Virus record (IMG/VR): IMGVR_UViG_3300046331_000248
Coordinates: 1-40,663 of that record
Direction: 5' to 3' (one strand)
Length of the DNA stretch: 40,663 bases
DNA from: a virus
Position 1 is the first letter of the stretch. The number at the start of each line of letters is the position of its first letter. The notes under the pieces are model-generated. The model saw only the letters and a list, made by a program, of their open reading frames with translations, made no database searches and was not told where the DNA came from. Shown one piece after another: positions 1 through 40,663 of this stretch. The position numbers and the translations under genes are program-made.

Positions 1-78
1 GTAGTAGAAGCTGTTGAAGAAGTTGAATCAGAGAATGTTTCTGATTCAGATGGTGAAGCGTCTAAAGTAGTAGCGTAA
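1..78 (+). CDS. 3' part of small acidic protein (whole copy at 40441-40614)
   Basis: The first base is in frame with the gene whose complete copy lies at the far end. This piece encodes the last 25 residues, rich in Glu, Val and Ser, and stops with TAA at 76-78. It is a product of where the circle was cut, not a broken gene. Confidence 0.85.
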   Translation, partial: VVEAVEEVESENVSDSDGEASKVVA

Positions 79-107
79 AACTTTAAAATTATCAGACGAC
101 AGAAAAG

Positions 108-126
108 GATCGGGGACACCCCGATC
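108..126 (+). other. Perfect 8-bp hairpin between acidic-protein gene and tRNA
   Basis: GATCGGGG at 108-115 and CCCCGATC at 119-126 pair around a three-base loop. No run of T follows, so it is not a typical terminator. It could stabilise the upstream mRNA end or guide processing towards the tRNA. The terminal repeat of the assembly ends at its last base. Confidence 0.6.
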
Positions 127-192
127 AATCGGCTTCTGCCACAACAGTGAATGAGGGGAATGACTAACGTCTGCCGTCCCTCCTGATATTAA

Positions 193-273
193 GCGTGTAG
201 CCTGGTGGCCCAGGAGGAAGACTGTAAATCTTTCGTACATAGTACATTCGTGGTTCGACTCCACGTGCGCGCA
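193..273 (+). tRNA. tRNA-Tyr (anticodon GTA)
   Basis: A class II tRNA can be folded by eye. The acceptor stem pairs 193-199 with 266-272 (two G-U pairs). The anticodon stem encloses loop CTGTAAA with GTA at 224-226. A variable arm pairs GTAC at 235-238 with GTAC at 242-245. The T arm pairs 249-253 with 261-265 around TTCGACT. The D arm is poor: a three-pair stem, and position 8 is G rather than T. CCA is not encoded. A Tyr tRNA in a phage could help translation or replace a tRNA cleaved by host defence. The minus-strand reading frame across it is a shadow. A covariance-model search would settle how normal it is. Confidence 0.78.
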
Positions 274-330
274 CAGATGTTCTTTACAAATTAATATTTT
301 AAAACAATTTAAGTAATTAATAGTTTATTG

Positions 331-464
331 TTGGGGGAAACGTAGGGTCGCAAGACCCCTCCCCGTACAGTTATCAAATGCGTATGGGGAATCGAATTCA
401 ATGAAGGGCTAAGAAAAAATATCGGGAACTTATTTGATGATACCGACCCGTTTGAATTTCCCCA
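331..464 (+). ncRNA. Structured RNA element downstream of tRNA-Tyr
   Basis: Two nested structures are visible. GGGTC at 345-349 pairs with GACCC at 354-358 around a GCAA tetraloop, flanked by GGGG (333-336) and CCCC (361-364). Next, TGGGGAA (385-391) pairs with TTCCCCA (458-464), and AATTC (395-399) with GAATT (454-458). No frame here has a usable start codon, although one frame stays open to a TAA at about 472. It probably lies on the same transcript as the tRNA and the two tiny genes downstream. Its function is unknown. Confidence 0.45.
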
Positions 465-481
465 TCAATAAATTATCAATT

Positions 482-613
482 ATGAAAAGATTCACTTACT
501 TACGGAAACTACATGGCTGGAAACTATACCTCGCACACCATCATTTAGAAATCGCCATGATTGTTATATCAGGTACATGGATTATTTTTTTACTTTTAAA
601 ACTTTATTTATGA
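482..613 (+). CDS. Small single-pass membrane protein (43 aa)
   Basis: This short frame begins with ATG and encodes a basic, His-rich N-terminus (about residues 1-22) followed by a hydrophobic helix (about 24-43) that runs to the stop. Its TGA overlaps the ATG of the next gene (ATGA at 610-613), which suggests translational coupling and supports both as real genes. It follows the tRNA and the folded RNA on the same strand. I do not recognise the family; a membrane-acting accessory role is only a guess. Confidence 0.5.
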   Translation: MKRFTYLRKLHGWKLYLAHHHLEIAMIVISGTWIIFLLLKLYL

Positions 614-747
614 AAAAACAATTTATTAAATGGTTGTCTTGTACATTTTGTTATCAAAGCTACAGAGAAGATGAAAAAATTTGTACAAATTGTGGAGCTA
701 GTCCACACAAATTCTTTAAAAGAGGAAGTCAAAACGTTACTTTGTAA
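610..747 (+). CDS. Small zinc-ribbon-like protein (45 aa)
   Basis: The frame opens at the ATGA overlap with the upstream membrane protein and ends just before a terminator. Cysteines occur as CTFC near residues 10-13 and CTNC near 25-28, which is a two-knuckle zinc-ribbon spacing. The rest is basic (Lys/Arg at both ends), consistent with nucleic-acid or protein binding. Family unknown. It is the last gene of the plus-strand operon that crosses the circular junction. Confidence 0.5.
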   Translation: MKKQFIKWLSCTFCYQSYREDEKICTNCGASPHKFFKRGSQNVTL

Positions 748-760
748 CCTAGAGATTCCT

Positions 761-787
761 AAACCCCCTATGTGGGGTTTTTTTATT
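761..787 (+). terminator. Rho-independent terminator of the junction-crossing operon
   Basis: AAACCCC at 761-767 pairs with GGGGTTT at 774-780 across a six-base loop, and a run of T follows. It lies 13 bases after the zinc-ribbon stop codon. Confidence 0.85.
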
Positions 788-800
788 ACCTAGATACAAC

Positions 801-824
801 AAAACCCCTTTTGATAGGGGTTTT
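801..824 (-). terminator. Terminator facing the late operon
   Basis: AAAACCCC (801-808) and GGGGTTTT (817-824) form a perfect stem. Read on the minus strand it ends in TTTTGTTG, so it can stop transcripts leaving the RusA gene. With the plus-strand terminator at 761-787 it separates the two convergent operons. A further 9-bp stem lies at about 849-872. Confidence 0.65.
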
Positions 825-911
825 GAAGTTACAGTTCTAAACAAATTATAAGGGGCGTCAAAGCTCCTTATATGTAAACCTTATACTTTTATATTAAGGT
901 TGTCAATAAAG

Positions 912-920
912 TTATCCACA
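912..920 (+). promoter_or_regulatory. Perfect DnaA-box sequence (TTATCCACA)
   Basis: The nonamer equals the DnaA consensus and overlaps the RusA stop codon. Two more perfect copies occur at 25791-25799 and 27344-27352. One alone could be chance. Confidence 0.35.
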
Positions 921-1265
921 GGTGTATTCTACTTCAGCTCTTGGATTTTTAGGGTCAACACCCCCAAATTTCATGTGGATGTCAGGTAATTGAAACCAAT
1001 TATCATCAGTTATGATACCACAGTCAGTAAATGTATCTTCAATAGACTGCCATTTATTACTTAAATCTCCAGAGCGTTTAGAGTCAGCATAATATGTAAA
1101 TATTAAAGGAGTTTGAGGAGGTATTGGAGATATACCAACCAGTTGTTTACAAGCATCTTTATGCCAAGCAGTATATTTAGAAGAGGGGAATGAACGCCCA
1201 CTTCGGGTGTTAATTCTGCTATTCTTTTTACTTGGCGTAGAGCCAAGTATTACAATCTTATTCAT
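912..1265 (-). CDS. rusA: RusA-family Holliday junction resolvase
   Basis: This 117-residue protein has the length and motif order of RusA endonucleases, which cut four-way DNA junctions as dimers with a metal ion. The N-terminus carries the basic segment PSKKNSR (11-17). The catalytic region reads GDLSNKW (66-72) with Asp67 and Lys71, then Asp77, then the acidic pair DD near 87-88, followed by a conserved beta-hairpin. ATG overlaps the upstream stop (ATGAATAA), so it is coupled to the ribbon-helix-helix gene. As the last gene of the late operon it fits removal of branches from replicating DNA before packaging. The stop codon lies inside a perfect DnaA-box sequence. Confidence 0.88.
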   Translation of the reverse strand: MNKIVILGSTPSKKNSRINTRSGRSFPSSKYTAWHKDACKQLVGISPIPPQTPLIFTYYADSKRSGDLSNKWQSIEDTFTDCGIITDDNWFQLPDIHMKFGGVDPKNPRAEVEYTCG

Positions 1266-1428
1266 TCTCTTCTTTTAAACCAAGTTTTCTTCTCACCCAT
1301 ATAGAAAACTGTTTTTTGTTTAAATAACCATCTAATTTAGCTTTTTCCCTAAGTTCATTTTCTTCGGCAACACTTACTCTTGTTGTGACATACTTAGTTC
1401 GTGGATTGATTTTCTTTCTATTCGCCAT
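1258..1428 (-). CDS. Ribbon-helix-helix DNA-binding protein (56 aa)
   Basis: The longest frame starts with TTG at 1482 inside the promoter, so I place the start at the ATG at 1428, just downstream of a good promoter (-10 at 1441-1446). A basic N-terminus precedes the beta strand TTRVSVAEENELR, then two helices ending in FSIWVRRKLGL. This is the pattern of Arc/MobC-like ribbon-helix-helix proteins, which bind DNA as dimers through the strand. It is co-transcribed with rusA. It probably regulates a phage promoter, perhaps its own; MobC-like DNA binding near the resolvase is an alternative. Confidence 0.7.
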   Translation of the reverse strand: MANRKKINPRTKYVTTRVSVAEENELREKAKLDGYLNKKQFSIWVRRKLGLKEENE

Positions 1429-1440
1429 AGTGTTGCACAC

Positions 1441-1469
1441 ATTATACCACAAATTAGAGATTTGGTCAA
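1441..1469 (-). promoter_or_regulatory. Sigma-70-like promoter for RHH-rusA
   Basis: On the minus strand TTGACC (1464-1469) and TATAAT (1441-1446) are 17 bases apart. The ATG at 1428 is 12 bases past the -10 box. Confidence 0.75.
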
Positions 1470-1484
1470 TATTATAACACAAAT

Positions 1485-2552
1485 CTAAAGTTCAAAATGA
1501 GGTCTATCGGGTGTTGAAAACCTACCTCCCCACTTGAGACCTATCCTTTCTCCTATCTTGCCGAGAATCTCCCAATCAAAGTTATTAGGATAAGGGGTAG
1601 CCCCAACAAAAGCGACATCAAAAGCCAGACCACTAATGTGTTTACTATTCCTTGTCCAAGTTACAATAGCACCCTGAGTGGTTCTTCCTTGTTCATAGAG
1701 TGCATTTTGTTCTGCTTGTGTCCGTCTTCCACTAGTTATTTTAAGATTATATCCATCTGCTTTAGCTATTACTAGAAACTGAAACGCTTTACGTTCAAAC
1801 TCTGGTGTAAGTTTCCATTTAGTTAAGTCAAAAATAGGAGTTTCTAATTTAGAGTTTTTTTTTAGTTCAGACCACGTCTTAGACCCTACTACGCCATCGG
1901 CTGTGAGTTTTTTAGATTTTTGAAACGCTATAACAGATTGAAGAGTTTTGTTACCAAAATCTCCGTCTACCACTAGATTTACTAGGAGTGTTTGAAGTTC
2001 TTTGACAGCGACTTTATTAGTAGAACGAATTCTAAGTATTGGTGTTGTGTATACGTTGTGTGTACTATCTAAAAACGGTTTTAAGTCTTTTAAAAGATAT
2101 AAATAATATTCGTGTGATTGTTTTTGTTGCCACTGCGGATATTTTTGTTGATTGTGGGTAATATCAGGTTTGTTAGCATACCAAAAACCTGCGTGACAAA
2201 TTTCATGCAAAAAATATTGAGCAAGAACTTCTGGAAATTCTTGATACCAATTTTCAGGAATACTTATTGTTGATAAATTGTTATATGGAATATGTACAGG
2301 ATTTGTTGATTGAGCATCGTTAAAAATCAAACAAGTAGTTTTATAACCTTGTTCAGCAAAATCAGGAGTAATAGATACTATGTCTTGACCTTGAGCATTT
2401 TTAGTATTAAAAGAAGTTAATTTTTGTTTTGTTTCTTTTATTTCATATTCAAATTCTAATCCAATAGTTGAAGCATAGTTTTTAGCCATCTCAAGACCTT
2501 TGAGCATAACTTCCATTCGTTTTATATTTTGATACTTTATAAGTATTTTCAT
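1485..2552 (-). CDS. Three-domain endolysin: HExxH domain, PG-binding, M15 peptidase
   Basis: This 355-residue lysis enzyme shows three parts. Residues about 1-165 contain HEICH (116-120), the zinc-metallopeptidase HExxH signature, with a possible third ligand at His147. Residues about 178-232 match a type-1 peptidoglycan-binding domain (VDGDFG near 195-200 and ADGVVGSKTW near 218-227). Residues about 248-355 are an M15/VanY-type carboxypeptidase, with SGRR at 274-277, SKHISGLAFD (His305, Asp312) and a final PHFEL (His352). The C-terminal part should cut peptide bonds in peptidoglycan; whether the N-terminal metallopeptidase is active is unknown. No signal peptide is seen, so a holin is needed. 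It ends with TAG and lies directly after the XhlA-like gene. Confidence 0.85.
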   Translation of the reverse strand: MKILIKYQNIKRMEVMLKGLEMAKNYASTIGLEFEYEIKETKQKLTSFNTKNAQGQDIVSITPDFAEQGYKTTCLIFNDAQSTNPVHIPYNNLSTISIPENWYQEFPEVLAQYFLHEICHAGFWYANKPDITHNQQKYPQWQQKQSHEYYLYLLKDLKPFLDSTHNVYTTPILRIRSTNKVAVKELQTLLVNLVVDGDFGNKTLQSVIAFQKSKKLTADGVVGSKTWSELKKNSKLETPIFDLTKWKLTPEFERKAFQFLVIAKADGYNLKITSGRRTQAEQNALYEQGRTTQGAIVTWTRNSKHISGLAFDVAFVGATPYPNNFDWEILGKIGERIGLKWGGRFSTPDRPHFEL

Positions 2553-2554
2553 TA

Positions 2555-2776
2555 TTATTTAAAATAGTTTATAGTAAATAAGACTATCGTCATAAGTACC
2601 CCAAAAGACCAAGCTATAGCATTACGCCAATATTCTAAACGAGTTACCCGACCATTAGTTTTTATAGTTTGTTCTTTAATACTTTTAACATCTTCATGAA
2701 TTGCATTTATTGTTTCTTTAATGTCAGACATAGAGTGAGATATAAATTCTTTAATTGTGTAATTACTTTCAGACAT
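2555..2776 (-). CDS. XhlA-like holin accessory protein (coiled coil plus one TM)
   Basis: The 73-residue protein has an amphipathic coiled-coil region (about residues 8-48) followed by a C-terminal membrane helix (about 50-70). This layout matches XhlA (haemolysin) family proteins, which work with holins and endolysins. It sits immediately upstream of the endolysin, two bases apart. It may itself form the hole or cooperate with another membrane protein; the only other holin candidate is at 37920-38099. Confidence 0.7.
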   Translation of the reverse strand: MSESNYTIKEFISHSMSDIKETINAIHEDVKSIKEQTIKTNGRVTRLEYWRNAIAWSFGVLMTIVLFTINYFK

Positions 2777-2779
2777 ATT

Positions 2780-2881
2780 TTAAAATGCGTTATATTTTTG
2801 TACATTTACATAACCCGCTGTACAGTTTTTAACTGTTGTTATAATAGCCTTTTTATTTTTTTTAAATTGTTTAAGTGTCAT
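2780..2881 (-). CDS. Possible 33-aa basic peptide
   Basis: A short ATG-initiated frame fits exactly between the tail-fibre gene and the XhlA-like gene on the same strand. It is Lys-rich and has no recognisable motif or ribosome-binding site. It may be real because the operon is otherwise packed without gaps, but nothing else supports it. Confidence 0.25.
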   Translation of the reverse strand: MTLKQFKKNKKAIITTVKNCTAGYVNVQKYNAF

Positions 2882-2911
2882 ATTTTTATATAAATTATTT
2901 TGTTAATTAAA

Positions 2912-5245
2912 TTAATTTGGTGTTTCTAAACTCAACTTACTAATATCTAAAGCAACTGATGCGGCTGTAGCATTATTTGTCATCCAACAAGTACGCCCTA
3001 GTGGAGATGTATTAAGTGGCAAATTCGTTGATAATATTCCAGACACGTCCAATGATGTAGCCAAGTTACGTACCCTGTAATAAACCGTTGTTTTATTTGC
3101 AGGAGTGTACAAAATTAATTCAATAAAATCTGTGTTATTAACAGGGTAATTTGTCCCTAAAGGAATTATCGTTGGTGCTGTACCTACTGCATTGTGTACC
3201 AAGTTCCAGTTGCCTGTATTTGCATTAATAGCTAAACCAATTACCCCCGCTGTAGTACTTGTTGTAGGGTCTATATTTGTTGGTGCTGTAGAGCCTAAAG
3301 TACTTAATCCACAGAACGCCCTATTACCTGCTTGCAGTGTTGTTAATGATATTCTGCCAACAAAATAAAACCCTCCAATATTAGCAGCATTACCACGTAC
3401 GCATTCGTTTACTGCAACTCTTGTGCCTGTTACGTTTCCTGCTGTAGCAGTGCTTGTTTGTGTGTATCTATTTATTGATGTTTTGTAATTGGTTGTTGCA
3501 ATTACAGGGTGTGAAACTGTTGCTAAAAAAGTACATGTTCTTCCAATAACTGTAGGAATAGTAGTTGCACCAGGGCTTACACCTGAGAAGTTATTAAAAG
3601 TCAAAGAACTTTGCATGTGATTTGTTTCGCCCCATTCGTCTATAGTACTAAATATTGCACGACCCCCAATATCTTTTACATATATCTTAGATAATCCTGC
3701 CGCTGGTAAAGATGGAGTGGTTGCTAAATCTGAAAACGTTGCATCATTTGTACCTGTGAACTGCTGTAAGCCATTTGCTATTATAGCGTTTCCACCACCT
3801 GCAAGTGTTGTGTATGTTCCGCTACCATTCAAAAAAGTAGTTGCACCTGAAGCTGTTGATAGTGTTACGCCATTGACTACCTGCCCTGCTGGTAAGCCAA
3901 CCGTTCCTGTAAATGTAGGAGAAGCAATATTTGCTTTTAAGTTTAGTGCAGTCTGTTGTGCTGTACTTACTGGCTTATTTGCATCGCTTGTATTATCTAC
4001 GTTTTCTAAACCTACTGCTGTTTTATCTAATGTTTGAAACGTTTTATCGCCTCTCCAATATTGTGCTGTTGTACCTGCTGTTATTGTATTTTCTTTTGTA
4101 GCTAATCCAGTATTAACTGCTGTTACACTTGGTGCTAATGTAGTACTCGCAACTAAACTATTTTGTACTTTGTTATCTGCATAAGTATTAGAAGTTGTAT
4201 TTGTTGCATTGTCGCCTGTATTTGTTCCGCTTAAATTCGCAACTGCTCCGTTTGCTAATTGTGCATTTGTGATAGTGCCTGTTAATTGCGTAGTTGGTAA
4301 TGCTAAACTTGGCAAACTCGTAATCGTACTATTTGTTGTTGCTGTAATATTTGCAGCAGTTCCACTTGTATTTGCTGCATTGTTTGGAATATCTCCACTT
4401 ACCAAAAGACCACTACTCAAAGCACCGCCTGCGGTTGTTTTTACAAATCCTGCTGTGGTTAAATTTGAAAGGATATTTATATTTTGAGTTGTGTTTACTG
4501 TAACTATTCCTGCTGTATTTGTTAAACCAGTTGAAATTGTCAAAGGCGTTTGTAATAAAATATCTGTTGCACCAAGTAACGATGCTCCATTAATTGTTTT
4601 GATATTAGTACCCGAAACTAATGTTGCTTGTTTACTTGCTAAATCGGTTGTTAAATTAGTTATATTCGCCTGTGGAATTGCAGTAAATGTTCCATTTTGG
4701 GTAGACAATGTTCCCAGTCCTGACACATCTGTATTTGCAATAGCAAGCATAGATTTTACTTCTGTTGTAGTAAGGTCTAATTCATCTGCTGTTGCATTTG
4801 TATTGTTTCCTTTTATTGTGTTTGCTGGTGCTTGAGCAAGTTTTGCATTTGATACTACGTTATTTGAAATAGTAAGAACTGTTGCTCCTGTTGCATCACC
4901 TGTATGAGTGGCGTTACTAACTAGTCCTGAGTATTGAGTATTTGTAGCGTTGTCACCAGTGTTTGTGCCTGTTAAATTTTCTACAGCTGCATTTGCTAAC
5001 ATAGCATTTGTAATTACTCCGTTTGCAATAGATGTTGTATTGCCGGTAGAGGTTACAACACCTATTAAATTTGCATTAGTTGTAACAGTAGCTGCATTAC
5101 CTGTAGTGCTTTGGTTAAGTATTGGAAAATCTGCTGGGATAGCTATACTAGGTATACCTGTTCCAGTTGTGTTTTTTAATATACCAGTTCCTAAAGCTGA
5201 TATAAGTGTTCCATTTAATTTTGTACTGTTGCTATTTGCTGACAT
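2912..5245 (-). CDS. Long repetitive tail fibre protein
   Basis: The 777-residue protein is rich in Thr, Asn, Ala, Gly and Ser. It has recurring motifs such as NLTGTNTGD, ITNAxLANxAV and TLSTAxGAT, typical of trimeric beta-helical tail-fibre shafts. A distinct C-terminal half (about 530-777) has few repeats and looks like a globular receptor-binding or jelly-roll domain, with several Trp and Cys residues. It lies next to the tail spike and upstream of lysis, a common place for receptor-binding proteins. Long plus-strand open frames opposite it are shadows produced by its biased codons. Specificity cannot be read from sequence. Confidence 0.75.
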   Translation of the reverse strand: MSANSNSTKLNGTLISALGTGILKNTTGTGIPSIAIPADFPILNQSTTGNAATVTTNANLIGVVTSTGNTTSIANGVITNAMLANAAVENLTGTNTGDNATNTQYSGLVSNATHTGDATGATVLTISNNVVSNAKLAQAPANTIKGNNTNATADELDLTTTEVKSMLAIANTDVSGLGTLSTQNGTFTAIPQANITNLTTDLASKQATLVSGTNIKTINGASLLGATDILLQTPLTISTGLTNTAGIVTVNTTQNINILSNLTTAGFVKTTAGGALSSGLLVSGDIPNNAANTSGTAANITATTNSTITSLPSLALPTTQLTGTITNAQLANGAVANLSGTNTGDNATNTTSNTYADNKVQNSLVASTTLAPSVTAVNTGLATKENTITAGTTAQYWRGDKTFQTLDKTAVGLENVDNTSDANKPVSTAQQTALNLKANIASPTFTGTVGLPAGQVVNGVTLSTASGATTFLNGSGTYTTLAGGGNAIIANGLQQFTGTNDATFSDLATTPSLPAAGLSKIYVKDIGGRAIFSTIDEWGETNHMQSSLTFNNFSGVSPGATTIPTVIGRTCTFLATVSHPVIATTNYKTSINRYTQTSTATAGNVTGTRVAVNECVRGNAANIGGFYFVGRISLTTLQAGNRAFCGLSTLGSTAPTNIDPTTSTTAGVIGLAINANTGNWNLVHNAVGTAPTIIPLGTNYPVNNTDFIELILYTPANKTTVYYRVRNLATSLDVSGILSTNLPLNTSPLGRTCWMTNNATAASVALDISKLSLETPN

Positions 5246-5249
5246 ATTT

Positions 5250-7724
5250 TTATGTTATTAACCAATTACTTCCATCTGATATAAAACTCATACTTTCGTA
5301 TTGAGTAAGTAGTGTTTGTGTTGATACCCCGTCAATAGTTTGAGCACTTGTAGTTGCAATTGTTACTGTATTAACTCCAGTACGTTTAATTGTGTATAAA
5401 TTAGTATCTCCTACTGCTGTTGGGAGTGTAATTGTTGTAGTACCACTTACTAAATAAACATAATCAGTCAAAACCGTTCCTCCCGCTGTTGTATTTGTGC
5501 TAATTGTACTTATAGAGCGAGTGATACCTGAACCAGAACCACCACTAGGTGTTTGCCATGAAGCTTTGCCGTTTGCATCACTTGTTAAAACTTTGTTTAA
5601 CCCTTGAGTCCCATCTACTATTTTTACACTACCAACAACATGCAATCTCTCTGTTGGAGAACTTGTACCTATACCTAAACTTACTGTATCGGTCGCAAAG
5701 TTTTCTCCTGCTACTGGAAATGTTGCAGCATTATTTACTTGCGGACTTGCAAGAGAGCCAATACCAATTTGATTAGTACCAAGTGCCTTAACGTAATACC
5801 CTAGACCAACACTTAAACTCCCTAATGTTTGAAAATAACCAAGACCACTAGAATATGCCGCTCCGTTACTATAAGTTCCAACAATTGATGCTCTAGTGTT
5901 CGCAGTAGAACCATTACCTATACTAACAGCGTAATCAAACGAAGCGTTAGCAGCAAACCCTATTGCTGTTGCATCTAATGCTGCTCTTGAATATCCCCCA
6001 AAATAAGTTCCTCCTGTACCAGTTAAACTTCCATTATAACCAAACCCAGTATTTAAAGTTGACAATTCGCCTGCGTAGATATTATTTATTCTAAAGTTTA
6101 AAGGGGTTAGGTCTGTTGTACCTAAAAAATCATAAACAGTAATATTACTGTTTCCTCCCATATTCCATACTTTTTTATTAAATGTATTAGGTATAGCATT
6201 TAAGGCTTGAGCACTTGTATGTGCAATTTCTTTTTGACCCGCTTCGTTAAAGTGAAAATCATCAGTTCTTATTGTATTTGTAGGAGCATTTTCGGTATTA
6301 GCATAACCAACAAATGGGTCAGAAAAAGACATGTTTTGGAATAGTGGGTCTAACAAATCAAACCCTGGAGTGCTACAAAAAGTGTCATTAGGCATGCCTG
6401 TTACTATTATTGGTATATCATACCTCCCCCACGTAGCATTTCTAAAATAGTTTTTTACACCTTCAAAGTTTGTTTTATATAAAGGTATATTTCCATCATT
6501 AGCTTCTCCCTGATCCCAAAAAATACCATCAACATAAGTTACTCCTGCTGCTACTAACTGAGCGTTTAAGTCAGTAAGCATATATTGTGGGGTTATATTA
6601 TACCAATTAGTTATATCTAAACTAGGTATTGATTGCATAAATATATATACATCACCACCAGTTTTTTCTTGCATTTCTCTTCCAAAATAAAAAGCTGCAT
6701 TTGTAGATGCTATACCACCATTATTTGATGCCAATTGCATGGGAGCTGTTCCTGGTGTCATTACAATAAAAGAATTTGACGCAGTGCTCCAAACAAAAAC
6801 TTTTGAATTTGTGGTTATATCTGTGGCATAGTCTGAAGTCCCAAGAGAGTTTGATTGACCTGTAAATATATAAACTTTTGACTTTGGGTTACTGTCTTTG
6901 TCATCAAAAAATTCAAGTCCTGTTTCAGCGGCATTTACTCTAACCGCCTTTAGTGTTTGACCAGTATAAGAATTTGGTACATCAGTAAGACTTGTAAAAA
7001 TAGAACCACCTCCTGTAGAGTTTATAGTTACACCTCCTAGACCGTCATCTGTAAGAGTTATGTTAGAACCTTGTTTTAGATTAAGTATTGATTGAGAACT
7101 GTTGTTAGTGTCGTTTGTTTTAAGAGTTATAGTGGAGCCGGTATTTAGTCCAAGTATATAATTACCTTTTGAATCTTGTGTTAAACCACTATAATCAACG
7201 TCAGAGAGTTGTTTGAGGGAACTGATACCTGTAGGTGTTTTTAAAATCCTACGATCAACTCGTTCATTAAAATCTCCGATAATAGCCTCCATAGGAAGCC
7301 AACTTTTCTTTATAGTAAGAAGTTTATCTACTAGTTGTTCTGGAAGGTCAGGAGATCCGTTTTTACCATTAGCACCATCCTTACCATTAGAGCCGTCTAG
7401 TCCTTTTTTACCATCTTTTCCATTAGCACCATTTTTACCATCCTTTCCATTAGTACCATCCTTACCATGATTGCCATCTTTACCAGTGATAAGGTCGGGG
7501 ATTAGTTTCTGTATAATAGGTGTGAGGTCTTCTTCACTTGGTAGATCACCTTTTTCTCCCTTCTCACCTTTGATAGTGATAAGCTCTGCACCAAGGATAG
7601 AAACTTTCTGAACCTCAGGTGTTTCTTTATCTTTTATAGCCCTTGCTATATCTTCGTATCCTTTTTTGTGTAATTGGAATTTTTGTCGTTCAATCTTAAG
7701 GTCTTGGGAGTCTTTATCTGGCAT
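5250..7724 (-). CDS. Tail spike with collagen-like stalk and SGNH esterase domain
   Basis: The 824-residue protein begins with a helical segment, then collagen-like Gly-X-Y repeats (about 81-124). At 283-505 a sialate-O-acetylesterase-like SGNH hydrolase domain is visible: FTGQSNSLG with candidate Ser291, FWDQGEAND (402-410), and DDFHFNEAG with Asp489 and His491. Such enzymes remove acetyl groups from surface glycans. Residues about 550-680 resemble YadA-type head repeats (SIGNGS, AIGFAA), and a beta-rich C-terminus follows (GTTTITLP). It is probably a trimer that binds and deacetylates host surface polysaccharide during adsorption. It has its own promoter (7745-7773) and begins a fibre-spike-lysis sub-operon. 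Confidence 0.85.
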   Translation of the reverse strand: MPDKDSQDLKIERQKFQLHKKGYEDIARAIKDKETPEVQKVSILGAELITIKGEKGEKGDLPSEEDLTPIIQKLIPDLITGKDGNHGKDGTNGKDGKNGANGKDGKKGLDGSNGKDGANGKNGSPDLPEQLVDKLLTIKKSWLPMEAIIGDFNERVDRRILKTPTGISSLKQLSDVDYSGLTQDSKGNYILGLNTGSTITLKTNDTNNSSQSILNLKQGSNITLTDDGLGGVTINSTGGGSIFTSLTDVPNSYTGQTLKAVRVNAAETGLEFFDDKDSNPKSKVYIFTGQSNSLGTSDYATDITTNSKVFVWSTASNSFIVMTPGTAPMQLASNNGGIASTNAAFYFGREMQEKTGGDVYIFMQSIPSLDITNWYNITPQYMLTDLNAQLVAAGVTYVDGIFWDQGEANDGNIPLYKTNFEGVKNYFRNATWGRYDIPIIVTGMPNDTFCSTPGFDLLDPLFQNMSFSDPFVGYANTENAPTNTIRTDDFHFNEAGQKEIAHTSAQALNAIPNTFNKKVWNMGGNSNITVYDFLGTTDLTPLNFRINNIYAGELSTLNTGFGYNGSLTGTGGTYFGGYSRAALDATAIGFAANASFDYAVSIGNGSTANTRASIVGTYSNGAAYSSGLGYFQTLGSLSVGLGYYVKALGTNQIGIGSLASPQVNNAATFPVAGENFATDTVSLGIGTSSPTERLHVVGSVKIVDGTQGLNKVLTSDANGKASWQTPSGGSGSGITRSISTISTNTTAGGTVLTDYVYLVSGTTTITLPTAVGDTNLYTIKRTGVNTVTIATTSAQTIDGVSTQTLLTQYESMSFISDGSNWLIT

Positions 7725-7744
7725 AGCGGTAGTAGTTGTTACAC

Positions 7745-7773
7745 ATTATAACACAAAATAAGTGTTTTGTAAA
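7745..7773 (-). promoter_or_regulatory. Promoter for tail spike / lysis sub-operon
   Basis: On the minus strand TTTACA (7768-7773) and TATAAT (7745-7750) are 17 bases apart, with a TGTG extended -10. It closely matches the promoter at 15088-15116, including the spacer ends. Confidence 0.85.
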
Positions 7774-7794
7774 TGGTATAAATTATAAATAGTG

Positions 7795-7803
7795 TGGTAT
7801 AAT
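7795..7803 (+). promoter_or_regulatory. Extended -10 promoter for the opposite-strand small gene
   Basis: TGGTATAAT has a perfect -10 hexamer (7798-7803) and a TGn extension, with no good -35 box. Only eight bases separate it from the ATG at 7812, so the mRNA should be leaderless or nearly so. Confidence 0.6.
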
Positions 7804-7811
7804 AAGGGCAT

Positions 7812-7976
7812 ATGAGTGAAAAAGTAGACTATCATCAAGTACAAATACAGCAATATCACAATACTCTTGAAAAAGAGAGAACTGAGCATATCTTAGAAGA
7901 AAAGAAAAACAATACTATAATAATCATCCTAATAATGATTATTTTTGTGATTCTAGTTCTTGGCACTAAACACTAG
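7812..7976 (+). CDS. Small tail-anchored membrane protein on the opposite strand (54 aa)
   Basis: The gene lies alone on the plus strand within a 23-kb minus-strand late block. Residues about 1-34 are charged and likely helical (coiled-coil-like, Glu/Lys/Gln rich). Residues about 35-51 form one strongly hydrophobic helix near the C-terminus. It has its own extended -10 promoter and ends (TAG) two bases before the convergent stop of the internal virion gene. Placement, orientation and own promoter are those of a moron, a gene added to a phage that can be expressed independently. A membrane function such as superinfection exclusion or holin/antiholin activity is possible but unproven. Confidence 0.65.
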   Translation: MSEKVDYHQVQIQQYHNTLEKERTEHILEEKKNNTIIIILIMIIFVILVLGTKH

Positions 7977-7978
7977 AT

Positions 7979-9694
7979 CTACTTCTTTTTAGAACCGTAA
8001 GTATTAGTTGCAATACCTAAGGCATCTGCAATTGTTGTTAATACAATATTTGCTGATTTAGGATCTTGTAATGAACTTATGGTATTAGTAATAGGAAGTG
8101 GAGCAAGAAGGTTTATTAATTCTCCCTGATATTCGTTTTTCTTTGACGGCAAGAAGCTAATAGGGTTACCGTTAAAATCTTGCTGACTTAGTAGGTCTTT
8201 AATTAAAGAAGATATTGGAGATAGTTTGTTTTCACCAAAAGCAATAACTACATCCACCCCTGTCTTTGAACCGTATGTACCCGTACCTAGTTTTGTAACC
8301 TTACCAGTTGTACTACTTTTTGTTGATTGCTTTACTATTCTTGCAGCCAAGGTTACAAGAGATTCCATACCTCCACCAATAGAGAATCTTGTATTTCCAA
8401 TTTTAATCTTTCCGAAATCAGAAGATCTTGGATCAAATTCAACACTTCCAGGGCGTAACGCCTCGGCTATTCCCATTATTGTTGCCATACCTCCTACGGC
8501 TTTGAATAAATTAGTAGCAGCTTGTTTTCTTACAAATGGAGTTACCCCTTTCTGTAGTTGATGAGCAGTTAAAAAATCAAAAGAAGATTTAAGGTTTTTA
8601 GGTGAAAAGAATATAGTATTAACTTCTTTTCCTATCTTTTCTAGTGAACCAAGACTACCTCGACCTGTAAGAGAATTAACTAGCTTACCAATACTTTCTG
8701 ATTGAGCTTTGTCAGCAAGATTAACCCCTTGTTCTTGAGCAAGATTTATCATTTTATCTGCTATATCTGCACGCATACGATAAAGAAATCCTGTATATGC
8801 AGTTTCAGATGCCTTATAAAGTCTTCCAAATAGGGGTATCTTTTCAGGTAGGGCAGTAGGAAAGGCTTCTTCAAGGTTGCCTATATCTAATTTCATATTC
8901 TTAAACATTCCATTTCTAGCGTTAGGCCTAGAAAGTATTTCAGCTCTTACACCATCTATTATTGTATTGTTTGAGGGCTTAGATCCTAATTGTTTAGCAA
9001 TATCAACAAAAGACTGAGAGGCATTTTTTGCCCAAATAGTAGGATTTGTAAACATTGTCTTCCATCCCTGTCTAAATATTGAACTGTTATCAAGTGAAGC
9101 TTTAATACCTTTAGCAACACCAGCCAAATTTGAAACTTGTTCTATAGTTCCACTAGCAGGGTCTTTTTTTATTGACTTAAAAATATCATTTAAAGATTGT
9201 TTACCGTTCTCTAATTTAATATCGTTAACATAATTATTAAGAGCAACTTCAGAGGCTCCATACTCTAATCCACTATTAGGATTAGCTTTTGCTTTATTAA
9301 ACTTATTTGCAAGCTCAGAGATTTTCTGTGCTTGTTCTGCTGTTACTTCTGTACCTAGTCTGTGTGCAGCAAGATCATTAAAGAAAGATTCTCGCTCTAT
9401 AGGTGTCAATACTTTTCCCAATTTATTCACTCTATCAATAAGCTCTCTTTGTATTTTAGGTTTTAGCCCAGCAACAGATTTAACCCAACTAATCATAGCT
9501 GTTTCTTGGTTCTTCATTAGAAGCTTACTTTCAAATAAGGCATTAACACCTGGAGCATCTCCTCCTCCTACAAACTGCGAAAGCAAAGCCCTACGCTCCT
9601 CACTACTCATGTTCGCCAAGGTTTCTGGATTTAATTTATTATCCTTTAGTCCTTGTACAAATCTATCAACTAATTCTTTTGGTAGGCAAATCAT
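7979..9694 (-). CDS. Internal virion / ejection protein C
   Basis: The longest frame begins with TTG at 9721 inside the previous gene; the ATG at 9694, directly after that gene's stop, is the better start (571 aa). It is mostly helical with a hydrophobic segment near the middle (about 390-410, AVGGMATIMGIAEAL). Its C-terminal half resembles large internal proteins of podoviruses that are ejected with the DNA. It is the third of three consecutive large genes (after 11218-13266 and 9699-11216) placed between tail hub and fibres, the position of P22 gp7/gp20/gp16 and T7 gp14-16. No peptidoglycan-cutting motif was found. Function is assigned from position and character. Confidence 0.55.
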   Translation of the reverse strand: MICLPKELVDRFVQGLKDNKLNPETLANMSSEERRALLSQFVGGGDAPGVNALFESKLLMKNQETAMISWVKSVAGLKPKIQRELIDRVNKLGKVLTPIERESFFNDLAAHRLGTEVTAEQAQKISELANKFNKAKANPNSGLEYGASEVALNNYVNDIKLENGKQSLNDIFKSIKKDPASGTIEQVSNLAGVAKGIKASLDNSSIFRQGWKTMFTNPTIWAKNASQSFVDIAKQLGSKPSNNTIIDGVRAEILSRPNARNGMFKNMKLDIGNLEEAFPTALPEKIPLFGRLYKASETAYTGFLYRMRADIADKMINLAQEQGVNLADKAQSESIGKLVNSLTGRGSLGSLEKIGKEVNTIFFSPKNLKSSFDFLTAHQLQKGVTPFVRKQAATNLFKAVGGMATIMGIAEALRPGSVEFDPRSSDFGKIKIGNTRFSIGGGMESLVTLAARIVKQSTKSSTTGKVTKLGTGTYGSKTGVDVVIAFGENKLSPISSLIKDLLSQQDFNGNPISFLPSKKNEYQGELINLLAPLPITNTISSLQDPKSANIVLTTIADALGIATNTYGSKKK

Positions 9695-9698
9695 ATAT

Positions 9699-11216
9699 TT
9701 AACATTGAATACTATTAACAAATTCCGAGAATGACTGTTTAGTTAGAGACTTCTTAATTGTGTCCTGAAACTGTTTTTCACCTTCAAAAGCTATTTGTTG
9801 TTTAAGGGCACCAACATCCTTACCTTGTCTTTTAGTAACTGCTTTTTCTAGGCCACTGTTAAGATTAGTCATGATTTCTACGGCATCACCTGGGTTATTA
9901 AGGACTTGAGAAGCTCTAAGTGTAGAAGCAGCCTTACTCTTTTCTGTGGCAATCTTAGACTTAGCAAGAAGTCTCTGTGTTTGAAAATCTCCCTCTGCTA
10001 TTGCTTTATTCTTTACAGCATTAAATGCAACTTGTGGATTGAGATCATTTGGTACAATTCCATTAATTAAGTTGTTGGTAAACTCTGGGTTGTTATTAAG
10101 ATGGTCTGTAACTTTTGCTATCTGGTCAGCCTCATTAAAACCTTTATATACAGCTTTCTCTTCAGGTAGTAACTCAGCAATACCTTGTTTTACAAAACTA
10201 TCATTAATATTATTTGCTTCACTTGTTACTCTCTTAAAACCATTTGTAGAAGATTTAGGTACATTCGTGTCATTCAAAGAAATAGGACTCTCTAAGGAGC
10301 TTGTGGGGCTTTGTCCAAAATCAGTGTTTTTTGAACCTTGTGTAGTAACGTCGTTTGACACAGGTTTCTCCATTTTAGGTGCTTCCATAGGAGTACCATC
10401 TGGATTAAGTTTCTTTAAGGTGACTGTTCTAGGGTTCTGATTTATAGGTTCGTATTTAAAAGTACTAGGGGTAACAGTAGGTCTTGCTTCTGTTTGAATA
10501 GTAGGCAAATCTGATTTAGGCTTAGCTCCCATTTGAATAATAGGGAGTTCACTATCAGGTGTATACGGTTCATAATTTACCTTACCTTCAGCATTAAGAG
10601 GGTTAGGCTGTGTACCTCCTCGAGTAACGGGAGGGGGAAGTACACCTTCGCTAATAGTAGTTGGTACAACAGGGGCTTCTTTTGCAATCTTTACACCCTT
10701 CTTACCCCAACTAAACATAGGAGCAAGTTTTGCAAAGCCCACACCTGCGACAGCACCTATAGCCCCACCAATAGCTGTGTCTTTAAGTACCTTCTTTGTA
10801 CTGTTTCCTTCTGCAACAGAATGTCCACCTGATCCAAGAGCACCAGTTAGTCCCTCTATACCTGCAATCTTAGTAAGACTATTTTTTGCTAAACCACTAG
10901 CACCTACACCGTAAGATACAGTTTCAACTGCACGTCCGATGTCTTTGATAACATCCTTCTTATTCATTGAAGGTTTGATGTCACCTAGGTATTTAGATTT
11001 AACAGTTTGCTCTTCTGGAGTAAAACCTTTTAATGCAGCAAGCATTTGTCCCGGTCGGACAGCTATTGTTGCAGGTGCTCTGGCTAGATCACGAATAAGC
11101 CCACCAGCTAGGGTAGGGTCAGGTCTTTTAGTTTTAGGTAGTGTCCTTGTAAAATCACTATTCTTATCTTTTTCTTCAGTTGTTTTGGCATTCCATGAAA
11201 ATACAGGCTCTGGCAT
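9699..11216 (-). CDS. Internal virion / ejection protein B
   Basis: The 505-residue protein has a proline-rich, low-complexity middle (about 180-330). Residues about 146-166 are glycine-rich and hydrophobic (AIGGAIGAVAGVG), a glycine-zipper-like membrane-inserting segment. The C-terminal third is helical. Such features suit a protein stored in the capsid that inserts into the host envelope to form a conduit for DNA. It starts one base after the stop of the preceding gene, indicating tight coupling. Homology cannot be confirmed by eye. Confidence 0.55.
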   Translation of the reverse strand: MPEPVFSWNAKTTEEKDKNSDFTRTLPKTKRPDPTLAGGLIRDLARAPATIAVRPGQMLAALKGFTPEEQTVKSKYLGDIKPSMNKKDVIKDIGRAVETVSYGVGASGLAKNSLTKIAGIEGLTGALGSGGHSVAEGNSTKKVLKDTAIGGAIGAVAGVGFAKLAPMFSWGKKGVKIAKEAPVVPTTISEGVLPPPVTRGGTQPNPLNAEGKVNYEPYTPDSELPIIQMGAKPKSDLPTIQTEARPTVTPSTFKYEPINQNPRTVTLKKLNPDGTPMEAPKMEKPVSNDVTTQGSKNTDFGQSPTSSLESPISLNDTNVPKSSTNGFKRVTSEANNINDSFVKQGIAELLPEEKAVYKGFNEADQIAKVTDHLNNNPEFTNNLINGIVPNDLNPQVAFNAVKNKAIAEGDFQTQRLLAKSKIATEKSKAASTLRASQVLNNPGDAVEIMTNLNSGLEKAVTKRQGKDVGALKQQIAFEGEKQFQDTIKKSLTKQSFSEFVNSIQC

Positions 11217-11217
11217 A

Positions 11218-13266
11218 TTATTGTTCTCCTTTTGTTATATATTTATTGAATGCATTATATGTAGTTGCCGGCATTCCGGTAGATTTTGCAATTGATTTTA
11301 AAGAGTGTCCCTTATTAAGTAAGTCCTGTATTTGTACAATATCTGCACTAGAAGCTCCTGCGACTTCAAGTTCTGAGGCAATCTTTATAGAATCTTTACC
11401 TGTACCTAAAACAAGTTCTTCTCCTGCGTATGTTGGTTTACCTAGTGAACCACTATTATTACTTGCGTTTTTTCCATACAGATAATCAGCAGCAGCCTTT
11501 CTATCTTTTGGGTTAATTCCACCTGCTTGTAATTTTAATAATTGCGTTGGAGTAAAACCTCCTCCTGTGCCAGAGCCTTTCTTAGCAAACATAGCATTTG
11601 TTAGTTTGTTTGTCTCAATACGTCCATCAGCACCAATAAGACTTGGAATACTCTTTAGGTTTACCCCCTTACCTGCAAGAAGCATAAAGTTAGAGTTGTA
11701 CTTATCAGCGTTAGATTTAGCTTCAGCTTTATATTTATCAGTTTGTGTACGCATTGATGTCGCATATTTATCTGTGATATTGTAGATTTCTTTAGAAGCT
11801 GTTTGTTGTGCTTTAAAGATTTCTTTACGAACATCTGTTTCTGATTTAGATATATCTTCATTGATAGATTGAATATCTTCATCCCTTTTTATTTCAAGAT
11901 CATTGATAGTTTTAGTTAAGTCTATTTGTATCTTACGATTAGCAAATTTAAGCTTTGTATCAAGATCTGTTTTTTGCTTTTGGTATTTCTGTTCAAGAGT
12001 TGCGAGGGCAAGAGGGGCAGCACCAGTGGTCTGAAGAGCCCCAAGTTTAGCAAGCATACCTGTCATGTAATTTTTGGCATTCTGACGGTTAAGTTCTGTT
12101 TCAGCTTGTGCAGACTCTACATCAGCATTGTTTTTTTCTATTTCATATTGAGCTTGTTCACGATTACTCTTTTCAGCACTAAGTTGTTTTTCTTCAACAA
12201 TTCTTTTCTTTTCAGCAGCAAGAGTTCTTTGTTGTTCTAATACACCTATAGTTTCTTTAGTTCCAAAATATAGATTACTAAGATCTTTTGGAATACTATA
12301 ATTTCTCATTATTTCTTCTTCTGCAAGTCCTTTCTCTTGTATGAGAGCATTTTTTGCTTGCACACCTTGTGGGGTATTTGTATTTTGTATTCTATCAAGA
12401 TAAGTAGCAGTATCTTGTGCAGGGAGTATGTCGTTTGTAACAGGAACAATCTTACTAGCAATCATTGCTGGAGTTCCACCTGCCTTCATATAACCCTCTA
12501 AACTCTTTTGAAGTTCAGGGTTGTTATTTAGGTTATTGTAGAAGTCTTGAGCATTAGTAAAATTATTCGCAAATTGTGAAGTAAAAGAATCAACAATTGA
12601 TTTTTTGTTTTCATCAGGCTTAGAGTTATATTTCCAAGGATCTTGTGTGATACCGTCAATAGAAACCTTAAACTTATCAGCGGTTTTTTTAGAGTTAGCA
12701 ATAGAATCTGTATTAAAAGAATATGAAGTACTGTCAGATGTTTGAGCAAGAAGTTCATCTCTTTTTGCTTCTGCCATTTGATTAGCTTCTTCTGCTGTTC
12801 TACCAGTATATTCATTAGCATTAAAGCCAGGGAGTTTACCAAGACCATAAGATTGAGCAAGCTCAACAGCTTCTTGAGAAGAAAGTGTTTTTATCTTAGG
12901 AGCTTCATTATTACCCTGATCGTTTAATCCATCTGGTGTATTATAAGTCATGTTACCACTAGGTTGATTATATGACATATTGTTATAAGTCATCCCGCTA
13001 GTAGGAGCTACTGTTGTACCAGTATATTTACTAAATGGTGCTAATCCATCTGGTGTATTATAAGTCATGTTACCACTAGGTTGATTATATGACATATTGT
13101 TATAAGTCATATTTGGACCTGGTTCAACAACAGTTTTTTTAATTGTTTTTACTGCTGGCTTAATAGTCGGTTTTACTATTGGTTTATATGTATTAGCAAC
13201 GACATTGTTTATTTTTTTAACAATGTTTTGTGCTAGTGGAGAATTTGAATATGATGGTATTGCCAT
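11218..13266 (-). CDS. Internal virion / ejection protein A with tandem Tyr-Asn repeats
   Basis: This 682-residue protein has a basic Pro/Lys-rich N-terminus and two identical 23-residue blocks starting MTYNNMSYNQPSG, about 16 residues apart. Long coiled-coil stretches follow (about 330-560, rich in Glu, Lys, Gln and Ala), then a C-terminal helical domain. Long coiled coils plus flexible repeats and its position after the tail-hub genes suggest an internal core or ejection protein. The duplicated blocks are identical in DNA, which implies a recent duplication or gene conversion. No enzymatic motif was seen. Confidence 0.55.
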   Translation of the reverse strand: MAIPSYSNSPLAQNIVKKINNVVANTYKPIVKPTIKPAVKTIKKTVVEPGPNMTYNNMSYNQPSGNMTYNTPDGLAPFSKYTGTTVAPTSGMTYNNMSYNQPSGNMTYNTPDGLNDQGNNEAPKIKTLSSQEAVELAQSYGLGKLPGFNANEYTGRTAEEANQMAEAKRDELLAQTSDSTSYSFNTDSIANSKKTADKFKVSIDGITQDPWKYNSKPDENKKSIVDSFTSQFANNFTNAQDFYNNLNNNPELQKSLEGYMKAGGTPAMIASKIVPVTNDILPAQDTATYLDRIQNTNTPQGVQAKNALIQEKGLAEEEIMRNYSIPKDLSNLYFGTKETIGVLEQQRTLAAEKKRIVEEKQLSAEKSNREQAQYEIEKNNADVESAQAETELNRQNAKNYMTGMLAKLGALQTTGAAPLALATLEQKYQKQKTDLDTKLKFANRKIQIDLTKTINDLEIKRDEDIQSINEDISKSETDVRKEIFKAQQTASKEIYNITDKYATSMRTQTDKYKAEAKSNADKYNSNFMLLAGKGVNLKSIPSLIGADGRIETNKLTNAMFAKKGSGTGGGFTPTQLLKLQAGGINPKDRKAAADYLYGKNASNNSGSLGKPTYAGEELVLGTGKDSIKIASELEVAGASSADIVQIQDLLNKGHSLKSIAKSTGMPATTYNAFNKYITKGEQ
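12925..12993 (-). repeat. 69-bp exact direct repeat, copy 1
   Basis: This stretch is identical to 13042-13110 and lies in frame inside internal virion protein A, encoding the downstream Tyr/Asn-rich block. The repeat period is 117 bases (39 codons), so copy-number change would keep the frame. Confidence 0.9.
13042..13110 (-). repeat. 69-bp exact direct repeat, copy 2
   Basis: Identical to 12925-12993; it encodes the N-terminal copy of the MTYNNMSYNQPSG block. Confidence 0.9.
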
Positions 13267-13267
13267 A

Positions 13268-15067
13268 TTATGCTATTGGGTAAAAGAAATTAGTTCCTCC
13301 TGCAAATGAATAAGTTGAACCTTTTGATATTGGATATGTTGATGTGGAGGTACCTATCATACCGTCTGTTTCGGCTGTATAAGTATAAGAATTAACTTTA
13401 GCAATACCTGTTCCTTGGATAGTTTTAACTGAGGCTATTTGTAGTGTTGTGCTAGATAAAGCCTTACCTATTTCTTTACCATAAGTACCCATTGTTGTTG
13501 CAATTGTACCGTTTGTATTTTGCAAATAGTAAATTCTTCCGGGTGTTAAACCTGTTAAACCACTAGCAATAGAAGATGTAGTTATACTAACATTAGCTCC
13601 TACTGCAACAGTACTATCAGCAAAACCTATAAAATCAATTAAAGGGTCATTTGCTGAAGATATAGATGAGTTTGTTGGCAACACACCAAAAGAAAATGTA
13701 GTAGTTGCTGGGGCAAGAGATATTGCAAACATTGCAAATGTTGGACTACCACCACCAGTAGTTGTTGAGGTTTGAGTAATAGTTGTAGTAAGTGTTTCGT
13801 TTATTTTTCCAGTAAAACTAGAAACAAATAATGCATAACCAGCTAAATATCCAGTTGAAAGGTTAGCATTTGTGGCAGCAGAACTGTATTTAGAAGTAAA
13901 ATTACTTGTTGCAGTGCTAAAACTACCGCTAAGTCCTTGTGTAAAACCAATTGCTTGAATACCAGCCCCTCCAGAAATAGTTGAAAAACCGGATATTGTT
14001 AAACTAGTTCCTGTTTTAGCAGATGCTTCTACACCCGTTGCTTGATTTACATTGGCATATGAGTTAGCAGAGATGCCTGTAATACCTGTGGCTGTAACAG
14101 AAACACTATTTGAACCAGAAACGGGTGCTGCTAGTTTATATAAATAAAATGAATTACCTACACCAGAAATAGCGACACTATCAACTAATGACATTGTTAC
14201 TCCACTATATTGAACTAGGGTAGGAGTAGAATTACAAACTATTGCAACTAATAAATACCTATTTGCTCCAGTACCAACAGTGTGTACCATAGATTGATTT
14301 GTGGTACTTGCATATCCAGTGTTAGTACTGTTATCAAATATAATACCTCCGTCACTTTGAATAAACCTTGATAGACTAACAGCTTGACCTGCAGTAATTG
14401 CAGAGCCAGCCACCAGAGTTGTTTTTGATAAACCGTAGTTTGCAAGAGCTGTAGCCCGTTGCACAGCACCAGTTCCTACTGTATCTGCATTATCAATTAA
14501 TTTATTACTAGAAGACACAGCAGTACCTGAAGTACCGACCATTGCATCATTTTCATTTTGAGTAGGAACACGAGGGTCGCTAGTTTCAACTACAATAGGA
14601 TCTGTTGGTGTTCCAGAAGCAACAGATAGTTTAGATCTTCCTGATAAAGAATTTGTTGCAGCAGGAGTTCCTGTTATGGCAAGAGCGTCTACATAAGCTT
14701 TGTTTGATGCATCTGTAGATAGTATAGGAGTTGGTATAACAGAACCTGTTCCATATTTAGTAGCAATATCTGCATTAAGGTCAGCCCAGTGTTGAGCGGT
14801 GATATTCATACGAATAGGTTCACCTACGACATGGCTTTGAGCAGTAGTACCACCAACACCACGAACAGAAACAGTTATAAAGTCTCCAGTACCATCTGTA
14901 CCAGTAGCAGTATATTGAACAATCTCTCTAAGAGATGAGTTGTTAGGAGAGATAACAAGATAACCAGAACTTACTGTTGGTTTTGTTGTCAGATATATAG
15001 TTGTAGCTCCTGATGTACAAGCGATTAAGATAGTTTGTTTATAGAAGTTCTGAAGGGTGGTCGGCAT
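13268..15067 (-). CDS. Beta-rich virion protein, probable tail fibre or baseplate component
   Basis: The 599-residue protein starts with a domain (about 1-110) holding TSGATTIYLTTKP and VRGVGGTTAQSHVVGEPIR. That pattern is common at the N-terminus of phage tail or baseplate proteins that attach fibres. The long remainder is Ser/Thr/Gly-rich with alternating hydrophobic residues, typical of extended beta structure. It has its own promoter (15088-15116) and is followed without a gap by the internal virion genes. A fibre adaptor or needle-like role is the best guess. Confidence 0.6.
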   Translation of the reverse strand: MPTTLQNFYKQTILIACTSGATTIYLTTKPTVSSGYLVISPNNSSLREIVQYTATGTDGTGDFITVSVRGVGGTTAQSHVVGEPIRMNITAQHWADLNADIATKYGTGSVIPTPILSTDASNKAYVDALAITGTPAATNSLSGRSKLSVASGTPTDPIVVETSDPRVPTQNENDAMVGTSGTAVSSSNKLIDNADTVGTGAVQRATALANYGLSKTTLVAGSAITAGQAVSLSRFIQSDGGIIFDNSTNTGYASTTNQSMVHTVGTGANRYLLVAIVCNSTPTLVQYSGVTMSLVDSVAISGVGNSFYLYKLAAPVSGSNSVSVTATGITGISANSYANVNQATGVEASAKTGTSLTISGFSTISGGAGIQAIGFTQGLSGSFSTATSNFTSKYSSAATNANLSTGYLAGYALFVSSFTGKINETLTTTITQTSTTTGGGSPTFAMFAISLAPATTTFSFGVLPTNSSISSANDPLIDFIGFADSTVAVGANVSITTSSIASGLTGLTPGRIYYLQNTNGTIATTMGTYGKEIGKALSSTTLQIASVKTIQGTGIAKVNSYTYTAETDGMIGTSTSTYPISKGSTYSFAGGTNFFYPIA

Positions 15068-15087
15068 AGTATAGTTTAATCGTGTAT

Positions 15088-15116
15088 ATTATAACACGAA
15101 ATTAGTGTTTTGTAAA
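15088..15116 (-). promoter_or_regulatory. Promoter before the fibre-like / internal virion genes
   Basis: Minus strand TTTACA (15111-15116) and TATAAT (15088-15093) are 17 bases apart. The spacer begins and ends like that of the promoter at 7745-7773. Confidence 0.85.
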
Positions 15117-15117
15117 G

Positions 15118-16914
15118 TTATAATGATATTATTCCTGATGGTTTAAACATCTTTCTAGGTTGTTTCATTCCAATTAGACTATATTCTGCGATGTTAAAGG
15201 TTTCTCCTGCTGTTGAATTAGACAAACCAATAATCATATCTTGAGACTTGCCTAAAAATGAAAGTCTTTTTTTGATAAAAGGACTAGTATCGATTGTTTG
15301 TCCATAAGAGTCAGCAACCAAACCTTCACCCACATCCACTTCACCTATAGCTCCAAGATCATCTTCAATATCATTTCCAACATAGAAAGTTTTTGATTTT
15401 GTATACCTGAGGTCGTTTGCATCAAACTTGAGTGTTACCAAAACATTTGCAGATAGGTTCTTAAACATTAAGTCCAAGTATCGATAGGTATTAAAATTAT
15501 TAAAATCTTTATCTTCTACCTTTCTAAAGAATACTTGAGAGGGAACTCCAGCCCCGTTGTCGTTTAGTAGCACATTGTCCCACTTTAGTACTCCATAAGG
15601 GGTAGCACTTTTAGCAGAGTAGAGAACGTCATCAACTTCAATAAGATCTAGTATCTGAGATTTGATACGTGAAGCATATTTAGTCCAAGCATTTTTATAG
15701 AGTAAGTGACAAACAAACGTTGTTTCATTGTATGAATTAGCAAGAGGTACAGAAAGATAAAAACGTCTATTGTTATAACCAACAGTTGTTAAAGGTGTAT
15801 TTGCAAATGGTATTTTTAATAGTGTTTCTTTAATAGATTCCGAGATAACGGCAGGATTAACACCGAGGACACCAAGTTGTTGGTCTTTAAATCCAATAGA
15901 TCGAACTTCTTGTCCGGTAAAAAACCAAAGGTCATTTTCAACCCAACAAACAGCCTTACGAGAACATGCACCATATGTACCTGATTGAAGCTCTAGTTTA
16001 GGAACAAAGAGTGATACAACTTGATCGTAGGTAAACGTGAGTTTCCAAATTGTTTCTTTTTTAAATATAAGAAGAGTTCCATAATAATTCTCTAGGGTTT
16101 GTACAAAATCTGTACCAAGTGGTTTGATAATATCTGTTCCAGAAAATGTTGTAGGGGTAGCTACACCTGAATAATAGATAGTCAAAGGCTCTGTTGTAGA
16201 ACCAGAAATAAACATTCTGTCTTCAAAAATCTCTAAGGTGTTTCCTTTTGGAGCTGTTGGATATTGAGTAAAGGTTGTACCATCCCATCTAAAGTATGAC
16301 TCAACACCATTACAGCCATACAAGATGTCATCATAAACAATAAAGCCAAAGTATGCACCAGCAGTAAATGAGTTAGTATTTAGGAATACAGAGTGAACAC
16401 CTGATTGTGTACCACTTGTGTTTACAGCTGTACCACCAAAAGTCAGCGATACCTGAAAGTCATTAGCGGTAAGACCGGCAGAGAGTACGTAGTAAGTAGT
16501 TCCAACCGTAATACCTGTAGGAAGTGCTCCAGTAGTAGTAAAAGAAACACTGTTACCAGCTACAAAACCGTGAGCAGTAGAAGTTATAACAGCAGGGGTA
16601 GCGATAGTGATAGTGGCAGTAGTAGAAGTATTGTTAGCGATATCAGTCCAAGTAGAACCTACAAGTCTCTGTAGTTTAGTTCCATTAGCTGTTATAAAGA
16701 AACTTGTACCATTTTTTTTCTTATAATTAAATAATGAGTGTCTTAAGGTTACATCTGTAGCACCAAGAAGGGAAGTACCAGTATCTTTTGCCAAGTAACC
16801 AGAGTCAGTAAAGTTCATATTAATAGGTACTGAACGACCTACACTATCATCAACATCAATTGCCTGAGCAAGATTCTTTTCAGTTATTACAAATTGCTGT
16901 TTTTTTAATGGCAT
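15118..16914 (-). CDS. Tail hub / nozzle protein (P22 gp10-like)
   Basis: The 598-residue protein has many short beta-propeller-like units, with repeated Trp/Tyr-rich strands such as DDILYGCNGVESYFRW, EDRMFISG and ENDLWFFTGQEVRSIG. This fold is typical of DNA-stabilisation or nozzle proteins closing the short tail of P22-like phages. Residues about 90-170 form an inserted Thr-rich domain with TAHGFVAGNSVSF and GTTYYVLSAG, a common surface module. Gene order (adaptor, HNH, this gene) matches the P22 gp4-gp10 order interrupted by an endonuclease. The assignment rests on these features and synteny. Confidence 0.72.
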   Translation of the reverse strand: MPLKKQQFVITEKNLAQAIDVDDSVGRSVPINMNFTDSGYLAKDTGTSLLGATDVTLRHSLFNYKKKNGTSFFITANGTKLQRLVGSTWTDIANNTSTTATITIATPAVITSTAHGFVAGNSVSFTTTGALPTGITVGTTYYVLSAGLTANDFQVSLTFGGTAVNTSGTQSGVHSVFLNTNSFTAGAYFGFIVYDDILYGCNGVESYFRWDGTTFTQYPTAPKGNTLEIFEDRMFISGSTTEPLTIYYSGVATPTTFSGTDIIKPLGTDFVQTLENYYGTLLIFKKETIWKLTFTYDQVVSLFVPKLELQSGTYGACSRKAVCWVENDLWFFTGQEVRSIGFKDQQLGVLGVNPAVISESIKETLLKIPFANTPLTTVGYNNRRFYLSVPLANSYNETTFVCHLLYKNAWTKYASRIKSQILDLIEVDDVLYSAKSATPYGVLKWDNVLLNDNGAGVPSQVFFRKVEDKDFNNFNTYRYLDLMFKNLSANVLVTLKFDANDLRYTKSKTFYVGNDIEDDLGAIGEVDVGEGLVADSYGQTIDTSPFIKKRLSFLGKSQDMIIGLSNSTAGETFNIAEYSLIGMKQPRKMFKPSGIISL

Positions 16915-16918
16915 AATA

Positions 16919-17449
16919 TTAACTCGTTACATTGATTAATCTAGTTTTTAGACCATAGGTATCTGTAGTCCTATGACATGGGACACAAAGTGTTCGACCA
17001 TTATCTATAGCAAATCTCAATTCTGGATATAGAGCAAATGGTTTAATATGATCTGCGTTAAGTTTTCCGCCAACAATTCCACACCATATACATGTATAGT
17101 TATCTCTTTCAAATACTGATGTTCTCCAAAGTTTGTATTCAGTCGATTGTCTAATTAATTGATTTTTAGTAGACAGACCACCTTTCCATAAATTAGATTT
17201 TTCTCCTTTGTTATAAGTTGTTGGAATGCCCTTTTTAGCAAGACTTATTTTATCTTTATGTTCTTGTGTTTTTGGTATTCCCTTTTTAGCCTTAGAAATC
17301 TTATCTCTTGTTTCTTTTGAAGGAGAACCTCTTTTTATTCCTCTTTGAGTATCACCAATTTTTTTTCTTGTTTCGTCAGAATAAACACCTGTTTTACCTT
17401 TATTCCAAGGTGTGATACCTTTTTTAAATTGTGTATCAGTACGCGGCAT
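16919..17449 (-). CDS. HNH homing endonuclease with NUMOD3 repeats
   Basis: The longest frame begins with GTG at 17473; I choose the ATG at 17449, one base past the adaptor stop, giving 176 aa. Residues about 14-80 contain several NUMOD3-type DNA-binding motifs ([23 protein letters not shown]). The C-terminal HNH domain shows CIWC (120-123), NADHIKP with His134, and CVPCHR (155-160). Such enzymes cut phage DNA lacking the insertion and copy their own gene into it. It lies between two essential morphogenesis genes without disrupting either, a typical free-standing homing gene. Confidence 0.9.
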
Positions 17450-17450
17450 A

Positions 17451-18068
17451 CTAAAAACTAATCCCGCTATCACTTATAAGATTTTGATAAGTAAACATTT
17501 GTGAACCGCGAATATTTGACTCTTCATAGTTAGATTGAATTTTAATACGGTCAGATATCATCTTTTCGTATTTCATCATGTAGTTATTTGCAAGTTCTTC
17601 ATCTTGAAGGTCTTCAAAAGCACGTGCTAGTATTCCGTAAATAATAGGCTCTTGAAAGTAGCTATCAATAGAAGGGTTAACTGATGTAGAAATGTCAGCA
17701 AATGTTGGGTAGTACTTAATTGCAATACTAGTTAAAGTAGAAGGGAAGACCTTTAGTGTTCCACCCTCAACTGTCATAGAGCGGTTAAGTGTTTTGTTGT
17801 CAAAGTCTTCAATAGAGATTTCCTCATATGTATTATTAGATGAATCCAATCCTGATCCATACAAAGTACCAAAAGAAGCAGGTAGTGTACCAACACCATT
17901 ACTAAGAGCTACAGTTGAAGATAGTATCTGACTATTAGGAAATACACGCTTGTATATATCTTGCTGTGTTAAATTAGCATAGATAAGAAGCGTTGTGTCT
18001 GTTAATATTTCACTTGTTTGCTCTAGTAGTTTTGCACGTGCTAAAGCAATAATTTGATTGGTTGTCAT
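17451..18068 (-). CDS. Head-tail adaptor protein (gp4-like)
   Basis: The 205-residue helical protein directly follows the coat gene and precedes the nozzle-like gene. Its N-terminal helices ([15 protein letters not shown]), a central beta section and C-terminal helices ending near [16 protein letters not shown] are typical of short-tail head completion adaptors that dock under the portal. No enzymatic motif is present. Confidence comes mainly from size, helical pattern and order. Confidence 0.7.
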
Positions 18069-18103
18069 AATATATATAAGGCTTGTTTATAAACCTATCC
18101 CCA

Positions 18104-18117
18104 CCCTCAAGAGAGGG
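18104..18117 (-). other. Hairpin between coat and adaptor genes
   Basis: CCCTC (18104-18108) and GAGGG (18113-18117) pair around a four-base loop. It may protect the coat mRNA end or reduce read-through; no T run follows on the minus strand. Confidence 0.4.
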
Positions 18118-18139
18118 CAGAAGAGATTTACAATGTCGG

Positions 18140-19252
18140 TTATGACAATGTACATCGGAGAACAGCTCCACGAGCACGATTCCCTTGGAAAACTTTTCGT
18201 CCGTAAACGAGAAGACCTTTACAAGTAGAAACGAAACTGTTTGGATCTGCTTCTGATGGAACAACAGAAGTTTTCATGATTTGGATTGCTAGAGAACAGA
18301 AGTCCTTTGTTCCAGCAACAAACCAGTAACCAGTAGAGTTATCACCAGCAACAAGTTCTGAACTCAATATTTTGAATCCAGCGATTGAACCGATAAGACC
18401 CTTTGTTACAACATTGTTGTAAGCGTTATCAACAGCAGGTATAAACTCTGGAGCTTGTAGAAGAACTCCTTCAGTAAGAGAGTTTACAACTAGGAAACGT
18501 CCTTCTTTAGGAGCAAGAGCTTTTCCAAGAGCTGTACGAAGAGCTACAATTTGTGAGTAGATGTTTGACTTGTTGATTGCTACAGCAGTCGCACCAGCGA
18601 TTGTGTAAGCAGCACCTGATATAACACCACCAGTGTAACCAGAACCTGAAAGGTCAGTAACAGTGATAGAAGTTGCAGATGCAAAAGCAGTAACTAGATA
18701 AGATACAGTGTGACCTGTAGCTTTAAGGTATCCACCAACCATAGCGGCAGTAAAAGTAGTACCTGTACCTGTTACAACACCAGTAGAAGCTGCAATAGAT
18801 ACAGTTCCAGTAGCGTATGAAGTACCAACTACGTTTGCAACTTGATCAGCAGAAGCTGATTGTCCAACATTCTTTGCCATGTAAGCAAGGATGTCAGTAT
18901 CAATAAGTTCAGACATGTTGTCTTTAACTTCACCAGCGTATGAAGTGATAGCTGGGATGTCATTTTGAATTTTATCGATGTCATCAACACCAAAAGAGAA
19001 ATACTTTTGTTGGTCAACAACTAGATCTTCAGATGTAGGGTTAAGATCTTGTTTAACAAGAGCTTGACCTTTAGTGTAATTAGAGAGAGAAACACGAGCA
19101 GCAGTACGAACACGAACTCGGTCGCCAGCTTCTTTTATTTCACCGTCGTAATCAGTATTTGTGATACTTTTATATAGAGTATCGTTATAAAGCAATTCAA
19201 CCAATTTAAGTGAAAACTTTATTGGAGTGAATGCAGCTAAGTTATTAGGCAT
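18140..19252 (-). CDS. Major capsid protein (P22-coat-like) with inserted beta domain
   Basis: The 370-residue protein has the N-terminal pattern of P22-type coat proteins (KFSLKLVELLYNDTLYKSI, then GDRVRVRTAARVS, and FSFGVDDIDK near 86-94). The C-terminal HK97-fold part includes GRFLVVNSLT and SIAGFKILSSELV. Residues about 145-220 are a Gly/Thr/Ala-rich insertion (TGTGTTFTAAMVGGYLK, SATSITVTDLSG), probably a surface-exposed Ig-like or decoration-type domain. The gene follows the scaffold gene and is flanked by hairpin-containing gaps, as expected for the most highly made protein. Confidence 0.85.
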   Translation of the reverse strand: MPNNLAAFTPIKFSLKLVELLYNDTLYKSITNTDYDGEIKEAGDRVRVRTAARVSLSNYTKGQALVKQDLNPTSEDLVVDQQKYFSFGVDDIDKIQNDIPAITSYAGEVKDNMSELIDTDILAYMAKNVGQSASADQVANVVGTSYATGTVSIAASTGVVTGTGTTFTAAMVGGYLKATGHTVSYLVTAFASATSITVTDLSGSGYTGGVISGAAYTIAGATAVAINKSNIYSQIVALRTALGKALAPKEGRFLVVNSLTEGVLLQAPEFIPAVDNAYNNVVTKGLIGSIAGFKILSSELVAGDNSTGYWFVAGTKDFCSLAIQIMKTSVVPSEADPNSFVSTCKGLLVYGRKVFQGNRARGAVLRCTLS

Positions 19253-19323
19253 TTAAATTTAAAAAATTAAGTAAGTAATGAAGTATAAAAAAGTAGATAC
19301 TTACCTAATAGGGGGTTTAATCC

Positions 19324-20052
19324 CTAGAGCTTCCCAGATTCAAGGTCTGCGTGATATTCCTTAGCATGTTTAGCAAATTCAGCAGGATTTGATTCCGCCA
19401 TTCTTTGCCAATCTTCTATAGATCTTGTGGATTTTGCAACTCTGTCGCCACCAGTTGATCTCTCTAAGTCAACACGCTCTTGTCTGGTTCTTTCATCTTC
19501 AGCACCCATCAAACGAGCTTTGTCGAAAAGATAAATCTTAGCTACATCGTCCAGTATTGAATCAATATTCTCTGGAACATTATTAGCATTGAAATATTTT
19601 TGTTTGAACTCTTCTTTAGAGCTAGCAAGTTCAGGGTATTTAGAAGTCACTGAATCAAATGCTCCATTCCATTTACTTTCATTAAACTGCTTTCTAGCAA
19701 AGGCGATAGCTGGATCTTTATAGATTTCATCTTTCGTTTTACCTGTGATAGCGTTTGTGTATGCAAGTAGGTTGGCTTGTGCATCTGCATCTAGGTCTTC
19801 AAAGCCTGGATATAGGTTTTCTACTGTTTGAGGATTCCCAACTAATTCCTCGGCCTGTAGCTTTTTAAGTTCTTCGTTTTCATGATATAAACGCTGAGCT
19901 TCTTTAGCTGATTCTGCAAATTTTACTTTGTAGTCAATTTCAGGTTCGGCATCCTGATTGGTTTGAATAGTTGTCTCTATTTGATCGACTTGTTCTGGGT
20001 TAGCACCTTGTTGTACGTCCTGAATGTCTTTATCGAAATTGTCTATTGACAT
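19324..20052 (-). CDS. Scaffolding protein
   Basis: This 242-residue protein is acidic and highly charged. It has a Gln/Asp-rich N-terminus, a coiled-coil-like centre (about 45-70, KFAESAKEAQRLYHENEELK) and a helical C-terminus. That profile and its place directly before the coat gene are those of capsid scaffolds, which guide procapsid assembly and then leave. Upstream a GGGAGAG stretch about ten bases before ATG could serve as a ribosome-binding site, one of few in the genome. Confidence 0.8.
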   Translation of the reverse strand: MSIDNFDKDIQDVQQGANPEQVDQIETTIQTNQDAEPEIDYKVKFAESAKEAQRLYHENEELKKLQAEELVGNPQTVENLYPGFEDLDADAQANLLAYTNAITGKTKDEIYKDPAIAFARKQFNESKWNGAFDSVTSKYPELASSKEEFKQKYFNANNVPENIDSILDDVAKIYLFDKARLMGAEDERTRQERVDLERSTGGDRVAKSTRSIEDWQRMAESNPAEFAKHAKEYHADLESGKL

Positions 20053-20097
20053 GATCTTTTTTCTCTCCCGTCCTATCCCTAGGGTTTGGGTTGATTA

Positions 20098-20119
20098 TTA
20101 AAAAGTCTCAAGTTTTTAA
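20098..20119 (-). other. AT-rich hairpin upstream of scaffold
   Basis: TTAAAAA (20098-20104) and TTTTTAA (20113-20119) can pair in the 93-base gap between the 106-residue protein gene and the scaffold gene. Read on the minus strand it ends in T residues, so it may be a weak attenuator. Confidence 0.3.
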
Positions 20120-20145
20120 CGAGGTGCTTGATAGCCCTCCGATTA

Positions 20146-20466
20146 TTATTTTTCTAACATCTGCTTGATAGCAGCTTCCGTCATCTGTTTTTCAACAAAA
20201 GGTGACGCCAGAAACTTCTCTAAGCGAATTAGAAAGTCTAATTTCATTTTTAAAAATATATCTTCTCTTGTTTTAAGAGACGCAGTAGAAAGTTTATTGA
20301 TGGTCTCACTTTTTTCAATAGATAGAAATTGATTTACATCTTCGTCTGTTAACTTTCTTCCTGAAAGAGCAGACTCCCAATCTTTGTAAGTTCTTTGTTC
20401 TTCTAGTGTAAGTTCTGAATAATTACTTACGCCTACTTTTTTTAGAAAATCTCCTAGTATACTCAT
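20146..20466 (-). CDS. Small helical protein between portal and scaffold (106 aa)
   Basis: The protein is charged and predicted largely helical, with no recognisable domain. It starts two bases after the portal stop and has a GGAG sequence eight bases before its ATG, suggesting good translation. Proteins of this size in this position are common in podoviruses and may be minor head proteins or assembly cofactors. I do not recognise the family. Confidence 0.6.
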   Translation of the reverse strand: MSILGDFLKKVGVSNYSELTLEEQRTYKDWESALSGRKLTDEDVNQFLSIEKSETINKLSTASLKTREDIFLKMKLDFLIRLEKFLASPFVEKQMTEAAIKQMLEK

Positions 20467-20468
20467 AA

Positions 20469-22169
20469 TTAAACTCCCATTGGATTAAGTGCTTTCGCGT
20501 TAGTATCTTTTGTACTGTCTTGTGGATTGTTAACCATTGAAGGTGCATCTTGCATAGCATTTAGAGGAGCAGGGGAGCTTTCTTCCATTTGCATGACAGT
20601 AGCCACTTCTTCAGGACTCCAACCCATAAGCTCTATTTCTTTTCTTTTAGCAATCTTGATTGCTTCAGGATTGTTAGCAAAAGAGTTTTTGATATATTGA
20701 ATCTTTTTGAGGTCAAAGTCAGAAGCATCATTTTGTTCTGCTGCTGTTACAACCTGACATTCATATCCAATAGGATTTTTCCAATCACTAGGCATAATTT
20801 CTTTAGAGAAATATTTACCATTACCACCTTTTTTAAAGAGGGTAATAGAACCTCGTGAGTTCTCTTTCAATAGTTCATAAAAAATAATCCCTGATTCTTT
20901 CCATGCTCGTCTGTAGTTTTTAGAAACAACCTGATTACGGCCTTGTGATTGCTTGAAAGACATTTGCGTCTGTCCAAGAGTTGCATTAGCTTCAACTTCT
21001 CCACGTTCTGTGGGTGTTTGAGCAAGAGAAGACTGAATAAGGTCTTTAAGCCATGAGATTTGCTGTGAGGTATCACCGAGAGGGTTAATAGTCATTTGTT
21101 GAACTATCTCTCTTGGATCTCCGGGAACTCCATACATTCCAAAGGGTTTTGGATCAAAAGCACGTGGTTGAAATGTTCCATTAAGAGTATTAAAGAAGTA
21201 CATTCCAAAGTTACGGTAGGTACGGTTCTCTAAGTCTTGAGAGATATACATGTTTGTAATCTTGTTAAAGGTACGAACATTATCAGCAATACCATCAGAC
21301 CAAATGTCATTGATGTCAGGGTCTGATGCCCAAGTAACAATAGGGAGCATTGAGATACCAATAGCTTCTTTAAGGGGTTTGTTAGAAAGAACAACATTAT
21401 CAGTAGCAATAGTTATAAGGTGTCTTACAAAACGATTTTCTTCTTTGTTCCAGACCATTTTGTAGTCTTCATTGATTTCAATAAGAATATCGCCCGAAAT
21501 AAAGTCATCATAATTCTGTACACCCAGAGATTGCAGACGAGCTATTTTTGATTCATAGCTTTCTTGGTCTCCTTTAGCCTTCAAAATACCTTTTTTTGAT
21601 TCAAGAAATTGTTTTAGTTGATTTTTTCCTTCAGCTGTATAGTTTTTATTTGCTAGTATTTGTCTGAGAGAACGAAAGATGTGTGTGTGAATAACATAGT
21701 CAGCACTGTTCAGGTCTAAAACGTTAACCCTTGGGTCAATTTCCATATCATATGGATCTAAAACATCACAAAATATTTCATTCTTTGCAAAACCCCATTT
21801 TTTAAATGATCGTCCTTGCAAACCGACAACTTTTTTATCAATATTGTCTATGATGTCTAGTCCAAGTCTGTCATAATAGTATGACCAAAGTTCATTAAGA
21901 ATAATTTCACCAGTTTTATCAATATCTGATTGACCACGAGTTTCAAACTTCATTAAAGGAGCTTCGTCTATTTTAGAAATCCATGTTTGAATGGTATCTC
22001 TAATGATAGGAACGTTAATAGGCTGTCTTTGAGTCAGTCTATTTGTGATAACTTTATCTCGATAGAGAAGATAGTTTTCGTTCCATTGATTGAAACGTCT
22101 TTCTTTAAAATCTTGTGAGGCTTTCTTATCTGCTAGGTGCTGGGCTATTATCGTGGCGGAATCTTGCAT
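20469..22169 (-). CDS. Portal protein
   Basis: The open frame can begin at ATG 22184, but that codon overlaps the -10 box (22183-22188), so the next in-frame ATG at 22169 is preferred (566 aa). Features of podovirus portals are visible: an N-terminal helical region, KKWGFAKNEIFCDVLDPYDMEIDP, and a C-terminal helical stem with SQQISWLKDLIQSSLAQTPTERGE. The portal forms the ring through which DNA is packed and ejected. The gene lies between large terminase and scaffold, the normal order. Its promoter leaves only about six to seven bases of leader before the ATG. Confidence 0.87.
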   Translation of the reverse strand: MQDSATIIAQHLADKKASQDFKERRFNQWNENYLLYRDKVITNRLTQRQPINVPIIRDTIQTWISKIDEAPLMKFETRGQSDIDKTGEIILNELWSYYYDRLGLDIIDNIDKKVVGLQGRSFKKWGFAKNEIFCDVLDPYDMEIDPRVNVLDLNSADYVIHTHIFRSLRQILANKNYTAEGKNQLKQFLESKKGILKAKGDQESYESKIARLQSLGVQNYDDFISGDILIEINEDYKMVWNKEENRFVRHLITIATDNVVLSNKPLKEAIGISMLPIVTWASDPDINDIWSDGIADNVRTFNKITNMYISQDLENRTYRNFGMYFFNTLNGTFQPRAFDPKPFGMYGVPGDPREIVQQMTINPLGDTSQQISWLKDLIQSSLAQTPTERGEVEANATLGQTQMSFKQSQGRNQVVSKNYRRAWKESGIIFYELLKENSRGSITLFKKGGNGKYFSKEIMPSDWKNPIGYECQVVTAAEQNDASDFDLKKIQYIKNSFANNPEAIKIAKRKEIELMGWSPEEVATVMQMEESSPAPLNAMQDAPSMVNNPQDSTKDTNAKALNPMGV

Positions 22170-22182
22170 AGTTATTGTACAC

Positions 22183-22211
22183 ATTATAACACATTACTTG
22201 ACAAGTGTCAA
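22183..22211 (-). promoter_or_regulatory. Consensus promoter before portal
   Basis: Minus strand TTGACA (22206-22211), a 17-base spacer, then TATAAT (22183-22188): both hexamers match the sigma-70 consensus, and a TG precedes the -10. It should drive portal through coat and adaptor. Confidence 0.88.
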
Positions 22212-22226
22212 TAAATATGTTGTAGT

Positions 22227-23513
22227 TTAATAACCAAAATCAGGGTACATTGGTTGTACACCTTCTGTTTGATAACTTCTTGTATAATTGTTTACTTGAA
22301 TAGGGTTTTGTGGAAGTTGCCACACAGCTAAGGCTAGAGACATTATTCGGTCATCATGCTTATTGTCTGGTACTTGCACTGTTACATTGCCACTAGGAGT
22401 AAGTTCATATTGAGCAGAGCGAAGTTCGTCTAAGAGTTCTTCATCATCTGGAATCTTAATCTTGTCTTGTTCTAACAGCATTTGAAGGTTCTTTAATAAG
22501 TCCATTCTAGAACGAACATTAAACCTAAACGGTTCTATATTTATTCCTCTAGCATACAAGTCATCATAAACAGGTTCACCTACACCGGTTGAGTCAATTA
22601 TTATTTTACCTCGATTGTGTTTGATATAAGCAAGTTCAATCTTAGCTTTTTGTAAGTTGTAATCCATTTGATTAAAACTATCTTGCTTGATAAGGTGAAA
22701 ATCATTTAAGTTGAAAGGAGAGATGACAGTAAAGTCATTGTATTTAGCAAGGTCTACGCCTATTTGATACATTGCCAAATCTTTAGGTTGATATTCTTCT
22801 ACTTTGTAGGTATTCTCAGTAATTCTTTTAAAGAATCCAGTACCTCCTTCAATAAACTTACAGTAATATTCTTGATAGAAAATATCTATAGGCATACCTA
22901 TCTTTTGTTCTTCAAGAACCTCTTCTGACAAAGCCTTTGTATCTTCGACAGTTAAAACTTGAGTAAACCAAAACTTGTTTTTTTGTGCTGTTTTAAGCAT
23001 GTCATATGCATGATTCATCCCTCGGGGTGTCATAATAAATACTGCCCAACCATCATTTTCAGCTAAAATAGGAGAGATAAAATTCCACACTTCTTCTTTC
23101 ATAAGAGAGTATTCACTAAAGACCACCCCAATAGGATTAGTTCCCACAATACGGTCAATGTTGTCTGCTCCGACCATCTGCAAAATAGATCCATTAACAA
23201 GTTCAACAATCATATCTGCTTGGTTGATAGTTTTAACAATCTCTTTAGGGAAGTGATCAAGAAAACGAAATCCTGTTTTATCTGCTCCAGTCCAAATAAC
23301 TTTTTTAGCTTGTGAATAGGTAGGAAGAAAGTAATAATAAGTCCCTACACGTTCCATCATCTTTTTAGGTAGGTTAGCAAAAATTGTTTTATCTTTACCT
23401 GAACGTCTGTGAGCTACCCACAACAGTCGTTTAATACCACTATCCCATGCTTTTAAGATAGGTAGTTGATAGTGACGTGGGGAGTATTTGTGAGGCAGGG
23501 TTATTTCTGACAT
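22227..23513 (-). CDS. terL: Terminase large subunit
   Basis: The 428-residue DNA-packaging motor has an ATPase and a nuclease domain. Walker A is AHRRSGKDKT (34-43), Walker B is GVVFSEYS (129-136) with Glu134, and the coupling motif is MTPRG (161-165). The RNase-H-like nuclease shows IGVDLAKYND with Asp254, IIIDSTG with Asp307, and KHDDRIM with Asp387/388. It cuts and pumps DNA through the portal. The start overlaps the end of the upstream 59-residue gene by 13 bases. Confidence 0.94.
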   Translation of the reverse strand: MSEITLPHKYSPRHYQLPILKAWDSGIKRLLWVAHRRSGKDKTIFANLPKKMMERVGTYYYFLPTYSQAKKVIWTGADKTGFRFLDHFPKEIVKTINQADMIVELVNGSILQMVGADNIDRIVGTNPIGVVFSEYSLMKEEVWNFISPILAENDGWAVFIMTPRGMNHAYDMLKTAQKNKFWFTQVLTVEDTKALSEEVLEEQKIGMPIDIFYQEYYCKFIEGGTGFFKRITENTYKVEEYQPKDLAMYQIGVDLAKYNDFTVISPFNLNDFHLIKQDSFNQMDYNLQKAKIELAYIKHNRGKIIIDSTGVGEPVYDDLYARGINIEPFRFNVRSRMDLLKNLQMLLEQDKIKIPDDEELLDELRSAQYELTPSGNVTVQVPDNKHDDRIMSLALAVWQLPQNPIQVNNYTRSYQTEGVQPMYPDFGY

Positions 23514-23680
23514 TTAATTCCCATAACAGTTGCCATTGAAGCATTTATACCTGCGTTATATCTAATATGCTCATCTATTTTGGGAGAATTAAGTTTTTGT
23601 TTTTTTAAAGCATCGTATACCTCTTTAAGTATAAGATTTCTGTGCAGGCAATTAATCTTGTTTAAAAAATATTTAATCAT
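23501..23680 (-). CDS. Small protein between terminase subunits (59 aa)
   Basis: The ATG overlaps the small-terminase stop (ATGATTAA) and the end overlaps the large-terminase start by 13 bases, so the three genes appear translationally coupled. The protein is basic and helical with two Cys residues (11 and 57) and no recognisable domain. Overlap on both sides is the main evidence that it is real. It might assist the terminase complex. Confidence 0.65.
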   Translation of the reverse strand: MIKYFLNKINCLHRNLILKEVYDALKKQKLNSPKIDEHIRYNAGINASMATVMGIKCQK

Positions 23681-24377
23681 TTATTTCTTCTCCTGTTATA
23701 TCTATTACGTCTGCCTGCTTAGGTTGTTCAATAAGTTGGTCTGTAGCCATGTCTGCATAATTAACAGCTTTAATGTTCACTTGTCCTGAGACTTTCTGGT
23801 CAACAGTGGACTTAGTAGAATATCCTTCATCTTTACCAAGAGTGGTAGCCATCATTTTTGAAATGTCAGCAACTAGCTTAGCTTTATCTATATCAATACC
23901 TGTTATTTCTCCTGTTACTTCATCCAATTTAGAGTAGTCAATATCTAGAATTCTATCTAAATTACGCTCTGCTTTTGAAAGCATATCTTTACGCTTGAGT
24001 TTGATAAACTTTTCTTTAAACCAAAGTTGGTTAGTGATATTAGCGGCGGTGGTTTCAGAATACCCAGCTTGTCTAGCTGATTCGGCTGCATTTTGTTCTC
24101 CACTCATCCATCCTTTTAAAAATATCTCCCAACAAATAGCTTGTCTGGGATCAGGGTTGTTTTTACTTGCTTTATATGGGTTCTCTGGAGCGTATGGCTT
24201 TCCATTTACACGTACACGCGTGTCAACATCTCCTTCTTTTTTCTGTTTAGGAACGTAGTCTTCAGGTTGCACTTTACGAACTGGATTCTTGGCTCTCGAT
24301 GGTCTCTTGTAGTCCTCCTTCTTTATTAGGTTGGGTATCTGATCCCTCGGTATTCTGTGTATTGGTACTTTGTTCAT
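23673..24377 (-). CDS. terS: Terminase small subunit
   Basis: The 234-residue protein contains the helix-turn-helix region typical of small terminases (about 78-130): AICWEIFLKGWMSGEQNAAESA, then RQAGYSETTAANI and LWFKEKFIK. A coiled-coil/oligomerisation part and a C-terminal tail follow. It recognises the packaging site and presents DNA to the large subunit. The basic N-terminal 75 residues overlap the preceding gene by 104 bases. The next internal Met is within the HTH domain, so the early ATG is kept. Confidence 0.85.
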   Translation of the reverse strand: MNKVPIHRIPRDQIPNLIKKEDYKRPSRAKNPVRKVQPEDYVPKQKKEGDVDTRVRVNGKPYAPENPYKASKNNPDPRQAICWEIFLKGWMSGEQNAAESARQAGYSETTAANITNQLWFKEKFIKLKRKDMLSKAERNLDRILDIDYSKLDEVTGEITGIDIDKAKLVADISKMMATTLGKDEGYSTKSTVDQKVSGQVNIKAVNYADMATDQLIEQPKQADVIDITGEEIND

Positions 24378-24501
24378 CTTTCTTTATAAAAACTTCTACT
24401 GCATCTGCAATAATTTTACTTTCTGCTAACTCAAATGCACCTCGCTTGTTAGCGATAGTGACTGATTGTATTAAAATCTCTAGTGCTTTTTTAGTTTCCA
24501 T
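24274..24501 (-). CDS. Small acidic-tailed protein upstream of small terminase (75 aa)
   Basis: Residues about 1-42 look like a helical domain (ALEILIQSVTIANKRGAFEL, IIADAVEVFIKK). The C-terminus is disordered, rich in Gln, Glu, Ser and Thr. The helical part resembles small uncharacterised proteins in phage packaging cassettes. An AAGAAGAG sequence lies seven bases before the ATG, which directly abuts the previous stop codon. The 3' third overlaps the small-terminase start in another frame, a long overlap for a phage. Function unknown. Confidence 0.6.
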   Translation of the reverse strand: METKKALEILIQSVTIANKRGAFELAESKIIADAVEVFIKKDEQSTNTQNTEGSDTQPNKEGGLQETIESQESSS

Positions 24502-24744
24502 TTATTTACTCTTCTTTAAACTATTTTTAATAACTTCATTTGCATTCTTTAATATACTTAAAACCTGCAAGCCAAGAACAGAAGTTTTAGGAATTGTTGA
24601 TTCAAGCACTTTGTACTGTTCTGTTTCTTTGTCTAGTATTTTTACAATTAAACAAAGCTTCAATTTACCTCCAACTATCATTTCTTCTATTGTTATAGAA
24701 TAAGGCTTAAGCTCCATATTATTTACTGTCATTTCTTTAGTCAT
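24502..24744 (-). CDS. First gene of the late operon, unknown function (80 aa)
   Basis: The protein has a beta-rich N-terminal half (SITIEEMIVGGKLKLCLIV) and a helical C-terminus. No domain is recognised. The ATG lies only eight bases beyond a perfect -10 box, so transcription probably starts at or next to it. Internal Met residues at 5 and 10 are alternative starts. As promoter-proximal gene of the packaging block it may be regulatory or structural. Confidence 0.6.
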   Translation of the reverse strand: MTKEMTVNNMELKPYSITIEEMIVGGKLKLCLIVKILDKETEQYKVLESTIPKTSVLGLQVLSILKNANEVIKNSLKKSK

Positions 24745-24752
24745 GTGTACAC

Positions 24753-24781
24753 ATTATACCATATATATAACATAGTGTCAA
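24753..24781 (-). promoter_or_regulatory. Main late-operon promoter (perfect consensus)
   Basis: Minus strand TTGACA (24776-24781), 17 bases, TATAAT (24753-24758). It points away from the promoter at 24824-24852, so the two form the divergent control point of the genome. Confidence 0.88.
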
Positions 24782-24823
24782 TAATATTATACAATATTTA
24801 CTCATAACTATAACACATATTGC

Positions 24824-24852
24824 TTGACATAGCATAGTATTTATGTTATAAT
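24824..24852 (+). promoter_or_regulatory. Main rightward promoter (perfect consensus, extended -10)
   Basis: TTGACA (24824-24829), 17 bases, TATAAT (24847-24852), with TG at 24844-24845. Expected start of transcription is near 24859. The first substantial plus-strand gene is over 1 kb away, so its first product is probably RNA. Confidence 0.9.
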
Positions 24853-25096
24853 AATAAAAGTTGAATATGAATTTGTCCTGGGGGTTATCTGAGGGACGTT
24901 AAACCAAGTCAGATAAGCGTTGGGTGTCCTAACTCTAAACGGACAGATGACAGGGAGAAATGTTTTCTTCTTTCAGACAAACGTATCACTACTTCACATA
25001 ATCTATGGGGGGTAGGGGGGTCGTAACAAGATTCTGAAAGAAATATTTAATTACAAGTTTGTTTAACAAGTATAGTTATAAATAGAGTTAGTTGAT

Positions 25097-25151
25097 TAAG
25101 TTCTGTCTACTGTAGTTTTTATTAATTACTTTAGAGAGTAGACGGAACTTA
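25097..25151 (+). repeat. Hairpin A (15-bp inverted repeat)
   Basis: The arms at 25097-25111 and 25137-25151 match at all positions except one that can form a G-U pair. The loop is 25 bases. Confidence 0.8.
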
Positions 25152-25232
25152 GATAATTAGCTTAGAGATCGTGTTTGACCGTCCTCTTATGTTCTGTCTT
25201 TCCCACTTACATGATCTCTAAATTGATTATCT
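25151..25232 (+). repeat. Hairpin B (23-bp imperfect inverted repeat)
   Basis: The arms at 25151-25173 and 25210-25232 pair with four non-Watson-Crick positions and a 36-base loop. It directly abuts hairpin A. Confidence 0.75.
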
Positions 25233-25243
25233 AATTCATTTCT

Positions 25244-25267
25244 AGCTTCCACTTTGGAGGCTTTTTT
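25244..25267 (+). terminator. Rho-independent terminator of the candidate ncRNA
   Basis: AGCTTCC (25244-25250) pairs with GGAGGCT (25256-25262), one pair being G-U, followed by six T. Confidence 0.75.
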
Positions 25268-25377
25268 GTTACCTTAAGTGTTTCTAAACAATATTTAAGG
25301 CCGATATTCTAATTCATACTTATTTTTTAATTGCAAGCTCTATTTTAACTATATACAACAAGCTTGTTTAGCATGTT

Positions 25378-25530
25378 ATGAGAAACAAAGAATATGGGAG
25401 TAAACATAGTGTGGCACACATTAGTTTCAAAATAGGTAAGTGTTATGAGTGCCCGTTGCACGCATCATGGCTCACGAAAATATCCCCGCCTCGTCTCATT
25501 ATTTTACAACATAGATATAAGCGTGTGTAA
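25378..25530 (+). CDS. Possible 50-aa protein in the control region
   Basis: An ATG frame of 50 codons ends in TAA and covers the GC-richer patch. It is basic, with CYEC near residues 22-25. There is no ribosome-binding site or recognisable motif, and a frame of this length can occur by chance. Confidence 0.25.
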   Translation: MRNKEYGSKHSVAHISFKIGKCYECPLHASWLTKISPPRLIILQHRYKRV

Positions 25531-25650
25531 ACTGTGCCTACAACATAGATTGTGCGACATAAAAATAAACTATATATAGCAAGGTATATCTACCATTCTA
25601 AAACAACCCTTATAATACAACACCAACAATAACAGGGGATACAATAATTC

Positions 25651-25690
25651 TTTTTAACAATAACTTTGCTTGCAATAATATTGTTAAAAA
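25651..25690 (+). repeat. Perfect 12-bp inverted repeat
   Basis: The arms TTTTTAACAATA (25651-25662) and TATTGTTAAAAA (25679-25690) are exact reverse complements around 16 bases. No T tail follows on the plus strand. It fits an operator or origin cruciform better than a terminator. Confidence 0.7.
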
Positions 25691-25714
25691 AGTTTCAGGA
25701 GAACAGAGACAGAC

Positions 25715-25816
25715 ATGCCATATATCATTCCTCACAACAACATGCTACACAATCACTTGATATACAAACCTCTTTATATATCAACTCAAATGTGGATAAC
25801 TAACACTTATTTATAG
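25715..25816 (+). CDS. Possible 33-aa peptide with strong ribosome-binding site
   Basis: The frame is preceded by AGGAGA twelve bases before the ATG, rare in this genome. The peptide is rich in Ile, Tyr, His and Asn and has no motif. The DnaA box lies inside it, so coding and origin use may overlap. Confidence 0.3.
   Translation: MPYIIPHNNMLHNHLIYKPLYISTQMWITNTYL
25791..25799 (-). promoter_or_regulatory. Perfect DnaA-box sequence in AT-rich region
   Basis: TGTGGATAA is the reverse complement of TTATCCACA. It lies in the region otherwise most like an origin. Confidence 0.5.
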
Positions 25817-25987
25817 AGTGCCTAGAAACCTATATATAACAAGCTTAAAATATAGCTTATAAAATACAATACAACAATATATATAGTGTGTCTAGTTGAC
25901 CTTTAAAGGTTAAAAGACTATTATGTATATACAGATATTACAGTGTCTATAACAAATTAACAATCATATAAAAATATCAACAAAGCT

Positions 25988-26149
25988 ATGAAATACGATC
26001 AGTATGCTAAGCATTATCAAGTAGAACAGAAGACTAAAGAAGCAGGACACACAAACAAAGACACACTTATATATGTATCAGAACTAACAGGAGCAATAAT
26101 ATTTGTGGGCGTGTTCTATATATTAGTAATAGCAATAATGAGTTTATAA
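25988..26149 (+). CDS. Small membrane protein (53 aa)
   Basis: A charged N-terminal half (about 1-30) is followed by one hydrophobic helix (about 32-52). Its stop is one base before the ATG of the next gene. The topology resembles the moron-like protein at 7812, but the sequences do not look related. No family recognised. Confidence 0.55.
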   Translation: MKYDQYAKHYQVEQKTKEAGHTNKDTLIYVSELTGAIIFVGVFYILVIAIMSL

Positions 26150-26150
26150 C

Positions 26151-26318
26151 ATGACTAACAAAACAAACCCACAAAAGATATTAAAAGCTTTTTTAGTAGC
26201 AAAAGAAAAGACAGATATAAAACCAGAGCTACAGGCTATATATGTCGATAATAATAAGCTTATATGTACAGATGCTTACAGAATGAACATATTAAACTAT
26301 GAATTATATGCCAATTAG
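26151..26318 (+). CDS. Short clamp-like fragment (DnaN family resemblance, 55 aa)
   Basis: The segment LKAFLVAKEKTD, then LQAIYVDNNKLICTDAYRMNI, resembles the first subdomain of phage beta-clamp-like proteins, where a helix precedes a strand pair ending in TDxxR. The frame stops after 55 residues, far short of a functional clamp of about 200-370 residues, and no continuation was seen downstream. It may be a degraded clamp, a minimal domain interfering with the host clamp, or a chance resemblance. Confidence 0.45.
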   Translation: MTNKTNPQKILKAFLVAKEKTDIKPELQAIYVDNNKLICTDAYRMNILNYELYAN

Positions 26319-26374
26319 AGATTAAATATAGATATATTGATTACAAGGCATTATTAATATAATATTCTATATAT

Positions 26375-26560
26375 ATGACAAATATTATTAAATACTACAA
26401 CAAGCAAGTATACGGGCGAGATTGCAACTATGTAATAGACAAAGATCAAGCTGAAGCAATTAAGACATTAACAGAAAAACAATCACTTTCTAGAGATCAT
26501 ATAGAAGCACTTAAAAAACTAGGTTTCTTTTTTGAACAAGTAATTGATCCAAAAGTATAA
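26375..26560 (+). CDS. Conserved-looking small phage protein (61 aa)
   Basis: The protein starts YYNKQVYGRDCNYVID and ends with a helix and LKKLGFFFEQVIDP. This overall pattern (VYG...LT...LG...V.P) is familiar from small uncharacterised phage proteins, but no function is known. A terminator follows 24 bases after the stop, so it closes the short operon that begins at 25988. Confidence 0.6.
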   Translation: MTNIIKYYNKQVYGRDCNYVIDKDQAEAIKTLTEKQSLSRDHIEALKKLGFFFEQVIDPKV

Positions 26561-26583
26561 AAATAAAATGTTACAGTAAAAAA

Positions 26584-26612
26584 GCCTTACATTAAATTGT
26601 AGGGTCTTTTTT
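26584..26612 (+). terminator. Rho-independent terminator after 61-aa gene
   Basis: GCCTTACA (26584-26591) pairs with TGTAGGGT (26598-26605), including G-U pairs, and six T follow. Confidence 0.7.
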
Positions 26613-26701
26613 GTGCATCATTGACACAACCACTCACGGGTGTACACTTCAAATGTAAGACTAATAACAATAAAACAATTGTCCTCCTCCGGGTTTATAA
26701 A

Positions 26702-26789
26702 TAAACCAAGCTATCGGTAGGTATACATAATAAGAGGTTTTATTCCTACTTAAATGTACCCCATGGATAGCTTCGTGGGGTACATTTAG
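26702..26789 (+). ncRNA. Hairpin with loop complementary to upstream sequence (possible pseudoknot)
   Basis: A perfect 13-bp stem pairs 26751-26763 with 26776-26788. Its loop contains GATAGCTT (26766-26773), which is exactly complementary to AAGCTATC at 26708-26715. Stem and loop pairing together would form a pseudoknot. The element ends about ten bases before the first ATG of the recombinase-like gene and could control its translation. The rest of the 26613-26797 gap shows no gene. Confidence 0.5.
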
Positions 26790-26797
26790 TAGCTTTA

Positions 26798-27370
26798 ATG
26801 CTTATATTTAATTACAAACATGTAAAAATATTGAACCCTTTTTTTGTTTTAAAAAGAATGGTCTTACTAACAACTCATTACAAGCCAATAATAAAATTAA
26901 ATATGTTTTGGATCAAAAGAAAAAGTCCTATTCAAGAGGACATAAAATCTTTTGCTATATCACGTAAGCAGTATTTGACAACAAATGAACAGGTGTCTCA
27001 TATCTCATTATTTATAAAGACATTAGGTGTCACTAAATATGAGGAGATAAGCGATATTGATATAGAAAGTTATCTAAACTCTATAAGTACTTCTGTTTCA
27101 AGAGAAAGTGTTAGGATACAAATAACACAATCAATATTTTTGTTTGTAAGGTTCATGAAAAATAATGATATTAATGTTATTAAATATGAGCATAGAGGAC
27201 AACCAGAAAAAACAAACAGAAATAGAGAGATTCTAAATCTTAGAAAAAGAAACTATACATATAAAGAGATAGGTAAGGAATATAATATCAATAAATCTAC
27301 TGCTCACAATATAGTAAAAAGATTAAATAATAAAAAGTTTGACTTATCCACAGTTTTGATTGATAAATAA
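26798..27370 (+). CDS. Recombinase core-binding-like domain fused to HTH
   Basis: The frame from ATG 26798 gives 190 aa; the ATG at 26903 (residue 36) is an equally good or better start because the conserved region begins only at about residue 45. Residues 60-127 (KQYLTTNEQVSHISLFIKTLG to FLFVRFMKNNDI) look like the SAM-like core-binding domain of tyrosine recombinases. Residues 141-176 hold a helix-turn-helix (REILNLRKRNYTYKEIGKEY, then NINKSTAHNIVKR). The recombinase catalytic domain (R-H-R-Y) is absent. It is probably a DNA-binding regulator or replication/partition factor rather than an integrase. A perfect DnaA box overlaps its 3' end. Confidence 0.55.
   Translation: MLIFNYKHVKILNPFFVLKRMVLLTTHYKPIIKLNMFWIKRKSPIQEDIKSFAISRKQYLTTNEQVSHISLFIKTLGVTKYEEISDIDIESYLNSISTSVSRESVRIQITQSIFLFVRFMKNNDINVIKYEHRGQPEKTNRNREILNLRKRNYTYKEIGKEYNINKSTAHNIVKRLNNKKFDLSTVLIDK
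27344..27352 (+). promoter_or_regulatory. Perfect DnaA-box sequence
   Basis: TTATCCACA lies within the last codons of the recombinase-like gene, 1.5 kb from the copy at 25791. Confidence 0.4.
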
Positions 27371-27371
27371 T

Positions 27372-27401
27372 TTGCATGTAATAAATTTGAAGTGCTATAA
27401 T
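27372..27401 (+). promoter_or_regulatory. Extended -10 promoter candidate
   Basis: TATAAT (27396-27401) is preceded by TGC, an extended -10, with TTGCAT (27372-27377) 18 bases upstream. It would transcribe the structured 27410-27770 region. Confidence 0.55.
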
Positions 27402-27407
27402 ATTAGC

Positions 27408-27665
27408 AAGGTTCATTACATACAAATATTTCTCAAATACAAATCATGTTTTTTAGTCAAAACAATGTTCGTAATAAAGATCTAATTGTCTTATCGGCTC
27501 GAAATACACATTAACCTGCAATATGGTTAAAAAAATGTATTATTCAGACTACCGCAAAGATATATAGATGAGCCTACCTTTTATTACAAATATTATAATC
27601 AATTATTACTAACTTAGTAAGTTAATAATACAAACAAAAGACATGCTACAGAGTGTGTCTTTTGT
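27408..27665 (+). ncRNA. Candidate structured RNA between recombinase-like gene and 43-aa gene
   Basis: The stretch 27371-27803 has no convincing gene. After the promoter, GGCTC (27496-27500) can pair with GAGCC (27570-27574) to close a domain with an inner hairpin (AATACA..TAACC with GGTTA..TGTATT, about 27503-27542). A final perfect 10-bp stem at 27634-27643/27656-27665 may end the unit. Function unknown. Confidence 0.4.
27634..27665 (+). terminator. Terminator-like 10-bp hairpin
   Basis: ACAAAAGACA and TGTCTTTTGT are exact complements around 12 bases; the 3' arm and downstream bases are T-rich but lack a clean T run. Confidence 0.45.
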
Positions 27666-27676
27666 GTATTTGGGGT

Positions 27677-27765
27677 ACAGCATACGATTTATGAATAACT
27701 CATTAATTTTCATATATGTATTTATTGGATGGCTTCAATAAATAAATTCATAGATCGTATGCTGT
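27677..27765 (+). repeat. 20-bp nested inverted repeat
   Basis: The arms 27677-27696 and 27746-27765 pair at 19 of 20 positions, the odd one being G-U compatible. Inside, ATTTATTG (27720-27727) pairs with CAATAAAT (27736-27743). It may be an RNA element, an operator or a recombination site. Confidence 0.7.
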
Positions 27766-27803
27766 AGAAAGACAGCAACATTAATAATTAAATATAAAAA
27801 TAT

Positions 27804-27935
27804 ATGACAGCACAAGCAGGTGTTCCAAGTCCTCAGTTTCAAAGTTTAATACTTAATGAAATGAAGAGGATAGAAGATCTAAGAAATAATATATCTAAGC
27901 AACAGGAGGTTACAGTTCTAAGTAAAGATAAATAG
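27804..27935 (+). CDS. Small protein of unknown function (43 aa)
   Basis: An ATG frame follows the nested hairpin. The N-terminus is Pro/Gln-rich and unstructured, followed by a charged helix (about 15-43, LILNEMKRIEDLRNNISKQQ). No motif recognised. Its 3' end carries GTTCTAAG-T-AAAGATAA, repeated with one change about 50 bases downstream around a small hairpin. Confidence 0.45.
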   Translation: MTAQAGVPSPQFQSLILNEMKRIEDLRNNISKQQEVTVLSKDK

Positions 27936-28020
27936 CTAAGTGCGGATTACTTCGTAATTCCGTTCTAAGCAAAGATAATCACAGTTGTACTTTTAACAAA
28001 ATAATAATAAAGAGTTTTAA

Positions 28021-28260
28021 ATGAGTGCAAATAATGTTGTAATCGTACGTGAACTAGAAGACAAAACATATATTGTCACAGACAATTGTGCAGAGGAAAC
28101 TGTGGAACTAGATGAAGGTTACTTTATAGGTAAAGCAAAAACTTTAGATGAAGCCGTTGATCTTGCACACAAGTATGAGCAAGAAGAAATAGTGGAATAT
28201 GGAGTAAGTATTATTAGATTAAAAGATGCTAAGTGGTTACATGAAAACAATACTAATTAA
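28021..28260 (+). CDS. Small acidic protein (79 aa)
   Basis: The protein begins with a beta hairpin (VVIVRELEDKTYIVTD) and continues with a helix containing KAKTLDEAVDLAHKYEQEE, a fold common in small uncharacterised phage proteins. Its end overlaps the start of the next gene by 20 bases, indicating coupling. Function unknown. Confidence 0.6.
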   Translation: MSANNVVIVRELEDKTYIVTDNCAEETVELDEGYFIGKAKTLDEAVDLAHKYEQEEIVEYGVSIIRLKDAKWLHENNTN

Positions 28261-28792
28261 AGACGACGCTATATTAAAAACATCTAAAATTTTAGACTTA
28301 TTAAAAGCCAAATTTAATGTCTGGTCATACTACGATAACAATACTTTAGATAAAAATTTTCCTATACCAAAAAAATCTGCTGAACGATACTTTTTAGAGT
28401 CTCAAGAACCAGACAGTGATACTTTGGGTATGCCAGTAACTGAAGCAAACAATAAATATCCTGATAAGCAAGGTATAACCTTAAGAGAAAGATTATTATT
28501 AGAATTAGCATATTTTGATAAAACAGGTAAACACTTAGATATTAATGGAGTTACTTTTTGTAGCGGTTCTCGTGGTGTTGCTGGCAGTGTGCCGAGCGTG
28601 AGCTGGAGTGGCAGTGAGGTTCGAGTGGGCAGTTGCTATCTCGACAATTCGGATTCGTACTACGGTGTCCGTTCAGTAGTTACCCTTAACCCTTCTTCCT
28701 TTAATCCTTTAAAGTTAAACGAAACCACCGCTATCACACTTTTAAAAGACAAAGGATATAAAATTACAAGATTAGAAGAAAAGGAATATTAA
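28241..28792 (+). CDS. C-type-lectin-like variable protein (DGR-target-like)
   Basis: The longest frame starts at 28226; I choose the ATG at 28241 (183 aa), which is followed by MKTILIKDD. Residues about 106-148 read FCSGSRGVAGSVPSVSW, SGSEVRVGSCYLDNSDSYY and GVRSVV. This resembles the C-terminal lectin fold of diversity-generating-retroelement target proteins, in which scattered residues are replaced by Ser, Gly, Tyr, Asp, Asn and Val. The DNA of this patch (about 28556-28690) is clearly GC-richer than its neighbours. A C-terminal tail (AITLLKDKGYKIT) is shared with the next gene. No reverse transcriptase or template repeat was found. If real, a host-encoded retroelement might act in trans, or the gene was acquired already diversified. 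Confidence 0.55.
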   Translation: MKTILIKDDAILKTSKILDLLKAKFNVWSYYDNNTLDKNFPIPKKSAERYFLESQEPDSDTLGMPVTEANNKYPDKQGITLRERLLLELAYFDKTGKHLDINGVTFCSGSRGVAGSVPSVSWSGSEVRVGSCYLDNSDSYYGVRSVVTLNPSSFNPLKLNETTAITLLKDKGYKITRLEEKEY

Positions 28793-28801
28793 ATAAATAA
28801 A

Positions 28802-29131
28802 ATGAAACCACTAGAAAACCATCCTTACGGTGGATTAGATGTAAACATTGAGAAACCAGAAGAATATTGTTGTACCCCCAAAGAAACTAAACAAAATATA
28901 AGAGAGAGGTTTGATAAGGAATACCACGGCTTATGTCTAGGTTCAACCCAAGGGACAAGTGATTCAAATAAGGAAGATTTAAAAAACTTCTTTCTCTCTA
29001 TCATTGACGAACAATTAAAAGAACAAGCTAGTGGTGTGCTTGTTTCGCTACAAAGTGACACTTCAGAAGACACTAAACAAGCAATTACCCTACTAAAGTC
29101 GCAAGGATATAAAATAACTAAAGAGTATTAA
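28802..29131 (+). CDS. Unknown protein sharing a C-terminal tail with its neighbour (109 aa)
   Basis: The N-terminal region (1-60) has no recognised motif. The last residues AITLLKSQGYKITKEY match the tail of the preceding protein (AITLLKDKGYKITRLE). Such short shared tails can bind a common partner, or mark an old duplication. It starts ten bases after the previous stop. Function unknown. Confidence 0.6.
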   Translation: MKPLENHPYGGLDVNIEKPEEYCCTPKETKQNIRERFDKEYHGLCLGSTQGTSDSNKEDLKNFFLSIIDEQLKEQASGVLVSLQSDTSEDTKQAITLLKSQGYKITKEY

Positions 29132-29134
29132 TAC

Positions 29135-29601
29135 ATGTCAAAATCAAACGTACACTTCACAACCGATAATAAATATTACACACCCAAAGCATTTGTAGAT
29201 AGATTTGGAAAGTTTGATTATGACCCAGCAACTACAAAAGAGAAAGCAGAGGAGTTCGGAGTATTAAATTACGACACAATAGAAACAGACGGGCTTGCTC
29301 AAGATTGGACACAATATAAAAGAATATGGATAAATCCACCATTTACTAGGAGGCATGAGTTTCTTAAAAAAGCATGGGAGACATATCAGAAAGCTAAAAA
29401 TCAAATTTATATCTTGTTTCCTATAGAATTTATAACAACAGCACGGTTTCATAATTTTGTAGGGGGGGCAAACTATTTATTCCTAACGGTCGAATAAACT
29501 TTGAGAGTGGATTAGGTAAGAAAGGAACATCCCCAGCGTTTGGGAGTGTAGTAATGAAATTACAAGATACTTGGGAATTAGAATTAATAAATATTAAATA
29601 A
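29135..29601 (+). pseudogene. Dam-type adenine methyltransferase, frameshifted at a 7-G run
   Basis: The first frame (29135-29497) encodes a phage N6-adenine methyltransferase start, with TPKAFVDRFG, FDYDPATT (27-34) and the catalytic-type motif INPPF (66-70). At 29462-29468 seven G are present. Removing one G restores the frame, and the protein continues as KLFIPNGRINFESG, TSPAFGSVVMKLQ and ends at TAA 29599-29601 (about 154 aa), matching the family's C-terminus. As written, translation ends early at 29497. The run may be a sequencing error, a -1 ribosomal slippage site or a phase-variable switch. The enzyme would methylate adenine in DNA, for example to evade restriction. Confidence 0.75.
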
Positions 29602-29602
29602 T

Positions 29603-29974
29603 ATGAAAATAATAACAGACAAAAATTATAAAGACTTAAAAGAGGTAGTGCAAAAGCACAGACTACTACTTGAAGAGTATGCCGTGCTTGAATCAAGATT
29701 ACAGAAAGCAAATGATTTAAAAGATATCCTAACAAAACTAACAGATAAAACAATCACAGGTGCTCAATTCGCAATAAATCACAACTCTTGTGGTTCAGCA
29801 ACACTTCCAGACAATGTCCTAGTATATGTAGATGATATCCTAGGTGGCAAGGTAATTAAACAAGAAGGTGTGAAAGCGATATCTATAAATTCAAAAGGTG
29901 AAGTAAAAACAGGACTAACTAAGCAGAAAGCGGATAAGGGGTATAATTATAAACTAGTAAGAGAAAGTCAATAA
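29603..29974 (+). CDS. Coiled-coil small protein (123 aa)
   Basis: The N-terminal half is a charged helix (about 8-52, likely coiled coil), followed by a beta-rich part ending in KQKADKGYNYKLVRESQ. The last 75 bases of the gene are repeated at 31286-31360 with two differences. The stop overlaps the next ATG (TAATG). Function unknown. Confidence 0.6.
   Translation: MKIITDKNYKDLKEVVQKHRLLLEEYAVLESRLQKANDLKDILTKLTDKTITGAQFAINHNSCGSATLPDNVLVYVDDILGGKVIKQEGVKAISINSKGEVKTGLTKQKADKGYNYKLVRESQ
29900..29974 (+). repeat. 75-bp near-identical repeat, copy 1 (in gene)
   Basis: Matches 31286-31360 at 73 of 75 positions; here it is the functional 3' end of the 123-aa gene. Confidence 0.9.
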
Positions 29975-30159
29975 TGCGTAACAAATATGCTGGTTTATGT
30001 CAGTTGTGTGGTACAAAAGTAGAAGTTAAGAAAAGTAAGTGGCGTTTAGGTGGAATTACATCAAAGACAACACAAAACTTTAAAGGATTAAGATGCATAC
30101 CTTGTAGTACAACCACAAAGAAAGGTTTAAAATTAACAGACAAAAGACTAAATAACTAA
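29974..30159 (+). CDS. Zinc-ribbon protein (61 aa)
   Basis: CQLC near residues 9-12 and CIPC near 41-44 form a two-knuckle zinc ribbon; the remainder is strongly basic. Such small proteins often bind nucleic acid or an RNA polymerase. It starts within the previous stop codon (TAATG). A counterpart is missing after the second copy of the 75-bp repeat. Confidence 0.6.
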   Translation: MRNKYAGLCQLCGTKVEVKKSKWRLGGITSKTTQNFKGLRCIPCSTTTKKGLKLTDKRLNN

Positions 30160-30162
30160 TCT

Positions 30163-30274
30163 TATGTAACGCTAATGAGAGTTTTGCACATAAAACAACA
30201 AAATAACCTTATAAATTAACAATTTCTTATGTATATGCAATAAGATTTGCAGGTAAGAAATAACAAATTAAAAC
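30163..30274 (+). repeat. Intergenic module copy 1 (TTATGTAA motifs)
   Basis: This gap resembles 31386-31500: both contain two TTATGTA-x-GC type motifs about 64 bases apart, TTTTGCA in the middle and similar flanks. It probably carries a repeated regulatory or RNA element ahead of genes 30275 and 31502. Confidence 0.55.
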
Positions 30275-30691
30275 ATGACACCACAAGAAAAAATAGCAAA
30301 CAGATTATACGAACTACTCCCCCATAAGAAAGAGTTAGAGTTTGGATGTAAGGTTTTAATGAAACACAATGTGATAGGAGACCATGATGTGATATGTGCC
30401 TTATATCACGGAGAAAACTTTTCTTTTAACTTATCATTAAGGGGAAACAAAGATTATTACCCAAAAGATGTAGTTGAAATTATAGGACAACCACTACGTC
30501 TCGCAGATATATTGCTGGCAATAGGTAAAAGTAACTATGGGATAGATAGTAATGGTAATTTTGGTCTATTGAGTGACTTAGATAGTGGAATACTTGAAAA
30601 TAGATGTGTAAAATACAACCTATCAAAAGACAACATACTAGACCAATCAGACGAGTTATGTGATTTTTGTTTAGGATTATTAAAAGATTAA
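30275..30691 (+). CDS. Conserved-looking phage protein (138 aa)
   Basis: The protein reads like a phage accessory family with an N-terminal helix (IANRLYELLPHKKELEFGC), a beta region and a helix with GQPLRLADILLAIG. That motif recurs in small phage proteins of unknown function. A CDFC pair near the C-terminus may bind metal with other Cys residues. It follows the first intergenic module. Confidence 0.6.
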   Translation: MTPQEKIANRLYELLPHKKELEFGCKVLMKHNVIGDHDVICALYHGENFSFNLSLRGNKDYYPKDVVEIIGQPLRLADILLAIGKSNYGIDSNGNFGLLSDLDSGILENRCVKYNLSKDNILDQSDELCDFCLGLLKD

Positions 30692-30704
30692 TATAAAATA
30701 ATAT

Positions 30705-30884
30705 ATGGAGAATTATAAAATTAAAAAATACAATAACTATATTACTAACTACCAATTACCACCAAATATGTACGAGGTTACATTTACACATGACACAGGT
30801 GAACTTCTGTCCGTTTTTGTAGGTAATATACAAGAATGTGAGAGTTGGTGGAACTTAAGAAAAGCTAAAATAATTTTAGTTTAA
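30705..30884 (+). CDS. Small protein of unknown function (59 aa)
   Basis: Preceded by TATATGG; it has many aromatic residues and Asn, and an EVTFTHDTGELLSVFVG beta hairpin in the middle. No family recognised. It lies seven bases before the next gene in the same operon. Confidence 0.55.
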   Translation: MENYKIKKYNNYITNYQLPPNMYEVTFTHDTGELLSVFVGNIQECESWWNLRKAKIILV

Positions 30885-30891
30885 CCCTAAT

Positions 30892-31047
30892 ATGAAAAAA
30901 ATTAAAGTAACCCTAACAGGCTCAAAGAAAGAAGGATATGTTCTTTTTGTTTACAACAAAGAGTGTGATTTCTTAGGTGATATGGCATTACAATATGAAG
31001 AATTGGTTGAGATTAAAAAGATACTTAATAAGAAAATAAATATATGA
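30892..31047 (+). CDS. Small basic protein (51 aa)
   Basis: A beta hairpin (KVTLTGSKKEGYVLFVYN) is followed by a helix. The TGA overlaps the next ATG (ATGA at 31044-31047), which supports both genes. Function unknown. Confidence 0.55.
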   Translation: MKKIKVTLTGSKKEGYVLFVYNKECDFLGDMALQYEELVEIKKILNKKINI

Positions 31048-31259
31048 AGAAATACCCAGCACTAAAAAGACATATCTGTAGATTTAATGACGGAGATAAT
31101 GTATGTGAATGTTTTGATAAAGGTTATAAAAAGACAACAAGAGAACTTAAAAAGTTATTCTACACAAAAGGTAAGGAACTAAACTACAAGGAAGATAACC
31201 CAGAAGCTTGTGGATATATGCAAGCATTAATAGACCTGAAAGTAAAATTAGATAAATAA
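31044..31259 (+). CDS. Small helical protein with Cys residues (71 aa)
   Basis: It starts at the ATGA overlap. Cys residues occur near 12, 21 and 23; the rest is charged and probably helical (GYMQALIDLKVKLDK). No family recognised. Confidence 0.55.
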   Translation: MKKYPALKRHICRFNDGDNVCECFDKGYKKTTRELKKLFYTKGKELNYKEDNPEACGYMQALIDLKVKLDK

Positions 31260-31285
31260 TATAAAAGAAAATAAATATATGATAA

Positions 31286-31360
31286 GAAGTAAAAACAGGA
31301 CTAACAAAGCAGAAAGCCGATAAGGGGTATAATTATAAACTAGTAAGAGAAAGTCAATAA
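31286..31360 (+). pseudogene. 75-bp remnant of the 3' end of the 123-aa gene
   Basis: It is 73/75 identical to 29900-29974 and keeps the reading frame to the same final residues (EVKTG to RESQ), but no start or 5' part remains. Together with the repeated intergenic module that follows, this is the scar of a segmental duplication that later lost the rest. Confidence 0.85.
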
Positions 31361-31385
31361 CAAAGCAAACGGTAAATAACTAACT

Positions 31386-31500
31386 TTTATGTAATGCAGT
31401 ATGCTATTTTGCAAGTAAAAACATAAAATACCTATATTTATCAACGTATTTTTATGTAATTGCAAAATAATTATTAAGTAAGATAACTAACTAACTAAAT
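31386..31500 (+). repeat. Intergenic module copy 2 (TTATGTAA motifs)
   Basis: Diverged copy of 30163-30274, with TTATGTAATGC (about 31388) and TTATGTAATTGC (about 31453). It sits directly behind the pseudogene copy, in the same relative order as copy 1 but without the zinc-ribbon gene between. Confidence 0.55.
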
Positions 31501-31501
31501 T

Positions 31502-31684
31502 ATGAAAGAAATAAAAGAAACAAAACGAAACCCAGGAAGTGATGAAGCAGTAAAGCTAGGATGTCTTTGTCCTCGTATGGATAACAATTATGGAAAAGCA
31601 AATTTTAATTTTGTAATAAATATGAATTGTCCTATACATACAGCAGAAATGACTTTAGATAAAGACGGTTTACACATAATTTAA
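31502..31684 (+). CDS. Small conserved zinc-binding-type protein (60 aa)
   Basis: The pattern NPGSDEAVKLGCLCP, then DNNYGKA and NMNCPIH is familiar from many small phage and bacterial proteins that place Cys/His for metal binding (CLCP, CPIH). Function unknown. It follows intergenic module copy 2. Confidence 0.65.
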   Translation: MKEIKETKRNPGSDEAVKLGCLCPRMDNNYGKANFNFVINMNCPIHTAEMTLDKDGLHII

Positions 31685-31692
31685 TACAGGCA

Positions 31693-31797
31693 TTACGAGT
31701 CTTTGCGGGGAATAGTTTAACAAATCAGACGAACAGCTGAGTATACCAGTAAGTGCAGTAGTACTGCTTCTCCTCATAGGCTCGTAAGAGCAAGATC
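31693..31797 (+). ncRNA. Structured intergenic element
   Basis: TTACGAG (31693-31699) and CTCGTAA (31791-31797) form a perfect 7-bp closing stem about 105 bases apart. Inside, GCAGT (31755-31759) pairs with ACTGC (31763-31767). The GGGGAATAGTTTAAC stretch recalls a tRNA D-arm, but no T arm or matching acceptor exists, so it is not called a tRNA. Confidence 0.4.
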
Positions 31798-31842
31798 TTT
31801 AACAAATAAATAGCGACTTATTATAAATTAACAATTAGTATA

Positions 31843-32049
31843 ATGACAAAAGATAATATTAACATCATTGATGTTAAACATTTGAGTGAAGAAGACAGAA
31901 ACCTTGTTTTCTCAAATAAGAAGGTACACGTTTCTGATAAGCAAGCATGTCCACAGTGTAGACTCAATACAATTATTGAAGAGACTATGGGATATGAAAA
32001 GGTCGTCTACTGCACAGCATGTGAATACGGTAGCAGTATAACGATCTAA
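31843..32049 (+). CDS. Zinc-ribbon protein (68 aa)
   Basis: CPQC near residues 36-39 and CTAC near 57-60 form a C-terminal zinc ribbon after a short acidic helical N-terminus. The spacing is like that of small transcription- or translation-associated ribbons. Family not identified. Confidence 0.6.
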   Translation: MTKDNINIIDVKHLSEEDRNLVFSNKKVHVSDKQACPQCRLNTIIEETMGYEKVVYCTACEYGSSITI

Positions 32050-32058
32050 TTTAATACT

Positions 32059-32193
32059 ATGAAGCAAGTACAAGTTTTAGTGAATAAGCCGGGACAAGTT
32101 TTACTTACACCGCATGAATATATTATCCAAAAATATATGGATAAATTTTTTAATAAACGAAGCCCTATAATGCCCAGCCTTGAGCAAAAATAG
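32059..32193 (+). CDS. Small basic protein (44 aa)
   Basis: A short ATG frame with a beta hairpin (VQVLVNKPGQVLLTPHEY) and a basic tail; it lies nine bases after the previous gene. No motif recognised. Confidence 0.45.
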   Translation: MKQVQVLVNKPGQVLLTPHEYIIQKYMDKFFNKRSPIMPSLEQK

Positions 32194-32305
32194 GCAAAAC
32201 GATATAGCCTACGTCTACCCCTTTTTTGTGTTCAACGACCTATGTAAAATAAGGCTCGTTTGACACATTATGACAATATGGTACTCCTCAAAAACACCCA
32301 TTTTT

Positions 32306-32419
32306 ACTAGTGAGCAGGGTTGGGGGGATAGTCTCACCCGTGAACCGATAATACAGATTCGGCGACGTACTAGACAAGGTGTGTCCCCCTTATCCTGCTC
32401 ATGTAGTCGAAATGAGTAG
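32306..32419 (+). ncRNA. Strongly structured element upstream of the GIY-YIG gene
   Basis: TGAGCAGG (32311-32318) pairs with CCTGCTCA (32394-32401), and GGGGGA with TCCCCC inside it. An inner CCGA/TCGG hairpin and CACC/GGTG pairing are also possible. The 3' arm can instead form CTCAT/ATGAG (about 32398-32416), so two exclusive folds exist. It may be a riboswitch-like control or intron-related RNA. Its link to an intron is a guess based on the neighbouring nuclease. The minus-strand frame here is a shadow. Confidence 0.5.
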
Positions 32420-32444
32420 AAAGACAATTAAATAGAGATTTTTA

Positions 32445-32795
32445 ATGAAGGAACAAATAATTTTATCTGTCCCATCTTATACGTTAGAAGAAATAATAAG
32501 TAAAAAAACAAATTATGAATTTATATCAGGGGTATATTTTTTACTTGATAAAAATGAAGTTGTATACGTAGGACAGAGTGAGTGTGTCCAACATCGTATC
32601 GCAACACATAAAAAAGAAAAAAAGAAAGTTTTTGATACCTATACATATTTTGAAATAGAAGGTTTAAATAATCGACTTATTGCAGAAGGCTTGCACATTT
32701 ACCAACTCAGACCTAAATACAACAGTATTGATAGAGTAGATAATTGGGTAAAGAAATCTGTTGAAGTAATTTTGACTAACAAAAAAGATGGATAG
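32445..32795 (+). CDS. GIY-YIG nuclease-domain protein
   Basis: The 116-residue protein has the GIY-YIG signature as GVY (29-31) and YVG (41-43), followed by Arg51, His55 and the conserved Glu81 in LIAEGLHIYQLRP. These residues form the metal-dependent nuclease site. No large DNA-binding domain is attached, so it may be a minimal nuclease or homing enzyme. It overlaps the replication initiator start by eight bases. Confidence 0.85.
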   Translation: MKEQIILSVPSYTLEEIISKKTNYEFISGVYFLLDKNEVVYVGQSECVQHRIATHKKEKKKVFDTYTYFEIEGLNNRLIAEGLHIYQLRPKYNSIDRVDNWVKKSVEVILTNKKDG

Positions 32796-33558
32796 GGAAC
32801 ACCATTTTAAAACAGAAGAAGCTAGAAAGTATGGTATTGAAAAAGCAGTTCTTCTTTACAACATACGATTTTGGCTAGATAAGAACTTGGCAAACAATAA
32901 AAATGTTTACGAAAAGGATGGTAAGGAGTATTTTTGGACATATAACTCTTCTACAGCATTCTGTAAACTATTTCCGTACTTAAAGGAGAGAACTATCAGA
33001 CAGTACTTAATGGAGCTAGAGATTGAAGACGAAGTCTTGATCTCAGGAAACTTCAATAAGTATGCGTATGATAAAACTAAGTGGTATACCATGCCAGAAT
33101 ATGAAACCCTCGGCAAAAACTGCCAATCGAACGGCGAGGATTGCCAACCTATACCAGATAATATAAACACAGATAAGAAACTAGTAGAAGTTAAAACTTC
33201 AACAACAGTTGAAAAGAAATTTACTACTACTAAATTAACACCTGGTGAGACTAAATATATAGGTGCTGTGGCGGGAATTTGGAAAGATATGGCATCTTCC
33301 GCCCTTGACATCCCTAAAAAAGACGTTGAGGACAGTAAGTTATTCATTTCAATAAGCAACGTATACAAGAGAGAGAAATGGGATATGTCTGACTTTAAAG
33401 CATTATTTAAATACTTTTTAGCTGACGAAGGAATGAAACAAGAAAATAAACTTGCGTACAGCATTTGTTTAAGTCAGACATATATCGCTAAATATAAGCT
33501 ATCTAAGAAAGGAAAAGCCAAAACAGGTGCTTCCGTTTCAGGAGATCTAAGATTATGA
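32788..33558 (+). CDS. Replication initiator-like protein
   Basis: The 256-residue protein starts with a winged-helix domain (about 1-110): EEARKYGIEKAVLLYNIRFWL, KLFPYLKERTIRQYLMELE, KWYTMPEYE. That order is typical of phage replication initiators or replisome organisers. A flexible linker leads to a C-terminal helical domain that may recruit the helicase. It overlaps DnaB by four bases (ATGA), a classic initiator-helicase pair. Origin binding sites are not evident in the gene. Confidence 0.78.
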   Translation: MDREHHFKTEEARKYGIEKAVLLYNIRFWLDKNLANNKNVYEKDGKEYFWTYNSSTAFCKLFPYLKERTIRQYLMELEIEDEVLISGNFNKYAYDKTKWYTMPEYETLGKNCQSNGEDCQPIPDNINTDKKLVEVKTSTTVEKKFTTTKLTPGETKYIGAVAGIWKDMASSALDIPKKDVEDSKLFISISNVYKREKWDMSDFKALFKYFLADEGMKQENKLAYSICLSQTYIAKYKLSKKGKAKTGASVSGDLRL

Positions 33559-34829
33559 CGAAAGCAGAACTCCTTGAGAGATCAATATACATAGAAAGAG
33601 ATTTATTAAGTCGAATATTCTTTGACAAAAAACACTCTGTTAGAGCTTCAACTATTGTTACAGTAGATGACTTTCAATACTACAGCAAACAATTTAATGT
33701 TTTAACAGATTCTCATTTAAATGATAAAGATATAAATCTTGAGTTTAAAAAAGAAAGTTTAACTGTTTACGATTTTGTTGAAGGTGGGTCATTTAGACCT
33801 GTTGAGATGATTTGTAAAGACCTTAAAGATGTATCAAATGCTTTACGCATATATGAAACACTAAATAAGGCTACAGAGAATATTACTTATGAAGAAATAG
33901 ATACCTACGTTTCAGAAATTCAAAGAGACATTATGAATAGTGTTAAGTCTTCAGAGAAAGAAAACACATCTATGTCAGTCATTGCGGATGAATGGACTAA
34001 AACAAGGGATATGTACATTGAAAAAATAAAAAATGGTGATCCTTTAATCGGAGTGTCATGTGGCTATCCCAAAATAGATAAAATCATTGATGGGTTACGC
34101 CCAGGACATTTATGGATTATGGGAGGGTATACAAGTATGGGAAAGACTTTTGCAAGTTTAAATATAGTTGCAGAACTTATTAAACAAGGAAAACGTGTTG
34201 TCTATTACTCTATTGAAATGACTGCCTCAGATATTGTTTCTCGTATTCTTGGGATAATGACCAAACAAAATGGTAAGTCAATTATCAAAGGATATGGCAA
34301 TCAAGACAAGGTTGCACAAACTATGAAAGATTTGATTAATTCAAAACTATCTATTCATACAACAAAGTCAAACCTATCTGAAATACAGTTTTCAATGTAT
34401 GAAGAAAATATTACTACCCCTGTTGACATGTTTGTTGTTGACTATATGCAATTAGTGCAAGTCAAAGGACTTAGTGAGTACGCTGCTACAACTGCATGTG
34501 CAATTGAGTTTCAACAAATGGCTAAACGACTTGGTGTTCCGACAATGTTGCTATCACAAATTAGTAACGATGGAGCCAAGATGGGTAGTGAGGTAGTAAT
34601 GAGTTTTAAAGGGTCAGGTGCTATTGCAGCAGCCGCTGATCTTGCCATAGAAATTACTGTAGGGGAGGATGATGTTTCTGAGTGGAAAAAAAAACTTCAA
34701 GCCGGCGAACCAGTAAGAATGAAATGGAATATAAGAAAGAACCGTCATGGAGTTGTTGGCTTTGTAGAGATGGACTTTGTGGGTAACACAGGAATATTTA
34801 CAGAAGCCTTAATACTCGATGACTTTTAA
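33555..34829 (+). CDS. dnaB: Replicative DNA helicase (DnaB-like)
   Basis: The 424-residue protein has an N-terminal helical domain and a RecA-like helicase domain. Walker A is GGYTSMGKT (190-198), followed by SIEM (219-222), and Walker B is MFVVDYMQL with Asp296. It unwinds DNA as a hexamer at the fork. It directly follows the initiator gene. No separate primase gene was recognised, so priming may rely on the host. Confidence 0.93.
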   Translation: MTKAELLERSIYIERDLLSRIFFDKKHSVRASTIVTVDDFQYYSKQFNVLTDSHLNDKDINLEFKKESLTVYDFVEGGSFRPVEMICKDLKDVSNALRIYETLNKATENITYEEIDTYVSEIQRDIMNSVKSSEKENTSMSVIADEWTKTRDMYIEKIKNGDPLIGVSCGYPKIDKIIDGLRPGHLWIMGGYTSMGKTFASLNIVAELIKQGKRVVYYSIEMTASDIVSRILGIMTKQNGKSIIKGYGNQDKVAQTMKDLINSKLSIHTTKSNLSEIQFSMYEENITTPVDMFVVDYMQLVQVKGLSEYAATTACAIEFQQMAKRLGVPTMLLSQISNDGAKMGSEVVMSFKGSGAIAAAADLAIEITVGEDDVSEWKKKLQAGEPVRMKWNIRKNRHGVVGFVEMDFVGNTGIFTEALILDDF

Positions 34830-34849
34830 TAATTAAATTTTAAATACAT

Positions 34850-35251
34850 ATGGATATAATAATTTTCGCACTGCTTAGTTTATTTGTTTTTGTTCTTGGA
34901 TTTATTACAGGAAAGACAATAAAAATTGAAAAAAATAAAAATGATTTTGTTTACGAATACGATGAAGATTATTTTAATGATGACTTTGAGGAGATCAGCT
35001 TCCCATTTATTGTAGGTGACAGAGTTAGAGTTATGGATGATTTTGGTATAAAACATTTTTCAATAGGAGATATTGTAGAAGTTACCAAAACAAGTAACAA
35101 CAATATTCTAAGTATCAATGGATTGGACGACTATCTTTATGACAACTCTTGTTATGAACTTGTGCCACCGTCAACACCTTTAACTATTTACAAAAAAGAA
35201 AAATCTTTGGGTAAAAAGTTAGCAAAGAAGGTAAGTAAGAAAGGTAAATAA
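34850..35251 (+). CDS. Membrane-anchored protein with SH3-like region (133 aa)
   Basis: One N-terminal hydrophobic helix (about 2-21, IIIFALLSLFVFVLGFITG) is followed by an acidic segment. Next comes a beta-barrel-like region (FIVGDRVRVMDDFGIKHFSIGDIVEV) and a basic Lys-rich tail. The middle resembles SH3/KOW-type domains. Function unknown; it lies within the replication block. Confidence 0.6.
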   Translation: MDIIIFALLSLFVFVLGFITGKTIKIEKNKNDFVYEYDEDYFNDDFEEISFPFIVGDRVRVMDDFGIKHFSIGDIVEVTKTSNNNILSINGLDDYLYDNSCYELVPPSTPLTIYKKEKSLGKKLAKKVSKKGK

Positions 35252-35481
35252 TGAACTATCAAAAAGCTCGTAACATTTGGAAAAACAATTTTCCAAAGAT
35301 GTTTACAAAAGGTTACGCAATCATGGGCGGTGTAAGTCACAAGAAATACACCATGCCGAGATTTGCTAGCAACCTATTTATTAAGGACTTAAATAAAAAA
35401 GAGGAAACACAAATTAAGACAAGTGAACATACTTTAATAAGTAAGATTGAAAAATTATTGGAAGAAAAAAAGAGTAAATAA
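35251..35481 (+). CDS. Small basic protein (76 aa)
   Basis: It starts in the previous stop (TAATG). It is Lys-rich and probably helical at the C-terminus. No motif recognised. Confidence 0.55.
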   Translation: MNYQKARNIWKNNFPKMFTKGYAIMGGVSHKKYTMPRFASNLFIKDLNKKEETQIKTSEHTLISKIEKLLEEKKSK

Positions 35482-35482
35482 T

Positions 35483-35866
35483 ATGCAAACAATACATGAA
35501 GTAGTTGCAGAAAGACTGTCTAAGGACTCTATTAATGTTCGAGAAACTGTTATAAACAATCTTACACAGATAGAGGTTAATAAAAGAGTAAATCTTATCA
35601 CTGAAGCAGTTGCAATGGTTGAATTGCTTGAAAAAGATTTAAATAAAATTGAACGTAATGATGTTATTACATATGTTGATGGGCAAAAACAAGAATCAAT
35701 GTCTAAAAATCGTTTTGAAGATATTGAAAAACTAAAACAAAAAATAGCTAATATTGAAAAGGAGGTAACAGATTCTCTTGATAATAACACAGAACATGCC
35801 TACACAAAACTTGCAGACATACTTAAAAAAGTAAATGGAAACGATAAAAACCCAGATTCAAAATAA
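35483..35866 (+). CDS. Helical protein of unknown function (127 aa)
   Basis: The longer frame begins with TTG at 35447; the ATG at 35483, one base past the previous stop, is preferred. The protein is predominantly helical with a coiled-coil-like stretch. No family recognised. It overlaps the next gene by 32 bases. Confidence 0.6.
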   Translation: MQTIHEVVAERLSKDSINVRETVINNLTQIEVNKRVNLITEAVAMVELLEKDLNKIERNDVITYVDGQKQESMSKNRFEDIEKLKQKIANIEKEVTDSLDNNTEHAYTKLADILKKVNGNDKNPDSK

Positions 35867-36146
35867 TCTCAGTAAAAAACGAGATGAAATAATAAGCTTA
35901 TGTATTTCAAGTGTAGTTAAAATACATAATGGAATGACAAAAGATAGAAAATTAATTTGCAATTGCGAATATTGCGTAGCTAACAAAAAATATGTTGATT
36001 ACAAAATTAGTGAATCAAGGCGAATTATTTATCAAGCTAATATGTATGGATTAAAAGATTACGATATAAATTACTATCAAATGAAGATTTTTTGTCATCA
36101 TTTTAAAAACAAAAGAGATACTTTAAAACAAATAACACTAAAATAA
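35835..36146 (+). CDS. Small Cys/His-containing protein (103 aa)
   Basis: Residues near 43-48 read CNCEYC, and CHH occurs near 87-89, a possible metal site. The protein is basic and helical. Overlap with the upstream gene and a one-base gap to the next support it. Function unknown. Confidence 0.6.
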   Translation: METIKTQIQNNLSKKRDEIISLCISSVVKIHNGMTKDRKLICNCEYCVANKKYVDYKISESRRIIYQANMYGLKDYDINYYQMKIFCHHFKNKRDTLKQITLK

Positions 36147-36147
36147 T

Positions 36148-36774
36148 ATGAAAACACAATCACACAATAATGATAATAGAAAGTTTATTACAATTCTAGC
36201 AGACGGAAAGTTACACGAAAGCTGTGAAGACGGTACACCAAATTCTGTTGTAAGAACTTACGAAGACAAGGATGGTAACGAGAAAACAAAAATAGAACTT
36301 GTACACGATTCAGTAACAGGAATTATTACCGGACTCAAGTTTGAAGATGGAGATTTTGGAAAAAGTCTACAAGTAGAACTTGATCATGAGGGTATCATAT
36401 CTCTTAATACAACATCAAACTTTGGAGAAGACTTTATGAAGAAACTTCCAAACATTGATTTGAGCAAAGATGTAAAGATTGCTCCATATTCATTTGAAGA
36501 TGATAAAGGTAAAAGTCGTAAAGGGGTAACTGTTTACCAAGATGACGTAAAGGTTGAATCATTCTATTGGGATAAAGTTAAAGAGAAAGCTTCTAATGGT
36601 CTTCCTCAACCAGAAGGAGATACAAGTAAATTTGATTCAGATGACTGGAAGATGCACTTCATGGTTGTAAGAAAGTTTCTTGTCAAGCAGGTAGAAGCAT
36701 TGGCTTTAGAGAAATTCTTTGAACCAACAAGTGAGGCTGAAGCTGAAACAAGTGTTAAGCTAGAAGATTTTTAA
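36148..36774 (+). CDS. Probable single-stranded DNA-binding protein
   Basis: The 208-residue protein is beta-rich and ends in an acidic tail with a terminal Phe (SVKLEDF), like the interaction tails of SSB and T7 gp2.5. The first 150 residues could form an OB fold. Gene order between helicase and a recombination nuclease fits. The call is by character; no specific SSB motif is diagnostic. Confidence 0.5.
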   Translation: MKTQSHNNDNRKFITILADGKLHESCEDGTPNSVVRTYEDKDGNEKTKIELVHDSVTGIITGLKFEDGDFGKSLQVELDHEGIISLNTTSNFGEDFMKKLPNIDLSKDVKIAPYSFEDDKGKSRKGVTVYQDDVKVESFYWDKVKEKASNGLPQPEGDTSKFDSDDWKMHFMVVRKFLVKQVEALALEKFFEPTSEAEAETSVKLEDF

Positions 36775-36778
36775 TAAC

Positions 36779-37627
36779 ATGCTAGATCGTCTTATTACTA
36801 AAAATACATCATCAGATAGAGGTGGTATTCACTGTAGTGATGCAGGAAAACCATCTTTAGATTTGTATTTTCGTATGACGGGAGAACCTACAACCAATGA
36901 ACCAACATGGCAAGACAAAGTTAAATGGTGGGCTGGACTTGGCATCGAAGAGGGTTTTATTAGAGTCCTTAAAGACTCTGGTATTGTCCCCGAAGACTAC
37001 GACCAAGATAAACATGGCCTCGTTGAACAACAACACGATGGAGTTCTTGTTACAGGTCACATGGACGGGAACACCAAGCTCGATCAAACGGGCGAACCAA
37101 TTGAAATAAAGTCCTTTAACAATATGGCGTATCAGACTATCAAAGAATTGAAAGCTGGTACACCGCGAAAAAGTTACGTACAACAGTTAGCCATGTATAT
37201 GTACCTCACAGGTGCAAAACTTGGACATTTGTTTGTACTATCGATTGACGGAAAAAACACATTTTATTTTGAGTGTAAACCACTTGGTGTAGATAGATAT
37301 AAATGTGGAACAGTAGTTGTAAACCCAAGTAAAGAACTTGAAAGGCTTATCAAGATCTATAAAGAAAATGTCTTGACAAAGACTATGCCCGATATTTGGG
37401 AGCATAGATATAAGAATGATATAGAAAGTATAGATTGGTCTAATTTAAGTAACAATGCAATATCATTAGCCCGTAACAACAAACAAGTAATCGGATCATT
37501 TGATGTTCAGTATTCAAACTGGAAAGATAAGATTGCAAAGCTTCAAGGAACTACACTTGGTTATACAGCTGCTGAGTTAACAAGAATAAAAGAACTCACA
37601 AAGGGGTTCTCAATAAAAGAAAAATAA
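36779..37627 (+). CDS. PD-(D/E)XK nuclease (RecB/Cas4-like)
   Basis: The 282-residue protein has the core motifs GHMDG with Asp96, EIKSF (109-113) with Glu109 and Lys111, and YVQQLAMYMYLTG with Gln residues (133-145). These are typical of RecB-like exonucleases that process DNA ends in recombination or replication. It lies directly downstream of the SSB-like gene and may act with it. No iron-sulfur Cys cluster is evident, so it is unlike canonical Cas4. Confidence 0.82.
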   Translation: MLDRLITKNTSSDRGGIHCSDAGKPSLDLYFRMTGEPTTNEPTWQDKVKWWAGLGIEEGFIRVLKDSGIVPEDYDQDKHGLVEQQHDGVLVTGHMDGNTKLDQTGEPIEIKSFNNMAYQTIKELKAGTPRKSYVQQLAMYMYLTGAKLGHLFVLSIDGKNTFYFECKPLGVDRYKCGTVVVNPSKELERLIKIYKENVLTKTMPDIWEHRYKNDIESIDWSNLSNNAISLARNNKQVIGSFDVQYSNWKDKIAKLQGTTLGYTAAELTRIKELTKGFSIKEK

Positions 37628-37899
37628 TGAATAACAACGAATGTCCTCACTGCAATGAAGAGTGGGGAGGAGTCGAATGTATGGTCTGTGGATTTACAGA
37701 AGAACTAGGTAAAAATCAATATGAAACACCTGAAGGACTTATTGTAAACTGTACAGAAGAAGAAGCTTATGAAAGAGGTTATATATTTATTTGTCCTATT
37801 TGTCTCTTTAATGAAATTACTTATTGGGAGAAAGAAGATCATGGAATGTGTATAAGCTGTTGGCATAATGAAAACAAAAAGACCTTTACAAATCCTTAA
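37627..37899 (+). CDS. Double zinc-ribbon small protein (90 aa)
   Basis: Two pairs of Cys knuckles are visible: CPHC/CMVC in the N-terminal third and CPIC/CISC in the C-terminal third. It starts inside the previous stop codon (TAATG). A nucleic-acid or regulatory role is likely; no family assigned. Confidence 0.6.
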   Translation: MNNNECPHCNEEWGGVECMVCGFTEELGKNQYETPEGLIVNCTEEEAYERGYIFICPICLFNEITYWEKEDHGMCISCWHNENKKTFTNP

Positions 37900-37912
37900 A
37901 AAATGGTATAAT
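37885..37912 (+). promoter_or_regulatory. Promoter for the plus-strand lysis cassette
   Basis: TTTACA (37885-37890), 16 bases, TATAAT (37907-37912). It lies in the end of the zinc-ribbon gene. The ATG at 37920 follows only seven bases after the -10, so a leaderless mRNA is expected. Confidence 0.75.
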
Positions 37913-37919
37913 GTTAAGT

Positions 37920-38099
37920 ATGAACATGTTTAAGATGTCAGCATCAAAAGTGGTATTCATCATAATGGCAGGTGGCTCATTAGCTCTTACCGTCCTTAAA
38001 ATTATGGACGTAAAAGACTTTTTTGTCCTTGTTAGTATGGCGTTTTCTTTCTATTTTTCCAACAAAGGAGATTCTTCACAAGAGTTTTTAGGCAAATAG
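37920..38099 (+). CDS. Holin-like membrane protein (59 aa)
   Basis: The longer frame starts at 37911 inside the -10 box, so the ATG at 37920 is chosen. The 59 residues carry one or two hydrophobic helices (about 9-25 and 32-46) and a short polar tail, typical of small holins. It is next to a transglycosylase gene under the same promoter, the arrangement of a holin-lysin pair. Confidence 0.65.
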   Translation: MNMFKMSASKVVFIIMAGGSLALTVLKIMDVKDFFVLVSMAFSFYFSNKGDSSQEFLGK

Positions 38100-38104
38100 A
38101 CGCT

Positions 38105-38122
38105 TGACCCTCGTAAGGGGTT
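38105..38122 (+). promoter_or_regulatory. Hairpin sequestering the ribosome-binding site of the transglycosylase gene
   Basis: ACCCT (38107-38111) can pair with the GGGGT of AAGGGGT (38115-38121), the likely Shine-Dalgarno sequence four bases before the ATG at 38126. This would reduce translation until melted. Confidence 0.4.
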
Positions 38123-38125
38123 ACT

Positions 38126-38545
38126 ATGAAACGCAATTTGATAATAATAGGTCTGTCGATACTCGGTATAGCGTTGTTGCTCACTACAGTAGTACATTCA
38201 GATCAAGAGCCGATAGAGACTTTTGAAGTCGAAGTAGTGAAAGAAGAGATTCTAACACCTACACAATATGCGGACAAATACGCAGAGCAATATGGAATAG
38301 ACGTAAGTGTATTCAAAAAAGTAATGTTTTGCGAGAGTAGTAACAACCCAAAGGCAGTAGGTGATGGAGGTAGGGCAAAAAATGTCATGCAATTTCATCG
38401 ACCAACTTTTGATTCCTTTTCAAAACGCTATGGTAAAGAGCTAGATTATAATTCTTATAAGGATCAAATCGAACTAGCAACGTGGATGTTTTCAAAAGGT
38501 TATCAAGGCCACTGGACTTGTTACAAAATAATTAAAGGGAATTAA
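38126..38545 (+). CDS. Lytic transglycosylase (SLT domain) with membrane anchor
   Basis: The 139-residue protein has an N-terminal hydrophobic helix (about 4-22), a signal or anchor. A short acidic linker precedes a transglycosylase domain: CESSNNPKAVGD with catalytic-type Glu70, NVMQFHRPTF and GHWTCY near the C-terminus. It cuts the glycan strands of peptidoglycan, either for lysis or to help DNA entry. The export signal means it may not need a holin. A palindromic hairpin overlaps its stop. Confidence 0.8.
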   Translation: MKRNLIIIGLSILGIALLLTTVVHSDQEPIETFEVEVVKEEILTPTQYADKYAEQYGIDVSVFKKVMFCESSNNPKAVGDGGRAKNVMQFHRPTFDSFSKRYGKELDYNSYKDQIELATWMFSKGYQGHWTCYKIIKGN

Positions 38546-38561
38546 TTTCCCTTTAATTATT
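38527..38561 (+). terminator. AT-rich 15-bp hairpin ending the lysis cassette
   Basis: The sequence 38527-38541 pairs with 38547-38561 through a short loop that contains the transglycosylase stop codon. It can work in both directions but lacks a strong T run. Confidence 0.6.
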
Positions 38562-38596
38562 AACTGAATGTGTTGCACACATTACTAATAAGCTCA

Positions 38597-38625
38597 TTTA
38601 CAAAGTAGAAAAACTGTGTTATAAT
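38597..38625 (+). promoter_or_regulatory. Promoter for the phosphoesterase operon
   Basis: TTTACA (38597-38602), 17 bases, TATAAT (38620-38625) with TGTG extension; same type as the minus-strand promoters at 7745 and 15088. The ATG at 38644 is 18 bases downstream of the -10. Confidence 0.85.
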
Positions 38626-38643
38626 ATACACAAATAAAGTACA

Positions 38644-40065
38644 ATGACAAAAAAAGAAACTAAATTTTTGAAAGAAAATTGGTTAAAGTTATCAAATGAC
38701 GAATTAGCAAAAGAACTTGGTTGGGGATTAACAAAACTTCGACAAAAAGCAAAAGAATTAGGTCTTCCTTCTAAACAAAACATGACTAAAAAAGTTGAGT
38801 TTGTTGAAGAAGAAGAAAAATCTAAATTTACAGTTGTAGAAGGTATTGTTACTTGGAATTACAAACACGGTGTTGTTGAATTATCGCTTGAGAGTTTAGA
38901 TCAGATATTTTATGAATACTCTATTCATGGACTAAATCTGTCTCAAGTAAAGATTCAAAACAAACATGGGCTTACAGCTATCCAATGGCAATCTCTTAAA
39001 AGAACTTTTGATTTAGTCAAAGACTCTGATGTCTTTAGTCCTTACACTCTATCGCTTCATACTGGGAAAGAACAGTGCGATATGATAGCAAGTAAGATTG
39101 AAGATAAATACAATCCTAAAAACATGCGTGAAGTTATTGCGTATGAGGATGGTAAACAAAGAAGACTTGCATACGACAAAGCTATCAAGACTGCTTCGGG
39201 ACTTGATTATCGTAGACAAATCTTTGAATCAGAACTCTTAGACTATGTATCAAAGGCAACACAGAAAGTAGTTACCTTAAAAACAAAAGATGTAAAAATT
39301 AGTCATGGTGTCACAACCATAGCTGACTTACATGTAGGTGCAAATATTGAAGCAACTCAAACTCTTCAAACATTTAACGCTGACATCGTAAGAGATAGAC
39401 TAAGCCAAGTAGCCGTTGAAATAAACGAACGCAAAGCAGAGTCTAACACTATTTGTTTTAACGGTGATTTGATTGAAACCTTTACCGGACTCAATCACCC
39501 AAACTCATGGAAAAATGTAGACTCTAAATATGGTTACGGTGTAAAAGCTACAATCATGGCTGTTGAACTCATCACAGAGTTCCTACAAAAAGTCCACAAT
39601 GTTCATGAAGTGCTATTCGTAGCAGGAAACCATGATCGTACAACTTCTTCTAACAAGGAAGATGTGGACGGTGAAGTTATCCAATGGGTACACTATGTTA
39701 TTAATGCCAAGTTCGGACATTTATTTAAGTGTGACTGGAGCTCCAAAATCATAGCAAGACAAATTAATTATGTAGGATATATTTGGACACATGGTCATCA
39801 TGCTTTGTCTAAACGTAACCCGGCAGAATTAGTTTCTCAGTATGGTTTTGGTAAGGCTATCTATTCAATAATTATTGAAGGACACCTCCACACACGAAAA
39901 GTAAAAGCCGATACATCGGATTATCGTTCTATTGTTACCTCGTCTATTTTTACAGGTAACGATTACTCTGATAATTCAGGATGGTCTACACTACCAGGAT
40001 TTACATACATGTACTCTAAGGACAAAGTTCCTTACCCTGTAGTGTTAGATATTCCATTACTTTAA
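38644..40065 (+). CDS. Calcineurin-like phosphoesterase (Mre11/SbcD-type) with N-terminal HTH
   Basis: The 473-residue protein has a helix-turn-helix-like N-terminus (about 10-45). The metallophosphoesterase motifs follow in order: ADLHVG with DLH (228-230), NGDLIE with Asp275, GNHD (328-331), THGHH (382-386) and EGHLH (412-416). These coordinate two metals and cut phosphodiester bonds. Such phage proteins are DNA-repair-type exonucleases, or less often RNA phosphatases. It leads an operon that continues across the circular junction to the tRNA. Confidence 0.85.
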   Translation: MTKKETKFLKENWLKLSNDELAKELGWGLTKLRQKAKELGLPSKQNMTKKVEFVEEEEKSKFTVVEGIVTWNYKHGVVELSLESLDQIFYEYSIHGLNLSQVKIQNKHGLTAIQWQSLKRTFDLVKDSDVFSPYTLSLHTGKEQCDMIASKIEDKYNPKNMREVIAYEDGKQRRLAYDKAIKTASGLDYRRQIFESELLDYVSKATQKVVTLKTKDVKISHGVTTIADLHVGANIEATQTLQTFNADIVRDRLSQVAVEINERKAESNTICFNGDLIETFTGLNHPNSWKNVDSKYGYGVKATIMAVELITEFLQKVHNVHEVLFVAGNHDRTTSSNKEDVDGEVIQWVHYVINAKFGHLFKCDWSSKIIARQINYVGYIWTHGHHALSKRNPAELVSQYGFGKAIYSIIIEGHLHTRKVKADTSDYRSIVTSSIFTGNDYSDNSGWSTLPGFTYMYSKDKVPYPVVLDIPLL

Positions 40066-40080
40066 AAACTTTAACCAAAC

Positions 40081-40109
40081 AAGATGAACTCGTCATTCAT
40101 CTTTTATTT
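40081..40109 (+). terminator. Terminator/attenuator after the phosphoesterase gene
   Basis: AAGATGAA (40081-40088) pairs with TTCATCTT (40096-40103), followed by TTATTT. It would limit, not necessarily prevent, read-through to 40119. Confidence 0.6.
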
Positions 40110-40118
40110 AAGACGAAT

Positions 40119-40436
40119 ATGTGGGACATGATGGATTCACAAGAACGTAAGAAAAGAAGGGTGTTCACTGGTATGTTGCAGTATTTCCCTGATGCTTGTA
40201 TGGAGGTGGGATATATTTCTTATATAGCAAACGAACAACATAACCCCGGTCAACCGATGCACTGGGCTAAAGACAAGTCTATTGGGGAAGGTGATGAAAT
40301 AGTCAGACACCTCATGGATCAAGAAGTATTTGATACTGACGGTCTACGTCATAGAGGAAAGGTAGCGTGGAGAGCTTTAGAATTACTGCAAAGAGAAATT
40401 GATGCAGAAAAGATTAATAATTTAAACAACAAATAA
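40119..40436 (+). CDS. dATP/dGTP diphosphohydrolase-like protein (DUF5664 family)
   Basis: The 105-residue helical protein carries the pattern FPDACMEVGYISYIANEQH, PMHWAKDKS, GEGDEIVRHLMD and LRHRGKVAWRALELLQ. These match the DUF5664 family, annotated as the N-terminal domain of dATP/dGTP diphosphohydrolases and related to all-alpha NTP hydrolases. It might cleanse or adjust the nucleotide pool. In-frame ATGs at residues 4 and 5 are alternative starts. Confidence 0.65.
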   Translation: MWDMMDSQERKKRRVFTGMLQYFPDACMEVGYISYIANEQHNPGQPMHWAKDKSIGEGDEIVRHLMDQEVFDTDGLRHRGKVAWRALELLQREIDAEKINNLNNK

Positions 40437-40440
40437 TCAT

Positions 40441-40614
40441 ATGGAACAAGAACAAACAACAATCATTGACACAGTAGCAGAAGTAACAGCAGTAGAACCA
40501 TCTGTAGATGTTACAGAAGAAGTTCAAGCTCAAGAAGTAGTAGAAGCTGTTGAAGAAGTTGAATCAGAGAATGTTTCTGATTCAGATGGTGAAGCGTCTA
40601 AAGTAGTAGCGTAA
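40441..40614 (+). CDS. Small acidic protein (57 aa), complete copy
   Basis: The protein is rich in Glu, Val, Ser and Thr with no aromatic residues (VEAVEEVESENVSDSDGE), so it is probably disordered. Its ATG is four bases after the preceding stop. DNA-mimic or partner-binding roles are possible, but nothing specific was recognised. The same 3' end appears at bases 1-78. Confidence 0.6.
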   Translation: MEQEQTTIIDTVAEVTAVEPSVDVTEEVQAQEVVEAVEEVESENVSDSDGEASKVVA

Positions 40615-40662
40615 AACTTTAAAATTATCAGACGACAGAAAAGGATCGGGGACACCCCGATC
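40537..40662. repeat. Right copy of the terminal direct repeat
   Basis: Identical to 1-126. The final base of the window (C at 40663) departs from the left copy and instead extends the palindrome of the 108-126 hairpin (it complements G at 107). Confidence 0.95.
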
Positions 40663-40663
40663 C

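Follow-up and report, generated by a model that had tools for sequence, protein, structure and literature searches.

The DNA stretch analysed here over its full length of 40,663 nucleotides (the window) very probably carries a standalone noncoding RNA gene (24860–25270, plus strand), with its start placed from the −10 element and its end from the terminator. The product appears to represent a new family of phage structured noncoding RNA, most likely acting in trans and facing the host; taken as a whole, gene and mechanism together, this favoured explanation is rated just below an even chance. The gene lies behind a promoter that matches the extended sigma-70 consensus at 12 of 12 positions (TTGACA-17-TATAAT, with TG before the −10; 24824–24852, plus strand) and closes with an intrinsic terminator (25244–25268, plus strand) composed of a stem at 25244–25262 followed by TTTTTT. 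Both elements had been claimed in a preliminary description made from the letters alone, and both were borne out. In the nearest relative, L004, the letters of the terminator stem differ and every pair is kept. An abundant and early transcript, as was also proposed, is a plausible reading of the promoter.

The window is an IMG/VR virus record whose first ~126 bases recur at its end (1–126 and 40538–40663), only the last base differing. It can therefore be taken as the whole genome, circularly mapped and about 40.5 kb long, of a phage with an uncultured host, although the record is classed as linear; the record of another relative, L048 (38,428 bp), shows such an end repeat too. Minus-strand genes left of 24.75 kb encode a TerS-like protein, TerL with Terminase_6N/6C domains and then structural proteins, whereas the plus-strand genes right of 26.0 kb encode a replication initiator/DnaD-like protein and a DnaB helicase. 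The TerS-like gene adjoins TerL and matches Terminase_2 at E 7e-4, which is below the Pfam cut-off. The RNA gene occupies the gap between the two blocks, beside the packaging genes and outside any tRNA island, and the GC-skew minimum at 25–27 kb coincides with the point at which the blocks diverge. The terminase/late operon is served by a divergent promoter of its own (TTGACA-17-TATAAT, 12 of 12 positions; 24753–24781, minus strand), and the ATG of its first gene lies 8 bases behind the −10. A comparison with 50,697 GenBank phage records returned no DNA similarity to the window, and a search for the host through TerL in GTDB genomes yielded just two partial matches of 30%, in Chloroflexi MAGs, which are not usable. 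The sole hints as to the host are the consensus sigma-70 promoters and the weak Shine-Dalgarno sequences found before most genes of the window.

Between promoter and terminator, a distance of about 400 bases, there is no convincing open reading frame (ORF), in agreement with the initial claim of about 410 bases devoid of a convincing gene: the longest ORF has 31 aa and a TTG start, and in L004 it is not conserved, being shortened to 22 aa through a frame change. A hidden peptide encoded by small ORFs of about 30 codons was considered and rejected, since these are not conserved, and three single-base indels that separate the conserved block from its counterpart in L004 likewise argue against protein coding. 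L004 was identified among TerL relatives collected from IMG/VR and is the nearest of them (TerL 92%). Its RNA body is 92%–100% identical to that of the window (24861–25228), with 100% identity over the 65 bases of the pseudoknot region described below and 92%–99% over the remainder; the corresponding values are 64% for the adjacent 80-codon gene, 67% for the upstream intergenic region, 36%–57% for the linker and terminator and 37% downstream. The conserved block thus starts approximately at the expected transcription start and stops near 25228, and the comparison indicates strong constraint on the RNA body.

Fold prediction, which had been proposed as a check, places the sense strand at z −4.4 to −5.2 relative to shuffled sequences. 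The 409-base stretch folds at −119.8 kcal/mol (z −4.42), a value equalled by none of 100 shuffles, and the sense strand reaches z −5.2 vs −2.4 for the antisense strand. The structured noncoding RNA postulated initially is supported further by the confinement of conservation to the RNA body in L004, by the presence of structured RNAs in the same slot of relatives and by covariation in one type of the latter. Several candidate features were discarded. The idea that the RNA targets genes of the phage itself by antisense pairing was rejected because the longest complementary match in the phage genome, 14 bases, is the same as in shuffles. An 11-base identity, GTCGTAACAAG, to the 3′ end of 16S rRNA, noticed by eye, is broken in L004 and is attributed to chance, and a closing helix of the 5′ and 3′ ends, also seen by eye (AUGAAUU near 24868 and AAUUCAU near 25234), is not kept in L004.

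The body of the RNA contains several hairpins. The consensus fold of the window and L004 includes the hairpin UUCUUUCAGA/UCUGAAAGAA, which encloses the run GGGGGGUAGGGGGG (24968–25042, plus strand). Further downstream, long hairpin 1 (25087–25161, plus strand) has 13 inner pairs (25098–25110/25138–25150) and an outer part at 25087–25093/25155–25161, and long hairpin 2 (25149–25234, plus strand) has 13 inner pairs (25162–25174/25209–25221) and nine outer pairs (25149–25157/25226–25234). The preliminary description placed two long hairpins end to end. Both exist, but they share a strand: the outer parts compete for 25149–25161, so that the full-length hairpins are mutually exclusive and are real as alternatives. 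In L004, the stems carry one substitution, located in hairpin 1, which turns a G-C into a G-U and keeps the pair, and the remaining hairpin substitutions lie within the hairpin 2 loop. With two sequences available for this RNA type, the covariation check on the two hairpins found no pair changed on both sides, and 6 of the 13 L004 substitutions lie at paired sites of the minimum-energy fold of the window, an avoidance that is not significant (P 0.13).

A further element, missed in the preliminary description, is an H-type pseudoknot at the 5′ end (24875–24916, plus strand), with S1 at 24875–24878/24894–24897, L1 (UGGGGG) at 24879–24884, S2 at 24885–24892/24909–24916 and L3 at 24898–24908, all on the plus strand. 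Its topology is shared with the RNAs of several relatives, named type B below, and with the separate RNA of L005; the window has, at the transcript start, the clade pattern of S1, L1 starting UGG, S2, a single G, S1′, L3 and S2′. In type B, the 5′ end reads S1, L1 UGGGCGAA, S2, a single G, S1′, L3 ending in UUAAA and S2′, and covariation is seen in S1 as well as in S2 (helices 1 and 2 of the covariation test), as judged from an alignment in which L008 is shifted there by one column and L010 was read by eye. A descriptor drawn up after seeing the sequences on which it was run (S1 of at least 4 pairs, L1 starting UGG, S2 of at least 5 perfect pairs, J of 0–1) finds the pseudoknot in the window with an S1 of 5 and an S2 of 8, matched by none of 1000 dinucleotide shuffles. 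It is likewise found in the type B RNAs of L008, L014 and L048 (0 of 1000 shuffles in each case) and in L005 (3 of 1000), whereas L010 escapes because its L1 starts UAG. Without the L1 constraint, 5 of 200 shuffles reach the window pseudoknot, and much of its weight is therefore carried by the shared L1 and spacing. The descriptor has no match in the short type C RNAs; these were rejected as pseudoknot RNAs, though by eye their CCUAACUUGGAUGCCA block resembles S1′/L3 of type B.

Among relatives with TerL identity of at least 66% and contigs reaching far enough, most have a divergent consensus promoter pair about 1–2 kb from TerL, as does the window upstream of TerS/TerL. The RNAs behind the outward promoter differ: type A is found in the window and L004, type B in L008/L009, L010, L014 and L048, the short and weakly folding type C in L006, L007, L011, L016, L067 and L071 (L013 is cut off), and a separate RNA in L005, whereas in L066 and L070 no promoter of the RNA-gene kind was seen and the RNA seems to be absent. 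A type B model built from three sequences matches L010, which had been left out of it, at 5e-9, and elsewhere finds nothing convincing. The 55 named pairs of type B are paired in 93.9% of cases, and 25 of them changed on both sides among the three sequences, as compared with a mean of 9.3 in shuffled controls (0 of 500 as good) and 1–7 in slid controls; the structure was named from the same sequences, a circumstance that works in favour of the percentage paired but does not easily account for the double changes. This covariation is strong evidence for RNA structure in type B, pseudoknot included. Run on the window, the type B model gives no match (the best sense-strand score, unfiltered, is 5.1 bits), so that the kinship of types A and B rests on topology and slot and not on a demonstrated homology of sequence. 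Searches of IMG/VR with the exact G-run pattern and with degenerate type A and B core patterns recovered known members plus chance or coding matches only.

The slots of relatives show features of their own. Directly behind the type B RNA, L014 carries an ORF for a DUF559 nuclease (3272–3619, minus strand), with a good Shine-Dalgarno sequence and its own terminator-like hairpin at the end, and L010 an ORF judged by eye to be RNase H-like (3207–3632, minus strand). Behind the type C RNA of L006, L007, L011, L016, L067 and L071 lies a long pyrimidine tract, mostly after a CTAGGGG-like motif, for instance CTAGGGGTCTTTTTCTTTC in L007.

To our knowledge, a function has been established for only a small number of phage noncoding RNAs. 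Consistent with the initial statement that no known RNA family was recognizable, a covariance-model search with Rfam 15 gave no match in the window at gathering thresholds, group I introns and other catalogued RNAs included, and nothing above noise when E was relaxed to 5; no catalogued family, ROOL and GOLLD among them, matched the 14 relatives at gathering either. Nearest in kind to the window RNA are ROOL and GOLLD, which are also phage-encoded, standalone, structured and pseudoknotted, besides being large and of unknown function (PMC12286853).

What role the RNA might play is suggested by its distribution. Mapped onto the TerL tree, types B and C require 4 and 7 label changes, respectively; shuffled labels do no worse. 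Because these types are scattered on this tree and two relatives seemingly have no RNA, the RNA appears to be an accessory cassette that can be exchanged, not a component of the packaging motor; such a component would be expected to follow TerL. The uncoupling from TerL, the unrelated ORFs in the slot and the constitutive promoter suggest an accessory RNA that acts in trans and faces the host, a role we infer from position and turnover. Judging from the promoter, the host sigma-70 RNA polymerase would transcribe the RNA on DNA entry and stop at the terminator. The RNA would then act in trans: its constant 5′ pseudoknot would dock to a conserved partner, either a protein or an RNP, and its body, which is exchangeable, would engage some variable host factor, for instance by serving as a decoy or an inhibitor during host takeover or counter-defence. 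The ToxI RNAs of type III toxin-antitoxin systems and their phage mimics have a small H-type pseudoknot that a phage could employ as a decoy, a likeness for which the sequence comparison was made with Rfam; unlike ToxI, the window RNA is present in a single copy, with no tandem repeat and no toxin gene. If the RNA indeed acts against the host, this would mean that phages keep a fixed cassette for effectors made solely of RNA. One slot offers several natural RNA versions that have a core in common, show compensatory changes and are clearly bounded, so that the RNA can be tested by swap or deletion. The broader proposition, that the clade possesses an RNA-effector slot in which a constant 5′ pseudoknot handle, exchangeable bodies, a constitutive host promoter and TerL-independent swapping combine to yield RNA-only factors of host takeover or counter-defence, is speculative and, in our view, doubtful.

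A host-facing RNA has to be weighed against cis action, namely, a leader or antitermination element that controls the rightward early genes. The put RNAs of HK022 are structured and, like the window RNA, located directly behind a strong phage promoter, but they are cis-acting and only ~70 nt long. The window RNA and the rightward genes share a strand, with the RNA lying ahead of them, and the RNAs of L014 and L010 are each immediately followed by a small ORF; however, the window RNA ends at its own terminator, with about 700 bases before the first ORF, the ORFs of L014 and L010 are mutually unrelated, and most relatives have none. Cis control is accordingly unlikely.

A noncoding element conserved in the relatives checked lies at 25401–25500 of the window, where it reads CCCCGCCTCGTC; in the relatives, the order is TGTAATACA, GGAAAT, GTGGTATTT and CCCCCCnnCGTC. 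This C-rich element, found ~130 to 400 bases downstream of the RNA in all RNA types, is a candidate cos, pac or origin. Its position, together with the GC-skew minimum and the G-runs present in the RNA, is compatible with a role in replication, as a primer or regulator in the manner of ColE1 RNA II, for an origin in the adjacent AT-rich region, yet the window RNA ends short of the element, the L070 record retains the element even though the RNA seems to be absent, and the G-runs are not conserved in form, all of which renders such a role quite improbable.

Marginally less probable still is a packaging RNA that would work like the pRNA of phi29, being located beside the terminase genes and perhaps close to a genome end, and assembling on the motor. 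The window RNA adjoins TerS/TerL and is transcribed toward the element that could be cos, and type B keeps its structure while the sequence diverges; phi29 pRNA, as described in part in PMC12670572, similarly combines a strong early promoter and adjacent packaging genes with a structure that stays as the sequence varies. Against this, the RNA types do not track the TerL phylogeny, L066 and L070 seem to do without the RNA, and no Rfam family matches. Moreover, phi29 uses the gp16 ATPase and a phi29-like motor has no separate small terminase, whereas here a TerS-like gene stands beside a two-domain TerL. The least probable reading is a multimer (cage) built of RNA alone, in the manner of ROOL or GOLLD, which the window RNA resembles in the general properties listed above (PMC12286853) but not in size (~400 nt vs ~660 nt and >800 nt), in sequence or, as ROOL and GOLLD often do, in lying near tRNA islands.

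Two features of the window outside the RNA gene can be added. The protein encoded at 28226–28792, with no Pfam family at E 0.01, has the C-terminus GSRGVAGSVPSVSWSG...SYYGVRSVVTLN. Perfect consensus promoters at 24744–24781 and 22184–22211 lie so near, or overlap, annotated ATG codons that late mRNAs would have little or no leader.
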